Below are positions 1 through 52,268 of a stretch of DNA of 52,268 nt, piece by piece (within the stretch, counting starts at the first letter, position 1; the number at the start of each line of letters is the position of its first letter). The notes beneath the pieces are model-generated. The model did not search any database. It saw only the letters and a program-made list of their open reading frames with translations, and had not been told where the DNA came from. Origin of the DNA: Chthoniobacterales bacterium (lineage in GTDB: Bacteria; Verrucomicrobiota; Verrucomicrobiia; Chthoniobacterales; UBA6821); the NCBI GenBank assembly GCA_026461395.1, contig JAPJNA010000074.1, positions 1 through 52,268 on the forward strand, written 5' to 3'. A program made the position numbers and the translations under genes.

Positions 1-809
1 CCCTGTCCGCTTTGGAACCGAAGCATTCCGGTCTCTCCGCCGATGCCACAGGGATAGAGCAATGTCTCGATGCCCTCTGCTGTGTAGCGGGTTGACGCAT
101 CGACCAGCTTCCGGAAATTGATCATGTCAGGCTCAAACGCGGCCACAGCTTCTATCCGGACCCCCTGATCGAGAAAAAAATCAATTGTGTCGCCGATGAA
201 GGCCCCCCCGTCAACGAGTCGCATCGGTTGTCGGGGTGCGGGCAAATCGGACGGGGCATACTGTGTCTCGATTGCCGGGGTGGAAAGGAAAGCTTGGTCA
301 AACGTAAGACGCAGCGCCAGGTGATCGTGGTAGACCTGCCGACTTACGGGATCCCCAAAAAGCTCGAGTCCTTTCAGGATTTCCTCCTTCCGTTCATTCA
401 AACCAAGACGCGGTGCCAGCCAGAACTCCGGCGCCATTCCGAGGCGCTCGTGGATTTCAAAGTAGGAGATGATTGAGGCAAATCCGACCTCCTTCAGAAG
501 GGAAATGATCGGTGTCGGATCTGCTGCATAATTAAAGACTCCAAGAGCGGCTGGAATTCCCCTTGCAGCCAAAGTACGGGCCTCTTCCGAGCGCGGTAAA
601 TAACAAGGAATCCCATCGACCGTTCCCAAGGAACTCGCCTTGGCATCTAGGAAGGCAAGGACTCGCATGCCTTCGGCAATCGCTGTTTTGGCAAGTTTCC
701 GGCCGCAGTTTCCAGCTCCATAGATAACGATTTCGGGAAGGTCCCGCTCGGGAAGCGGGTGGGAAGCCGTCTCCAGCAGGGCGCTTAGACTTTTACGCAA
801 GATATCCAT
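1..809 (-). CDS. FkbM-family methyltransferase-like protein, 3' end cut by window edge
   Basis: Reading leftward from ATG at 809, an open frame runs off the window after 269 residues with no stop. Residues about 24-41 look like a nucleotide-binding loop (IVIYGAGNCGRKLA). Residues about 196-235 carry the pattern VDGGAFIGDT followed by AFEPD, the SAM-binding signature of FkbM-type methyltransferases, which usually O-methylate sugars or glycans. The start lies 3 bases after the stop of the TPP-enzyme gene, so the two are probably co-transcribed as the distal end of the polysaccharide cluster. The N-terminal part before the methyltransferase signature is longer than in a minimal FkbM domain, suggesting a two-domain protein. 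The acceptor sugar cannot be told from the sequence. Confidence 0.7.
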   Translation of the reverse strand, partial: MDILRKSLSALLETASHPLPERDLPEIVIYGAGNCGRKLAKTAIAEGMRVLAFLDAKASSLGTVDGIPCYLPRSEEARTLAARGIPAALGVFNYAADPTPIISLLKEVGFASIISYFEIHERLGMAPEFWLAPRLGLNERKEEILKGLELFGDPVSRQVYHDHLALRLTFDQAFLSTPAIETQYAPSDLPAPRQPMRLVDGGAFIGDTIDFFLDQGVRIEAVAAFEPDMINFRKLVDASTRYTAEGIETLLYPCGIGGETGMLRFQSGQ

Positions 810-812
810 GAA

Positions 813-2636
813 TCAATCCTTGAGGGGCTCGACCAGCATGTTGGAAAGAAACTCCTCTCGATCCAGGAAGGGAGCCATGTCCTCAAGGGGCGCAGTGACC
901 ATGCGACCATCGGGCAGTCGCTTGGAACTGGTCTTGGGCTCGAAGCCCTGCTCCAGATCGAGCGGCACCACCACGACTTGAGGTCCATCCGCATTCAGGA
1001 CCCGCGAGATGTCTGCGGCAGGATTCTCCGTGTCGAGAAGATGGGCGGGAAGACCGTAGGCTTCCGCAAGTTTCACGAAATCAGGAAAACCGAGACCGCT
1101 CTCCGGGCCCTCCCCCACAAGGCGACCAAAGAAATTGCGCTGGGTGGATCGAATCGAGAGATAGCCACCATTTTCCAGCACGAAGACTTTCACGGGCAAC
1201 TTCAACGAGGCAAGGGTGGCAAACTCCTGCACGTTCATCTGCAGACTCCCATCTCCCGCAAGGCAGATCACTGTCCTGCCAGGATCGGCAACGGAAGCGC
1301 CGATGGCGGCGGGAAGATCATAGCCCATCGAGGCGGAACCGGAGTTACTGAAGAGGCGTTGACCTTTTTTCAGAACGCCCGCCTGAAAGGGAGTGATGCA
1401 GGCAGTGGCATTCCCGCAGGCGAAGACCGCTGCATCGGGAGCCTCAGAGAAAAGAAGCTCAATGAAATGATACTGATTGATGCGTCCGGTTGGGGCCGAG
1501 CGATGCTTTTGCAGAACGACGGGATTCTTATCCACGCGCTCGCGGCACCAGGCAATCCATGCATCGCGCTTGGAAGTATCGGTGACCTGCAACTCCCCTG
1601 CTGCGCGCAGCAGAATTTCGAGGAAGTCACGGACATCGGCCTCAATCGGAAGATCGGCTTGGAATGTCGGCTTGGAGAGTTCAGCCGGGTCGATGTCGAC
1701 CTGAGCAGTGCGTGCCGTACGGGCAAAGCTGGACCAGTTGTAACTAATTTGGCGGATGCAAAGACGGCTGCCAAGGATCAGGACAAAGTCTGCATTTTGT
1801 ACGGTAAAGTTTCCGGCACGGGTCCCGATCGTTCCCTGCCTGCCTGCATAAAGTGGATGATCAGAGGCGATCAGATCATGGGTCCATGCCGTGGCGATCG
1901 GAACCCGCAGGGTTTCAGCTACCCGGAGAAGCAAATCCCCGGCTCCAGCGAGACGCACCCCTGTGCCGGCTAGGAGGATCGGTCTTTCCGCGGAACCGAG
2001 CAAGGCGAGCACCTGCTTGGCTTTGGCTTCCAGGTCGGCTCGATCCACTTTTTTGTCATCTTCTGCAGGATCGTAAGGGCGCATGGTCTCAGGATCGACT
2101 TGTGCGGCCTGGATATCCACCGGGACGTCGATCCAGCAGGGCCCCGGTCTGCCGTTGGAAGTAAGATGGATCGCCCGCTCCAGATGGTAACGAATCGTCT
2201 CGGGTTCCGTGATCGTGACCGCGTATTTGGTGATTCCCCGGACCATCCCGATGATGTCCGCCTCCTGGTCGCCGAGTTGCCTGATCCGACCGATCAACCC
2301 ATGGGTCTGCATCATGGTCTCCCGCTTCACCTGTCCGGAGATCACAAGCATCGGAATCGAGTCGGTCCAGGCTCCGAAGACACCGTTCAGCGCGTTGATC
2401 CCCCCGGGGCCGGTCGTGACGCTGACAATGCCCGGTTTGCCGCTGACTCGTGCATAGCCCTCCGCCGCCATGGCGCAGGCCTGCTCGTGATGGCAGCAGA
2501 CATAACGGATCCCGTTGATCGCTCCCACCGCATCGTTCAGATGCATCGCTCCACCCCCCGTCACCAGAAAAACATGATCAAGGCCCCTGTCGGCAAGGAT
2601 GCGGAAGATATAATCGGCAAGACGGATCTGGCTCAT
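813..2636 (-). CDS. Thiamine-diphosphate-dependent enzyme, acetolactate synthase/YerE-like
   Basis: A full-length (607 residues) member of the TPP enzyme family. The activating glutamate is E51 in CCHHEQACAMAAEG, the central domain spans roughly 200-340, and the Mg-TPP motif starts with GDGS at 461-464 and closes with ENGGY at 488-492. True acetolactate synthases feed branched-chain amino acid synthesis, but this gene sits in a sugar cluster beside rfbF/rfbG/rfbH. In Yersinia, YerE is a TPP enzyme of this family that adds a two-carbon unit from pyruvate to a CDP-3,6-dideoxy-4-keto sugar to make the branched sugar yersiniose. A similar role is the best inference here. Its ATG overlaps the stop of the upstream methyltransferase gene (ATGA). 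A biosynthetic acetolactate synthase or another carboligase remains possible. Confidence 0.8.
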   Translation of the reverse strand: MSQIRLADYIFRILADRGLDHVFLVTGGGAMHLNDAVGAINGIRYVCCHHEQACAMAAEGYARVSGKPGIVSVTTGPGGINALNGVFGAWTDSIPMLVISGQVKRETMMQTHGLIGRIRQLGDQEADIIGMVRGITKYAVTITEPETIRYHLERAIHLTSNGRPGPCWIDVPVDIQAAQVDPETMRPYDPAEDDKKVDRADLEAKAKQVLALLGSAERPILLAGTGVRLAGAGDLLLRVAETLRVPIATAWTHDLIASDHPLYAGRQGTIGTRAGNFTVQNADFVLILGSRLCIRQISYNWSSFARTARTAQVDIDPAELSKPTFQADLPIEADVRDFLEILLRAAGELQVTDTSKRDAWIAWCRERVDKNPVVLQKHRSAPTGRINQYHFIELLFSEAPDAAVFACGNATACITPFQAGVLKKGQRLFSNSGSASMGYDLPAAIGASVADPGRTVICLAGDGSLQMNVQEFATLASLKLPVKVFVLENGGYLSIRSTQRNFFGRLVGEGPESGLGFPDFVKLAEAYGLPAHLLDTENPAADISRVLNADGPQVVVVPLDLEQGFEPKTSSKRLPDGRMVTAPLEDMAPFLDREEFLSNMLVEPLKD

Positions 2637-3835
2637 TCGACTCCTTTCAGCAAGGTCACGACGGGATTGGGAAGTTGCAACGCACGAATGGAATCCTGAA
2701 TGGAATCCGCATTGATGAGCGAACAGACAAGAATAGGCGTTTGCGGCGCATGGATTTCCGAACCTGCAATGACTTTGGTGCCATGCAATAACTTGCCCTG
2801 ATTGATCGGGTTTCCATCGATGAAAGCCGCTATCTTGGTATCGCCCAGACAGGTATCCGCAAGCAGTTTCATGGTCAACTGGCCTGTTCCCCAGACAATG
2901 AGTTCGGGGTATTTGGTGATCAACTTCCCGATACTGGCATCGATCCTGGCCATCAGGGCCTCCGAATCTCCGATATACTTCTCAAGATCTCCTTGGAGTT
3001 TGCCATCTTTGACGATGGGCATGGGTTCCTCCGACTTCCGTGCAAACCAAAAGAGCGCCGGGTAAGGCACATCTTTGGAAGAGTGAATGTTCTTGGTTCC
3101 GCTGAGTTCCGGAACGAAACGGTTGCGGCGGCAAAGGTTGGCCACACCCATCTCGGAAAAGTGATTGATATGCTCGGTGTTGAAATCCTGAAACGGCGCC
3201 ACAAGGAACTCGGCGTAGCGTGAGGCATCTGGAACCTCGATGTAGACCCACCCGCCGGGATTCAGGAGTCCGTACACCAGATCCATGGCGGCACCAAGAT
3301 CGCGGACATGCTCCATGACATGGCTCAGAATAATGCCATCGAATGTTCCGGCTTCCACAGGAACGTTGGCCAGTGTGCCGACCCATGCGTCTCCCTTAGA
3401 AAGCTTTCGGGTTGCCGCAACACAGTCTGGCGAAGGGTCAATGCCGCAGATATTTAGGAACCCCTTGGACTGCAGGGCGGTAAGGAGCCCTCCATTCGCG
3501 CATCCAATATCCAAGATACGGGCGCTATGGTTGTCGCAGAAATCTGCAACCTGATCCGCCAAGCCGTCCAGACGCTCCTTATCCCAGGAAAGAACGCCGG
3601 CACCCGTCGAGGTAGCATTGTCAGCATACTTGGACATGCCTGCGTAGTAGGCATCATATCCCACCTGATCGACCGAGGTATCGTAAAAGGCAAACCCGCA
3701 CCCGTCACAGACAACATAGTCACAAACGGGAGGAAGGGGGTGTCCTTCGCTTAATTGAAAATGCTGGGTATGGATCACCCTGCCAGCAAGGCTGTCACAG
3801 ATCGGACAAGGACGTAGGAGAGCTTTTTCGTGCAT
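2633..3835 (-). CDS. Zinc-binding class I SAM methyltransferase (sugar C-methyltransferase type)
   Basis: Starting at ATG 3835 the protein has a putative zinc site near the N-terminus (CPIC at residues 10-13 and CDGC at 43-46). A SAM-binding motif ILDIGCANGG follows at about 107-116, and SHVMEH near 175 matches the acid/His loop of class I methyltransferases. A C-terminal Rossmann-like part contains VWGTGQ near 310. This order (zinc domain, Methyltransf domain, C-terminal domain) is that of sugar C-methyltransferases such as those making branched deoxysugars, so it fits a CDP- or TDP-keto sugar substrate. A longer reading from TTG at 3874 is possible; it would overlap the upstream gene by 8 bases and adds 13 residues ahead of the zinc domain. 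Neither start has a clear ribosome binding site. Confidence 0.78.
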   Translation of the reverse strand: MHEKALLRPCPICDSLAGRVIHTQHFQLSEGHPLPPVCDYVVCDGCGFAFYDTSVDQVGYDAYYAGMSKYADNATSTGAGVLSWDKERLDGLADQVADFCDNHSARILDIGCANGGLLTALQSKGFLNICGIDPSPDCVAATRKLSKGDAWVGTLANVPVEAGTFDGIILSHVMEHVRDLGAAMDLVYGLLNPGGWVYIEVPDASRYAEFLVAPFQDFNTEHINHFSEMGVANLCRRNRFVPELSGTKNIHSSKDVPYPALFWFARKSEEPMPIVKDGKLQGDLEKYIGDSEALMARIDASIGKLITKYPELIVWGTGQLTMKLLADTCLGDTKIAAFIDGNPINQGKLLHGTKVIAGSEIHAPQTPILVCSLINADSIQDSIRALQLPNPVVTLLKGVE

Positions 3836-3866
3836 GGGATTTATATCAACTTTGGGAAGTATGCCA

Positions 3867-4553
3867 TTAGACAAATCGCAGAAGCGACTCTCTCATGGGG
3901 ATCTGAACACGCAGTCCCATTTCGGATGCCTCACGCTCCACGGAGGGAACGTACTGGGAAACTGGGAAAGTGAGGTTGGGTGGTGAAGACTCAGTAGGTA
4001 CGCCAATGGTTGATGCCACGATTTGGGCCAGATCGGCGATCGTTATCTCCTGATCGGAGCCGACATTGTAGGGACGACATGCCGCACCCTTGAAGAGGAT
4101 GGTCCAGAGCCAGACCACCAGATCGGCAGCGTAGAGATAGGAGCGGTATGGGCTTCCATCCTTCATTTGAATCGGATCCCCTCGCATGGCGTCGCGGATG
4201 AAGTTACCGATGGCGAAGTGGGCATCGAGCGAGAGATGCGGCCCGACAAAGGCAAAGCACCGGGCGAGGGTCGTCTCCAGGCCATGCTCCAGATGAGCCA
4301 TGGCGCAGAGGAGTTCCCCGACTCGCTTTCCCTCTCCATAAGCAGAGTTCTGATCCATCGTATCGGGCGCACCCTGATAACTCTCGGCTGCCATCGCACA
4401 GGACTGCTCATGATGGCAATAGACTTTCTTGATCCCGCTATTCCTTCCAAAGGCATCTGTGAGATGCATCGCAGCTCCACCCGTTACCATGAAAATATAG
4501 CCGATGCCATGGGTTGATAGGGTGCTAACGATGTAATCGGCAACGCGAATCAT
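3867..4553 (-). pseudogene. Chimeric gene: front of a TPP enzyme fused to the back of an epimerase
   Basis: The 228-residue frame is intact but joins two unrelated folds. Residues 1-59 (ADYI, VTGGAAMHL, CHHEQSCAMAAES) align with the first 60 residues of the TPP enzyme at 813-2636, including its catalytic Glu. Residues 60-228 (GAPDTMDQNSAYGEGKRVGE onward) align with residues about 166 to the end of the epimerase at 10111-11157, including the YGEGK tyrosine and lysine. The product lacks the TPP/Mg motif and the NAD-binding glycine loop, so neither activity is expected. It is most likely a deletion scar between copies of the two genes from a duplicated or related cluster. The frame is still coupled to the upstream membrane-protein gene by an ATGA overlap. 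The join lies near 4374-4385. A new function cannot be excluded. Confidence 0.8.
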
Positions 4554-6478
4554 TTTGAAATACCCTTGGGTTTCATCAGTATATACCCCGGCATTTTACC
4601 GATTGGATCACAAGTTGCCAGAAGTGCACGGGTGAGTTCCACCTCAGGCAGGTAGGGTGCATTTTTTACAGTGCTGTGGACTGGGTATAACAAGAGTCCC
4701 GACAGAAATTCGGAAATTCCTTTCTGATAGCTTGGGATATCGATGGAGACAGAACTTTGCTGAATCATGGATTCTGGGATCAGAAGCAAATCAAAGCCAA
4801 GACATTCCCTTGCCGCCCTCTCGATATCTTTCGGAGCATACCACTCAGGAATCGGTGATTCATTATAGATGATTCCAAAGTTTTTCTGAAGTTTCAAAAA
4901 TCGCTCGATTCCAATGTCAGCACCGAATGGAATCCCAACTTTCTTGTCTTTTACTAGATCATCGAATCCAGCGGGGTAGGGTACGGTCTTGCGCCAATCG
5001 AGCCGGGAACTCCTCGGTGACCAAGATCGCTGAAATGTCCAAGCATCCTGCCATTGTTGAACAAGTTCAGAATTTTTAGAGTAAGAATCCCTAACCTGAA
5101 ATGCTTGTGTAAAAAGAGCTCGATATCCGTCCCAGTATGAGATCTGGCCCATCAGTACAACGACAAGTGCAAAGAAGGCCGTCCAGCCATACAGAGCTGA
5201 CTTGCCGATGGAGGAGGCCACCGCAAACATCATCACCAAGATCATCAAACCGTTGATTACCACATGACCGGGATCACACCGTCCATAGGAGGCTGCAAGA
5301 AGAAGAAGCGCCGCAAAACTGATCGCTGCAGCAAGTGAAGCGCGTCTATCGGCCCTCCGAATCCATGCGGCAGAAAGCAATCCGGGAATAACAACCAATG
5401 ATGACCCCAGAAGCATCAGGTTAGTCAGATTGGGATAAATAGGGAAATTATTTGCTCCAGATGAGAACGAGAGAACGCCGTAGAGATATCCCTTGAAACA
5501 GAGACTCATAACCGCAAAGCAAAGGGCAACGGCCCCCAAGATCGCCAACCCGCTTGGCAACGTATCTGAGAGGATCGCTACCGAAGCATATGCCAACAGC
5601 CCTACTGAGATCGCGATGCCCATTTCCGGAGAGATTAGAAAACAGGCCGCACTGGATAGAAGGGCTGAGATTCCTGCGATCAGCCACTTTGGCATGCCTC
5701 CTAATGGTAGGGAGAGGCTTCGGTCAAATAAGACAATCGCAGCCGGAAGGATGGTGAAACGCAGGGGCGAATAATTCAACCCCATCGTGATGCACATCCA
5801 CATCACGAGGCAAAGGAGCAGAACCAGTGGACGCAGGGTGTCGTAGATCCTGATCGCCCTGAGAAAAATAAATACACACAGGAACCCCAGCACAAAGGAA
5901 ACAGCCACGCACCAGGCATAGGCATCCTCAATTCCGAGATGACCGAAAGAGAGGCGGCTCAACCACAGCGGGACATAGAGCAGAGCCGGGCCGTAGTTGT
6001 ACTGAAAGTCATGATAGGGGCGATATCCGAGCGCAAGCAGATCGATCCGTCCCAAGAAATAAGCAATCTCTCCACCCCAATAAGGCATGACCAGAATTCC
6101 ATCCCACCAAAGATTTGAGAAAAATATCGCAGTTGAACACGCGATGAGAACTACGTATTCCCATTTGGCCTTTTCAAAAGGCGGAAACAGTCGATCACCA
6201 TTGCTTAGCCACTCCAGCGATGCTACTGACGAGACCGGCTTGAAGAACCATGTTTTAAGAATTGTAAGGAAGGCAAGACAGAGCCCGAGTCCGAGCACTC
6301 CCGCCTTATTGTTGAACCCAAAAGCGTAAGACTCACCCTTCACGGGATGGAGACCTCCCACATGCCAAGGAAACACAAAGAGCATCGCTCCCGCGACGAT
6401 CCAGAGAAAGATTTCAACAAGTTGTTTTCTATTCTTGAGAATATTAACGCCGGAACTTTTCATTATATCTAGTTGCAT
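4550..6478 (-). CDS. Multi-pass membrane protein, GT-C glycosyltransferase-like
   Basis: This 642-residue protein has about eleven hydrophobic segments between residue 20 and 460 and a soluble C-terminal third. An early extracytoplasmic-type loop contains GGEIAYFLGRIDLLALGYRPY followed by DFQYNYGPALLYVPLW, resembling the first-loop acidic motif and following YGP/W pattern of PMT/ArnT-like GT-C enzymes that use polyprenyl-phosphate sugars. It lies directly downstream (15-base gap) of the DprE1-, DprE2- and UbiA-like genes, which would supply a polyprenyl-phosphate pentose. A transferase using that donor is therefore a reasonable inference. I see no specific signature of the mycobacterial arabinosyltransferases. 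An ATG five codons further in is an alternative start. Confidence 0.6.
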   Translation of the reverse strand: MQLDIMKSSGVNILKNRKQLVEIFLWIVAGAMLFVFPWHVGGLHPVKGESYAFGFNNKAGVLGLGLCLAFLTILKTWFFKPVSSVASLEWLSNGDRLFPPFEKAKWEYVVLIACSTAIFFSNLWWDGILVMPYWGGEIAYFLGRIDLLALGYRPYHDFQYNYGPALLYVPLWLSRLSFGHLGIEDAYAWCVAVSFVLGFLCVFIFLRAIRIYDTLRPLVLLLCLVMWMCITMGLNYSPLRFTILPAAIVLFDRSLSLPLGGMPKWLIAGISALLSSAACFLISPEMGIAISVGLLAYASVAILSDTLPSGLAILGAVALCFAVMSLCFKGYLYGVLSFSSGANNFPIYPNLTNLMLLGSSLVVIPGLLSAAWIRRADRRASLAAAISFAALLLLAASYGRCDPGHVVINGLMILVMMFAVASSIGKSALYGWTAFFALVVVLMGQISYWDGYRALFTQAFQVRDSYSKNSELVQQWQDAWTFQRSWSPRSSRLDWRKTVPYPAGFDDLVKDKKVGIPFGADIGIERFLKLQKNFGIIYNESPIPEWYAPKDIERAARECLGFDLLLIPESMIQQSSVSIDIPSYQKGISEFLSGLLLYPVHSTVKNAPYLPEVELTRALLATCDPIGKMPGYILMKPKGISK

Positions 6479-6492
6479 TGTGGGATCCGGAT

Positions 6493-7254
6493 TTAAAGCC
6501 TCGATTTAAGGAACAGTTGCTCAGGAATATTCCTGATGACGGCCATGATTAAGCGCCAGTATTCCGGTGTATAGATCTGCACGGACCTTGTTTCGATTGC
6601 CCTAACGATGTCTGCAGCCACTTTAATGGGCGAAGCGCACAGAGGCGAAGAAGGATTTACGATGCCCTTGGTCATCGGTGTATTTACCATTCCTGGCTTC
6701 ACTGTGATCACCCGTACGCCGGTTCCATGGTATCGATGCCTCATTCCGTCCAGTAGTGCGGATAAACCCGCTTTGCTGGCGCCGTAGAGATAGTTGCTAC
6801 CACGCCCCCGATCGCCTGCAACCGATGAAATCCCGACGATGGTGCCCCCTCCTGCATGGCTCATCTTATTTGCAAAAGCCTGGAGCACTAATGCAGAAGA
6901 CGTGAGATTGATATCAAATGTCTGCTTTAACAGTTGAGTATTCTTTTCGGCTTCCCCCTGAGGATACATGACGCCCCAACACAGTATTACGCATCCTATG
7001 TTGCCTCCCTTCAACTTTCTAGCACACTCTTCCGGGAGCGAACTCATCCTATCCAGCTCGCTTGCATCAGCTGCAATGGTTTCAACTGTTATCCCGTATC
7101 TGATTTTTAGATCAGAGGCTTGAATTTCAAGCTCCTCTGCAGAACGAGCAACGAGAACTAAGGGCGTCCCCTTACGCACTAACTGATCAGCAATCTCTCG
7201 GGCAATTCCAGAGAGGGATCCAAGAATAACACAGGGTAAATTCATCGTTTTCAT
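6493..7254 (-). CDS. SDR-family reductase, DprE2-like (decaprenyl-phospho-2-keto-ribose reductase type)
   Basis: A 253-residue short-chain dehydrogenase with the nucleotide loop GSLSGIA at 12-18, catalytic serine in GISSVAGDRG (S144), and Y157/K161 in YLYGASKAG. The wording around the active site (SSVAGDRGRGSNYLYGASKAGL) closely follows DprE2 of Mycobacterium, which reduces the 2-keto intermediate made by DprE1 to give polyprenyl-phosphoryl-D-arabinofuranose. The gene starts immediately after the stop of the DprE1-like gene with no gap, which strongly supports a paired role. A generic SDR role is the alternative. Confidence 0.78.
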   Translation of the reverse strand: MKTMNLPCVILGSLSGIAREIADQLVRKGTPLVLVARSAEELEIQASDLKIRYGITVETIAADASELDRMSSLPEECARKLKGGNIGCVILCWGVMYPQGEAEKNTQLLKQTFDINLTSSALVLQAFANKMSHAGGGTIVGISSVAGDRGRGSNYLYGASKAGLSALLDGMRHRYHGTGVRVITVKPGMVNTPMTKGIVNPSSPLCASPIKVAADIVRAIETRSVQIYTPEYWRLIMAVIRNIPEQLFLKSRL

Positions 7255-8619
7255 TCAAAAGCAAAGACCAACTCTCCTAGCTTGATCGGATATGAAGAAA
7301 CATTCCGGATCGATTTGTTTTTTTATATTCAGAAACTCTTCCCTCCGCGGATACATGGCTGCAAATGTCTTGGCATCCATCATTGAGTCCTTGGCTAGGT
7401 AGAGGCGCCCCTGATGCTCGAGAAGTATCTCATCGAGAGATTTGATTAGGGGCATAAGTTGTGCCCCAAGATTCGGAATATCCAAGGCAAGAGTGTAACC
7501 TCTGTGGATGTAGGATAGGGGTGCCAGATTTGCTTCCCCACACCGCTTGATCACGGCAAGAAACGAAGCTGCTCCATGGGAGGAAACGGTCTCCAGGATT
7601 TTCCGCAACCCTGTCTGGGCTGTCTTATCAGGGAAAAGAGCCTGATATTGAATGAACCCCCTTTTGCCATAGATGCGATTCCAGCTTGAAATTCCATCAA
7701 GCGGATAAAAGAAACTGTCATAAGGAACAATCTCCTCACGATCCCGCTGCTTGAAATAATAAGCCTGATTAAAAAGATTTACGGAAAAAGGGTTTAACAC
7801 CCAGTCTGGGAAATCAAAAGGGACGCTTGGCAAGCGCGCTGATGCCCGAACTCTAAATGGATCTGATCGTAGTGAGGACGTCAAAGCACGGGCCCCTGTA
7901 TTATTTGCAAGCATCAATACGGACCTCCCCAAACCGGAACCTCGAGAGAGGCAGTCAATCCATCCCACCGAGTATCTGTACTGCTGTTCCGTGGAAGCCA
8001 GCATTGAAAGAACTGCCTCTAAATTGCGGCAACGATGATAGCGGACAGAATAGTAACTGCTTTCAACCCTTCTTAATTGAATGCGGGCATCACGAATGAA
8101 TCCGGTGAGTCCCATGCCTCCAACGGTTGCCCAAAAAACATCGGGGTTTTTACTGGGACTACATTCCATGATTGATCCATCTGCAAGAATCAGGGTCACC
8201 CCCTTCACCCAATTTCCAAAACTGCCATCCACATGATGATTCTTTCCGTGTACGTCAGCCGCAATTGCCCCGCCAACCGAAACATATTTGGTGCCGGGAG
8301 TAGTCGGGAGAAACCATCCATGAGGGAGTGAAACCTTGATGATATCCTCTAACGTTACTCCAGCTTCACAATGAATTATTCCATGTTGAGGGTCGAATGA
8401 CAGAAATCGATTCAAATAGGTTTGTCCTATCACGGTGCCTTCCCCTGATACAGAAGAGTCTCCGTAGGATCTTCCCATACCCCGCGCTATAACACCCGAT
8501 GCAGCATGATCACAGAATAAGGCTGCTAGCTTCATGCGGCTTTCGGGTTCGATCAACCTGCACTCTGCAGGATGAAAGCGTCCCCAACACGACAGACTGG
8601 TTCTTATACCCGGGATCAT
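7255..8619 (-). CDS. FAD-linked oxidase, DprE1-like (polyprenyl-phosphoryl ribose 2-oxidase type)
   Basis: From ATG 8619 the protein is 454 residues, close to DprE1. It has the FAD loop ARGMGRSYGDSS (about 45-56), GKNHHVDGSFG (125-135, the DprE1 GKNHH block) and the C-terminal blocks KRCGEANLAPLS, GRLYLAKDS (Lys410, matching the catalytic DprE1 lysine) and MYPRREEF. At the place of the DprE1 cysteine attacked by benzothiazinones (WNICVDFP) this protein reads YTLALDIP, so the cysteine is an alanine (A378). DprE1 oxidises the 2-hydroxyl of polyprenyl-phosphoribose in the cell envelope. A GTG at 8661 gives 14 more residues and overlaps the UbiA gene; I preferred the ATG because the WGR block then falls at the family's usual distance from the start. 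Confidence 0.82.
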   Translation of the reverse strand: MIPGIRTSLSCWGRFHPAECRLIEPESRMKLAALFCDHAASGVIARGMGRSYGDSSVSGEGTVIGQTYLNRFLSFDPQHGIIHCEAGVTLEDIIKVSLPHGWFLPTTPGTKYVSVGGAIAADVHGKNHHVDGSFGNWVKGVTLILADGSIMECSPSKNPDVFWATVGGMGLTGFIRDARIQLRRVESSYYSVRYHRCRNLEAVLSMLASTEQQYRYSVGWIDCLSRGSGLGRSVLMLANNTGARALTSSLRSDPFRVRASARLPSVPFDFPDWVLNPFSVNLFNQAYYFKQRDREEIVPYDSFFYPLDGISSWNRIYGKRGFIQYQALFPDKTAQTGLRKILETVSSHGAASFLAVIKRCGEANLAPLSYIHRGYTLALDIPNLGAQLMPLIKSLDEILLEHQGRLYLAKDSMMDAKTFAAMYPRREEFLNIKKQIDPECFFISDQARRVGLCF

Positions 8620-8648
8620 GAGGTTATTTGGCTTACAACAATGCCGTT

Positions 8649-10121
8649 TTACCCGGGCCACGCAAACTGCGCCATGGAGAGGAGGAGCAGGACAGCGGCC
8701 CCTATCCCCCAGCTCACTCGGTCCTTGAGCGCAAAAAATACCGGGTCATCGTGCATTAAACCCCTTGCGACAAGCATCCAAAAACGAGCTATCCAGTAAA
8801 TACCTAGCGGCGCAAGTAACAAAAGAAGATCAGGCGTGCGATATAGTTTCAGCACTTCAGGGCTGTTGACGTAAAGAACAAGAACCATCACGGATACAAA
8901 TCCGGCAGATATACCACAGATAGAAATGATCGACTGATCGTTGGGAATATATCCACGGGTATGCTCTGTGACCTCGGATGATTTCAGCAAGAAAATCTCC
9001 TGGTAGCGCTTTCCGAATGCCAAGCAGAGGAAGAAAAAAAGACTGAAGGCCAAAAGCCATTTTGAAACCTCAACATTGGAAGCAACCCCTCCGGCAAAGA
9101 TTCTTAACGAGTAGAAAAGGGAAAGAAGCACCACATCCAGAATAGCGACGGACTTGATCCAACAAGTATAGAGCACATTGGAAAAAAGATAGAGTAAGAG
9201 AATCAATGCAAACCCTTTGCCAACGCTCGATAGGGCGAGCGACACCGCTAGGACAATCAAGATCAATGATGCCATCACGCCGCGCCAAAGAGGAATTGCC
9301 CCAGAGGCAAGAGGCCTTCGCTTCTTCAATGGATGGGAGCGATCCTTGAAAACGTCTGAACAATCATTGAACAGGTAAACGCCGGATGCGGCAAAACAGA
9401 ATGAGAGGGCCGCAACCGAAGTCGAGATAATCACAGCAGGACTTGTTGTTTTATGTGCAAGCAGAAGCGGCAGAAAAAGAAGCACGTTTTTTGACCATTG
9501 GCGAATGCGCAAGAGTGTTATCCAGCTTGAAAAATATCCTATTCCTCTTGATTCCAATACTTTCAAATGAGGAACTGCTTTCCTACATTGGGATTCAAGC
9601 GAGTGGCTTCTTGAAACCATCCAGGCTTCGGAGGCTTTTTCCCAGATCGGAATGTCGGATGCCGAATCTCCGACATAGGCATAATGCCTTTCATTCAGCG
9701 ACGCATTGTATTCAGCGATGGCTTCGGCCTTTGAACTCCCCTTAAGGTTCGTATCGCCATTTGTAGCCAAGACTGCATCAAAAATACCCAAGTGCTCGTT
9801 GATTTTAAAAGCAATGTTCCGGTGTGTCGCCGTGGCAAGTATGACCGAGCCACCTTTGTCTTTGTGCTTCCGCACATGATCGACAACAACTTCGGACCAG
9901 GGAAGATGCTCAACCGGCACTTCAACGCGTTCCGATAACCATTTCTTAAAGAGGGCTTTTCCCCTGAAACTGACACAAATCATTAAAGGAATCAGAAATG
10001 GTTTTTGAAAAGCTAACCTTATGATTTGCTCCCACAGAATATCAGTTCCAATTAAAGTGTCATCCAGATCCACATATAGCGGTATGGCGCGTCCAGACAA
10101 TTTGGAATATTCAGCATTCAT
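8649..10121 (-). CDS. HAD hydrolase fused to UbiA-family prenyl-phosphate pentosyltransferase
   Basis: A 490-residue two-domain protein. Residues 1-190 are a HAD phosphatase: DLDDTLIG at 18-25, the TAT block near 97-99, a lysine region KGSSKAEA, and GDSASD at 151-156. Residues 200-490 are a polytopic UbiA-type transferase with NDCSDVFKDR at 252-261 followed by HPLKKRRPLASG, the pattern of Rv3806c, which moves phosphoribose from PRPP onto decaprenyl phosphate. In mycobacteria the phosphate of that product is removed by a separate phosphatase; here the HAD domain may do that job in the same chain, which is inference. The start overlaps the end of the epimerase gene by 11 bases, and the DprE1/DprE2-like genes follow directly. 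Confidence 0.82.
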   Translation of the reverse strand: MNAEYSKLSGRAIPLYVDLDDTLIGTDILWEQIIRLAFQKPFLIPLMICVSFRGKALFKKWLSERVEVPVEHLPWSEVVVDHVRKHKDKGGSVILATATHRNIAFKINEHLGIFDAVLATNGDTNLKGSSKAEAIAEYNASLNERHYAYVGDSASDIPIWEKASEAWMVSRSHSLESQCRKAVPHLKVLESRGIGYFSSWITLLRIRQWSKNVLLFLPLLLAHKTTSPAVIISTSVAALSFCFAASGVYLFNDCSDVFKDRSHPLKKRRPLASGAIPLWRGVMASLILIVLAVSLALSSVGKGFALILLLYLFSNVLYTCWIKSVAILDVVLLSLFYSLRIFAGGVASNVEVSKWLLAFSLFFFLCLAFGKRYQEIFLLKSSEVTEHTRGYIPNDQSIISICGISAGFVSVMVLVLYVNSPEVLKLYRTPDLLLLLAPLGIYWIARFWMLVARGLMHDDPVFFALKDRVSWGIGAAVLLLLSMAQFAWPG

Positions 10122-11157
10122 GATTCATCTTGCTGAGTTTTAACCATTCACTCGTTTTCAGAATCGACTTTTCCAATGATGTTTCTGAGATTCTCAACAT
10201 CAGGCGCTTGCTTTTTGAAGTATCGGGAACGTAGCGGGATGGGGAAGCATTTGGTTTATCAGAAGAAATCTCAAGTGGCTGAACGGCTCCCCCAAGTTCA
10301 GAAGCTACTGTTTCAGCAAGCTGAGAAATCGTGATCTCCTGGTCGGAGCCAACATTGTAAGCATGGCATACCAATCCTTTGAAGAGGATCGTCCAAAGCC
10401 AGACAGCGAGATCGGCCGCATAGAGATAAGAGCGGTAAGGGGTGCCATCATTGACTCTGATGGGCTCACCCCTCATCGCATCCCGGATGAAGTTTCCTAT
10501 GGCGAAGTGTGCGTCGAGAGGAAGATGGGGGCCGACAAAGGCGAAGCACCGGGCGATGGTGGTCTCCAAGCCATGCTCCTGATGAGCCATGGAGCAGAGG
10601 AGCTCTCCGACGCGCTTTCCCTCTCCATAAGCTGAGTTGGGATCCATCGAATCAGGTGCTCCGCTGTAGGTCTCGGGAATATGCGTCATCTCCGGTGGCT
10701 GCTTGCCATAGACGGCTCCGGAACTCACAAAAAGGAAGCGCTTCGCACCAGAGGCTACTGAAAAATCGAGGGTGCGTTGGGTTCCCCTGATGATCGTGTC
10801 GAGCATCTCGGCCGGTGGAACCGGAGCGCCAGAGGTGGTGCCGGCATGAATCACATGGGTGAAGGCTCCTTCAGGAAACTCAAAATCCCGGACATCCCCC
10901 CGGTGCAACGTGATCGATGATTCTCCCGCAAGATGGGGAACCTTGGCGTAAAAGGCCGCTGGATCACGAGAAAGACCGACAAGCGAAGCTCCCAGATTCA
11001 GAGCAGAGTTTGCATAAGCGAAGGTCTCAAGCAGCCAGACACCGAAGAATCCTGTGGCCCCAGTGACAAAGATCCTCCCTCCACGCAACTGCTCCCAGAG
11101 AGGACGCGTATGCGCGAGCACATGCTCGAGATCTTCCTTGGGGAGAGGTTTATTCAC
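10111..11157 (-). CDS. NAD-dependent epimerase/dehydratase (extended SDR), CDP-sugar 4-reductase candidate
   Basis: A 348-residue extended SDR with TGATGFFG at 32-39, VSSGAVYG near 144-151 and Y177/K181 in SAYGEGKRVGE. In rfbFGH clusters an enzyme of this type reduces or epimerises C4 of the CDP-3,6-dideoxy-4-keto sugar (paratose/abequose synthase role), or acts after the YerE-type step. Which of these applies cannot be decided from sequence. The start codon is GTG at 11157, and it is the first three bases of a palindromic repeat arm, so the repeat apparently supplies the start. The C-terminal half is duplicated in the chimeric gene at 3867-4553. Confidence 0.8.
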   Translation of the reverse strand: MNKPLPKEDLEHVLAHTRPLWEQLRGGRIFVTGATGFFGVWLLETFAYANSALNLGASLVGLSRDPAAFYAKVPHLAGESSITLHRGDVRDFEFPEGAFTHVIHAGTTSGAPVPPAEMLDTIIRGTQRTLDFSVASGAKRFLFVSSGAVYGKQPPEMTHIPETYSGAPDSMDPNSAYGEGKRVGELLCSMAHQEHGLETTIARCFAFVGPHLPLDAHFAIGNFIRDAMRGEPIRVNDGTPYRSYLYAADLAVWLWTILFKGLVCHAYNVGSDQEITISQLAETVASELGGAVQPLEISSDKPNASPSRYVPDTSKSKRLMLRISETSLEKSILKTSEWLKLSKMNHEC

Positions 11158-11240
11158 AGGGATGAAGGGGATAAAAGGGATGAGAAAGCTTTGGTTACCT
11201 GTTTTTTTACTCTATCCCATTCATCTCCTTCATCCCTGTG
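11155..11240. repeat. 86-bp palindromic element between rfbH and the epimerase gene
   Basis: Two 28-base arms (11155-11182 and 11213-11240) are inverted copies of each other with 24 of 28 positions matching; both begin CACAGGGATGAAGG from the outer end. The spacer is 30 bases. The outer end on one side gives the GTG start of the epimerase gene and the other gives the last codons and TGA stop of rfbH (reading SQG then stop). The arms match those around the GxxExxY gene at 12814-13312 and those of the insertion inside rfbH, so this looks like a gene-less derivative of one mobile family. Confidence 0.85.
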
Positions 11241-12816
11241 AGATGCCATTGTCCCTATCCCTCACGAAGGCCCGGATGGTCTCAATCTCGTAGTCCATCA
11301 TCTCTTTGGTAAGGCCTGGGTAAGTTCCTAGGAAGATCGCCTGATTCATGATGGTATCGGCTCCAGTCATCTCGCCAACTACACGGAAGGATTCAGGGCG
11401 ATCCTTGCGGAGTTGTACGAAGACCGGCTGACGGAGAAGGTTCCCGCCGAAGAACATACGGTTGCCGATTTTATTTGAATCCAAATAACGAGCGAGATCC
11501 GTGTGTTTGAAAGCGGCGGATGGTTTCACCCGCAGCATGAATCCGAACCAACTACAGTTGCTCCGGCACCCAGAGCTGTCCCACTGAAAAGTTGAGGAGT
11601 TGCACAGGGATGAAGGAGATGAAAGGAATGGTCCTTCTGTATCCCATTTATCCTTTTTATCCTTGTGAGATATCCAAGCTGTCCCGTGAGTTGGGAGGCT
11701 GAAGTCAAAGACATCTTCCAGATCGGCAAGACCCGAACGAAGATAATCCCAGTTCTTGGCCCGAGCATCGATGAAGGCGGGCAGTTTTTTAAGTTGCTGT
11801 CGGCCAATTGCAGCCTGGGGATCAAGGGGCTTCAGATTATACCCAAGGTGGCTGTAGGTATACTTGTGGTCGTAACCGGGGGGGAGCTCGCCGAGGTTCC
11901 ATCCGAAACGCTTGCCACAGGTGTCGTCCTTGCCCGAGGGGCACCAGCAGTCACGCCCCCAGTCACGGAAACTCTCCGCATAGGTTTTAAGGGGCGGGCG
12001 GGAAACGATATTCACGGCACCTCCCTCTCCCATGGTCAGATGATGGGGAGGGTAGAATGACTGTGTGGAGATGTCTCCCCAGGTGCCGGTGTAACGGGTA
12101 ATGTGTGTGCCGTTCCCTGGAATACCGGGAGAGTTCTCTGTGAATCCAAGGGCTTTGGCCCTATCGATCGGCATCGAGTAGGTGCATCCGAGGGCATCGC
12201 AATTATCCTCGACCAGCCAGAGATCGTGCTTCCTGCAAAACTCCAGCACGGAGGCGACATCGAAAGGATTGCCCAGCGCATGGGCGATCATCACGGCCTT
12301 GGTCTTTCCTTCGCAGAAGGCGGACTCTAGTTGCTCTACACGGATATTTCCCGTGGTCGGATCGTTGTCGATAAAAACAGGTATGGCACCCAGCTGGAGA
12401 ATCGGCGCAACGGTTGTAGGAAATCCTGCGGCAACTGTGATCACCTCGTCACCGGGAATGATCCGCTTGTGATCAGGAAGCTTGTGGGTGGTGAGAGTGG
12501 CAAGAGCCACGAGGTTGGCCGAGGAACCGGAGTTCACGAGCAGGGAATATTTCACCCCGAGAAATGAGGCTAACTCTTTCTCAAAGGCTTCACCTTCAGG
12601 CCCAAGCGTGAGCCAGAAATCAAGCGTGCTGCCGACAGCTGCCTCGACCTCGTCCTCAGTGAAGACGCGTCCCGCGTACGGCACAGTAGTTTCTCCGGGA
12701 ACAAAGGCGGGGCGACCAGCATCGCCTCCCGGGCGCTGTGCTGAATGGGCACGGGAGGAATATTCCCGCGTCAGGCGCAGAATCTCGGCTTTCAGTTCAG
12801 GAAGGGATTTATTCAC
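11230..12816 (-). CDS. rfbH: CDP-4-dehydro-6-deoxyglucose 3-dehydratase (E1), with an in-frame insertion
   Basis: A 528-residue DegT-fold enzyme of the E1/RfbH type. The PLP lysine is replaced by histidine in SFYPPHHLTMGEGG (253-266), and iron-sulphur cysteines are visible at 290, 292 and 300 (CWCPSGKDDTC) plus C206 in VEDNCDALG. It removes the 3-hydroxyl of CDP-4-keto-6-deoxyglucose together with a reductase. The usual length is about 435-450. The excess comes mostly from two places: residues about 214-242, seen in some family members, and residues about 381-416 (WISHKDKKDKWDTEG onward), which are encoded by a palindromic insertion. The family block SWFGF resumes in frame at 422. The start is GTG at 12816 inside a repeat arm, and the stop is supplied by another repeat arm. 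Whether the lengthened enzyme works is unknown. Confidence 0.88.
   Translation of the reverse strand: MNKSLPELKAEILRLTREYSSRAHSAQRPGGDAGRPAFVPGETTVPYAGRVFTEDEVEAAVGSTLDFWLTLGPEGEAFEKELASFLGVKYSLLVNSGSSANLVALATLTTHKLPDHKRIIPGDEVITVAAGFPTTVAPILQLGAIPVFIDNDPTTGNIRVEQLESAFCEGKTKAVMIAHALGNPFDVASVLEFCRKHDLWLVEDNCDALGCTYSMPIDRAKALGFTENSPGIPGNGTHITRYTGTWGDISTQSFYPPHHLTMGEGGAVNIVSRPPLKTYAESFRDWGRDCWCPSGKDDTCGKRFGWNLGELPPGYDHKYTYSHLGYNLKPLDPQAAIGRQQLKKLPAFIDARAKNWDYLRSGLADLEDVFDFSLPTHGTAWISHKDKKDKWDTEGPFLSSPSSLCNSSTFQWDSSGCRSNCSWFGFMLRVKPSAAFKHTDLARYLDSNKIGNRMFFGGNLLRQPVFVQLRKDRPESFRVVGEMTGADTIMNQAIFLGTYPGLTKEMMDYEIETIRAFVRDRDNGISQG
11603..11667. repeat. 65-bp palindromic element inserted inside rfbH
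   Basis: Arms at 11603-11630 and 11640-11667 are inverted copies (about 19 of 28 matching) with a 9-base spacer and the same outer end CACAGGGATGAAGG/CACAAGGAT as the neighbouring elements. It lies within the rfbH coding frame. A direct repeat AGCTGTCCC occurs at 11574-11582 and 11677-11685, bracketing the insertion; with one extra base in the first copy the net gain fits 34 codons. The arms have diverged more than those of the copy at 11155-11240, suggesting an older insertion. Confidence 0.8.
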
Positions 12817-13312
12817 AGGGATATATGGGATTAAAGGGATGCCGATGAAAACGGATGACTTCTGTTGACTACGTTGAGCGTAAATAATTCTTTCAGCAAT
12901 TTACACTTATAGGTTTTTAAGGAACCGGTTGTTGTAGCGACGGTATTCTAATTTTGGGGTTCCAAAATTCAGAATTAATCCAACAGGTTTTGTAGAGCCT
13001 CTCAAGTAGTTCAGAAGCTGCATCTCATGCTCGGGGGCAATTGCTTTTGCGGCTTTGAGTTCAATAATGAGTAGATCCTCAACCAGTAAATCGATGAAGA
13101 ATTGGCCCACAAGCTTACCTCTAAACTCAATCTGCAAGCCTACTTGTTGCTCAACCTTGAGTCCTTTTTCTTGAAGAGCAATAAAGAGGGCTTTCTCGTA
13201 AACGCTCTCTAAAAAACCAATTCCCAACTCGTTGGATACTTCAAAGGCACAAGAAAGCACCTGTTCCGTGCATTCCGCATACTCCATCCCTTTTATCTCC
13301 TTCATCGCTGTA
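12814..13312. mobile_element. 499-bp element: GxxExxY gene between 28-bp inverted repeats
   Basis: The arm at 12814-12841 (CACAGGGATATATGGG start) and the arm at 13285-13312 (TACAGCGATGAAGG when read inward) are inverted copies matching at 21 of 28 positions. Between them lies only the GxxExxY gene and about 65 AT-rich bases. The same arms without a gene occur at 11155-11240 and 11603-11667. No transposase is present, so the element is either moved by a factor elsewhere or the GxxExxY protein takes part. The left arm contains the GTG of rfbH, the right arm the stop of rfbG. I infer mobility from the repeated arms; it is not shown. Confidence 0.65.
12907..13305 (-). CDS. GxxExxY protein
   Basis: A 132-residue protein with the family hallmark GIGFLESVYEKAL at about 27-39, followed by FRGKLVGQFFIDLLVEDLLIIELKAAKAI. 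The last block has the spaced D...E-x-K pattern of PD-(D/E)XK nuclease folds, which the GxxExxY family resembles; no activity is established. The first seven residues (MKEIKGM) are encoded by the repeat arm that borders the element. The ATG overlaps the rfbG stop (ATGA), so translation may be coupled to the polysaccharide operon. It has no obvious part in sugar synthesis and looks like cargo of an inserted element. Confidence 0.85.
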   Translation of the reverse strand: MKEIKGMEYAECTEQVLSCAFEVSNELGIGFLESVYEKALFIALQEKGLKVEQQVGLQIEFRGKLVGQFFIDLLVEDLLIIELKAAKAIAPEHEMQLLNYLRGSTKPVGLILNFGTPKLEYRRYNNRFLKNL

Positions 13313-14363
13313 GATCCTTATATTCAGCGATCTGGGATTGAGTGATTTCCAAAGGTGAAACGGTTCCGGCATGAACCTGTGTATACCAGGCAACTGTCTT
13401 TGAAATTGTCTCCTCAAATGCCCACTTGGGTTTCCAGTCGAGCAATCGAAAAGCTTTATCAATTGAAAGATTCAAGAGGGTGGCTTCATGTAGGGCGGCA
13501 GGATCACTGGCATCAGTCCACTCACCCTTCCGATGTTTGAGAATTTCCATAATAAGATCGGAAACTGTCCGATTGGAATCCGGTCCGGGTCCAAAGTTGA
13601 ATGCCGTTGCAAACGATGCGCTGCCAGCCAGAGATGCTGCCAACATCAAATAGCCGGAAAGAGGTTCGAGCACATGCTGCCAAGGACGAACTGCTCTGGG
13701 GTTACGGACGGAGATACTTTCTTTGTTGTCCAAGGCCCTCATGGCATCGGGAACAATTCTGTCTTCCGCCCAATCACCACCGCCGATGACATTGCCTGCT
13801 CGGGCGCTGGCAATGCGAACCGGACCATTCTGAAAATAGGATTTCCGGTAGGCAGCCGTAGCGATTTCGGCCATAGCTTTGCTCGAGCTGTAGGGGTCGT
13901 GACCGCCGAGCAAATCACTCTCTTCGTAGTCTCTACCCGACTCATGGTTCTCGTAGCACTTGTCTGTAGTCACGACTAAGGCTACGCAGGGATGATAAAC
14001 ACCTCGAAGTGCCTCGAGCACGTGAATCGTACCCATGACATTAGTCTCATAGGTCTCGACGGGGATTGCATAGGAGCGCCTCACAAGTGGTTGCGCCGCC
14101 ATATGAATCACGAAATCAGGCCGGAAAGAGTGGATGGATTTGCCAACAGTCTCCCCATTCCGAATATCGGCCACTTCATGCTCTAGTCTACCGACCAATT
14201 CAAGCTGATCGAAGAGTGCCGGTTTTGTGTCGGGAGTCAGGGCATATCCACGGACAATGGCCCCAAGATCAAGAAGCCACTCAGAGAGCCAAGATCCCTT
14301 GAATCCGGTGTGACCGGAAAGCCAAACCCGCTTTCCTTCAAATGACTGCCTTAAGTTTACCAC
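13302..14363 (-). CDS. rfbG: CDP-glucose 4,6-dehydratase
   Basis: An extended SDR that converts CDP-glucose to CDP-4-keto-6-deoxyglucose. Near the N-terminus it has RVWLSGHTGFKGSWL (glycine-rich NAD loop with the RfbG-typical GHTGFKG), then HMAAQPLVRRSY, VVTTDKCYEN (active-site region), DPYSSSKAMAE (Tyr/Lys pair) and GGGDWAEDRIVPD. From GTG 14363 the protein is 353 residues, the usual size; the longer open frame upstream overlaps rfbF and is out of family. The start falls 7 bases after the rfbF stop, within an 11-base direct repeat. The C-terminus ends in the arm of the GxxExxY element, which gives the TGA stop. Confidence 0.92.
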   Translation of the reverse strand: MVNLRQSFEGKRVWLSGHTGFKGSWLSEWLLDLGAIVRGYALTPDTKPALFDQLELVGRLEHEVADIRNGETVGKSIHSFRPDFVIHMAAQPLVRRSYAIPVETYETNVMGTIHVLEALRGVYHPCVALVVTTDKCYENHESGRDYEESDLLGGHDPYSSSKAMAEIATAAYRKSYFQNGPVRIASARAGNVIGGGDWAEDRIVPDAMRALDNKESISVRNPRAVRPWQHVLEPLSGYLMLAASLAGSASFATAFNFGPGPDSNRTVSDLIMEILKHRKGEWTDASDPAALHEATLLNLSIDKAFRLLDWKPKWAFEETISKTVAWYTQVHAGTVSPLEITQSQIAEYKDLQR

Positions 14364-14379
14364 GTTATGTTTACCACGT
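14355..14379. repeat. Short tandem duplication at the rfbF-rfbG junction
   Basis: GTTTACCACGT occurs twice, at 14355-14365 and 14369-14379. One copy encodes the end of RfbF and its TAA stop, the other holds the GTG start of rfbG. Confidence 0.8.
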
Positions 14380-15138
14380 TTTCCAGGAGGCTTTATCGTT
14401 TTGCCAAAGCTCCTCGAGAAGCTGTTTGTCACGAAGTGTGTCCATGGGCTGCCAGAAGCCGCGGTGCTGATGGGCGTAAAGTTGTCCTTCAGCGGCAAGT
14501 CTCTTGAGGGGCTCCTGCTCCCAGGTCGTGGAGTCATCCTTGATGTATTCCAGCACGGAGGGCTCCAAGACAAAGAATCCTCCATTAATCCACCCTCCAT
14601 CACCCTCCGGCTTCTCGATGAATCCCTTAACAGAGTTGCCCTCCACGTGGAGTGCTCCAAAGCGGCCCGGCGGTTGTACGGCTGTGACCGTTGCCTTTTT
14701 GCCCGAGGCCTTATGAGCCGAGATGGATGCCGGAATGTCCACATCCCCCACTCCGTCACCGTAAGTCATGCAGAAGGTCTCATTACCAACGTAGTTGGCG
14801 ACTCTCTTCAAACGACCCCCGGTCATGGTATTGTCACCTGTATCGACGATGGTGACACGCCATGGTTCGGCGTGTTTTTCGTGCACCTCCATGGAGTTCT
14901 TCTCCATATCGAAAGTCACATCGGACATATGAAGGAAGTAATTCGCGAAGTACTCCTTGATGACATATCCCTTATATCCGGCGCAGATGATGAAATCTCG
15001 GATTCCATGGGATGAGTAGATCTTCATCACGTGCCAGAGAACAGGCTTCCCACCGATCTCGACCATTGGCTTAGGACGGGAGGCCGTTTCCTCACTGATG
15101 CGAGTGCCGAGACCCCCCGCCAGAATGACGCATTTCAT
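14371..15138 (-). CDS. rfbF: Glucose-1-phosphate cytidylyltransferase
   Basis: A 255-residue nucleotidyltransferase that makes CDP-glucose from CTP and glucose-1-phosphate, the entry step to CDP-dideoxy sugars. The N-terminal signature [12 protein letters not shown] (7-18) and [15 protein letters not shown] are clear, followed by YGDGVGDVD (metal-binding Asp) and the C-terminal [14 protein letters not shown] block typical of RfbF. Length matches the family. It is the first gene of the leftward cluster, preceded by about 230 bases of gene-free DNA that must hold the promoter. Confidence 0.95.
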
Positions 15139-15366
15139 CTAGAATCTCTTACACGCCCGCCTCGAGGAAGGGAAGGTTGGATTGATATCAGCCGCATGTG
15201 CTCACACACGCTCCGTTCAGCGAACCTCTCGCTCAATCAGACATCTCAATCACTTGATATTTAAAAGATGTTAAATTTTAGTTGTGTTATTTTTTGTGTA
15301 ACACGTTGAAGTGTTGTTGGTTGAATCGGTTTTTTGCTTGATAAGCAGAACTTATAATCTATTTTC
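15139..15366. other. Divergent gene-free region between rfbF and the ribbon-helix-helix gene
   Basis: This 228-base gap separates two divergent transcripts. The right half (about 15245-15360) is AT-rich and includes runs of T and a TATAAT at 15353-15358. No conserved JUMPstart or known riboswitch was recognised. It should carry the promoter of the polysaccharide cluster. Confidence 0.5.
15353..15358 (+). promoter_or_regulatory. Possible -10 box of the small RHH gene
   Basis: A perfect TATAAT lies only 8 bases before the first ATG (15367). No good -35 is found 16-18 bases upstream (TTTTTT at 15330). If used, transcription would start at or next to the ATG, giving a leaderless message, or translation would begin at the internal ATG at 15397. 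Confidence 0.35.
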
Positions 15367-15570
15367 ATGCTTATGCCTAAACGCCGCGACGGGATCATGA
15401 CAGTCCGTATTCCCACGGACGAAAAAGACCTTCTTCAAGCCATCGCAGACCATGCCGATGTCACGCTCAGTGATGTTGTCGTGCGTGCAGTGCGTGACTT
15501 TATCGAAGCTAACCAAGGTTCCCTGAAGAAGGGTGCACCTAAGCCCAAGGTTCGTCCTCTAGGGTTCTAA
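15367..15570 (+). CDS. Small ribbon-helix-helix-like protein
   Basis: The 67-residue product reads MTVRIPTDEKDLLQAIAD then VTLSDVVVRAVRDFIE, the strand-helix-helix pattern of CopG/Arc-type DNA-binding proteins (MTVRIP as the strand). The basic tail KKGAPKPKVRP may add nucleic-acid contacts. It stands alone, divergent from the polysaccharide cluster, with its own terminator. It could regulate its own promoter region, which is shared with rfbF, but that is inference. Three in-frame ATGs near the start leave the true N-terminus uncertain. Confidence 0.65.
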   Translation: MLMPKRRDGIMTVRIPTDEKDLLQAIADHADVTLSDVVVRAVRDFIEANQGSLKKGAPKPKVRPLGF

Positions 15571-15593
15571 AGCTTCCGAAGCTTCACTTTAAG

Positions 15594-15626
15594 AAAGCCG
15601 CGTGCGAACCACGCGGCTTTTTCTTT
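15594..15626 (+). terminator. Rho-independent terminator after the RHH gene
   Basis: A perfect 11-bp stem AAAGCCGCGTG / CACGCGGCTTT (15594-15604 and 15610-15620) with loop CGAAC is followed by TTCTTT, 21 bases after the stop codon. Confidence 0.9.
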
Positions 15627-15807
15627 GCACTCCTTATCGCGCAAAGGCGCGAACGAAACAGTTATCAGGCCTTAAAAAAAACAACGAAGGTTGATTCTAG
15701 CGGATGCCACATGCATCACCTGAACATAATAGTTTTTGGAGAGTGCTTTAACTATTCCCCTGAAATTTGCTCTGCGTCTCTGCGCACCTGCGGGAGAATG
15801 TTCTTCC

Positions 15808-16038
15808 TCATTCCGCGATTTCGACAGCAACCTTGCGACCCTCCTTCTCGGCGGAGGCGCTGAGAAGTTGGCGGATTGCTTGGATTGTGCTTCCTCCTTT
15901 GCCAATCAGACGACCCACGTCGGTCTGACGCATCGAGAGAAAGTAGGTGGTTTTGCCACCCTCCTGACGATGCTTGATAAGCACTTCGTCGGGAAACTCG
16001 ACGAGTTGCTGCACCACATAGCGCAGAAACTCGTCCAT
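15808..16038 (-). CDS. khpA: KH-domain RNA-binding protein
   Basis: A 76-residue protein with the KH core VGRLIGKGGSTIQAIRQLL (about 42-60), containing the GxxG loop GKGG. KhpA is a small RNA-binding protein that commonly sits between rpsP and the rRNA-maturation genes. It follows rpsP by 11 bases in the leftward ffh-rpsP-khpA operon, which is the usual arrangement. Length and motif fit the family fully. Confidence 0.93.
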   Translation of the reverse strand: MDEFLRYVVQQLVEFPDEVLIKHRQEGGKTTYFLSMRQTDVGRLIGKGGSTIQAIRQLLSASAEKEGRKVAVEIAE

Positions 16039-16049
16039 ACCCGTATCAA

Positions 16050-16334
16050 TTAAGCTGCCGGAGCCTCGGAAGCCGCAACTGGAGTCTCAATCGCAGCCTT
16101 GCGAGCCTTCGTGATGAAGCTCTGGACTGTCTGGGAGGCACGGGCCCCAACGCTGAGCCAATACTCGGCGCGATCCAGATTGATCTTATAGTTGTCACCG
16201 GCCTGCTTCGGGTCGTAGTGACCGATGAGCTCGATGAACTTGCCGTCACGAGGGCAGCGCTGGTCAGCTACCGTGATACGGTAGAAGGGATGGTTGCGGG
16301 CGCCTTCGCGTCGGAGTCTGATTGCTACTGCCAT
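16050..16334 (-). CDS. rpsP: 30S ribosomal protein S16
   Basis: The 94-residue product has the S16 pattern IRLRREGARNHPFYRI, VADQRCPRDGKFIELIG and the YWLSVGARAS block, all in their usual places. It binds 16S rRNA in the small subunit. The C-terminal tail is rich in Ala and Glu, as often seen. Its ATG lies inside the end of ffh (10-base overlap), so the two are translationally linked. Confidence 0.97.
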   Translation of the reverse strand: MAVAIRLRREGARNHPFYRITVADQRCPRDGKFIELIGHYDPKQAGDNYKINLDRAEYWLSVGARASQTVQSFITKARKAAIETPVAASEAPAA

Positions 16335-17722
16335 GGGAGTCGGTTCGGTAAGGGTTGGTTTGGAGAGAGGCCGGACATTCCGCCGGAAGCGAAACGAGAC
16401 ATCATTTTTTTCATTTTTCCAGTGTTCTTGGCCAGTTTTTTCATCTGACCAAACCTCAGGAGAAGGTTGTTTACCTCGGTGACGGAATTTCCACTGCCGC
16501 GAGCGATTCGTTGGCGACGTCGCGCATTGAGGATATCAGGGCGCTTTCGTTCGCCGGGCGTCATGGATAGAATGATCGCCTCGACCCGCTGCAGTTCTTT
16601 TCCATTCACTGCGGGACTAGGGAGATTAGCCGCACCGGGGATCATGCCAAGCAGATTTTCAAGGGGGCCCATTCGCCGGATCATTCGGAGCTGGCTGAGG
16701 AAGTCCTCCAGGTCGAAGGAGGCGTTCTTCATTTTGGCCTCCAGTCGGGACATTTCCTCCACCTCGACGACTTCCGCGGCCTTCTCAACCAGACTCACGA
16801 TATCCCCCATTCCTAGGATCCGACTGGCCAACCGATCCGGATAGAAGGGCTCAAACTGCTCCACCTTCTCACCCACGCCGGCGAACTTGATCGGCTGTCC
16901 GGTGACCGACCTCAGGGAAAGAGCCGCTCCTCCCCGGGCATCGCCGTCGAGTTTAGTCAGGATCAGCCCCGTCAGACCGAGGGCCGCATGGAACTTCTCC
17001 GCAACGCTCACGGCCTGCTGCCCGGTAGCAGCATCACAGACTAGCAAGATCTCCTGAGGACGGAGCAGTTCCTTAAGCCGGACCAACTCCTCCACTAACG
17101 AATCGTCGATTTCGCGACGTCCGGCGGTGTCATAGATCTCAACATTACCGCCTTGGCTCTCACACCAGCTCTGGGCACGGCGGGCTACTGCAAGGACATC
17201 CTTCTCGGAAGGATCGGGACGGAAAACAGGAACATCGATCTGCTCGCCGAGCTTGGCAAGTTGATCAATAGCGGCGGGACGGACCAGGTCGAGGGCAATC
17301 AGGAGTGGGGAGCGGGCGGTCTCCCCCTTCATCGTGCTGAAGAGACCGGGATTCTTGAGCAGTCGCGCCAGCTTTGCCGAGGAGGTGGTCTTTCCGGCAC
17401 CATTCAGACCGACGATTAGAATTCGGGTCGGCTTGCCAAAATTGATCGGCGATGCATCCCCGCCCAGCAACTCGGTCAGCTCGTCCTGGAAGATTTTGAC
17501 GATCTGCTGACCGGGGGTGACGCTCTTGAGGACCTCCTCGCCCATGGCACGCTCCTTGACCTTGGCAATGAACTCCTTAGCCACTGCAAAATGAACGTCG
17601 GCTTCGAGCAATGCCATTCGCACCTCGCGCAGGGCATCGGAGATATTCGTCTCGGAGAGGCGTCCATGACCACGGAGACTCTTGAATGTCTGCTGGAGTT
17701 TGTCTGAGAGGCTGGAAAACAT
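16325..17722 (-). CDS. ffh: Signal recognition particle GTPase
   Basis: From ATG 17722 the protein has the N-domain (MFSSLSDKLQQTFKSLRG), the GTPase G-domain with GLNGAGKTTSSAKLA (P-loop), DLVRPAAIDQL, YDTAGRREID and TKLDGDARGGAA, and a C-terminal M-domain with GPLENLLGMIPG and SMTPGERKRPDIL. Ffh binds signal sequences together with 4.5S RNA and docks at FtsY. The open frame extends 17 codons upstream but those residues are not part of the family. The methionine-rich tail is short but ends as usual in KMKKMM. Confidence 0.96.
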   Translation of the reverse strand: MFSSLSDKLQQTFKSLRGHGRLSETNISDALREVRMALLEADVHFAVAKEFIAKVKERAMGEEVLKSVTPGQQIVKIFQDELTELLGGDASPINFGKPTRILIVGLNGAGKTTSSAKLARLLKNPGLFSTMKGETARSPLLIALDLVRPAAIDQLAKLGEQIDVPVFRPDPSEKDVLAVARRAQSWCESQGGNVEIYDTAGRREIDDSLVEELVRLKELLRPQEILLVCDAATGQQAVSVAEKFHAALGLTGLILTKLDGDARGGAALSLRSVTGQPIKFAGVGEKVEQFEPFYPDRLASRILGMGDIVSLVEKAAEVVEVEEMSRLEAKMKNASFDLEDFLSQLRMIRRMGPLENLLGMIPGAANLPSPAVNGKELQRVEAIILSMTPGERKRPDILNARRRQRIARGSGNSVTEVNNLLLRFGQMKKLAKNTGKMKKMMSRFASGGMSGLSPNQPLPNRLPWQ

Positions 17723-17774
17723 GAGCGCTAGTGAAAAGTAAAAGGTGAAAAAGTTTAAAAAGGTCGGAGCCAAC

Positions 17775-18122
17775 TCAATGATTAATGTGATCTACGTGCA
17801 TTTCTACGAGGGAATTTGCGCTGAATGCACTGATGATTTCAGGAAGATGACGTTGAAAAAGATCCAATAACGCCCTGAGACGCATATTGCCGATCCTAAG
17901 CAGAAGGAGCTTCTCCGGACGACCCGCAAGAATGTGGGAGAAGTAGAAATCAGAGTCCTTGGTGACAACTATCCACCCACGATCCTGGCTGAAGGACGAG
18001 ATGCCTGCGTCGGGAGTGGCATTTCCTTCGGGAAGACTCGATGTATGGATCGCCTCGTGACCAAAGGACTCAATGATCCTGCAAAGCGAGGGCGGAAGGT
18101 GAGCGTCTATAAGAAACCTCAC
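17775..18122 (-). CDS. DUF5615 PIN-like toxin candidate
   Basis: This 115-residue protein begins MRFLIDAHLPPSLCR and continues with GHEAIHT and VTKDSDFYF, the spaced acidic residues of the DUF5615/Mut7-C-like PIN fold (putative RNase). The start is GTG at 18122, overlapping the stop of the DUF433 gene (GTGA). The DUF433 plus DUF5615 pairing is a recognised toxin-antitoxin-like arrangement. The KDSD motif is intact, so the protein may be active. Activity in this organism is inferred only. Confidence 0.82.
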   Translation of the reverse strand: MRFLIDAHLPPSLCRIIESFGHEAIHTSSLPEGNATPDAGISSFSQDRGWIVVTKDSDFYFSHILAGRPEKLLLLRIGNMRLRALLDLFQRHLPEIISAFSANSLVEMHVDHINH

Positions 18123-18349
18123 GCCAGTTCCAGATGAGCGCCCCTGCCCTTCAATGAGCGAGCGGCGAACTCAATGCAGGCTAAAATATCTTCGGGCTCC
18201 AGATCAGGAAATTCCTTGAGAACATCCTCCACGGAATCGCCCCCCGCCAGATATTCCAATAATGATTCAACCGGATACCTCAGACTGCGCACCACGGGCT
18301 TTCCATGGCAGATCTCAGGATCGATAGTAATACGATCTAGGTGAGACAT
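18119..18349 (-). CDS. DUF433 antitoxin candidate
   Basis: From ATG 18349 the 76-residue product has the DUF433 pattern ITIDPEICHGKPVVRS and SVEDVLKEFPDLEPEDILACIEFA, a winged-helix-like fold seen in antitoxins paired with PIN-like proteins. The following DUF5615 gene overlaps by 4 bases. A TTG at 18394 gives a longer reading by 15 residues with no family match, so I used the ATG. Confidence 0.82.
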   Translation of the reverse strand: MSHLDRITIDPEICHGKPVVRSLRYPVESLLEYLAGGDSVEDVLKEFPDLEPEDILACIEFAARSLKGRGAHLELA

Positions 18350-18414
18350 GTATTCAGCAAACGTCAGGAAAGGGGAGATGTCAACAGGAGGCAACTCTGC
18401 AGAAAAATCATCCG

Positions 18415-20496
18415 TTAAAGCGTCAGCGGAGCGGAACAGGTGAAATTCTCGCAGCGATAGAGAGCGGCCTTACCCTCGATAGGCCTCATGTTCGCGATTG
18501 CAGGAATTCTTTCGGCTAGCCATGCCTGCCCTTCTCCTCCATCTACTCCCCCTACCAGGAGGATGACTTGCTCGGGATGAAATCCCCTCCTCGCACACTC
18601 AATGAGAGCCTCCGTGTCAGATGCTCCCGGTTTTCCTGCAATGACTACCTGTTGCCCAGAGGATCGGCTGTATTGGAGCGCCACCAAGAGCTGAGGAACT
18701 GCGGCAGGCATTCCCTCCAGCGTACGTCCGGAGAATGCAAAAATGCGCGCAGCTTTCTCAACAGCTACGGCCTCGGGATCACCGAGCATACGCGAGAATC
18801 GGAGGAGATTGAGCGCAGCCACCGAATTCGCCGAGGGTTCGGCTCCGTCATAGTCCTCCTTCATTCGGACGAGTAGATGGGGATCCCCCTCGGCACTGCT
18901 GAAGTAACCTCCCCCCGCTTCGTCCCAGAAAAGACGATCCATGATGGCTTGCAGGTCCACAGCCCACTGAAGCCATCCGATCTCAAAGGTCGCCTCGTAG
19001 AGATCCATCAATCCCTGGATCAGGAAGGCGTAATCCTCAGCAAACCCGGTCTCCAACACCTTCCCACCGCGCCAACTGCGACGGAGTTCACCGGTGCGGG
19101 GATCACTCAGATGTGCTTTGATGAACTCAGCCGCCTTCACGGCAGCCTCGAGATACTTCACCTCAGCCAAAGCCGCGCCTGCACGGGAAAAGGCCGAAAT
19201 CATCAGACCATTCCAAGCACAGAGGATCTTGTCATCCAGATGAGGTCGGGGTCGTCGGGAGCGTACTTCAAGAAGGATTTTCTGGGATCGGGTAAGCGAC
19301 TCCACTGCATCCTCAGAAATGACACCCTGCTGTTCCATGATCATCAGCACATTTTTTCCGGTTAGCTCTCCGTGAGGATCGCTTGAGGGATTCACATTCC
19401 CCTCTGTCCTCACGCCGTAATGCTTACAGAAAAGAGCCGCCTCTTCGGATGGGAGTGCCGTCTCGATCTCCTCCTTAGTCCAGACAAAGAAGGCCCCCTC
19501 GGCATGCTCTGTGGAGCCTTGCTTGATAAGGCTGTCTGCATCCTCGGCCGAATAGAATCCACCCTCAGGAGATGTCATCTCTCTCAGCACGTAACCGAGG
19601 ATATCGCGAACAACTTCGGCATGTCGCTTTTCCCCGGTCATCTGCCAGGCTTCCAGATAGGCGATGGCCAACTGGGCCTGATCATAGAGCATTTTCTCGA
19701 AATGAGGCACGTGCCACTCCCTGTCGACCGAGTAACGGTGAAAGCCCCCAGCGAGATGGTCATGGATTCCACCCGCAGCCATTCGGTCCAGCGTCCCAAG
19801 AACACTACTTAGCAATTCCTGATTGGAAGTCGAAGATCCGGAACGGGCTTGCCTTAGCAGAAAATAGAGCACCGAGGGGCGCGGAAATTTCGGCGCAGAA
19901 CCGAACCCTCCCCATTCCTCATCGTAGGTCCGCAGAAAATACTCCGCGGCCCTTGCTAGAGGTGCCTCGAGATTAGCCACTGTCGCTGCATCGAACTTGG
20001 CGCTAGCTTGAAGGGCCTCCAGCGAACGGGTCGCCTCTTGTTCGATCTTCTCCCTGCTTTGCTCCCAGAGTTGAGAGAGTTGCATGAGGACGGAGGGAAA
20101 TCCGGCCCTGCCATGCCTATTCTCCGGCGGGAAGTAGGTGCCGCCAAAGAAGGGCTTGAGTTCGGGTGTGAGCCAGACACTCATCGGCCATCCGCCACTG
20201 CCGGTTAGCCCCTGCACATAGGCCATGTAGAGACGGTCGACATCGGGACGCTCCTCGCGGTCGAGTTTCACATTGATAAAGTGCTCGTTCATGAGGGCGG
20301 CGATCTCGGGATTCTCGAACGACTCGTGAGCCATCACATGGCACCAGTGGCAGGTGGAGTAGCCGATCGAGAGAAAGATCGGCTTCTGCTCCTCTCGGGC
20401 ACCAGCGAACGCCTCCTCTCCCCATGGGTACCACTGCACGGGATTCTCCGCGTGTTGGAGAAGGTAGGGGGAGGTGCACGTGGAGAGGTGATTCAT
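18415..20496 (-). CDS. Thioredoxin-domain protein of the YyaL/DUF255 family
   Basis: The 693-residue protein begins with a thioredoxin-like domain (about 1-165): [46 protein letters not shown] (CxxC as CHWC) and [13 protein letters not shown]. The rest is an alpha/alpha barrel resembling glucosidase/epimerase folds ([41 protein letters not shown]). Homologues occur from bacteria to humans (SPATA20) and their role is uncertain. Length matches the family. It follows the toxin-antitoxin pair in the opposite order of transcription, 66 bases upstream of it, and may be an independent unit. Confidence 0.92.
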
Positions 20497-20507
20497 AGAA
20501 GAAAGAA

Positions 20508-20590
20508 AAGGATGAAACTGGAAACCTGAGACCTGAGTGGCAGAGGCCGAAAGTCAGAAAACTTTTCTTCAGCTTTCAGGTCTCTCCTAC
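20508..20590. repeat. Intergenic palindromic repeat (CCTGA type)
   Basis: Between yyaL-type and ruvB genes, left text GATGAAACTGGAAACCTGAG faces right text CTTCAGCTTTCAGGTCTC in inverted order. The same vocabulary forms the repeat at 28803-29019. Pairing is imperfect. Confidence 0.5.
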
Positions 20591-20593
20591 TCC

Positions 20594-21628
20594 CTACGGC
20601 AGTAGGTCCGGTTGAGACTCGGAGGCCTTATTCCTTGGCGCGGGAAGGCCGAGCTTTGCATAGGCCTTGGGCATCGCAACGCGACCTTGAGGCGTGCGGG
20701 AGAGATAACCCTGCATGATCAGATAGGGCTCGTGGACATCCTCTAGAGTTCCTGATTCTTCTCCGACAGCAACCGCTAGGGAGTTGAGACCCACGGGACC
20801 ACCGCCGAATTTATGGATCAATGCCTCGATGATCCGAAGATCCATCTCGTCGAAACCCTCAGCATCGATATCGAGCATCTCGAGCGCCTTGGAAGCGGAA
20901 TCCTTGCTCACGATACCCCCCGTGCGGACCTGGGCGAAATCTCTTACCCATCGGAGAAGATTATTAGCGATGCGGGGCGTGCCGCGTGAGCGTCGGGCCA
21001 CCTCCAGGGCACCCTCCTCGTCGATCGTCATCCCAAGTAACCCTCCGGTGCGGAGGACAATCTTCCTCAGTTCCTCGGCCTCGTAGTAATCGAGGCGGCA
21101 GTTCATTCCGAATCGGGAACGTAGCGGCGAACTGATCATGCCAGCGCGCGTGGTAGCACCGATCAGCGTGAAGCGGGCCAGATTGAGTCGCACGCTCCGG
21201 GCATTCGGTCCCTGGTCGATCATGATATCGACTCGGAAGTCTTCCATCGCGGGGTAGAGATACTCCTCGATGGCAGGTTGGAGTCGGTGGATTTCGTCGA
21301 TAAACAGGACACCTCCACGCGGCATCGTCGTGAGCAGACCGGCCAGATCGCCAGCCTTCTCGATCGTCGGACCACTCGTGGTGCGTACCTCGGCCTCCAT
21401 GGCATTACCCAAGATATAGGCTAGCGTTGTCTTGCCGAGTCCGGGAGGGCCGCTCAGCAAGATGTGCTGGAGCGGTTCATCACGCTGGCGGGCGGCCTCG
21501 ACCATCAGCAACAGACGCTCGATCGTCTTCGCCTGGCCGCAGAACTCCTCGAACATGGGAGGTCGCAGCGACACATCGAACGGCGTGTCCGGTGTCTCTG
21601 GATCGATTGAAAAATCTTCGGGGTTCAT
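20594..21628 (-). CDS. ruvB: Holliday junction branch-migration ATPase
   Basis: From ATG 21628 the protein is 344 residues, the normal RuvB size. It shows [13 protein letters not shown], Walker [12 protein letters not shown], Walker [10 protein letters not shown], sensor [18 protein letters not shown] and the winged-helix C-terminal block [17 protein letters not shown]. RuvB drives branch migration with RuvA and acts with RuvC. Neither ruvA nor ruvC is nearby. The frame extends 36 codons upstream into trpC but the family starts here, 7 bases after the trpC stop. Confidence 0.97.
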
Positions 21629-21635
21629 AAGATAA

Positions 21636-22478
21636 TCAGGAAGAAAGAGATTCCTCAAAGGCAGCCAGTCCGGCACGGACTCCCGCAGGATCGCGTAGGA
21701 GCGAGGTCCCCACGAGAGCCGCTTGGAATCTCTCACTCACCGTAGCGATATTCCCGGCATCGAGACCGCTCTCAGCGACCCGGATCGTGTTCTCGGGCAA
21801 GCGATCCACCAGTTCAAAAGTATCGAGTCGGATGCTGAAGTCCTTCTCCGAGGATTCTCCCTTAGTAACGAATCCTGCGGAATCCACCGGTGCCTTGAAC
21901 CGGCGGCTGTTGATCCCCACGATCCGCGCCCTCTTGGGCAGGGCGTCCACCTCCTCCTCATCGTGCACCTCGAAGAGAGCCTCCATGCCCAGCTCCAAGG
22001 CCAGCTCATGGAACCCCTTGAGCCTTGGCGCATCGAGCACACTAGCCATGAGCAGAATCGCATCAGCACCGAAAGCACGGGCCTCACGGATCTGGTATTC
22101 ACTAACCATGAAATCCTTTCGGAGGACCGGCTTAGAGACCCTGGCTCGAATCTCCTGGAGTCGTTCCATGTTGCCGCCGAAGTGACGACTATTGGTGAGT
22201 ACGGAAAGGGCTCTCACTAGCGGGCTTTCCTCATAGGCATCGGGTGCCTCGGCGACATTCTCCAGCCTCATGGATCCCACACTGGGCGAGCAGACCTTGA
22301 TTTCCGCGATCAGTCCGAAGTTTTGGACTAACGCATCCGGAAGCGAGCGTACCGGTGGCGCATCGGAGATCATTGCACGCAGGTCAGCCTCAGAGCGCAA
22401 GCGCTTCGCATCGGAGATCTCTTCCTGCACATCGGCAAGAATCCGGTCGAGAATCGTGGGCGCTGGAATGGACGACAT
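21636..22478 (-). CDS. trpC: Indole-3-glycerol phosphate synthase
   Basis: A 280-residue TIM-barrel enzyme of tryptophan synthesis that closes the indole ring. Motifs in order: [14 protein letters not shown] (catalytic Lys), [45 protein letters not shown] and [10 protein letters not shown]. The usual KRASPS reads KVCSPS, and the NNR/NNRDL block reads NSRRF, both tolerated variants. No other trp gene is in the window. The start ATG at 22478 is 7 bases from the end of cutA. Confidence 0.94.
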
Positions 22479-22485
22479 GGACTCT

Positions 22486-22842
22486 TTAATTAACTTGTTG
22501 GCTGGGATTCCTCAAAGCATCTCTTAAGGAATTCCTAACCCAATCGGCGTAACGGTCCGAAACCGCTTCAGGATTCAGTACCAAAACCTCCGGTACCTCA
22601 TAGGGGTGGAGCTCTTGTAAACGGCGCATGCATCGGTCCAAAGCTTGTTGATTCGTCTTCATCAGAACAACCACCTCGCTGATCTCTTCAATCTTTCCCT
22701 CCCATCGGTAGAGTGATTTTGAACCGGGAATGAGGGTGCCGCAGGCAATGAGGTGCTCCTCGAGCAGTTGCCTCACAACGGGCAAAGCTGATGCCTCATC
22801 AGCAAAGGTACTCATTAGAAATCTCAGGTCAGAACTTCCCAT
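22486..22842 (-). CDS. cutA: Divalent-cation tolerance protein
   Basis: The 118-residue protein fits CutA: ARQLLEEHL/ACGTLIPGSKSLYRWEGK and EEISEVVVLMKTNQ, then HPYEVPEVLVL. CutA forms a trimer with a ferredoxin-like fold; the copper-tolerance role is known only loosely. A C-terminal tail of about 15 residues is longer than usual. It is the first gene of the leftward cutA-trpC-ruvB run, with the divergent membrane-protein gene starting 82 bases away. Confidence 0.93.
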   Translation of the reverse strand: MGSSDLRFLMSTFADEASALPVVRQLLEEHLIACGTLIPGSKSLYRWEGKIEEISEVVVLMKTNQQALDRCMRRLQELHPYEVPEVLVLNPEAVSDRYADWVRNSLRDALRNPSQQVN

Positions 22843-22924
22843 AAAGCTAAAATCAGCTTGGCCGGTTTCCCCGGCGAGTGAAAAAGCTCTTTTCTCGATC
22901 TCCTTCCTCCCAGAACATCCCCAG

Positions 22925-24784
22925 ATGACCGATCGAAGCAGCCGGGCTAACCAAGGAACCTACGACACATTCCCAACTTCATGGGGAGTCCTATTCTTGG
23001 TGGTCGCCGCGCTCTGTTACTACGCCTTTTACTGGAGATGCGGCCTGCTACTCAGTGGTGAGGAAGGCATTGCCGCAGTCGTTGCTCAGCGCCTGAATGC
23101 CGGGGAGTGCCCGATCGTGGACACATTTCTGGGATACAATGTCGGGTGGTTTTATCCCATCGCTTGGCTCTTCAAGTTGGCCGGACCGAATTATCTCATT
23201 CTGAGGACCTACTTTTTCCTTCTTGGAATCCTCTCCGGCTTGACCACTTACCTCACTATCCGCTTGGTGACACGGAAGGGTCTGATCGCCGCTGGAACAG
23301 GACTCCTCGTGATCCTGATGCCTGGAGTCATCGGCAGGAATTACATGGGACTGCTCGGCATTCTGGGAATGCTCACCATTCTCGGGGTCTTTCTCATCCC
23401 CTTAAACAAGAGACTGCCTCGTCCTCTCCAACTGCTCTGGATGATCGCGGCCGGAGTTTCCATCTCACTCGCGTGGCTTATCAGAATTGATCTCGGGTTC
23501 TTTCAAAGCATCCTCTTTCTGCTCACAGCGCTTCTCTACCTTCTCAAACCGGAGTCTGGGTTTTTGCGCCGACTCGGTAGCGCTGCGATTGCCATTCTCA
23601 TTCTTATCGGGACTTTTCTGGCCATCCAGGGACCGGTTTACCGGGATGCCATCCAACGCGGATTCGGTCCGCAATTTGCACAACAGTATTGGGTCTGGCC
23701 ATCAATGATCAGAAGCAGCGCCTGTCAACTCGTGCGTCAGCTCACAAAACCCCGGAATGCGCCACCCATCACGCCGGAGCATTCCGCGATTAGCAACGAA
23801 TCACCATCCGCTCAAACTTCCCCTTCCCCTGCTCCGGTCTCGCATGAGGAAAACGATTCCTCCTCTTCCGTATCCTACAACGATGTCAGCCTGAAACGTC
23901 CTCCCCTGAGCAATATCCTCCACGCGCCTAAATTCAAAGACCGGGTCTTCGCCCTCTTGATTTACCTGCCGGTTCCTGTAGCGCTTCTCTTCATCGGATG
24001 GGGACTTTTCTTCATCCTCAGTTCCTGGATTTCACGTAGTGTTGGATGTTGGCAAAGTGGAGGCATTCTCCTTGTCTCCACGGGCAGCGCTCTCGTGCTC
24101 TTCCCCCAGTACTTCTTCTGGCGACCCGATATGGTGCACCTCGCAGAGTTCATGGTCCCCTTCATGGTAACGCTGGTTATCGGACTCTGGCTTGCGACCT
24201 CAGCTTGGCGGAACTCCACGTCAGGAAAACGCGTTCTACTTGTTCTGATCATGCTTCCTGCAGCCCTTGATCTCGGAATCTATGCCATCAAAGGCTGGCA
24301 GACAGATAGCGCAGGAAGCATCGCCGCATCTCGGAAGAGGCATCTCGAATTTGCGGCCCTGAACGGCGTTCGCGTGAAATTGAATCCGCAGGAATTCACC
24401 CGCAATACACTGCTGCGCGATGCGATCCTAAGCCATTCCAAGCCGGGTGACTATGTCGTCTGCTATCCTTATTTCCCGATGGTCAACTTCATGACCGACC
24501 GACCCTCCTATGAGTACAACCTGTATGCAGACAATGCCCTTCCGTCGCGGCAGTTCTTTGATCAAGCAAAACTCAATATCGAGCGTTTCCACCCAGCTGT
24601 GATCGTCATTGGCACAGGAAAAGTGAACGATACCGAGTCCTCCCGCTTTCAAAACTGGGCCTCCGAAACCTATGCCTACATCAAGGAGCATTGCACCTTG
24701 GTTGCCTCGGACGAGGAGGTGGAAATTTATACCCTCAATAATCAGAGATCACTTCAGCCTCTTAGGAAACCGCCAGTTCCTTAA
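22925..24784 (+). CDS. Multi-pass membrane protein, GT-C/GT39-like glycosyltransferase
   Basis: From ATG 22925 the product has 619 residues with about ten hydrophobic segments, a hydrophilic insert near residues 275-330 rich in Ser and Pro, and a soluble C-terminal part. The first loop contains LLSGEEGIAAVVAQRLNAGE and then YNVGWFYPIAWLF, like the acidic loop and aromatic block of GT-C transferases that use lipid-linked sugars. It has the same layout as the protein at 4550-6478. The gene faces the GT2-asnB-GT4 operon and their stop codons overlap. The upstream open frame lies within cutA and is not used. Confidence 0.6.
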   Translation: MTDRSSRANQGTYDTFPTSWGVLFLVVAALCYYAFYWRCGLLLSGEEGIAAVVAQRLNAGECPIVDTFLGYNVGWFYPIAWLFKLAGPNYLILRTYFFLLGILSGLTTYLTIRLVTRKGLIAAGTGLLVILMPGVIGRNYMGLLGILGMLTILGVFLIPLNKRLPRPLQLLWMIAAGVSISLAWLIRIDLGFFQSILFLLTALLYLLKPESGFLRRLGSAAIAILILIGTFLAIQGPVYRDAIQRGFGPQFAQQYWVWPSMIRSSACQLVRQLTKPRNAPPITPEHSAISNESPSAQTSPSPAPVSHEENDSSSSVSYNDVSLKRPPLSNILHAPKFKDRVFALLIYLPVPVALLFIGWGLFFILSSWISRSVGCWQSGGILLVSTGSALVLFPQYFFWRPDMVHLAEFMVPFMVTLVIGLWLATSAWRNSTSGKRVLLVLIMLPAALDLGIYAIKGWQTDSAGSIAASRKRHLEFAALNGVRVKLNPQEFTRNTLLRDAILSHSKPGDYVVCYPYFPMVNFMTDRPSYEYNLYADNALPSRQFFDQAKLNIERFHPAVIVIGTGKVNDTESSRFQNWASETYAYIKEHCTLVASDEEVEIYTLNNQRSLQPLRKPPVP

Positions 24785-24786
24785 CG
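24761..24786. repeat. Hairpin at the convergent gene ends (CTTAGGAAAC...GTTCCTTAA)
   Basis: CTTAGGAAAC CGCCA GTTCCTTAACG folds as an imperfect hairpin over the overlapping stop codons of the two convergent genes. A near copy with a perfect stem lies at the end of dnaJ (38697-38719). Confidence 0.6.
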
Positions 24787-25914
24787 CACCACACTGATCA
24801 GTAACTGCTGATACTGATCGAGGGAGTGCCTGATATCAAACCGGTCAGCCATCGACAGAGAGGCAGTACGGGCCTTTATCAAGGCGGCCGAGTTCAGAAG
24901 AAGAGGTTGCAACGCAGCGGCAAATCCTTCCGCGCCTTGCGCCAACTCGAAAAGCCGTGCATTCGCATGCTCTTCGGTCTCATGAGCCACATCCGCAAGG
25001 CCTCCGATCCGGCTACCGACAATAGCCAGCCCGTGAGCCAAGGCCTCAACAGCCACCATAGGCAAACCCTCAGAGAGGGATGGGATCAGCAGAATATCAG
25101 AGTCCCCCATTGCCGCGCTGACCTCCTCGGCCGAAGCCCATCCCCGGAAATCAATCCTCTCCAAGATTCCTAGGCGAACAGCCTCAGCCTTCGCCTCGGC
25201 AAGCAGAGGACCATCCCCGATCATAGTGCAGTGCCAGTTAAGATCCTTGAGCAGTCCCAGGGCCTGAACCGTCAGGAGCGGATTCTTTTGAACGCTCATT
25301 CTGCCAACCATGAGGAGCCGTGTTGGTTCATGAGCCTTCAAAGTGGGTGGAGCTGACATCTCCATTCCGTTGAGAATGATCTGCGGTGAGCGTCCGTAGG
25401 CCTTCTCAGCAAGTCCTGCTACAAAGCTGCTGACTGCTGTGGTAGCTGCCGCGTCTTTCCAGATCGGGACGGTGAAAGGCTGAATCCAGCGGAAGAGTCT
25501 ACCTGTCTGCTCGGGCACACCTCCTGGCACATCCCCAAGATGAGCCGTCAAAACATAGGGAACACCCGTCAACTTGCTGGCTACCCACGCAACGGCCCCT
25601 GTTGGAACGGCGAAGTGGGCATGAATCACATCCGGCTTCCATCGACGCACTTCGGCTATGGCGGCGGGAATTGCCAATGCCACCCAAGCTGCCATCTCCG
25701 GCACACTGCATGTATCTTCACGATTGCGAAAGGCTCTGAGCCTGCGGATCTCCATTCCCTGCTCAACAGACTCAGGGGGAAGATGAGGCATCCCAGCGGT
25801 CAGCACCCTGACTTGATTCCCGCGAGCGACCAATCCCGCACCGACTTTTGCCGCCAGCCTGCCCCCGCCACCCCCGATGGGAGGATGCTCGTAGTTGAGG
25901 ATCAGGATTCTCAT
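24781..25914 (-). CDS. Glycosyltransferase family 4
   Basis: From ATG 25914 the protein is 377 residues with the two-Rossmann GT-B form: MRILILNYEHPPIGGGGGRL at the start, VIHAHFAVPTGAVAW (about 95-110), VGRMSVQKNPLLTVQAL, and the C-terminal donor site PSLSEGLPMVAVEALAHG, containing the GT4 E-x7-E pattern. It probably adds a sugar to a surface glycan in the cytoplasm. The start overlaps the stop of asnB (ATGA), so GT2, asnB and GT4 form one operon. The acceptor and donor are unknown. Confidence 0.9.
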   Translation of the reverse strand: MRILILNYEHPPIGGGGGRLAAKVGAGLVARGNQVRVLTAGMPHLPPESVEQGMEIRRLRAFRNREDTCSVPEMAAWVALAIPAAIAEVRRWKPDVIHAHFAVPTGAVAWVASKLTGVPYVLTAHLGDVPGGVPEQTGRLFRWIQPFTVPIWKDAAATTAVSSFVAGLAEKAYGRSPQIILNGMEMSAPPTLKAHEPTRLLMVGRMSVQKNPLLTVQALGLLKDLNWHCTMIGDGPLLAEAKAEAVRLGILERIDFRGWASAEEVSAAMGDSDILLIPSLSEGLPMVAVEALAHGLAIVGSRIGGLADVAHETEEHANARLFELAQGAEGFAAALQPLLLNSAALIKARTASLSMADRFDIRHSLDQYQQLLISVVR

Positions 25915-27785
25915 CGGGCAATAACGGCTTTCCTCCACTCCCCAAGAACATGCTGGCACCAGAGAAAGAGCCTCTCATCGCCGCGACCCTTCTGGTGCGA
26001 ACGCAAAGCCCTCTCCACAAAATTTCCGCCTATCCCTCCGGGAATTTCCGGCACAAGCCCCCCCTCGCGGAACCACTGCCCGAGGGGCGTGCCGAATCCT
26101 TTCTTTTTCCGGTAGAGAATCGAGGCAGGCAGAACAGGCTCCAGAGCCTTCTTGAGGATCCACTTGGTCGTCCTACCGCGCAGCTTTACCGAGTGTGGGA
26201 GCTTGCGGGCGAAATCGACAACCTCGAGATCCAGAAACGGAGAACGGGCCTCGAGTCCGTGGAGCATGCTGGCTCGGTCCACCTTGGCCAGAATGTCATC
26301 CTGCAAATAGAGGCGGGTGAAGAATTGAGAGGCCCTGTCCACAGGGGAGGCATGCTCACCTGCCGATTCCCATGCCTCGATGGCCTCACTGAAGAGCTCC
26401 TCGGGTGGCGTGTGGTCTCCGAAATACTCGTCGATTTGCCTCGGTTCCAGGGGTCCCATCCAGACCGGCAGGCGAAGCCTCTCGTCATAGGAGAGTCCGC
26501 GGAGCATCCGCTTGATCTTGAAATCGAGGCTGATATTGGCATGCGAGACCGGCAGGCGCGCGGCCAGCAAACGGATCGCCGGATGGAGGGCCCGTGGGAC
26601 CAAACGCGAGTAGAGATCAGCGGCATGGAGGGCCTTGAAGGGATCATAGCCGGCAAAGAGTTCGTCGCCTCCATCCCCGCCGAGAGCCACGGTGACATGC
26701 CTTCTTGTGAATCCGCAGAGGAGCCAAGTAGGCAACAGCGACCCGTCCCCCATCGGCTCATCCAGTCGTGCCAGCAGACCCGGGATCAGCTCCCTAGCGC
26801 GTGCAAGATCGAGAATCTCGGATTCATGGACAGACCCGATGAAGGCAGCTGCCTCGCGGGCGTAGGGGAGTTCGTCGAAACTCGGGTCGGTGAACCCGAC
26901 ACTGAATGTCCGTAGGCGCCCCGCCGGCAGATGCCGGGCAGCCAGAGCCGCGATTGCTGAGGAATCAATTCCTCCGCTCAGAAAAACCCCGAGCGGGACA
27001 TCGGCCATCAGGCGCCGCTTGACGGCCCCATCTAATTTCTCAAGCAACTCTTCGGCCCAGATCCCGCATTGTGCCTCCGTAATATCGGCAGAAGAGGGCT
27101 CTAACCGGAACTCCCACCACTTACGGGCATTCCAGCGACCAGTCGAAAAATCGAGCGTGCCGCACCAGCCTCCCGGGAGCTTGCCAATTCCCTCGATCAC
27201 CGAGTGGGGTGCCGGGATATATCCGTAGGCGAAGTATTTTTTGAGGGCGATGGCTGACTCGTTTCTCGGTGACGACGGATAACGCATTAGTGCCGTCAAC
27301 TCGGAGGCAAAGGCAAAGACGCCATCTTTTTGAAACCAGTAGAGCGGTTTTTTGCCGAAGCGGTCGCGTGCAATGAAAAGTTTGTTCTGAACTTTGTCGA
27401 AAATGGCAAAGGCGAACATACCATTCAGGCGCTCCAACATCCCCTCACCCCACTCACGGTAACCCTCGAGCAAGACCTCCGTGTCGGAATGATCGCTCTG
27501 GAACACATATCCCTTGGACTGAAGCTGTGCCCTCAGCTCACGGTGATTGTAGATCTCACCGTTGAAAACGATCACCAGATCACCACCTGAGGTTGCCATC
27601 GGCTGCGCTCCTCCGGAGAGATCGACAATGGCAAGACGACGGTGTCCGAGATGCATTCCTCGTTCCTCATCAACGAAATACCCTTCAGCATCCGGTCCAC
27701 GGTGGGCCAACGCCCGGGTCATTCGTTCCAGAACCTCCCTGTCACCCGTGCCACGGGGGGCGACGAATCCCGCGATCCCGCACAT
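25911..27785 (-). CDS. asnB: Asparagine synthetase (glutamine-hydrolysing)
   Basis: A 624-residue class II amidotransferase. The N-terminal Cys (MCGIAGF), RRLAIVDLSGGAQPM and FNGEIYNHRELR mark the glutaminase half; LSGGIDSSAIAAL is the ATP pyrophosphatase loop of the synthetase half, followed by GDGGDELFAGYDPF. Many such genes lie in polysaccharide clusters where they amidate sugars or exosortase-linked glycans, and here it is between two glycosyltransferases, so amide transfer to a uronic acid is as likely as bulk asparagine synthesis. It is joined to its neighbours by 1-base (GT2) and 4-base (GT4) overlaps. Confidence 0.92.
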   Translation of the reverse strand: MCGIAGFVAPRGTGDREVLERMTRALAHRGPDAEGYFVDEERGMHLGHRRLAIVDLSGGAQPMATSGGDLVIVFNGEIYNHRELRAQLQSKGYVFQSDHSDTEVLLEGYREWGEGMLERLNGMFAFAIFDKVQNKLFIARDRFGKKPLYWFQKDGVFAFASELTALMRYPSSPRNESAIALKKYFAYGYIPAPHSVIEGIGKLPGGWCGTLDFSTGRWNARKWWEFRLEPSSADITEAQCGIWAEELLEKLDGAVKRRLMADVPLGVFLSGGIDSSAIAALAARHLPAGRLRTFSVGFTDPSFDELPYAREAAAFIGSVHESEILDLARARELIPGLLARLDEPMGDGSLLPTWLLCGFTRRHVTVALGGDGGDELFAGYDPFKALHAADLYSRLVPRALHPAIRLLAARLPVSHANISLDFKIKRMLRGLSYDERLRLPVWMGPLEPRQIDEYFGDHTPPEELFSEAIEAWESAGEHASPVDRASQFFTRLYLQDDILAKVDRASMLHGLEARSPFLDLEVVDFARKLPHSVKLRGRTTKWILKKALEPVLPASILYRKKKGFGTPLGQWFREGGLVPEIPGGIGGNFVERALRSHQKGRGDERLFLWCQHVLGEWRKAVIAR

Positions 27786-28729
27786 CAGCTTTGTGGAAAA
27801 TTCCTGGTCTGCTTTACCAGGTAGATCGACTTATTCTGACTTTCGTGGAAGGTGCGGGTGATCATCTCGGCCAGCAGGCCCAGCAGGACACAGAGAATCC
27901 CTGTCATGAAGGAGAATACCGTCATCATCGGAAGAGGAGTCGCCGTGAAGTAATATCCCTTGTACCTCATCCAGAGCGTCAGAACCCCGAACACAGCTGA
28001 GGCACCAAAGAAAATGCATCCCCAGAGACCGAAGAGGTACATCGGCTTCATCATGTACTTGTCCAGGAACTTAACCGTGACCAGATCCAGAATTACTTTT
28101 AGGACGCGCTCGAGGCCGTACTTCGAGTTGCCCGTGGTACGGGCAAAATGATTGACCGGTATCTCGGTGATGCGGGCTCCATGCCACTTCGCGTAGATCG
28201 GCAGGAAGCGGTGCATCTCACCGTAGAGCCTGACATCCTTCACCACCTCGGCCCGGTAGGCCTTCAGCGAGCATCCGAAATCATGGAGCTTCACCCCGGA
28301 GAGCGCGGAGATAAGCTTGTTGGCCAGCATGCTTGGCAGATTGCGTTGAAGGGCGCTGTCTTGGCGGTCGCGCCTCCATCCGGAGCAGACATCATAGCCC
28401 TCCTCCAGCTTGGCCAGCATCTTGGGAATATCCTCGGGATCGTTCTGGTAATCGCCGTCCATCGGGATGATCACCTCCCCTGAGGCATGGTCGAACCCAG
28501 CCATCATCGCGGCCGTCTGGCCGAAGTTCCTACGGAAGTGAACGACCTTGGCTTCCGGATTTTTTGCGGCCAGGCCATCCAGCATTACTCCACTGCCATC
28601 CGTGCTGCCGTCATTCACAAAGATCACCTCATAGCGGCGTCCGAGACGGTCCATCACCTCTTTGATCTTTGTAAAAAGAGCCTCGATGGCCCCGTGTTCA
28701 TTGTAGATCGGAATAGTGATGGAAATCAT
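27785..28729 (-). CDS. Glycosyltransferase family 2, polyprenyl-phosphate sugar transferase (DPM/GtrB type)
   Basis: From ATG 28729 the 314-residue protein has the GT-A domain MISITIPIYNEHGAIEAL, FVNDGSTDGS, IPMDGDYQNDPEDIP (DxD region) and DFGCSLKAYR, followed by two C-terminal membrane segments at about 235-290. This is the layout of GtrB/DPM-type enzymes that load a sugar onto polyprenyl phosphate at the inner membrane face. It could supply the GT-C protein encoded on the opposite strand at 22925. The frame extends 57 codons upstream through repeat-like intergenic text and is not family sequence. Confidence 0.92.
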   Translation of the reverse strand: MISITIPIYNEHGAIEALFTKIKEVMDRLGRRYEVIFVNDGSTDGSGVMLDGLAAKNPEAKVVHFRRNFGQTAAMMAGFDHASGEVIIPMDGDYQNDPEDIPKMLAKLEEGYDVCSGWRRDRQDSALQRNLPSMLANKLISALSGVKLHDFGCSLKAYRAEVVKDVRLYGEMHRFLPIYAKWHGARITEIPVNHFARTTGNSKYGLERVLKVILDLVTVKFLDKYMMKPMYLFGLWGCIFFGASAVFGVLTLWMRYKGYYFTATPLPMMTVFSFMTGILCVLLGLLAEMITRTFHESQNKSIYLVKQTRNFPQS

Positions 28730-29081
28730 GTCGTACGGTGAAACATTCAGAAAACCGCAACCCTTTTGCGAGGTCAAGGTTGGCGGACAGGGATTGAGGA
28801 AAGATGAAAGCTGAAACCTGAAATCTGAGTCAGAAAGGAGGGACAGGCACAGGTCAGTATTTAGGTAATATGAGCCCTTTGTAGAAGGCTTTCTGGCCAT
28901 TCCCCTAGCCGACTATTTGACTAAATCCTAAATACTTGCATCACCTCACAATACTGATCCCGCCAATCTACATACCAAGAAGACCAACTTTTTAAGGTTT
29001 CAGCTTTCAAGTTTCATCCATCTCTCCCCATTTCCCATAACCGATACCCATTTCGGCTTTTCTCGTGCTAGGCTCTCTCTT
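28730..29081. other. Gene-free gap with a palindromic repeat, upstream of uvrC
   Basis: This 352-base stretch has no supported gene. It holds the inverted repeat at 28803-29019. TTGACT at 28917-28922 could be a -35 for uvrC but has no good -10 at the right distance. Confidence 0.5.
28803..29019. repeat. Inverted repeat GAAAGCTGAAACC ... GGTTTCAGCTTTC
   Basis: A 13-base exact inverted repeat: GAAAGCTGAAACC at 28806-28818 and GGTTTCAGCTTTC at 28996-29008, with related flanking text GATGAAA and TTTCATCC outside. It is the long-spaced version of the repeat at 20508-20590. Confidence 0.75.
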
Positions 29082-30686
29082 GTGTCAGCAACAGCTGAAA
29101 ATCTCCCTGCCTCCACTCCTCCCTCACGGGCCACTGCATTGCACCAGAAGCTGCGTGAGGTACCTCACAGGCCCGGCGTTTATGTGATCCGCGACCGGTT
29201 CGCCAAGATCATCTATGTAGGGAAGGCCCGTGATCTGCGCCGCCGTCTCTCTAACTACTTCACCCCATCCAGCCGGAACCGGGTGGATATAAAGACTCGG
29301 GCTCTGATCGACAGCGCGGCAGACTATGAATGGCATCTCGTCAAGAGCGATGCAGAGGCAGTGCTCTTCGAGGGAAAGCTAATCAAGGAATGGCGCCCGA
29401 AGTACAACATCAGCTTCCGGGATGATAAGCGCTTCATCATGGTGAGAGTGCAGGTAGCCGATACGATTCCTCGCTTTGAATTGGTCCGCTTCCGCAAAGA
29501 GGATGGAGCCCGCTACTTCGGCCCCTTTGCCAATGCCGGCGCCCTCCGCACCTCGCTGCAAGCCATCAAAAAACAATTCGGTCTGCGCTCCTGCCGGCCG
29601 CTGGAGCCCACCGAGAGGGATTTCAAGCATTGCCTCGATCATGTCATTAAGAACTGCTCGGCACCTTGCATCGCACGTATCTCGCGCGAGGAGTACAAGA
29701 ATCGCGTTGAGAAGGCCTGCGAGGTTCTTGAGGGAAAATCGAGGGAGATGACCGGCTCGCTGCAAGCGGAAATGGAAAAGGCCGCCGAGAAGCTCGATTT
29801 CGAGAAGGCGGCCGCGCTTCGCAACCTCCTGAAGGATCTCCGCGAAACCAGCAAGCCGATGCGGCGCTTCACCCGCAAATCCATTCCTAACAGCATTAAC
29901 CCCCGGGAAGATGTCACTGAGCTCAGCGACGCGCTCGGTCTTGTCCGCCCCCCGCGCACCATGGAGTGCTTCGATATCTCCAATATCTCCGACAATCACA
30001 TCGTCGCCTCGATGGTCCGCTTCCGCGACGGTGTCCCGGATCGAGAGAGCTACCGCCGCTACCGCATCACCTCGACCAAGGGGCAGAATGACTTCGCTAG
30101 CATGGCGGAGGTGATCCGACGTCGTTACAAGCGCCTTCTTCAAGAGGCGCTGAAGACGGCCCCGGAACTGGCTGATTCTCAGGAGATCCCTACCGAAGCA
30201 CTCGATAGGTTGGGCAGATCTGGCAATCAAGGAAACCCCCTTCCTGATCTTATCATTGTGGACGGAGGTAAGGGCCAGCTCGGCATGGCCTGCCGGGAGC
30301 TTCAGACTCTGGGACTTCACAACCAGCCGGTGATCGGACTAGCCAAGGAATTCGAAGAGATCTACCGGCCCGGGGAATCAGCCCCTCTCCGCCTCGACAA
30401 GGACTCGGGTGCACTAAAACTCCTACAGCGGATCCGCGACGAGGCTCACCGGGTCGCCAACGGCTACAATGAGCTCCTCCTGCGGCGGCGCATCTCCGAG
30501 AGTGCTCTTGATGATGTCCCCGGTGTCAGCGAGGCCAAGAAAAAGGCGCTTCTCACCCGATTCGGTAGCATCTCCCGGATTAAGAAAACAACACCGGATG
30601 CCTTGGCCGAGATTTCGGGTGTCAGCAAAGAGCTGGCCGAGAGAATCCTTCTTGCTCTGAATCAGAAAACCGCGAAGAGAGTTTGA
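29082..30686 (+). CDS. uvrC: Excinuclease ABC subunit C
   Basis: The 534-residue product carries the GIY-YIG nuclease (RPGVYVIRDRFAKIIYVGKA with RRRLSNYF), a UVR helix pair near 235-265 (EKAAEKLDFEKAAALRNLL), the RNase-H-like half (ECFDISNISDNHIVASMVRF, IIVDGGKGQLG, DEAHRVANGYNELL) and a terminal helix-hairpin-helix region (VPGVSEAKKKALLTRFGS). UvrC makes both incisions in nucleotide-excision repair with UvrA and UvrB. It is about 70 residues shorter than E. coli UvrC, mostly in the linker. The start is GTG at 29082. Confidence 0.95.
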   Translation: MSATAENLPASTPPSRATALHQKLREVPHRPGVYVIRDRFAKIIYVGKARDLRRRLSNYFTPSSRNRVDIKTRALIDSAADYEWHLVKSDAEAVLFEGKLIKEWRPKYNISFRDDKRFIMVRVQVADTIPRFELVRFRKEDGARYFGPFANAGALRTSLQAIKKQFGLRSCRPLEPTERDFKHCLDHVIKNCSAPCIARISREEYKNRVEKACEVLEGKSREMTGSLQAEMEKAAEKLDFEKAAALRNLLKDLRETSKPMRRFTRKSIPNSINPREDVTELSDALGLVRPPRTMECFDISNISDNHIVASMVRFRDGVPDRESYRRYRITSTKGQNDFASMAEVIRRRYKRLLQEALKTAPELADSQEIPTEALDRLGRSGNQGNPLPDLIIVDGGKGQLGMACRELQTLGLHNQPVIGLAKEFEEIYRPGESAPLRLDKDSGALKLLQRIRDEAHRVANGYNELLLRRRISESALDDVPGVSEAKKKALLTRFGSISRIKKTTPDALAEISGVSKELAERILLALNQKTAKRV

Positions 30687-30693
30687 GAGTGAT

Positions 30694-31785
30694 TTAGTCC
30701 TCCAAGTGACGGTTCCTCATGGCGTCGTACCGGCGTGCTTTGCTCGGTTGGTTCTGGCGCTCCCTTCGTTCGAGAGTCATCTGGCGTTTCTGGCGGCTGA
30801 GCCTGAGTTTTTCGATTTCCTCCTCCAGCTTGAGAAATCCCTCGAGCCGCGTTAGCTCCATCTTCCCCTCTGCCATAGCCTCACGGATCGCGCAGCCTGC
30901 ATGGGGACCGTGCCGGCAGTTGTCGAACCGGCATTTCCCGGCAAGCTCCACGATGTCCGCAAACTGCTCTCGGAGCGTCGCCTCATCCGTCCACATGTGG
31001 ACCTCCTTGATGCCGGGGTTGTCGATGATGATACCTCCGCCTCGCAGTACCATGAGTTCGCGGGCCGTGGTGGTGTGCCGTCCTTTTCCGGTGCTTTCGT
31101 TGACCTCGTCGGTAAACTGGTAGTCACCACCAAGCAGGTAATTGATCACTGAGGATTTTCCCGTGCCGCTGGATCCGATGAAGGTGATGGAGATGCCCGG
31201 CTTCAGATAGCTCTTAAGCGCCTTGAGGGTACTTTTTTTCTTTAAGCTGGTGACATGCACTTCCGCCTCCGGATTCTGGTTTCGGATAGCTTCCGCGGCA
31301 GCCAGATTCTCCTCTTCGGAAAAAAGGTCGGCTTTGTTGACCAGCACCACCGCTTTGGCCCGACTGCGGCCAATGATCGCGAAGTACCGTTCCATCCTTC
31401 GGAGGTTGAAATCGGGTCCCGCATCGGTGACTACGACGACAATCTGGATGTTGGAGGCGATCACCTGCTCCTCCATGCGCTTCCCGGAGGCTTTCCGAGA
31501 GAAGCAGGTTTGCCGGGAAAGCCTTGCCCGGATGATATGCTCGTTGTTTTCGTCCCCGACCTCGAGCGCCACCCAGTCCCCGACAGCCGGCAGCTCCGCA
31601 TCGGACGTGGCGTCATGGTAGACCTTACCGCCCATCACCACTTCCAGCTCACGGCCATCACCCAGCAGGGCGCCGTAGGTGATCTTGTTGTCGCGGATTA
31701 GACGGGCCGGTTCCCAACCCTTTCCTTCAAATGCGGAGAATTCTTCCGCGAAAGCCTCGTTCCAGCCCAGATCCTCGAGCGTCAT
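30694..31785 (-). CDS. rsgA: Ribosome small-subunit-dependent GTPase
   Basis: A 363-residue circularly permuted GTPase. After an OB-fold region (GDWVALEVG), the G4 motif NKADLF comes before the P-loop GSSGTGKSSVINYL and the G3 DNPGIKEVH. A C-terminal zinc region follows with CRFDNCRHGPHAGCAIREA (Cys-Cys-His-Cys). It helps mature the 30S subunit. The basic tail (KLRLSRQKRQM onward) is common in the family. Its ATG overlaps the engB stop (ATGA). Confidence 0.95.
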   Translation of the reverse strand: MTLEDLGWNEAFAEEFSAFEGKGWEPARLIRDNKITYGALLGDGRELEVVMGGKVYHDATSDAELPAVGDWVALEVGDENNEHIIRARLSRQTCFSRKASGKRMEEQVIASNIQIVVVVTDAGPDFNLRRMERYFAIIGRSRAKAVVLVNKADLFSEEENLAAAEAIRNQNPEAEVHVTSLKKKSTLKALKSYLKPGISITFIGSSGTGKSSVINYLLGGDYQFTDEVNESTGKGRHTTTARELMVLRGGGIIIDNPGIKEVHMWTDEATLREQFADIVELAGKCRFDNCRHGPHAGCAIREAMAEGKMELTRLEGFLKLEEEIEKLRLSRQKRQMTLERRERQNQPSKARRYDAMRNRHLED

Positions 31786-32393
31786 GCAGAGGTTTCTGAT
31801 TTTTCTGCGAGTGCGTCACCGATCAGATTGAGGATTTCCTTGCGGCCCTGCTGATCCTTCGAAGAACTCAGCACATAGGTCGGCTCCTCCTCGGTGATCT
31901 CGCGCATGCTGACTAGGAACGTCTCGATGTTTTTCTGGACCGCCCCTTTGGAGAGTGTGTCTGTCTTGGTAAAGGCCAGGATCAGAGGCAGGCCACATCC
32001 GACCATCCAGTTGAGGAACTCCAAATCCAGAGCTTGAGGGCTGAGCCGGGAATCGATCAGCACGAAGGTCCCGCGTAGGTTCGGGCGGTGTTGCAGATAG
32101 TCCGAGACGAAGGCGCTGAATTTACCCCGCTCCTTCTTGCCGACCTTCGCGTAGCCGTAGCCCGGCAGATCAACCAGATTCCAGGTGTTGTTGATCGTGA
32201 AGAAGTTGATCAGCTGTGTTTTGCCCGGGACCTGCGACACCTTCGCCAGTCCCTGCGAGCGGGTCAGCATGTTAATGAGCGACGATTTCCCGACATTCGA
32301 GCGACCGATCAGCGCGAATTCCGGTAGGGCTGATTCCGGGCATGATGCCAGATCGGGAGAACTCGCCTTGAAAGCCGCGGTAAGGATCTTCAC
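31782..32393 (-). CDS. engB: Ribosome biogenesis GTP-binding protein
   Basis: The 203-residue protein shows GRSNVGKSSLINML (P-loop), GKTQLINFFTIN, DLPGYGYAKVGK (G3) and FTKTDTL (G4), fitting YsxC/EngB, needed for 50S assembly. The start is GTG at 32393, overlapping the DUF6172 stop (GTGA). It forms a tight operon with rsgA and the small gene upstream. Confidence 0.94.
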   Translation of the reverse strand: MKILTAAFKASSPDLASCPESALPEFALIGRSNVGKSSLINMLTRSQGLAKVSQVPGKTQLINFFTINNTWNLVDLPGYGYAKVGKKERGKFSAFVSDYLQHRPNLRGTFVLIDSRLSPQALDLEFLNWMVGCGLPLILAFTKTDTLSKGAVQKNIETFLVSMREITEEEPTYVLSSSKDQQGRKEILNLIGDALAEKSETSA

Positions 32394-32707
32394 GGTTCCC
32401 GGCGATGGTAGGGTGCCAAAGAGGGTCTCTTCACCCGGTTTCCGGCAGACGCCATGATCTCCACATAGACTTCAGATCCGCCCGCCAGCGCTACGGCCTC
32501 TACAGCCTTTGACACATCGATCAATGGGATTGGAGTGGCGGTTCCGCTCTCGGATCCGACCTTGCATGCGAAATCCCAGACATCGAACTCCGGAGGCAAT
32601 GTCTTCCGCCTCTCACGCTTCACGTACTTGATGATCTCTAGCTTGATCGCATCCAGAACCCTCGGGTCTTCCTTGCCCGGAATATGGAGTGGGAAAGTTT
32701 TTTTCAT
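32390..32707 (-). CDS. DUF6172-type small conserved protein
   Basis: This 105-residue protein reads MKKTFPLHIPGKEDPRVLDAIK, KYVKRERRKTLP and FDVWDFACKVG, which I recognise as the DUF6172 pattern; function is unknown. The middle region is basic. It heads the DUF6172-engB-rsgA operon by tight overlap, so a translation-linked role is possible but unproven. Confidence 0.7.
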   Translation of the reverse strand: MKKTFPLHIPGKEDPRVLDAIKLEIIKYVKRERRKTLPPEFDVWDFACKVGSESGTATPIPLIDVSKAVEAVALAGGSEVYVEIMASAGNRVKRPSLAPYHRREP

Positions 32708-32802
32708 CTGTTTTCAGTCTACCACAGGAACCCACATACGAGTGAGTTAAAAGCTGGAGCCGCTTACCGGATTATCCCTCTCTATAGGAGGGCTCTGGAG
32801 TA

Positions 32803-32835
32803 AGGCTTCACAAAATAAAAATGCCGCTGATCGCG
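32803..32835. repeat. 33-base repeat, copy 1 (second copy at 52085-52117)
   Basis: AGGCTTC-CAAAATA-AAATG followed by CCGCTGATCGCG occurs here and at 52085-52117 with 31 of 33 positions the same. This copy overlaps the terminator hairpin after tRNA-Thr. Confidence 0.85.
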
Positions 32836-32839
32836 GCAT
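32811..32839 (-). terminator. Rho-independent terminator after tRNA-Thr
   Basis: Read leftward, ATGCCGC GATCA GCGGCAT forms a perfect 7-bp stem (32821-32827 with 32833-32839) followed by TTTTATTTTG. Confidence 0.8.
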
Positions 32840-32874
32840 GCCAGTCGAACTGAAGTTCTCATCCGCCAATGGCC

Positions 32875-32901
32875 CATGTAATCACCATGTGATTGCATGG
32901 A
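32875..32901. other. Hairpin abutting the 3' end of tRNA-Thr
   Basis: CCATGTAATCAC CAT GTGATTGCATGG forms a 12-bp stem with one wobble and takes in the encoded CCA end of the tRNA. It may guide 3' processing or compete with the tRNA fold. Confidence 0.6.
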
Positions 32902-32973
32902 GCCGCTTGCCGGATTCGAACCGGCGACCCTCTCATTACGAATGAGATGCTCTACCAACTGAGCTAAAGCGGC
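32898..32973 (-). tRNA. tRNA-Thr (anticodon CGT)
   Basis: Read leftward the 76-base gene has a 7-bp acceptor stem (GCCGCTT/AAGCGGC), a D arm AGCTCAGTTGGTAGAGC, an anticodon stem CTCAT around loop TCGTA with CGT at 32938-32940, a T arm with GGTTCGAATCC, and an encoded CCA. It reads ACG codons. Confidence 0.96.
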
Positions 32974-32993
32974 GTCGCAAACTAACGAACTGG

Positions 32994-33021
32994 AAAATAA
33001 CGGATTTCCAAACCATGGCAA
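32994..33021 (-). promoter_or_regulatory. Possible promoter of tRNA-Thr
   Basis: Read leftward, TTGCCA (33016-33021) and TATTTT (32994-32999) are 16 bases apart, 20 bases before the tRNA. This is a fair but not strong sigma-70 match. Confidence 0.4.
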
Positions 33022-33043
33022 GATCGGGAGAGCTGACGCCTTA

Positions 33044-34198
33044 TTAGACTGACTCCGAAATCTTCACTCCTCTACGTTCCAGGATCCGCTCTATAGCCGT
33101 GCGGACATCCTCATCCCGGATGCTCTCCATCTCACCGTGGAGTTGGCCCATGGGCTGATCTGTTGTCTCCGGTTTAGATAATTCCACCACCTCGTGGCCC
33201 GGAGTAGGATTCTTCGGACCGATCAGGGCGCCGGGACTGGCATGATGTAAGATGGCTAGAGCGGGACATCCCGTCGCATACGCCATAAAGAGAACTCCTG
33301 TATCAGTGCTGACCAGCATCGTGGCCTGAGTGAGTAGGGCCGCAGTCTCCTCCAAGGTCGTCCTGCTGCAGAGATTTATTACGCCAGGACAGGCGCTCTC
33401 TATCTTCCCAGCCACTTCCTCGTTATCCCATCCACCGGTTAGGATGATACGAACCGGATACCGCTTCTGAAGCCAATGGATATTCCTGATGTAGGAGTCG
33501 ACCGGCCAGTCGCGCCATGCACGACTCCTTCCTCCTCCGGTCTGGAAAATCACAAAAGGCTGATCGATCCATTCCGAAAAGCGCTCCCGGATACTAGCAG
33601 TCTCGGATCCGTTCGGTTGATAGACCATTCTATCGGCATCGCCGGAAGCACCAGCAGCTGACGCAATCACTGCTCCTAGTCTCAGGATATGCCCCTCTTC
33701 GGGTAGCGGAACCTGATGTGAAAGAAGAAATCCGTAATTCCCACAACGCCACGATCCACCGAAAAGTGCATGGTGGTTGATGCAATAGGCGATGGGAACC
33801 ACTTCGGGATTGATATTCAAGAGAATCACCAGATCGGGGCGGGTGCGACGAAATCGTCTCAGCAATTGGAACGCATAGAGGGGCGACTTGCCATACGGGA
33901 GGACTTCATCCACATCGGGATCGTGTTGAAACACCGTGCTCCTCTTGCGATGGGCGCAGACGACGATCCGCGCCTGGGGGTAAGCAACCTTTAGACTCCT
34001 GACGGCTGCCGTGTCGAACAGGGCATCCCCGATCCCTGTTGTGCTAAAAACCAGAATCAGCTTGGGATTCTTCGGAAGATCGCCCGGAGTCGGAGGGAAA
34101 ATCGCCGCAAGAATCCGGAATGTGGATTCCGTGATGAACTGGATGAAGCGCTTCCACATGTATTCAGTACTATGGGTGCTCAACTGCGACTGAATCAA
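33044..34198 (-). CDS. Glycosyltransferase family 9 (heptosyltransferase-like)
   Basis: A 384-residue GT-B protein. LVFSTTGIGDALFDTAAVRSLK at the N-terminal domain matches the GT9 G-x-GD pattern, and FQTGGGRSRAWRDWPVDSY plus STDTGVLFMAYATGCPALAI form the donor-binding half. GT9 enzymes add heptose or related sugars to lipopolysaccharide core from the cytoplasmic face. It stands alone between two tRNA genes. The specific sugar is not predictable. ATG at 34198 is taken as the start, with an internal ATG at 34159 as alternative. Confidence 0.85.
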   Translation of the reverse strand: MIQSQLSTHSTEYMWKRFIQFITESTFRILAAIFPPTPGDLPKNPKLILVFSTTGIGDALFDTAAVRSLKVAYPQARIVVCAHRKRSTVFQHDPDVDEVLPYGKSPLYAFQLLRRFRRTRPDLVILLNINPEVVPIAYCINHHALFGGSWRCGNYGFLLSHQVPLPEEGHILRLGAVIASAAGASGDADRMVYQPNGSETASIRERFSEWIDQPFVIFQTGGGRSRAWRDWPVDSYIRNIHWLQKRYPVRIILTGGWDNEEVAGKIESACPGVINLCSRTTLEETAALLTQATMLVSTDTGVLFMAYATGCPALAILHHASPGALIGPKNPTPGHEVVELSKPETTDQPMGQLHGEMESIRDEDVRTAIERILERRGVKISESV

Positions 34199-34249
34199 GC
34201 CCCTGCGAAGGTGCGAGGCAATAGATAGGCAATACTCTCAAGTCTCGAC

Positions 34250-34278
34250 TTGAGGCCCGCCATCCCATTACGTACAGT
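34250..34278 (+). promoter_or_regulatory. Possible promoter of tRNA-Ser
   Basis: TTGAGG (34250-34255) and TACAGT (34273-34278) are exactly 17 bases apart, and the tRNA starts 12 bases after the second box. Confidence 0.5.
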
Positions 34279-34289
34279 ACTTAGTAATT

Positions 34290-34378
34290 GGAGGGGTGGT
34301 AGAGCGGTTTATTGCACCAGTCTTGAAAACTGGAGAGGTCACAAGCCTCCGTGGGTTCAAATCCCACCCCCTCCGCCA
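34290..34378 (+). tRNA. tRNA-Ser (anticodon TGA)
   Basis: An 89-base tRNA with acceptor stem GGAGGGG/CCCCTCC, a D arm GTAGAGCGG, anticodon stem CCAGT/ACTGG around loop CTTGAAA (anticodon TGA), a long variable arm (GAGGTCACAAGCCTC) typical of serine tRNAs, a T arm GTGGGTTCAAATCCCAC and encoded CCA. It reads UCA and related codons. Confidence 0.97.
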
Positions 34379-34576
34379 TACCTTTCAATCACCCGTCAAC
34401 CCATATAAAAACAGGGTTTGCAATTCTGAGAGGTGTTCTGAAAAGGGCCTTTTTGGGGAAATCTTCTTCCCTCTACTCAGCGCTTCTGAACCTCTGGTCG
34501 AGAACTTCGGGCCGCTGACCTAACAGTCTCACAGCCTTTAGTCCAAACCCCTGCGCTCTTCCGAGCGCTGTGTTCT

Positions 34577-34816
34577 TCAGAGTGTCTTGTGAGAGCCGTC
34601 ACAGAGCGGGCCGTTGCCACTGTGCTTGCAGCCGCAAAAGTAAACGGGGCCATCCTTCTCGGCAGTGTAGGGTGTGGGAGAGAAGCCACTTCCCTTGTGG
34701 GAGCCGTCGCAGAAGGGCTGCGTGGCACTCTTACCGCAGGAGCACCAGTAGTAGGTCTTGCCTGCCTCAACAGTGACGGGGATCGGGGATTTTTGGGCGA
34801 TGGTGGGTTCGGACAT
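34577..34816 (-). CDS. CDGSH iron-sulphur domain protein
   Basis: A 79-residue protein with two CDGSH motifs: YWCSCGKSATQPFCDGSHKG (about 23-42) and FCGCKHSGNGPLCDGSHK. Each CxCx...CDGSH unit binds a 2Fe-2S cluster with three Cys and one His. Such double-CDGSH proteins are small soluble redox or cluster-transfer proteins. It is a single gene divergent from the nitroreductase, 114 bases away. The partner is unknown. Confidence 0.94.
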   Translation of the reverse strand: MSEPTIAQKSPIPVTVEAGKTYYWCSCGKSATQPFCDGSHKGSGFSPTPYTAEKDGPVYFCGCKHSGNGPLCDGSHKTL

Positions 34817-34930
34817 AAGAGAGTGATTTAGGATTGGAATAATTACTTAACGACATTAATTTTCTAGTTACGCTTACTTGAAAGAACAACTTCTTTTTCG
34901 TCCCGTCATCACATTCACTTCTTCAATCCC

Positions 34931-35584
34931 ATGAGCCACACTATTCCCGAATCCCAACTCCTCGACGCTCTCAACTGGCGCTATGCCACCAAGTCCTTTG
35001 ACGCCTCGAAGAAGATCTCCGAGTCCACCTGGAAAACTCTGGAAGAGTCCTTGGTTCTTTCACCCTCCTCCTTCGGGCTCCAGCCCTACCGCTTTCTGGT
35101 TATCAAGGATCCTGCGATCAGGACCCAACTCCAGCCTCATTCCTGGAACCAGACCCAGGTGGTCGATGCCTCCCACTATGTCGTTATGGCCGGACGCACC
35201 GCGATGACGGAAGTCGAAGTCGACCGTTTCCTAGACCGCGTCGTCGAGTTGCGTGGCATTCCCCGCGAGTCACTCGATGGATACCGCGGCATGATGTACG
35301 GAAGCCTGCTCTCGCCGGGAGCCGAGGCCCGCATCCCTCATTGGGCAGCGCTCCAGGCCTATATCGCCTTAGGCAATCTTATGACTTCAGCAGCCCTGCT
35401 CGGCGTGGACACCTGCGCGATCGAGGGATTCGCCCCGGCGGAATATGATTCCATCCTTGGCCTCAAGGAACAGGGATATGCCGCCGTCGTCTGCTGTGCC
35501 CTCGGTTACCGTAGCGCAGAGGACAAATACGCCTCTGCAACCAAGGTGCGTTTCCCTGCGGCAGATCTTATCAAGACAGTCTGA
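34931..35584 (+). CDS. NAD(P)H-dependent oxidoreductase, nitroreductase family
   Basis: The 217-residue protein has LNWRYATKSFDASKKIS at the N-terminus and SPSSFGLQPYRFLVI (FMN-binding RRS/SSFxxQP pattern), then ALGNLMTSAALLGVDTCAIEGF and the C-terminal GYRSAEDKYA. This matches the NfsB/NfnB-like FMN nitroreductases that reduce quinones or nitro compounds. Length is standard. The small gene at 35587 follows 2 bases after its stop and is probably co-transcribed. Confidence 0.92.
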   Translation: MSHTIPESQLLDALNWRYATKSFDASKKISESTWKTLEESLVLSPSSFGLQPYRFLVIKDPAIRTQLQPHSWNQTQVVDASHYVVMAGRTAMTEVEVDRFLDRVVELRGIPRESLDGYRGMMYGSLLSPGAEARIPHWAALQAYIALGNLMTSAALLGVDTCAIEGFAPAEYDSILGLKEQGYAAVVCCALGYRSAEDKYASATKVRFPAADLIKTV

Positions 35585-35586
35585 TC

Positions 35587-35823
35587 TTGGAGAACGAACT
35601 AGAACGGGATCTCGGCGAACAGCCCCTGAACCGCCTCATGGCGGAACTGGGGCTGAAGTCGCACGATCTGGTCGCCGCCTCCACCGAACAGATCACCCAC
35701 AAGATGGTCCAGCGGGGTTGCAAGGGACGAAGACTCACCAAGAACGTTCAAGGAAAACTCCTCCGCGCCCTCAACACGGCAACCGGCGGAACCTATGTTG
35801 TTGCCGATCTCTTCACCTATTGA
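35587..35823 (+). CDS. Small helix-turn-helix-like protein of unknown function
   Basis: A 78-residue product from TTG at 35587 (or 61 residues from ATG at 35638). LNRLMAELGLKSHDLVAASTEQITHKMVQRG followed by GRRLTKNVQGKLLRALNTATGG looks like four to five helices and resembles an XRE-type fold, though I do not recognise the family firmly. It directly follows the nitroreductase gene, so it could regulate it. Confidence 0.6.
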   Translation: MENELERDLGEQPLNRLMAELGLKSHDLVAASTEQITHKMVQRGCKGRRLTKNVQGKLLRALNTATGGTYVVADLFTY

Positions 35824-35844
35824 GTAGGAGCATGCCGAAACTTT

Positions 35845-35986
35845 CCCGCAGAGGCGCGGAGGCGCAGAGATTGATTGGAATTTGGAAATCTATGGAACAG
35901 GTTAGGAATTAGAAATTGAGATAGTCATAATTCTGATTATTTCTCATAACGCCGATATATTCTTTCCTCTGCGCCTCTGCGTTTGC
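35845..35986. repeat. Inverted repeat of the CTCTGCGCCTCTGCG type
   Basis: CGCAGAGGCGCGGAGGCGCAGAG at about 35848-35869 faces CTCTGCGCCTCTGCG at 35967-35981, separated by about 100 AT-rich bases. A single related half, CTCTGCGTCTCTGCGCACC, is at 15770-15788. This vocabulary is common in intergenic DNA of several bacterial groups. Confidence 0.75.
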
Positions 35987-36081
35987 TTGCCCGGCCGTTG
36001 CTTCGCATCCGTTACGGCTGCGCGAGTAATCTCTTCTCTGACCTAACAGCCTTCAGTCTAAACCGCTAATAGCCTTTCTCC

Positions 36082-36903
36082 ATGTCTGTTCTTAACATCG
36101 CTGCCTACAAGTTTGCGGAGCTGACCCAGCTTCCAGAACTGCGCGCGCGGTTAAAGGCCGAGTGCCTCTCTTTGGAACTCAAAGGGAGCATTCTGATTAG
36201 CCCCGAGGGTATCAATCTCTTCATCGCCGGGGAATCGACCGCCGTAGAGTCGTTACTTGAGATACTCCGCTCAATTCCTGGCCTCGAGACGCTTGAAGTC
36301 AAGCGCAGCGAGAGTGACGCGCAGCCCTTCAACCGGATGCTCGTGAAGTTGAAGGAAGAAATCATCGCCTTCGGTGTCGAGGGGATCAATCCAGCCCGTC
36401 ATACCGCGCCGAAGATTTCCGCCAAGGAACTCAAACAGTGGCTGGATGAGGGACGGGAGTTCACCCTGCTCGATACCCGCAACACCTACGAAGTGAAGCT
36501 CGGCACCTTCGCCGGAGCCGTCACGCTACCGATCCGCCACTTCCGGAAGTTTCCCGAGGCCGTGAAGCAACTTCCTGAGACGATGAAAGAGGTTCCCGTC
36601 GTCAGCTTCTGCACCGGCGGGATTCGCTGCGAAAAGGCCTCACCACTCCTGGAGCGTGAGGGTTTCCGAGAGGTCTACCAGCTCGAGGGAGGCATCCTGA
36701 AGTACTTCGAGGAATGCGGTGGAGCCCACTGGGAGGGTGAGTGTTTCGTCTTCGACAAGCGCGTGGGAGTCGATCCCGCACTACAGGAAACCAATAGTCA
36801 GCTCTGCTTCGCCTGCACCGAGCCATTGACCGAGGAAGAGCTCAAGGATCCTCGGTATGTTTGTGAGATCAGCTGCCCCTACTGCTTCGACGAGAAGGCT
36901 TAA
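36082..36903 (+). CDS. trhO: tRNA uridine(34) hydroxylase (rhodanese-like)
   Basis: A 273-residue TrhO/UPF0176 protein. The N-terminal domain ([18 protein letters not shown]) is followed by a rhodanese domain (about 113-215) with [16 protein letters not shown] and the active-site loop [14 protein letters not shown] Cys-rich C-terminus ([17 protein letters not shown]) completes it. TrhO hydroxylates U34 of some tRNAs in an oxygen-dependent way. Its stop codon overlaps that of hisF on the other strand. Confidence 0.94.
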
Positions 36904-37664
36904 ACAGGTTTTCTGACCGGGATGCCGTACGCGGCAAGCTCCCTCTTCACATCGCCGACGGTATAATGTCCAAAGTGGAAGATGCTGGCGGCGAGGACGG
37001 CATCGGCTTTCCCGACCGTAAGAACTTCGGCCATGTGGGCGATGTCCCCTGCCCCGCCGCTGGCGATTACCGGGATGCCTATGGCGTCGCTCACTGCTGC
37101 GGTGAGTTCAAGATCGTAGCCTTTCTTCGTTCCGTCGGAGTCCATGCTGGTGAGGAGGATCTCCCCGGCACCGCGCTTGGCGACTTCCTTGGCCCAGTCA
37201 ACAGCCTGCCATGTAGTTGGTCTGCGCCCACCGTGGGTGTGGACGATCCATCCACCCTTCCCATCCCTGCGTGCGTCAATGGCTACAACGACGCACTGGG
37301 AGCCGAACCCCTCGGCTGAGGCGTTCACGAGGTTCGGATCATCGAGAGCAGCAGTGTTCATGCTCACCTTGTCGGCTCCTGCTAGGAGCATGGCGCGCAC
37401 ATCCTCGACCTTACGGATTCCTCCACCGACCGTGAGGGGCATAAAGCAGGCATCGGCCGTCTTCTCGACGACCTCGCGCATCGTTGCGCGCCCTTCGTGA
37501 GAAGCAGTAATGTCGAGAAAGACCAACTCGTCGGCACCCTGAGCGTCGTAAGCACGCGCACACTCGACCGGATCTCCCGCGTCACGGATATTCTCAAACT
37601 TGGTTCCCTTGACGACACGACCTCCGTCGACGTCGAGACAGGGTATGATGCGTTTGCCGAGCAT
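36900..37664 (-). CDS. hisF: Imidazole glycerol phosphate synthase, cyclase subunit
   Basis: The 254-residue TIM barrel begins [20 protein letters not shown] with the catalytic Asp (D11), continues [20 protein letters not shown], and has the second catalytic Asp in [14 protein letters not shown], then [13 protein letters not shown]. HisF uses ammonia from HisH to make imidazole glycerol phosphate in histidine synthesis. No hisH is in the window. Length is normal. Confidence 0.97.
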
Positions 37665-37710
37665 CGGGAGAGCTTAAAGGTTGAAGTATGAATTATGAAG
37701 TATGAAAAGG

Positions 37711-37856
37711 TGCTGTCATCAAGTGTTTGGACGCAGGAAGTTTGATAAGGACAACCAAGCCGCTGGGGAGCGGTGCGGTGGACGACCGCAGGGAGCCCGT
37801 ATGGGCGGCACCGCTTGCCGGGAGGCAAGTGCCGTCAAAAGGGAAAGGAACTTTTA
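37711..37856 (+). ncRNA. Candidate structured RNA or palindrome array upstream of the amidase gene
   Basis: Four hairpins follow one another with almost no gap: CCGCT/AGCGG (37760-37773), TGCGGT/ACCGCA (37774-37790), GCCC/GGGC (37795-37806) and a 10-bp stem with a bulge, GGCAC..TTGCC/GGCAA..GTGCC (37807-37833). AAAAG/CTTTT (37837-37855) could close the end. The GC content contrasts with the AT-rich flanks. It lies 54 bases before the amidase start. I do not recognise it as a known riboswitch, SRP, RNase P or 6S RNA. A decayed mobile-element end is an equal possibility; strand is assumed from the downstream gene. Confidence 0.35.
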
Positions 37857-37909
37857 GAGTCTTAAAAAGTTGCTTGAGGGCATTGGTGGCTTAAATTCGT
37901 TTCTTCATC

Positions 37910-38575
37910 ATGACTCAACGTGTCTTCATGATCTGCGCCCTGCGATGCCTGCCTCTTTTGGCTCTTTTGCTACTGCCTGGATGTGCTCTCTTTGAGGAGG
38001 GGGCGAGCCTTTCCAATTTCCACACAGTGGTTCTGGATCCGGGTCACGGGGGCTATGACAACGGGGCAAAGGCTGTCCGGGGCCTGAGTGAAAAGATGCT
38101 GACGCTCGATGTGGCCCGACGCGTGAAACCCCTTCTCGAAGCCCGCGGCTATCATGTGGTCATGACGCGCACCTCCGATGTCTTCATCCCGCTCGGGACC
38201 AGGACCGCTATTGCCAACTCCCGCACTGACGCGGCTTTCGTGAGCATCCACTTCAACTCTGCCTCCCGTCGTGCGGCGAACGGCGTTGAGACCTATTACT
38301 ACAATCCGCGCTCGGCCCCACTCGCCTCGAACATCCTGCGGGAGATCGCCACCTGCTATGGCTCCCACAGTCGGGGAACAAAATTCGCCCGCTACTATGT
38401 GCTCCATCACAACCAGCGTCCGGCTACGCTGCTCGAGTTGGGGTTTGTCTCCAATGCGCAGGAGAACAATCTCCTCCAGAACCCCTCCGTCCGTCAGCGT
38501 CTTGCTGAGAAAATCGCTGCCGGCATCTCCCGCGGCCACGGCGGCCGGGCGCCGGTGGCAACCAGTGGGGGATAG
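37910..38575 (+). CDS. N-acetylmuramoyl-L-alanine amidase, lipoprotein
   Basis: The 221-residue protein starts with a lipoprotein signal (ALRCLPLLALLLLPGC, lipobox LPGC with C25). The Amidase_3 zinc domain follows: VLDPGHGGYDNGAK (His ligand), EKMLTLDVA (Glu ligand), VSIHFNSAS (His ligand) and LLELGFVSNAQENNLL (catalytic Glu). It cleaves the amide bond between MurNAc and the peptide in cell-wall turnover, probably at the inner face of the outer membrane or periplasm. The TAG stop lies inside the left arm of a palindromic repeat. Confidence 0.93.
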   Translation: MTQRVFMICALRCLPLLALLLLPGCALFEEGASLSNFHTVVLDPGHGGYDNGAKAVRGLSEKMLTLDVARRVKPLLEARGYHVVMTRTSDVFIPLGTRTAIANSRTDAAFVSIHFNSASRRAANGVETYYYNPRSAPLASNILREIATCYGSHSRGTKFARYYVLHHNQRPATLLELGFVSNAQENNLLQNPSVRQRLAEKIAAGISRGHGGRAPVATSGG

Positions 38576-38674
38576 GAAATAGGGAATGGGATCTAGGGCA
38601 TCGGCTCTAGGAGACTGGAAAAATCTGCTCCGCTAAAAATTCGGAGATCTTCCCGTCATCCCCTATTACCTATC
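38571..38674. repeat. Inverted repeat at the end of the amidase gene
   Basis: GATAGGAAATAGGGAATG (from 38571) faces CATCCCCTATTACCTATC (38657-38674); 16 of 18 positions pair. The left arm supplies the amidase stop codon. The spacer is 68 bases. Confidence 0.75.
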
Positions 38675-38696
38675 AACAATTTCCCATACCCAAGTC

Positions 38697-38719
38697 TTAA
38701 GGAACCGCCGTTCCTTAAG
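38697..38719. repeat. Perfect hairpin over the dnaJ stop codon
   Basis: CTTAAGGAAC CGC CGTTCCTTAAG forms a perfect stem of at least 10 bp covering the TAA of dnaJ. A T-run is on its 5' side for dnaJ transcription, so it is not a standard terminator. A near copy is at 24761-24786. Confidence 0.75.
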
Positions 38720-39851
38720 AAAAAAGCCCCTTCAAACGCTCTGTAAAGCTGCGGTGGAGCGGTGTGTTATGATCACCGCAGAGTTCGGCGAAGGCCTCGA
38801 GCGACTTCCTCTGGGCATCATCCAGCTTGGTCGGCACCTCGACTTCGAGCTTCACGTGAAGATCCCCCTTGGCATGGCTCTGGAGACGGGGCATGCCGTG
38901 TCCCTTGACCCGGAAATCACTCCCCCCCTGCGTTCCTGCGGGGATCTTCATAGTCACGGTTCCCGCGAGGGTCGGCACCTCGATCTCGCCACCGAGTGCA
39001 GCGGTCACGAATGGGATGGGCATACGGCAATGAAGATCGGAGCCGTCACGAGAGAAGATGGTATGCTCCTTCAGATGAATCACGACATAGAGGTCACCCG
39101 TGCCGCCACCCCGACTCCCGGCCTCGCCGCCACCTGAGGAACGCAGACGTGATCCCTCGTCAATACCGGCCGGAATAGTGAGCTTGATGCGCGAGGTTTT
39201 CTCGGCGCGCCCATCGCCCCGGCAACTTTTGCAAGGCTTGTCGATTGTCTGTCCTGCCCCATGGCACTGGGGACATGGCTGGGCGACTTGAAAGAAACCC
39301 CTGGAGGCAACCACCTGGCCGCGTCCCCGGCAGAGGGAACAAGTGGAGACCTTGGCACCCTTTGCGGCACCCGAGCCGCTGCAGTCGCCGCAGGCATCGA
39401 GTTTGCGGAGTTCGATCTCCTTCTCGCAGCCGCTGAAAGCCTCTTCAAGCGTGATCCTGAGGTCATAGCGCAGATCCGAGCCCCGACCTTCCTGAGCGCT
39501 GCCACCGCCGCCGAAGAAATGGTCGAAAACCCCACCTCCTCCTCCCGAAGCTCCGAACATCTCACGGAAGAGGTCAAAGGGATCGTGCATGCCACCCCCA
39601 CCTCCGCCTCCTCCACCCATGCCGCCTTGGAAGGCCGCGTGGCCATATCGGTCGTAGGCAGCGCGTTTCTCCGAATCGCTCAGGATATCGTAGGCCTCGG
39701 CGATCTCGCGGAAGCGCTCCTCGGCAGTGGAATCGCCGGGATTCTTATCCGGGTGATGCTTGACCGCGAGCTTGCGGTACGACTTCTTGATATCCTCGAA
39801 CTCGATGGTTCGGGTGACTTGCAATACCTCGTAGTAACACCTCTTTGCCAT
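38715..39851 (-). CDS. dnaJ: Chaperone DnaJ
   Basis: A 378-residue type I J-protein. The J domain has HPD in [11 protein letters not shown]; a Gly-rich linker follows ([18 protein letters not shown]). Four zinc repeats are [24 protein letters not shown] and CKSCRGDG, then the substrate-binding domains. It delivers unfolded protein to DnaK and stimulates its ATPase. It is downstream of grpE with a 23-base gap. No CIRCE element was seen near grpE, and dnaK is not in the window. Confidence 0.97.
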
Positions 39852-39874
39852 AGCGAAGGAACCCCTGCGGGAAA

Positions 39875-40432
39875 TCAGGCGAGCTTGTTGACGATGACGC
39901 TGGAGGGACGGATCAACCTGTCGGCGAGCCTGTATCCGCGGCGGAGCTGACGGAGGACAACTCCATCGGCTTGGGCTGCATCGGTCTCGTGGCCAAGCGC
40001 CTCGTGGAGCTTCGGATCAAATGGCTGGCCCACGGCATCAATGGGCTGAAGCCCGCTGGATACCAAAAAGTCACCGAGCTGGCGGTGGACTATCGCGAAG
40101 CCATCCACGATACCCTTGGCGGCCGTATCACCACTGGCGGCCGTGAGTCCGAGTTCGAAATTATCAAGGATCGGCAGGAGTTTCTCGAGCAGGCCCGCAT
40201 TCGCAAAACGGATCGCCTCCTCCTTCTCGCGGATCATGCGCTTGCGATAGTTCTCCAGATCGGCCGCGGCACGGAGAGCCTGATCGCGATAGCGCTCGAC
40301 CTCCGCCTGAAGGTTCGGCTTCGGAGCGATCGGAGCGGAATCCACCGAGGGCACGGTGTTTTCTACAGGGATCTCTTCCTGTGAGGTTGCCTCTTGTTTG
40401 CTTGTGGGATCGGGTGTCGGATTCTTTTTCAC
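39875..40432 (-). CDS. grpE: Nucleotide exchange factor GrpE
   Basis: The 185-residue protein has a disordered Thr/Glu/Pro-rich N-terminus, a coiled-coil [20 protein letters not shown] (about 57-76), [12 protein letters not shown], and the C-terminal beta block [11 protein letters not shown] and [21 protein letters not shown]. GrpE releases ADP from DnaK. Order grpE-dnaJ and length are typical. Confidence 0.96.
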
Positions 40433-40452
40433 GATGGTTGATTATTAAAGCG

Positions 40453-41901
40453 TCAGAGCTTGCGAAGCGCAATCAGAGTGATGTCGTCATGCTGCGACTC
40501 ATTCCCGGCAAAGGCGATCACAGACCGGGAAAGCCTGTGGAGCATCGCGGCAGCCCCATCCCCGGCATTGGCCAGAAGCTCCTCGCTAAGCCGCTGAACA
40601 CCGAACTCATCTCCCGATGCATTCAGAGCTTCCGTCAATCCGTCCGTGTAGAGAAGAAGCAGGTCGCCACCCTCCAACCGGAAGGGAAAGTCGGTGCAGA
40701 ACCGGTCGAAGACCCCACCACTGTCAATGCCTACTGCCATCCCCTTGGGGTTGAGACATTCGAGCGTCGTACTTTCCCGACGGAAAAGGAGCGGAGCATC
40801 ATGACCGGCACGAGCAAGCAAGGCATTGCCAGTGCGGCGGTTCAGAACGACATAGGCCATACTGATGAACATATCCTCCTTCATGTCGGGATAGAGCTGC
40901 CTGTTCACACCCCGCAGGACTTCGGCAGGAGAGAGCTTTCCTGGGGCCTGACTGCGGAGGGCGCTGCGACACATCGCCATGATGAGCGCCGCAGGAACGC
41001 CCTTACCCGAGACATCGGCAATAACGATACCGACGTGATCCTCGTCGACTGCGAGGTAGTCAAAATAGTCCCCGCTCAGCGTGCGGGCCGGGAGATTGAG
41101 TCCGCTGATCTCAAATCCCTCCACATCCGGGGCATCTGAGGGAAGCAAGATTTTCTGAATTTCCCCGGCAATCTGGATGTCATGATCCAGCGCATGCTTC
41201 TCCCCGGCAGCCAGATGAATGGCCTGGTTAAACAATGCAAAGGCAGCCTGCTCCACGATGGCCTTGAAGAGCTCGATCTTGGTATCGCTGAAGGGATCAC
41301 TGCCCGGCTTCCTTGCCAAGGCAAGCACTCCCAGCAGCTTGTGACGGTACACAAGGGGCCCCATGACGACGGAGCCCAGTCCTTGGGAAATGAGATCCTC
41401 TGGAATATCCCCACGGCGCCTGAGAAAACGGGGTTCTTTCCAAGCACAAGCCTCACCAAGAAGCCCCATGCCGACACGGACAGATTGCAGACGCACAAAA
41501 CTCTCGATGGCCTGTGAATGAGTGTTCTCTCCATCGGCAACTTCCCCGCAGAGGTGCGCGGGAAGGGAAACGAGTGGTGGGCACCCTTTGGAAAGGAATG
41601 CGGGAAGAAGCTGTTGCCCGGAGCGGTCGGCAAGGTAGAGGGCGCCTCCGTCGGCTTTAAGAATGAGTTGGGCCCCCTCGACAAGAAGGCGGTGCAACTC
41701 ACCAGCGGGCACGCCTTCAGAAAAGGCCGCTCCCAATCCGTGCAGAAAGTCGAAGACGCTTCGCTCTTCTTGGTGAATCTCAGCCGTGGTGCGTTTCAAT
41801 TCTCCAACCCTGCGCCGTGATCCGAAGACGATAAGTCCAAGCACACCCGTGGCCACAAGGAGGGCGACAATGACGACAGGCTCGATGCTCTGAAAAATCA
41901 T
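40453..41901 (-). CDS. SpoIIE-type PP2C phosphatase with GAF domain, membrane-anchored
   Basis: A 482-residue protein with an N-terminal membrane helix (VVIVALLVATGVLGLIVFG, about 9-27), a linker, a GAF-like sensory domain (about 48-215) and a C-terminal PP2C_SIG domain (about 240-482): ARTLSGDYFDYLAV, VIADVSGKGVPAALIMAM and LLYTDGLTEALN with metal-binding Asp residues. Such proteins dephosphorylate STAS anti-anti-sigma factors. A STAS gene lies 109 bases upstream in the same direction, suggesting a partner-switch pair. Confidence 0.9.
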   Translation of the reverse strand: MIFQSIEPVVIVALLVATGVLGLIVFGSRRRVGELKRTTAEIHQEERSVFDFLHGLGAAFSEGVPAGELHRLLVEGAQLILKADGGALYLADRSGQQLLPAFLSKGCPPLVSLPAHLCGEVADGENTHSQAIESFVRLQSVRVGMGLLGEACAWKEPRFLRRRGDIPEDLISQGLGSVVMGPLVYRHKLLGVLALARKPGSDPFSDTKIELFKAIVEQAAFALFNQAIHLAAGEKHALDHDIQIAGEIQKILLPSDAPDVEGFEISGLNLPARTLSGDYFDYLAVDEDHVGIVIADVSGKGVPAALIMAMCRSALRSQAPGKLSPAEVLRGVNRQLYPDMKEDMFISMAYVVLNRRTGNALLARAGHDAPLLFRRESTTLECLNPKGMAVGIDSGGVFDRFCTDFPFRLEGGDLLLLYTDGLTEALNASGDEFGVQRLSEELLANAGDGAAAMLHRLSRSVIAFAGNESQHDDITLIALRKL

Positions 41902-42009
41902 GGCCGTCCATCATGGATCGAAATTATGATAAAGACCAGCACGCCGGCATCATCATATCCCTAGGGATGATCCGTCATATCCAACGAGCTCAGGTCTCTC
42001 CTTCAAACG

Positions 42010-42567
42010 TCAATGGCTGGCACTGCCTTGAGCACCATGGCCACCATGGCCACCATGGCCACCATAGCCACCGTGTCCACCGTGCTTGAGATACTCGATC
42101 ACATCGTGAAACCGTTCGGCATTCGCGGGGTTTGCGGCGATCAGGGCCTCGTGAGCGGAAAGAATGATATCCTTCTCCATGATTGTATCGACCGGAAGCT
42201 GCATAAGGTTCCCCCCCAGCTCGGCGGGTGCCCTCATGGTCGAACCAGCCGGCTCGATCCCAAAGAGAAAGTTGAGCCCGAGATTTTCCATGAGATCGAC
42301 ATTCCGGGGAGTGACATTGATCACCAGCAGAGAGCCCTGTCCGAGTTCGCGGAGTCTCTGGGAAATACCGGTCAGAGTTCCCATGAAGGTCGAATCCATG
42401 TGATCGCAGGAGGCCAGGTCGACCACGAATTCGCGTCGACCACGCTGGATCATGGCCTGGACGAATTTTCGGATTGAGCCGCTGCTCTGGAAATTGCCGC
42501 GCCCCTCGATCCTGATCCAGACCTCTTGGTCAAAGCATCCTGCGCTGACAGTGGCGGGTGTGGTCAT
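42010..42567 (-). CDS. STAS-domain protein with a Gly-His repeat tail
   Basis: From ATG 42567 the 185-residue product has a STAS fold (about 10-115) with VWIRIEGRGNFQSS and DLASCDHMDSTFMGTLTGI, where the DS pair is the usual phosphorylated position of anti-anti-sigma factors. The C-terminal tail reads HGGHGGYGGHGGHGGHG, encoded by six 9-base tandem units at 42032-42085; such tails can bind metal. The protein may be the substrate of the phosphatase encoded downstream. It follows the chorismate mutase-like gene by 26 bases. Confidence 0.85.
   Translation of the reverse strand: MTTPATVSAGCFDQEVWIRIEGRGNFQSSGSIRKFVQAMIQRGRREFVVDLASCDHMDSTFMGTLTGISQRLRELGQGSLLVINVTPRNVDLMENLGLNFLFGIEPAGSTMRAPAELGGNLMQLPVDTIMEKDIILSAHEALIAANPANAERFHDVIEYLKHGGHGGYGGHGGHGGHGAQGSASH
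42032..42085. repeat. Six 9-base tandem repeats in the STAS gene
   Basis: Units of CCACCATGG with small changes (GCACCATGG, CCACCATAG, CCACCGTGT, CCACCGTGC) run without gap. They keep the frame and encode Gly-Gly-His/Tyr, so copy number could vary without breaking the gene. Confidence 0.9.
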
Positions 42568-42593
42568 TGTTGCAAAGATCGTCGAAATGGCCC

Positions 42594-43406
42594 TCAGCGC
42601 ATTCGAGGATAGCTTCCACAAACTTTGGGAGAGAAGTCCCTCTCGCCGAGCAGGTTCACGGCACGAAGAAGTGATTCATCCCCGGCGTGGCCCTCCACTT
42701 CCAGGAAAAGATGTAGCCCGCTTCCGGCAGCCGGTCGGCTGTGGATCGAGATGACATTGACGCCGGCCCCTCGGAATGGTTCGAGCGCAGAAGCTAGTGC
42801 CCCCGGATGATCGGTGAGATGAAAAAGCAGGGCTGTCTGGTCGTCGCCGGAACGTGCGTTCAGGCTTTTCCCCAGCACGAAGTAACGGGCACGGCGGGAA
42901 CCCTCTTCCCCTCCGAGCACGATTTGGGAAGCAAGCTGGGCCTCGCTTGTCATCAGCAGTTCCAGAACCGTTGTGTCAGGCCCTTCCTCACCGGAGGGAA
43001 GGACTGCGCAATCTGCTTTCCCGGAGGTGACCGCCGCGAAGAGATCGGCGGGATCGTCATGGAAAGTGTAGCGGACGGAGGCGCCGAACTGCTGCTTGGC
43101 GGCAAAATGAGTGCGCCCTGCGACACATCCCTCGCAGGCAATGATGGTATCCTTCTCGAGGGCAAGAGAAGCCGACATGATCTCACGGTAGATCGCACGA
43201 ATCGCCTGTTCCTCCAAGGGTCCAGCACTCCGCTCGACTAGACGACGCATCAGCTGCTCGGCACGCCCTGCAGCATAGACGGGAGCACCATTACGTTCCT
43301 TGATCCGACCGATCTCCTGGGCAAATCGTGCGCGCTCGTTCAGAAGATCGAGCAATCTTCCATCGATGGCATCGATCGCCTCGCGCAGTTTGGTGAGATC
43401 TTCCAT
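42594..43406 (-). CDS. Chorismate mutase with shortened prephenate dehydratase-like and ACT domains
   Basis: A 270-residue protein. Residues 1-85 are an AroQ-type chorismate mutase (LREAIDAIDGRLLDLLNERA, IGRIKERNGAPVY). Residues 185-265 are an ACT domain (LLFHLTDHPGALASALEPF, SIHSRPAAGSGLHLFLEVEG). The middle, about 86-180, resembles prephenate dehydratase (AVTSGKADCAVLP, RYFVLGKSLN) but has only half the usual 180 residues, and the catalytic TRF motif reads ARYF. P-proteins make phenylpyruvate; here the dehydratase step may be lost while mutase and Phe-sensing remain. A regulatory or mutase-only role is an inference. Confidence 0.8.
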   Translation of the reverse strand: MEDLTKLREAIDAIDGRLLDLLNERARFAQEIGRIKERNGAPVYAAGRAEQLMRRLVERSAGPLEEQAIRAIYREIMSASLALEKDTIIACEGCVAGRTHFAAKQQFGASVRYTFHDDPADLFAAVTSGKADCAVLPSGEEGPDTTVLELLMTSEAQLASQIVLGGEEGSRRARYFVLGKSLNARSGDDQTALLFHLTDHPGALASALEPFRGAGVNVISIHSRPAAGSGLHLFLEVEGHAGDESLLRAVNLLGERDFSPKVCGSYPRMR

Positions 43407-43424
43407 GGGGAAAAGGTTTTCTGT

Positions 43425-44489
43425 TCAGCGTTCCGAGTGACCGTTCGGTGATTCTCCTGATTCTTCCTTCTCGATCTCTACCTCGGCATCGACCTCGAAA
43501 GAAACCTCCTCGAAGACCACCGATTCACGGAGTTTAAGAATCTCTGTTACCTCAACCTCTTCAAGCACGGCGGCTTCTTCGGTTTGTTCGCCTTCTTCGC
43601 CGTCTTGCACGCTCTCCAAGACACCGCTTGTCACCTCTTCAGGAACGGAAAGTACGCCTGGCAGTTCGGCAGTACCGCTCTCATCAACCGGAGCGCTTCC
43701 GGGTTCCGGAGTCGCCTTAGGGAGCGGTATGTGGCGCAACTCAGCGGCATTAGGAAGCTCATCAAGGGTGCGAAGACCGAAATGATCCAGGAAATACTGG
43801 GTGGTTGCATAGAGAAGGGGCCTGCCTCCCGCCTCGGCGCGACCAGCTATCTTCACAAGGCCTCGATCCAGAAGTGTCTGCATTACCCCGTCGACGGAGA
43901 CACCTCGGACGGCTTCCATATCGGCGCGGGCGATCGGCTGGCGATAGGCGATGATGGCGAGGGTTTCGAGGGCGGAGGGACTGAGGCGGGTCGGCTTTGC
44001 CTCGGGATAAAGAGCACGCAGCCAAGGCGCGAAACCAGGAGCACTGGAGAGTAGCCACCCGGTCGCCGTTTCACGCACCTGGTAGGCGCGACCCGAGGCG
44101 GCGACTTCTGACTGCAGGTCGACCAGGGCATCGCGAACATCCCCTTCCTTGATACGGGCAAATGCTGAGGCCACCGAAGTCGGCTCAGCAACGGCCGCAC
44201 TCTTGAGATGGGCCATGAGTTCCTTAGGCAGGACGGCTTTCTGGGAAGCAAATAGAATCGCCTCCAGCACATGGGAAAGCGGGGGTATCTCACCCGTGGG
44301 AACCTCGGCACCGAGTAATTCTTCAGTCACAGCTTCGGGAAGAGAAGCATTCTCGGCCTCGCCAGTAGGAGTTTCCTCAATTTCCACAGCAGGGCTTTCT
44401 TCGGATGATTCCACGATCGTTTCCTCCGAGGAGGGGGTTTCTGGAGCATGATCTCCGGTTAGCTTATTCTTGGATGATTTCTTACTCAT
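43425..44489 (-). CDS. scpB: Segregation and condensation protein B, with acidic extensions
   Basis: The winged-helix ScpB core is at about 72-255: LSHVLEAILFASQKAVLPKELM, TGWLLSSAPGFAPWL, LSPSALETLAIIAYRQPIARAD, RGVSVDGVMQTLLDRGLVKIAGR and LYATTQYFLDHFGL. It works with ScpA and SMC in chromosome condensation. The N-terminal 70 and C-terminal 100 residues are rich in Glu, Ser and Val and make it much longer than the usual 180-200. The start overlaps scpA by 8 bases. Confidence 0.92.
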   Translation of the reverse strand: MSKKSSKNKLTGDHAPETPSSEETIVESSEESPAVEIEETPTGEAENASLPEAVTEELLGAEVPTGEIPPLSHVLEAILFASQKAVLPKELMAHLKSAAVAEPTSVASAFARIKEGDVRDALVDLQSEVAASGRAYQVRETATGWLLSSAPGFAPWLRALYPEAKPTRLSPSALETLAIIAYRQPIARADMEAVRGVSVDGVMQTLLDRGLVKIAGRAEAGGRPLLYATTQYFLDHFGLRTLDELPNAAELRHIPLPKATPEPGSAPVDESGTAELPGVLSVPEEVTSGVLESVQDGEEGEQTEEAAVLEEVEVTEILKLRESVVFEEVSFEVDAEVEIEKEESGESPNGHSER

Positions 44490-45273
44490 GGGAATGTTCG
44501 ATCAGAGGTTCTGCAGGGATGATCTCCTCCTCGTCCGAGAGGGTGCGATCCAGCCAGATTTCACCGAATTGTTCCTCCTGACGCACGCGGAATTGTTTCA
44601 TCCGGATCAGCTCAAGGATGGCAAGGAATGTAACGACCAGTTCGGAACGCGTGGAGGCCTGTCCGAAAAGCTCTTCAAAGCGCATCGAGACGCCGCGATC
44701 GACAAGGCCCATCAGGTGGTTGATTCGATCCGTGACCGTGAAAGTTTCCTCGTAGATCTCTCCCTGCTTTTCCTCAACAGGAAGGCGTTTAAGCGCGCGC
44801 TGGAAGGCATTGATGAGGTCGAAGATGCCTATATCGCCGATCAGCAGATTGTCATCGAGAAGGGGGGCATGGGCAGGATCGAGCGAGACCGCGCGGGGAA
44901 ATAGTGCCGCCTGAAGATCTTCCTGGTCACGGAGATGGGACGCAGCCTCCTTGAACTTCCGGTATTCAATGAGTTGGCGGATGAGCTCCCAGCGCGGATC
45001 ATCCTCTTCGGCCTCCTCTTCGGGGAGCTGCTGATCCTTGGGGAGCAAAGTCCGACTCTTGATATAAAGCAGGTTAGCCGCCATGACCAAGAACTCGCCG
45101 GCCACCTCGATATGCAGAACCTCGAATGTCTCGAGATACTCCAGATACTGCGTGGTGATCCGCTCGATCGAAATATCATAAATGTCCACTTCGTCCTTCT
45201 TGACGAGGTAGAGCAGCAGGTCGAGAGGGCCCTCGAAGGCCTCCAGTTGGACTTTATATTCTGACTCCATCAC
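44482..45273 (-). CDS. scpA: Segregation and condensation protein A
   Basis: The 263-residue kleisin begins YKVQLEAFEGPLDLLLYLVKKDEVDIYDISIE, the ScpA signature, then EFLVMAANLLYIKSRTLLP and a C-terminal winged helix (LVVTFLAILELIRMKQ, FGEIWL). It links the SMC heads with ScpB, encoded directly downstream. Length is normal. A 14-residue tail ends in EHSHE. Confidence 0.95.
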   Translation of the reverse strand: MMESEYKVQLEAFEGPLDLLLYLVKKDEVDIYDISIERITTQYLEYLETFEVLHIEVAGEFLVMAANLLYIKSRTLLPKDQQLPEEEAEEDDPRWELIRQLIEYRKFKEAASHLRDQEDLQAALFPRAVSLDPAHAPLLDDNLLIGDIGIFDLINAFQRALKRLPVEEKQGEIYEETFTVTDRINHLMGLVDRGVSMRFEELFGQASTRSELVVTFLAILELIRMKQFRVRQEEQFGEIWLDRTLSDEEEIIPAEPLIEHSHE

Positions 45274-45284
45274 CGAGGCGGACG

Positions 45285-45641
45285 CTAGCGGCGGTAGCCG
45301 TGGCGCTCGATCTCCTTGGCGACTTTGACCTTGTGCTTAGCCTTCTCCTTCACCTTGGTCTTCCTCTTGCGCAGCTGCTGGACGAGCTTTTTAACAGTCA
45401 GGTCGATCGCAGAATAGAGATCATCCTCGGCATCCTCGGCATGAAGGTCGGGACCGGGGAGAGCCACATGGATCTTGACCAAGAAATCTTTTTTCTTGGA
45501 GCGGTGCTCGTCGAAAAGAAGCACCACGTGCGTGGCAAGGATGCTGTCGGTGTATTCCTCAAGATGAGCAACCTTCTCGGCCACGTAGGCATGGATGGCT
45601 GCAGTGAGTTGGATATGGCGTGGACTGATGTGGATTTGCAT
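45285..45641 (-). CDS. hpf: Ribosome hibernation-promoting factor, short form
   Basis: The 118-residue protein reads MQIHISPRHIQLTAAIHAYVAEKV and later DLYSAIDLTVKKLVQQLRKRK, the HPF/YfiA fold that sits in the decoding site of idle 30S subunits. It is the short type without a dimerisation domain. The C-terminal tail is very basic (KTKVKEKAKHKVKVAKEIE). It is 11 bases upstream of scpA. Confidence 0.93.
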   Translation of the reverse strand: MQIHISPRHIQLTAAIHAYVAEKVAHLEEYTDSILATHVVLLFDEHRSKKKDFLVKIHVALPGPDLHAEDAEDDLYSAIDLTVKKLVQQLRKRKTKVKEKAKHKVKVAKEIERHGYRR

Positions 45642-45721
45642 GGGTTTGTGTCTCTATGTCTCTTTTAAGGCCGGATGGGGCATCACGCCACCAAAATGCT
45701 GAAGAGGTCGAATTCGGGTGA

Positions 45722-47284
45722 TCAGAGGCTTGGGTTATAAAAATCCCGGATCGCAGCCACTAACCCAGGAATATCGTGCTGGTTTGCTTCCAGATCGATC
45801 GGAAGTCCGAGTTTTTTCATTTCCGACGACGTGACAGGCCCGATGCTAGCGGTCTTGAGCTCTTCGGGTAGAGGAAGTCCGAGTGCCATGAAGTGATCGG
45901 CCGTTGAAGCACTGGTGAAGGTGATCATATCTGCCCCCTCCTCCCGGAAGCGACGGATCCCTCCGGAGACATCCTCCGTTTCGGGAACGGTCTGGTAAAC
46001 TGGCACGTCATCCACGATAGCGCCGAGATCCTCAAGCTCGATGGCCAGCATTTCACGGGCCCCGGCGGCACGCGGGAGGAGCATCTTGAGATTTTCGACA
46101 TTGAGCTCCTTGAAGGATTTCAGCAACGACTCGGCCACGAATTCCTCCGGGATCAGATCCACGGCATAGTGGTACTCGCGGACTTTTTTGGCGGTGCCGT
46201 TGCCGATCACGGCGATGCGCGCCCCGCCGAGGTCGCGGGCATCCTCATGGGCGGCGAAGAAGGCCGTGAAAAATGCATCCACACCATTCGGGCTGGTAAA
46301 GACGATCCAGTCGTAGGTGCGAACATCAAGCATCGCCTCGATGAAAGCGGTCTTGTCGGCGGGAGGCTCGATCCGGATGGTCGGAAGCTCATAGGCATCG
46401 GCGCCGAGTTCCCGGAGTGAGGCAAGCAAGCCGCCCGCCTGCTGGCGCGTGCGCGTCACTGCGATGCGTCGACCAAAGAGAGGGCGTGTCTCGAACCAGT
46501 TCAGCGTCTCCCGGAGATTCACGACATCGCCGAAAACCGCCACAGCAGGGGCTTTGAACTGTTTCTCCTCGGCCAGTCCGGCAATGGATCCAAGTGTCCC
46601 GACTAGGGTCTGATGACGCCCTGTCGTCGCCCAGCGGACCAGAGCCACAGGGGTCTCCGTAGACATTCCCGCCTGCGTAAGCTGCCCTGTGATGGCGGTC
46701 AGGCGCTCAACACCCATCAGCATCACCTTCGTGCCGGGCGCCGAAGCGATCGCCTTGTAGTCGATACCGGAGGTCTTTTTGTCCGGCTCCTCATGGCCGG
46801 TGAAGATGGTGAGCACGGCATTGCTGGCGCGGTGGGTGACGGGAATGCCCGCATAGGCCAAACCCCCTATCGCAGAGGTGACACCCGGAACGATCTCGAA
46901 GCGCAGTCCGGCGGCGGCGAGTTCTGCAGCCTCCTCTCCTCCACGGCCAAAGAGAAAGGGATCACCGCCCTTCAGACGCACCACCCGTTTTCCCTCTAGG
47001 GTGTACTTCACCAGCAGCGCATTGGTCTCCTCTTGCTTGAGCGCATGTTGTCCGGCTGTCTTGCCTGCATAGATCTTTTCGGCGGAAGCGGGGGCAAAAC
47101 GGAGGAACTCCGCATTGCTCAAATAATCGTAGATCACCACATCGGCTCGCTCTAGGCACTCGCGTCCCCGTAGTGTCAGCAGTCCCGGATCGCCGGGGCC
47201 GGCACCAACCAGATAGCAGATTCCCTCGATAGGTTTTGTAGCAGGGGAGGGCTTCTTAGAGGATTTTTCGGAGGGTGGTTTCAT
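45722..47284 (-). CDS. cobA-hemD: Uroporphyrinogen-III C-methyltransferase/synthase fusion
   Basis: From ATG 47284 the 520-residue protein joins two enzymes. Residues about 20-260 are the SUMT methylase: YLVGAGPGDPGLLTLRG, VVRLKGGDPFLFGRGGEEA, GVTSAIGGLAYAGIPVTHR. Residues about 265-515 are uroporphyrinogen-III synthase: IAVTRTRQQAGGLLASLRELG, DWIVFTSPNGVDAFF, MITFTSASTADHF. The fusion makes uroporphyrinogen III and diverts it to precorrin-2, for sirohaem or cobalamin. The start overlaps the hemC stop (ATGA). The longer upstream frame lies inside hemC. Confidence 0.94.
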   Translation of the reverse strand: MKPPSEKSSKKPSPATKPIEGICYLVGAGPGDPGLLTLRGRECLERADVVIYDYLSNAEFLRFAPASAEKIYAGKTAGQHALKQEETNALLVKYTLEGKRVVRLKGGDPFLFGRGGEEAAELAAAGLRFEIVPGVTSAIGGLAYAGIPVTHRASNAVLTIFTGHEEPDKKTSGIDYKAIASAPGTKVMLMGVERLTAITGQLTQAGMSTETPVALVRWATTGRHQTLVGTLGSIAGLAEEKQFKAPAVAVFGDVVNLRETLNWFETRPLFGRRIAVTRTRQQAGGLLASLRELGADAYELPTIRIEPPADKTAFIEAMLDVRTYDWIVFTSPNGVDAFFTAFFAAHEDARDLGGARIAVIGNGTAKKVREYHYAVDLIPEEFVAESLLKSFKELNVENLKMLLPRAAGAREMLAIELEDLGAIVDDVPVYQTVPETEDVSGGIRRFREEGADMITFTSASTADHFMALGLPLPEELKTASIGPVTSSEMKKLGLPIDLEANQHDIPGLVAAIRDFYNPSL

Positions 47285-48225
47285 GATGAGAGAAGTTGAT
47301 CGGCGACCATTCTTGCAACGCCGGCGGGACTTGGGGCTATAGCGCTGGCTGAGAGAGGTGCAGCGTCGGAATCGGGATGCGGGATGAAGACAGCGTTCAA
47401 GGTGATACCCTCCACAGTCTCCGTCGCGAGAGCCCCGAGCGCCAGATGACATCCTCCCCCGAGATGCCTGAGCACAAGCCGCTCGGCCTCGACACAACGG
47501 GACGTGGGATCATGATTCAGCACCGAGAGCAAAGCTTCCGCAAGATCACCAACCCTGCACTCCACGGCGATAGCCCCCTGGCCCGGAGCCGGGAGCATCC
47601 ATTCCAGGGACTCCAGCCAGAGCGTCAACCCCTCGATTTCGAGAATGCCAAGCGAGAGATCGTGTCCGAGGCGGCCAAGTCCAGCCGCGGCAAGGATGGT
47701 GGCATCGAAGGGAGACCCGGCAGCCACCTTAGCCAGACGGGTGGGGACATTACCACGGATCGGAATGAGATTGAGATCAGGACGTCGCGCTTTCAGGAGC
47801 AAGGCCCGGCGGGGACTGCTTGAACCGACTGTCGATCCCGGGGGAAGTCCCGCAAGACCACCAGGATGACGGGACACCAGCAGATCATCGACGGGGGCCC
47901 GAGGCAGAATGGCGGCAAGCGTCAGTCCAGCAGGCGTCTGGACCGGAAGATCCTTGAGACTGTGGACGGCAAGATCGATCTCCCCACAGAGCAGTGCCTC
48001 CTCGAGTTGCTTAGTGAAGAGACCCGCACCCTCGGCGGTCGGTTCGTGGAGAGGCATTGCAGTCCGAGCATCGCCGGTGGTGGTGATAGTCTTGAGCTGA
48101 ATGGAAAGACCTGGATGGGCTTTTTCTAGAGCCTCACGAACTAACCTGCTCTGGGCAAAAGCCAGATCGCTTCCCCGTGTTCCGAGGATTAAGGGCTTCA
48201 AGTCTGATTCCGATGGTGCGCTCAT
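47281..48225 (-). CDS. hemC: Hydroxymethylbilane synthase
   Basis: From ATG 48225, 4 bases after the hemA stop, the protein has ILGTRGSDLAFAQSRLV, TKQLEEALLCGEIDLAVHSLKDLP, SSPRRALLLKARRP, RGNVPTRLAK and the dipyrromethane cysteine region CVEAERLVLRHLGGGCHLALGA. It joins four porphobilinogens into the linear tetrapyrrole. GTG/ATG codons at 48267 and 48252 are alternatives within hemA, but the family begins at the later one. Confidence 0.95.
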   Translation of the reverse strand: MSAPSESDLKPLILGTRGSDLAFAQSRLVREALEKAHPGLSIQLKTITTTGDARTAMPLHEPTAEGAGLFTKQLEEALLCGEIDLAVHSLKDLPVQTPAGLTLAAILPRAPVDDLLVSRHPGGLAGLPPGSTVGSSSPRRALLLKARRPDLNLIPIRGNVPTRLAKVAAGSPFDATILAAAGLGRLGHDLSLGILEIEGLTLWLESLEWMLPAPGQGAIAVECRVGDLAEALLSVLNHDPTSRCVEAERLVLRHLGGGCHLALGALATETVEGITLNAVFIPHPDSDAAPLSASAIAPSPAGVARMVADQLLSS

Positions 48226-48229
48226 GCCG

Positions 48230-49270
48230 TCACGCTGTTCTTCTGGAAGCATGGGACTCAGGTGCATGGATGCTCCTCATCCAGCTGATAAAGCCTCCGA
48301 CATGCTGCTCGATGAGTGATTCGCATCGGACGACTTCCTGGCGGCGAATGTCGAGAGACTGTGCGGCGATCTGCTCCAGGCTGTCGATATCGTAGAGAAA
48401 AACTCCTTCCATCTCGTTGATGGCGGGATCGGCGTCGCGCGGCACGGCGAGATCGATCACGAAGAGTGGTGCACCGCGGCGCAGCTTCAGCAGCGGGGCG
48501 AGTTTTTCCGGGGTCAAGATTGCATGGGGAGCATTGGTGGAACTGATCAGAATGTCGATGTCGGCAAAGGATTTTTCCCAATGGTCAAAATGCAGCGCCA
48601 TGCCACCGATCTCGGCCGCAAGCTGAGCTGCACGCTCGTAGGTGCGGTTGGAGACGATGACACTGCGCACTCCGCGGGACTGAAGGCTTCGGGCCGTACG
48701 CTCGCTTATCTCACCGGCTCCTAGGATCATGACGCGGCGGTCCTCCAAAGATCCGAAAATCTTACCTGCAAGCTCCACCGCCACGGACCCAATCGAGGTG
48801 GGACCGCTGGTGATCTGGGTTTCAGTCCGGACCGACTTGGCAACACGGAAAGCGTGCTGGAAGAGTTTGTGAAGGGGGCGCGTCGCCGCTCCGGCATCCG
48901 CAGCCACGGAGTAGGCTTTCTTGACCTGACCGAGGATCTCCGTCTCGCCGATTACCATCGAGTCGAGACCGCTAGCCACCCGGAAGAGATGCCTCACCGC
49001 TTGGGGCGTGGCGTGATAATAGAGGGGGGCTTCCAAGCCCGCGCGCTCGGCAAGGATGGATCGGAATCCCTCCAGAGCCCTCATGGGACAGAGGCTCGAA
49101 GCATAGAGCTCGACCCGATTGCAGGTGGAGAGCATGACGGCGCCGGAGACTCCCTCAATGGCGCGCAGTCGTCCAAGCAACCCTTCCATTTCGTTCTCGT
49201 GCACGGCAAACCGCTCCCGCACATCGAGATGCGCGGTACGGTGGTTGAGGCCTGCGCAGAGGATATTCAT
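48230..49270 (-). CDS. hemA: Glutamyl-tRNA reductase, lacking the dimerisation domain
   Basis: The 346-residue protein has the catalytic domain (CAGLNHRTAHLDVRERFA; LSTCNRVELYA with the nucleophile Cys) and the NADPH domain (VMILGAGEISERTARSLQSRG, VSNRTYERAAQLA, AVPRDADPAI). It starts tetrapyrrole synthesis from Glu-tRNA. The usual C-terminal dimerisation domain of about 90 residues is missing: the chain ends just after the spinal-helix block IEQHVGGFISWM. I recall that chlamydial HemA is likewise short, so this may be a PVC trait. Confidence 0.93.
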   Translation of the reverse strand: MNILCAGLNHRTAHLDVRERFAVHENEMEGLLGRLRAIEGVSGAVMLSTCNRVELYASSLCPMRALEGFRSILAERAGLEAPLYYHATPQAVRHLFRVASGLDSMVIGETEILGQVKKAYSVAADAGAATRPLHKLFQHAFRVAKSVRTETQITSGPTSIGSVAVELAGKIFGSLEDRRVMILGAGEISERTARSLQSRGVRSVIVSNRTYERAAQLAAEIGGMALHFDHWEKSFADIDILISSTNAPHAILTPEKLAPLLKLRRGAPLFVIDLAVPRDADPAINEMEGVFLYDIDSLEQIAAQSLDIRRQEVVRCESLIEQHVGGFISWMRSIHAPESHASRRTA

Positions 49271-49289
49271 GCGGAGCTTTCTTGGTACT

Positions 49290-50072
49290 CTAAGAACGAC
49301 CGGAGAGATGCTCGATCACGGGAAGCAGGATGAGGGCCAAAAGGAATGCCAACGAGGAAGCCCACGCAAAGCGCTTTCCAGAAAGAACACCGAACTTAGA
49401 TCCGAACAGGATGGCGGCGTAGAAAAGCCAGATGAAGATTGAAAAGAAGAACTTCCCGCCTGCAACTGCAAGGTGAGCCAAGAGACCCGATGCGAAACTC
49501 AATGTGAGAAGCAGGAAACCGACCCAGAGCAAGCGTAGGGTCGCCTCCGAGAGAATGTTGATGGGGGGAAGATGATGGAAGATCGGCGCTGGACGGCGAG
49601 ACTTGAGCTGTCCCTCTTGCACTAGGAACATTAGTCCCGCGACTGCAGCTAGGCCAAAGGCCCCGAAGGCCACAAGCGAAAGGGCAGCATGGGCTTCCAC
49701 CCACGGATTAGGACGGAAGAAGCTGGCATGAACCTCGTTCGGAAGCAGGAGCGCCACGATCTGGAGGAGCAGAACTAGCGGTGCGGTGAATGCTCCCATC
49801 AGGGATAGCCGATAGGTTGCCCCAATCACCAAATAGATCAGGGAGATCGACCAAGAGAGGAAGATCAATGTCTCCGAGAGATTCCCGATCGGGCAGGCAT
49901 GCTCCGCAGCACCCCGTAGGGAGAGATACCATCCCTGCATTATGGCCCCTAGCGCCATGGCGATGAAATTAAACCTTCCAGGCCGGAAGCGTCCCGCCCC
50001 CAGCGCATAGAGCGTGTGGCCAAAGCTGAAGAGGTAAAAGAGTGTTGAGGTAAGCAGGGCGATGCGTTCCAT
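49290..50072 (-). CDS. CcsA/HemX-family membrane protein
   Basis: A 260-residue protein with eight predicted membrane helices. The block RPNPWVEAHAALSLVAFGAFGLAA with a conserved His and the later HLAVAGGKFFFSIFIWLFYAAIL match the cytochrome c assembly (CcsA/HemX) fold that handles haem. In Bacillus, hemX lies next to hemA and lowers HemA levels. Here it sits directly before hemA (19-base gap) in the same direction, so a HemX-type role fits better than cytochrome c assembly, though both remain possible. Confidence 0.85.
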   Translation of the reverse strand: MERIALLTSTLFYLFSFGHTLYALGAGRFRPGRFNFIAMALGAIMQGWYLSLRGAAEHACPIGNLSETLIFLSWSISLIYLVIGATYRLSLMGAFTAPLVLLLQIVALLLPNEVHASFFRPNPWVEAHAALSLVAFGAFGLAAVAGLMFLVQEGQLKSRRPAPIFHHLPPINILSEATLRLLWVGFLLLTLSFASGLLAHLAVAGGKFFFSIFIWLFYAAILFGSKFGVLSGKRFAWASSLAFLLALILLPVIEHLSGRS

Positions 50073-50099
50073 AAGCTAGGAAAATTGTTTTGATCTGCT

Positions 50100-50912
50100 C
50101 TAGCTTACCCCATCACGGGAGCTCTTGCGCTCCACCAGCGCATAGGCGTTGTGATTGTGAATCGACTCGAAATTCTCCGCTTCGATGCGGTACCAGAGAA
50201 TGTTGGCATCCTGCTCGGAGCGCCCCGCCACATTGCGGACGAGATCCTCCACGAAGACGGGATTAGCGTAAGCCCGCTCAGTGACGAACTTCTCATCGGG
50301 ACGCTTGAGCAGGCTGTAGAGCTCGGAACTCGCGGAGTCCTCGACCAGACGGATCATCTCCTCGATCCACATCGGCTTGGCACAGCGGACGGAGTAGGTC
50401 ACATGACCGCGCTGATTATGAGCGCCGGAATCACTGATCGCCTTCGAGCACGGGCAGAGCGTGGTGACGGGCACGACCACCGTGACCACAAAATCAACTT
50501 TGCCTTTGGGCCCCCCCACCAGCGTCGCGCTGAATCGAACCGTATAATCGATCAGACCGACCGCACCCGTAACCGGGGCTGGCTTCTCGATAAAATAAGG
50601 AAACTCGAAGGCAACATGCGCCTGATCGCTTTCCAAACGCTCAGAGAGTTGCACTAGAATATCACGGATATTGCGGACATGGAGGACAGGCCCGTGGGAA
50701 TTCAAGGCCTCTACGAAACGGCTCATGTGAGTCCCCTTGAAATGATGGGGCAGATCGACTGTCAGCTGGACCGTGGCGATTGTCCCCTGCTCCGTATGGC
50801 TCTTGTCACGGACCCGGATCGGATAGCGCAGGTCTTTGACCCCTACGCGGTCGATTGGTATCTGCCGGTCATCGGGCAGATTTTGCGTGTCGGAAAGGTG
50901 TGCATCGGACAT
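50100..50912 (-). CDS. folE2: GTP cyclohydrolase I type 2
   Basis: The 270-residue FolE2/MptA-type enzyme has VGVKDLRYPIRVRDK, LPHHFKGTHMSRFVEAL (HxGxHMSR), VVVPVTTLCPCSKAIS with the metal-binding Cys, and GAHNQRGHVTYSV, then HNHNAYA near the end. It converts GTP to dihydroneopterin triphosphate for folate or queuosine precursors, using a metal other than strictly zinc. Length is standard. It starts the leftward folE2-hemX-hemA-hemC-cobA/hemD series, with a 27-base gap to the HemX-like gene. Confidence 0.95.
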   Translation of the reverse strand: MSDAHLSDTQNLPDDRQIPIDRVGVKDLRYPIRVRDKSHTEQGTIATVQLTVDLPHHFKGTHMSRFVEALNSHGPVLHVRNIRDILVQLSERLESDQAHVAFEFPYFIEKPAPVTGAVGLIDYTVRFSATLVGGPKGKVDFVVTVVVPVTTLCPCSKAISDSGAHNQRGHVTYSVRCAKPMWIEEMIRLVEDSASSELYSLLKRPDEKFVTERAYANPVFVEDLVRNVAGRSEQDANILWYRIEAENFESIHNHNAYALVERKSSRDGVS

Positions 50913-50985
50913 GAAGAAAAAAGTCTAATCCGTCGAGCGCCGAAGGTCGAGAGTCGAGGGCTTCAAACCACTACAGCCTAAACTC

Positions 50986-51738
50986 CTAGAATAGCTCATG
51001 CCCTAGCACGCTCAGGCAATAAAGGGCGGCGGTCTCTGTACGCAGGATGATCGGGCCAAGAGTGATCGGAGCCACCCCCGCAGCCTTTGCCAAAGCTGCC
51101 TCGCCAGGTGTGAAGTCCCCTTCTGGACCTACCATGACCAGGACGCTTGATGGGAACGATTTCATGGCGGCTGAATAGGCGGCGAGCACCTCCTTCACGG
51201 GACGGGCATCCGGTTCCAGCGAGGCGATAAGCAGAAGATCTGCAGGAGGAAGAGCCGCGAAGAACTCCTTGGTCGTCACGGGCAGACCGATCTGGGGCAT
51301 CCAGTTCTGGCCGCACTGCTTGCAGGCCTCGATCGCGATTGACTGCCAGCGTTCCTGCTTGCGTGCCGCATCAGCGGCATCCTCCAGACGCACCACCGTT
51401 CTCTCCGAAAGAAGCGGAATCACGTTCGCAGCCCCCAACTCCACGGCCTTCTGGATGACGAGATCCATGTTTTTACCCTTGGGGATGGCTTGGACCAGCG
51501 TGATCGTGCACCGGAGCGGAGAACTGCTATGAGACTGCCCTATCCGCAGCAAGCAATGTTTGCGATGAACCGCGAGCAGTTCCGCCTCGGCGACCCTTCC
51601 CAGACCGTCGAAGACCACCACCATATCGCCGGCTTCAAGCCTCAGAACATCAGCGCAGTGATGAGAGTCGGCAGGATCCAGCTCAGACGTCTCCTCAGCC
51701 CAACGGGCGGGCGGGAGATAAAAGCGATGCGACGACAT
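50986..51738 (-). CDS. rsmE: 16S rRNA (uracil-1498-N3) methyltransferase
   Basis: The 250-residue SPOUT methyltransferase starts SSHRFYLPPARW and has HHCADVLRLEAGDMVVVFDG (PUA-like domain), LVQAIPKGKNMDLVIQKAVELG, and the knotted C-terminus VMVGPEGDFTPGEAALAKA with LGPIILRTETAALYCLSVL. It methylates U1498 in the small-subunit rRNA. It is 73 bases upstream of folE2 in the same direction. Length and motifs fit. Confidence 0.96.
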   Translation of the reverse strand: MSSHRFYLPPARWAEETSELDPADSHHCADVLRLEAGDMVVVFDGLGRVAEAELLAVHRKHCLLRIGQSHSSSPLRCTITLVQAIPKGKNMDLVIQKAVELGAANVIPLLSERTVVRLEDAADAARKQERWQSIAIEACKQCGQNWMPQIGLPVTTKEFFAALPPADLLLIASLEPDARPVKEVLAAYSAAMKSFPSSVLVMVGPEGDFTPGEAALAKAAGVAPITLGPIILRTETAALYCLSVLGHELF

Positions 51739-51851
51739 GACTTAGAGATAAGGGATTCGGACCAAAGGTTAAACGACGAAAAAGAGTTGCCTCCGGCGCC
51801 CAAGGAATTAATCTCTTCCACCCACTCATGGCGTCCTTGCGCCAAGTTTTT

Positions 51852-51926
51852 GCGCGGTTAGCTCAGCGGTAGAGCACTACACTGACACTGTAGGGGTCGG
51901 CAGTTCAAACCTGCCACCGCGCACCA
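51852..51926 (+). tRNA. tRNA-Val (anticodon GAC)
   Basis: A 75-base gene with acceptor stem GCGCGGT/ACCGCGC, D arm GCTC/GAGC, anticodon stem CTACA/TGTAG with loop CTGACAC (GAC at 51884-51886), T arm GGCAGTTCAAACCTGCC and an encoded CCA. It reads GUC/GUU. A T-rich stretch follows without a clear hairpin. Confidence 0.97.
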
Positions 51927-52084
51927 CTTCCTCCTCTTTTTTATTGTCCGGGTGCGAAGTCGGTCGGGAAGCCAATCTCCATCCATTCCTCCCATTCCTC
52001 CTATGCCTTCATCTCTGCCTCCATGGAGGCCAGTTTTCTGGCGAACATGGTGCGGGCATAGCCTTCGATGAGCAGGCGGAAGGG

Positions 52085-52117
52085 AGGCTTCGCAAAATAG
52101 AAATGCCGCTGATCGCG
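52085..52117. repeat. 33-base repeat, copy 2
   Basis: This matches 32803-32835 at 31 of 33 positions. Here the right half of the hairpin is lost after GATCGCG, so it is no longer a complete terminator. It lies between tRNA-Val and the insertion sequence. Confidence 0.85.
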
Positions 52118-52172
52118 AGACAAATGTGAACCCTTCAGCAGTGTCTAATGACCAATAAACACCAAGGCTCAC

Positions 52173-52268
52173 TGACCTGACCCCCATAAACGGGACAGTT
52201 GAAAAATGAAGTTCTGCTGGGCAATAAGGAGAGCAGAACAACATGAAAAAAAGCAGATACAGCGAAGA
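52173..52268 (+). mobile_element. Left end of an IS3-family insertion sequence, cut by window edge
   Basis: The end starts TGACCTGACCCCCATAAACG, the form of IS3-family terminal repeats (TGA...CCCCC..AAA..GGACA). About 70 bases later comes a strong ribosome binding site and the transposase start. The other end lies outside the window. Confidence 0.8.
52243..52268 (+). CDS. IS3-family transposase OrfA, first 8 codons only
   Basis: ATG at 52243 opens MKKSRYSE, the usual opening of IS3 OrfA proteins (MKKSRYSEEQI-type). AAGGAG at 52226-52231 is a good ribosome binding site 11 bases before it. OrfA is the helix-turn-helix part that binds the element's ends; the catalytic OrfB would follow outside the window. 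Confidence 0.75.

Follow-up and report, generated by a model that had tools for sequence, protein, structure and literature searches.

Homology-facilitated illegitimate recombination (HFIR) has been described in Acinetobacter, S. pneumoniae and P. stutzeri, and these reports portray an exchange with one diffuse homologous boundary, one sharp boundary of a few base pairs of microhomology and foreign DNA between them, the reported anchors being 3-10 nt (PMC6382021, PMC8504540, PMC3240628). A comparable outcome is known from the Salmonella group D2 O-antigen, a CDP-dideoxyhexose cluster formed from D1 and E that carries H-repeat and wzy remnants, in which gene remnants stand at clear-cut junctions and near-identical flanks enclose a divergent centre (PMC3715488).

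The locus considered here resembles both. It lies in a 52,268-nt stretch of DNA from a Chthoniobacterales bacterium (the window), where a chimeric open reading frame (ORF) probably marks the right-hand seam left when a cassette was replaced within a CDP-deoxysugar or branched-sugar cluster. It differs from the HFIR cases in that we infer the event from a natural locus, and from Salmonella D2 in that no insertion element is seen at the join and two enzyme genes are fused in frame in the remnant. The features of the cluster are as follows.

813-2636, minus strand: resident type A ThDP enzyme, YerE/JanthE-like, 92.6% amino acid identity to the same-genus genome G004
2633-3835, minus strand: resident methyltransferase, from the conserved ATG
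3867-4553, minus strand: chimeric ORF of 228 aa, the probable scar (ORF list, BLASTP and nucleotide alignment, Pfam)
3867-3869, minus strand: premature stop TAA, where G004 has TCA (comparison with G004)
3867-4376, minus strand: C part of the chimera, codons 60-228, assigned to the 3' half of a resident G004-like epimerase gene (75% amino acid identity to G004, tree support 97, collinear DNA from 4380, GC)
4377-4380, minus strand: join, TTAT common to the type-C ThDP gene and the resident epimerase gene (sequence alignment)
4377-4553, minus strand: N part of the chimera, codons 1-59, assigned to a "type C" YerE-like ThDP enzyme (72.9% amino acid identity to G018/G020, clade support 97, GC)
4550-6478, minus strand: inserted block, 642-aa multi-membrane protein with no Pfam or NCBIfam match
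6493-7254, minus strand: inserted block, DprE2-like SDR, below the NCBIfam cut-off
7255-8661, minus strand: inserted block, DprE1-like FAD oxidase, 479 bits against a cut-off of 500
8649-10121, minus strand: inserted block, HAD-UbiA prenyltransferase (NF006088)
10111-11157, minus strand: intact epimerase/reductase that came with the block
11230-12816, minus strand: RfbH, with the diffuse left boundary, G004-like above about 12.6 kb and at background below about 12.1 kb
13302-14363, minus strand: resident CDP-glucose 4,6-dehydratase RfbG

A first-pass annotation had described the ORF at 3867-4553 as an open, in-frame chimera of the neighbouring TPP enzyme and epimerase. This observation was right, as shown by alignments to both families and by independent Pfam matches, and the frame is indeed open on the minus strand. 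Residues 2-59 align with the ThDP enzyme at 813-2636 (60% amino acid identity, E 4e-21; 69% nucleotide identity over 175 bp), and the rest aligns with the epimerase at 10111-11157 (58% amino acid identity over the whole BLASTP alignment; 81% nucleotide identity over 350 bp, E 2e-93), the latter bearing out a reported DNA similarity between 4141-4380 and 10440-10680. In Pfam, TPP_enzyme_N matches residues 3-60, covering only model positions 2-59 of 119, and Epimerase matches up to residue 165, starting only at model position 91. With the similarity of both parts far beyond chance, the chimera is confirmed as real at the level of sequence.

The earlier view that both active sites are incomplete also holds. 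The chimera lacks the central domain and the C-terminal ThDP/Mg-binding domain of a functional YerE-like ThDP enzyme, as well as the Rossmann GxxGxxG half of the epimerase, including the GATGFFG motif of the intact gene. E49 (in HHEQ) and Y72/K76 are still present, which we take to be the ThDP-enzyme Glu and the SDR Tyr-x-x-x-Lys pair, respectively. We predict a product without catalytic activity. The proposed coupling to a neighbouring gene stands at one end, where the start of the chimera overlaps the stop of the upstream membrane-protein gene (ATGA, 4550-4553), but not at the other, where the methyltransferase start kept in relatives is the ATG at 3835, 31 nt beyond the chimera stop, and not the overlapping TTG at 3874. 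The nonsense change from TCA to TAA relative to G004 strips the last few residues of the chimera, and the DNA for WHTSQ can still be read downstream.

The parentage of the two halves required more revision. The N part falls inside the type-C ThDP clade of genomes G018, G020, G067, G129 and G063 with 97% support, on 59 residues only, and does not group with the adjacent type A enzyme; the match to the neighbouring TPP enzyme exists, but type-C enzymes of G018 and G020 are closer (73% amino acid identity). Most of these five genomes carry the type-C gene downstream of their epimerase gene. Similarly, the C part does match the neighbouring epimerase (66% amino acid identity), but it is nearer to the G004 epimerase (75%), to which it is sister in the tree with 97% support. 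The N-terminal half of the window's intact epimerase, for its part, groups with that of G003 with 99% support. By these comparisons, neither half of the chimera was copied from the neighbouring gene of the window. A simple tandem duplication of the window's own epimerase and ThDP genes is ruled out because both halves cluster with other lineages.

With the nearest relatives standing in for the parents, DNA alignment places the join at 4377-4380, where the halves meet in frame at the 4-bp microhomology TTAT and 7 of 9 surrounding bases are shared. The ThDP-specific sequence ends with the G of GAGAG, the epimerase-specific sequence starts with the C of CAGG, and TTAT lies between them. At the protein level, ES-Y of the ThDP enzyme meets ET-Y of the epimerase, and the frame may therefore have survived either by chance or through tolerance of short in-frame products. 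The length of TTAT falls within the 3-10 nt of microhomology at the illegitimate end in HFIR, although a 4-bp match at a join can also arise by chance. A homologous deletion is ruled out because the parents belong to unrelated families that share only these 4 bp at the join. Thus, of the original proposal of a deletion between related copies in an older, longer cluster, what survives is a scar of two genes whose cluster was longer or otherwise different, present in this genome alone among those searched, while the related copies do not. The chimera is most likely a recombination scar of an already known kind, with its origin now corrected.

Comparison with congeners indicates what was replaced. 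The undisturbed order RfbG, RfbH, epimerase, methyltransferase, type A ThDP enzyme is found in G004 and G003 and in part in G006, all of the same genus, with nothing between epimerase and methyltransferase. The window reads RfbG, a small PD-(D/E)XK gene, RfbH, epimerase, UbiA, DprE1, DprE2, membrane protein, chimera, methyltransferase and ThDP enzyme; relative to G004, the space from RfbH to the methyltransferase is now occupied by a foreign segment comprising the intact epimerase, UbiA, DprE1, DprE2, the membrane protein and the start of a type-C ThDP gene. A single blastn alignment to G004 (85.9%, 4393 bp) begins at the join and runs from window position 4380 to 1, spanning the 3' half of the epimerase, the methyltransferase and the ThDP gene. 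On the other side, positions 13315-15000, which include RfbG, match G004 at 93.2% over 1692 bp, and the 5' part of RfbH matches it at 86-100% before identity drops from 93-100% to the genus background within RfbH, between about 12.6 and 12.1 kb, with no exact crossover seen.

Base composition changes at the same seam: GC content is 47-49% in UbiA, DprE1, DprE2 and the membrane protein, 49.2% in the N part of the chimera, 57.5% in its C part and 53-59% in the methyltransferase and ThDP genes. Together with the collinearity, this step indicates that the block ends at the seam, which therefore separates donor from resident sequence. Between the two ends, as in HFIR, the DNA is foreign: at the limits used, G004 yields no match to UbiA, DprE1 or the membrane protein, and the other members of the genus searched yield none to DprE1 or UbiA. 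The left flank is itself a mosaic, in that the small gene between RfbG and RfbH (82%) and the spacer between RfbH and the epimerase (96%) resemble G007 and not G004.

Because the window is collinear with G004 on both sides of the block, replacement explains the chimera without an undocumented older tandem cluster. A search for such an ancestor, which the first-pass annotation had suggested, yielded the undisturbed order of G004 and no tandem form in the genus. In the sequence of events that we favor, the starting state would be a G004-like resident cluster of RfbG, RfbH, epimerase, methyltransferase and type A ThDP enzyme. Linear incoming DNA would pair with it in RfbH, where a homologous crossover would leave no scar, and the other end would be joined through the TTAT microhomology inside the resident epimerase gene. 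This join would truncate the donor ThDP gene beyond codon 59 and leave the resident epimerase with its 3' half alone. The frame would have stayed open by luck, and the chimera would still be driven by the donor start, which overlaps the stop of the membrane-protein gene. The intact incoming epimerase and the type A ThDP enzyme would supply the functions. HFIR involves RecA-dependent uptake of linear DNA; in this respect, ComEC and DprA families are present in the genome and allow DNA uptake; both are widespread and are no proof of competence.

We infer the one-step route, because searches with the membrane protein, DprE1 and UbiA as queries found no donor cassette in which the membrane protein is followed by an intact type-C ThDP gene. 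Partial likenesses occur in G294, which has a relative of the membrane protein (39%) without the rest, and in G158, which has a UbiA-DprE1-DprE2 set without the rest. Viral contigs yielded no relative, the only matches in plasmids were remote, of epimerase type and under 60% identity, and a scan of genome contigs gave only epimerase matches of 35-38%.

A two-step route would lead to an identical final product: a foreign cluster could have come to lie in tandem beside the resident one, followed by an illegitimate deletion from codon 59 of the type-C ThDP gene to about codon 165 of the resident epimerase. This is close to the first-pass proposal, except that the endpoints lack homology, and partial tandems do occur, as in the partly duplicated cluster of G056 (RfbH and epimerase, then an RfbH 3' end and another epimerase). 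However, it needs an additional unseen step, its tandem ancestor was not found in the genus, and a left-flank identity to G004 that stops inside RfbH suits direct replacement; we therefore regard it as rather unlikely. An assembly artefact fusing two strains or loci deserves hardly any credence. The genome is a fragmented draft of 80 contigs, but the 4 bp shared at the join by the parents' nearest relatives are too short for a k-mer misjoin, the window contains no N, both of its flanks fit a single G004-like backbone, and similar relics exist in other genomes.

That the chimera might instead be a working protein, such as a truncated subunit with a binding or regulatory role toward the ThDP enzyme or the epimerase, seems very improbable. 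In its favor, the frame is open, the start is coupled to the preceding gene, and near-invariant epimerase residues are retained except for P111S. Moreover, in a two-rate codon model of the C part (165 codons, 7 sequences), omega was 0.19 on the chimera branch and 0.14 elsewhere (p 0.38), so that this branch test, itself uninformative, detected no significant relaxation of selection. Yet dN/dS does not show function either, because the chimera branch also spans time before the fusion, and a recent scar would look alike; the result means a recent scar or weak constraint. Against a function, there is also the premature stop, the cofactor-binding halves of both enzymes are gone, and the chimera occurs in one genome only. 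The same architecture is absent from 16 genomes of the genus, 213 of the order and a sample of 384 of the class, and among the order and class genomes only its own aligns over residues 1-228. Conservation in many distant genomes, which had been named as the sign of a real two-part protein, is thus not seen; the chimera is not a conserved two-domain protein and is probably not a new two-part enzyme.

Returning to cassette replacement, the gene content suggests what may have been exchanged. RfbG and RfbH point, by family, to a CDP-6-deoxy or 3,6-dideoxy sugar. YerE-like enzymes (YpYerE and JanthE) add a carbon branch to such deoxysugars, and the present locus is similar in gene content, in that an intact type A ThDP enzyme adjoins RfbG, RfbH and an epimerase/reductase, whereas the chimera retains 59 residues of such an enzyme and no more (PMC12247030). 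The best PDB match of the type A enzyme is 8rph/8rpi/8rpj (405.8 bits). Because the acquired UbiA-DprE1-DprE2 set resembles by family the decaprenyl-phospho-arabinose route, an arabinose-type decoration may have been gained in the event, and the 642-aa membrane protein is a possible GT-C type glycosyltransferase. The UbiA-DprE1-DprE2 set (6493-10121) here stands within a deoxysugar cluster.

Truncated core genes recur in this cluster. Among the approximately 27 genomes of the order in which the epimerase locus was read, 5, including the present one, carry such a relic: the 3' end of an epimerase gene, preceded by a DUF4143 ATPase gene, in G001; a frameshifted epimerase piece directly before the type-C ThDP gene in G067; an RfbH 3' end and a second epimerase in G056 (locus L048, 10251-18095: RfbH, epimerase, four genes, RfbH 3' end, second epimerase); and an RfbG 3' end after a PIN-domain-like gene in G007. 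From genome to genome, the flanks are shared, and what varies is the ThDP gene together with the genes that separate it from the epimerase. Together with the relics, this pattern suggests that the cluster behaves as a cassette-exchange site. We tentatively raise the possibility, as yet doubtful, that exchange at this site is recurrent in the order, with one homologous and one illegitimate end, that its scars differ in age, from the young in-frame scar here to the decayed one in G067, and that such seams occasionally yield new expressed fusion proteins. With relics in 5 genomes, this mode of exchange is open to comparative study. The locus offers a clear natural example of surface-sugar cassette swapping: tree, GC content and collinearity tell donor from resident parts, and the position of the seam is known to within 4 bp. 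It is also a warning for annotators, as an intact-looking ORF with two Pfam matches may be a scar.

Several smaller features accompany these clusters. In G007 (locus L044, 2983-4104), antitoxin-like and PIN-domain-like toxin genes, recognized by eye, stand between the intact RfbG and the duplicated RfbG 3' end. The small PD-(D/E)XK gene (PF13366) in the RfbG/RfbH interval of the window, at 12907-13305, is 82% identical in nucleotides to a decayed copy in G007. The RfbH of the window (11230-12816) and the RfbH and RfbG of G004 and G007, enzymes conserved in other respects, contain low-complexity inserts that keep the frame and are specific to a lineage, for example NNQKPTTPHKLPA and SSNQQPTTSNQQQ. 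Finally, a purine-rich 25-mer, GGGATGAAGGGGATAAAAGGGATGA, occurs at 15 places in the genome with up to 3 mismatches, compared with 0 for the reversed control, and in the window it lies at 11159-11183 and 13284-13308. Both here and in the G007 cluster it marks gene starts, and exchange could use it as an anchor of homology.

Follow-up and report, generated by a model that had tools for sequence, protein, structure and literature searches.

The window analysed here is the whole 52,268-nucleotide stretch of contig JAPJNA010000074.1, from the assembly of a Chthoniobacterales bacterium (GCA_026461395.1). Within it, the starts of a hisF-like gene and of a gene named as an amidase in a preliminary description face away from each other across a gap, in which a GC-rich island stands out from AT-richer surroundings, as that description had reported. 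It had also placed a run of four adjacent hairpins here, at 37711-37856. The hairpins are present at about 37759-37834 and their fold is backed by covariation, but the unit to which they belong is shorter, covering 37752-37838. It is a single copy of a dispersed element of about 90 nt (element A), of the form 5'-SAA-CCAAG...GTCAA-3' with four stems. The loops GGGG, GTAT and GGGA belong to stems 1, 3 and 4, as claimed. For stem 2 the earlier account holds in part: a stem of 5 bp appears in the lowest-energy fold of the window copy, but the family pairs 37783-37795 instead, and the window copy, in which stem 2 is degenerate, departs from that pairing. The features are collected in Table 1.

Table 1. 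Features of the window copy of element A and of its flanks.
Feature	Position	Strand	Basis or remark
Whole element	37752..37838	+	covariance model positions 1-90; model R1 86.9 bits, E 1.3e-19; model R2 83.6 bits
Left tetranucleotide ACAA (NSAA class)	37751..37754	+	sequence; ACAA is the left end in 4/117 host copies
Right end TCAA	37835..37838	+	sequence; TCAA is the right end in 105/117 host and 16/21 viral copies
Stem 1, loop GGGG	37759..37774	+	8/9 pairs with two-sided changes across the family
Stem 1 outer helix, ACC/GGT, beyond a 2x2 internal loop	37754-37756/37777-37779	+	
Stem 2	37783..37795	+	length varies in the family; 7/7 family pairs with two-sided changes
Stem 3, CCC/GGG, loop GTAT	37796..37805	+	93.4% of cells paired; two-sided changes in just 1/3 pairs
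Stem 4, 3-nt bulge (CnG), loop GGGA	37806..37834	+	8/11 pairs with two-sided changes (helices 4 and 5)
Short heptamer-like array (TTGAAGTATGAATTATGAAGTATGAAAA), upstream of the element	37681..37708	+	read by eye
hisF-like gene	36900..37664	-	ORF; start 87 nt from the element
Amidase gene (name from the preliminary description)	37910..38575	+	ORF; start 71 nt past the element

Folding energy provides modest evidence for this structure and is insufficient alone, so the reality of the fold is decided by comparative data. For 37750-37840, the plus strand folded as RNA gave a z-score of -2.22 (5 of 200 shuffles equally good), the same segment as DNA -2.86 (1 of 200) and the minus strand as RNA -1.69 (11 of 200); the wider segment 37700-37909 gave -1.95 (9 of 200), and the minus strand of 37665-37880 gave -2.87 (0 of 200). 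Among 71 non-redundant copies, standard pairs fill 91.0% of cells, and the compensatory changes that the preliminary description had proposed to seek among homologues were found as two-sided changes in 24 of 30 pairs. The covariation score of these copies is 0.378 versus 0.125 when shuffled, a value reached by 0 of 500 shuffles, and sliding the pairing partners by 1-3 columns as a control reduces the score to 0.055 or less. When the alignment is extended by distant relatives and viral copies, double changes occur in 30/30 pairs and the score rises to 0.524. The 22 distinct viral copies give 0.402, although one measure of the five used, further pair types, stays within the range of the shuffles (193/500). 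The model itself served to fit the viral and extended alignments, which are thereby biased towards its fold.

One strand is favoured both by the loops and by the tolerated pairs. Of the 71 copies, 50 have a GNRA loop on stem 1 and 51 have one on stem 4, and G.U and G.A pairs occupy 48 and 54 cells, against 32 and 18 for their equivalents on the other strand. GNRA-type loops are stable in DNA as well, so they do not distinguish RNA from single-stranded DNA. Rfam 15 scans of the window and of eight loci, including the B and C forms described below, gave the element no match, with only tRNA reaching the gathering score, in agreement with the earlier statement that no known RNA family explains the region.

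Other copies are numerous in the same genome. The genome search suggested in the preliminary description, performed as BLAST of 37690-37909 against the 2.03 Mb and 80 contigs of the assembly, returned 12 further copies at E <= 7.1e-4 and another at E 0.0086, spanning about 37750-37838 with 71-83% identity. A sequence search of 58 genomes matched 15 of the 16 members of the Spartobacteria genus concerned, its own genome included, and 0 of 42 genomes outside it. The covariance model R2, applied to 197 genomes of the order, again matched 15/16 genomes of the genus and, at E <= 0.001, 18 others: 2 in a sister genus, 15 in a family designated f7 and 1 in another, f6. Stem order is preserved in the f7 relatives, whose sequences differ. 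A wider model, R3, run under strict filters on 387 genomes across the phylum, had matches at E <= 1e-4 in 4 of them. Copy number differs between genomes in the R2 search, where some 22 candidates were scored in each genome and all counts are therefore lower bounds (at least 22 copies in the genome of the window). Near-identical copies lie at the ends of three contigs of that genome (C11, C17 and C34), so the assembly probably broke at the repeat, with copy numbers underestimated as a result. A strict pattern found 60 stretches in named genomes, with 57 records titled Spartobacteria, 2 Akkermansiaceae and 1 Proteobacteria. The Proteobacteria title looks wrong because that contig (L171) belongs to a genus member, G003, and the two Akkermansiaceae-titled contigs (L180 and L181) end within the element and may be misbinned.

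The window insertion is common to three other genomes of the genus, with model scores of 86.9 bits in the window, 88.0 in G010, 86.3 in G014 and 41.3 in G004. The neighbour proteins, among which are the orthologues from G004 and G014, include His_biosynth matches. The G004 copy has decayed, with bases missing from stem 4, an observation that counts against an indispensable leader for hisF or the amidase gene. A regulatory leader had been suggested earlier, and the location in a divergent gap, 71 and 87 nt from two gene starts, would suit a leader or attenuator. Given that the same element adjoins many unrelated genes, that its G004 orthologue is decayed and that its last stem is not followed by a U-run, such a leader is extremely unlikely for either gene. 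The element probably does not act as a control switch for the adjacent gene; in the window it represents an ordinary insertion between the hisF and amidase genes.

The element is also carried by viruses. Three patterns were used to collect 25 IMG/VR contigs, of which R3 matched 20 at E <= 0.01; the set is partly redundant, as L208, L209 and L214 are near-copies of each other. On two of these contigs, PHROGs recognised 5 of 6 proteins as terminase, portal, head protease, major head and tape-measure proteins. The window copy itself had no BLAST match among phage and plasmid records. The elements are intergenic and antisense to the neighbouring genes in the L209/L212, L210, L213, L284 and L286 groups, and in L286, L278, L291 and L212 the TGA of a gene falls inside the terminal TTGAC of the element; L285 and L215 are exceptions to this placement. 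Conserved viral positions antisense to late genes could mean a function, and the strong conservation of structure would fit a functional RNA too. The element would then be a structured small RNA, another of the earlier suggestions, regulatory or used by phages, kept for its RNA activity while it travels as a passenger of mobile islands or phages. Covariation in both host and viral copies, the GNRA loops with G.U and G.A tolerated on one strand, and the antisense position conserved in several viral contigs are all consistent with such an RNA. We nevertheless consider it unlikely, given the diverse neighbours, the variable copy number and the lack of any strong rule of orientation among the 70 host copies that could be classified, together with the decay of the window orthologue in G004 and the differences between filled and empty sites set out next.

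The ends of the element were compared in 117 distinct host copies, which remained of 150 aligned once short, edge and duplicate rows were removed, and in 21 distinct copies among 40 viral ones. On the left, NGAA is found in 89 of the 117 host copies (TGAA in 45) and TCAA in 19 of the 21 viral copies, and TCAA predominates on the right in both groups (Table 1). Together with the site comparisons below, these ends support insertion beside an NSAA-like sequence, namely TCAA in phages and mostly NGAA in hosts, with the cut uncertain by a few bases. The ACAA at the left of the window copy is probably target-site sequence, with the same uncertainty of a few bases in the cut.

Filled and empty versions of the same site point the same way, if indirectly. 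At one viral junction, filled in L286, L291 and L278, the empty relative L283 has one TCAA where two flank the element, and at another, filled in L278 and empty in L286, one TCAA is likewise present in the empty site, along with a small extra difference. A host site that is filled in G004 and G007 is empty in the genome of the window (L051) and reads AAGGC-TGAA-GTTGAAA, with a second, longer difference alongside. One host and two viral sites thus have a single NSAA in the empty relative and NSAA-element-TCAA in the filled one. Two further host sites, one filled in G004 and G006 and the other in G003, are empty in G001 and G014 and there read TGCA, not NSAA. Three host comparisons (68, 108 and 77) and the viral pair L274/L291 were left out as too diverged or carrying extra sequence.

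Because the left and right ends of host copies differ systematically, a plain 4-bp duplication is unlikely in hosts; target duplication may apply to the phage copies, judging from the TCAA on both their sides. The flanks of 63 contexts, drawn from 83 distinct rows and 253 hits, were compared as a test for target duplication of fixed length. Flanking 4-mers are equal in 6 contexts, compared with 0.30 expected and a maximum of 3 in 200 shuffles, and they are spread over several registers, which fits insertion into arrays better than a single duplication length.

Tandem arrays are enriched beside the element. Arrays of period 7 lie within 70 nt of 27 of the 117 copies, compared with 30 of 946 random places, and period 8 is also raised (6 versus 5 in the same samples); periods 5, 6 and 9 give 0, 0 and 2 beside copies versus 1, 1 and 5 at random places. 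Short tandem arrays, for instance ATAGGGA-like ones, are also found between genes away from the element, at 38578-38600 of the window and at many other loci. Genes for a four-helix-bundle IVP (23S rRNA IVP) occur in 13 of the 16 genus genomes, some of them near A elements, and the one at about 1850-2350 of L063 (reverse strand) has heptamer arrays running in opposite directions on its two flanks; nothing specific emerged from a look at the association of IVP genes with the element in those 13 genomes. A similarity of 22 nt to another locus (L019, in C10) resembles RNase P RNA on inspection by eye.

The genes around the element are varied, and it shows no preference for any of them. Of 152 distinct host copies, 25 are near a contig end, 56 overlap an ORF of at least 80 aa, 1 has no neighbour and 70 could be classified; we think that the overlapping ORFs are mostly spurious. 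The classified copies lie between convergent genes (24), antisense to both neighbours (19), between divergent genes (14) or between co-directional ones (13). A Pfam scan of 147 neighbour proteins matched each family in at most 3 of them, NTP_transf_2, HepT-like, PIN, AAA_21, RadC and His_biosynth among them, and the search for neighbour families in this set found no cognate gene.

Families of toxin-antitoxin and defence type among these neighbours recall integrons, whose attC sites are folded single-strand sites between TA-type genes, with end boxes GTTRRRY and RYYYAAC. The element might accordingly be read as an attC-like site for a tyrosine recombinase that marks gene cassettes in toxin-antitoxin or defence islands. 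Several intergenic copies share one strand in C67 and C34, and in the genome of the window copies lie near integrase-like genes (L056 in C71 and L057 in C30); in C71 a tRNA-Gly gene separates element and integrase, and in C30 no tRNA was found. The consensus, inspected by eye, is unlike attC in having no such end boxes, the integron integrase model TIGR02249 had no match over its cut-off in the genome of the window, and housekeeping genes also flank copies, with no arrangement restricted to cassettes. An attC-like site is therefore improbable.

A search for a mobilising enzyme found none. Y1 transposases occur in 2 of 16 genus genomes (G007 and G004); the genome of the window had none at E <= 0.01, and there was none in 20 viral records that may be fragmentary. 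For most genomes of the genus, then, the mobilising enzyme is not a detectable Y1 transposase. TnpB (PF07282) is found in 0 of 16 genus genomes, which tells against the earlier suggestion of a TnpB-type guide-RNA scaffold. A group II intron or other retroelement is not supported, as the reverse transcriptase domain PF00078 is present in just 1 of the 16 hosts.

REP sequences are palindromes of 20-50 nt preceded by GTAG and accompanied by a tnpA-REP gene, and REPs and REPINs are thought to move as single-stranded DNA, according to the account in PMC8266576. The element resembles them as a dispersed, intergenic, palindromic repeat, and the Y1-type proteins of G007 and G004 would fit a REP or REPIN mobilised by a RAYT transposase. 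It differs from them in its four stems, its NSAA/TCAA ends and the usual lack of a Y1 gene, which was not found in 14 of 16 genomes, that of the window included, and R3 had no match in the loci of 3.2-3.3 kb around three Y1 genes. We regard this origin as very improbable.

A closer likeness is offered by the PATEs (palindrome-associated transposable elements) of Haloquadratum walsbyi. As described in PMC3119063, these elements of IS200/IS605 type are too short for a transposase, have no terminal inverted repeats, carry palindromes near both ends and insert without target duplication in connection with a short oligonucleotide; their movement took place even though one strain has only pseudogenes for its IS200-type transposases. 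Element A is likewise too short for a transposase, has ends (CCAAG and TCAA) that are not inverted copies of each other and carries palindromes near both ends. It may also insert beside a short NSAA-like oligonucleotide, although two host empty sites read TGCA and a duplication is conceivable in the phage copies. Unlike PATEs, it is filled over its whole length of about 90 nt by four covarying stems and occurs in phage contigs too; none of the loci read held a related full-length transposon, and TnpB and Y1 are found in 0 and 2 of the 16 hosts. The element works like a PATE, yet is not classed as one.

Two other types of repeat share single traits with it. The bcr1-type repeats of Bacillus cereus are short and mobile-looking, with a conserved fold and compensatory changes, and differ from the element in length, taxon and target. 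The TAACTGA repeats of Beggiatoaceae and Cyanobacteria are, in the account given in PMC4679880, intergenic direct repeats of one heptamer with an unknown mechanism; here, many different heptamers occur, with a structured element alongside. A description of the element itself was not found in the open-access literature.

Further structured elements accompany it. Element B, of about 100 nt (AAAAGGCG...GGCAGAYAA), occurs by itself in L036, L041, L071, L106 and the viral L212; elsewhere it is nested at one fixed point within the A copies of G007 in L039, L063, L086 and L149. A third type, C (CGAACCCTTGGGAAGGGT...GAGTTCAA), has the same stem order and lies within stem 4 of some A copies (L086, L039 and L063).

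Element A is dispersed and covarying, and is present both in host genomes and in viral contigs. Most likely, the region in the window holds one copy of a mobile element that is non-autonomous, about 90 nt long and folded into four hairpins; the element has apparently spread by jumping through one group of Spartobacteria and some phages. Of the three earlier suggestions, the end of a mobile element comes closest, given the dispersal and the filled and empty sites, but what lies here is a whole small element, not an end. We propose that an enzyme acting in trans would recognise the folded strand, more likely as single-stranded DNA than as RNA, and would join the ends at NSAA-like sites without conventional target duplication, for which heptamer arrays with a TGAA in each unit would be convenient landing places. 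By analogy with IS200/IS605 elements and PATEs, an HUH single-strand enzyme is a tentative candidate, well short of an even prospect. It is possible, if rather doubtful, that A, B and C form a superfamily that spreads via an undescribed enzyme acting on a folded single strand, with phages ferrying it between hosts and the NSAA preference tying it to the heptamer arrays.

The genomes of the genus are small, at 1.4-2.8 Mb. In two reservoirs, Spartobacteria MAGs of 1.83-2.27 Mb, not known to belong to the same genus, have median intergenic gaps below 38 bp according to PMC5673642. The genomes of the genus nonetheless carry many of these elements of about 90 bp, in common with phage contigs and usually without the expected transposase. 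Covariance models together with empty sites make the movement of transposase-free bacterial repeats directly testable, and they caution against taking every structured island in such a genome for a riboswitch or an sRNA.
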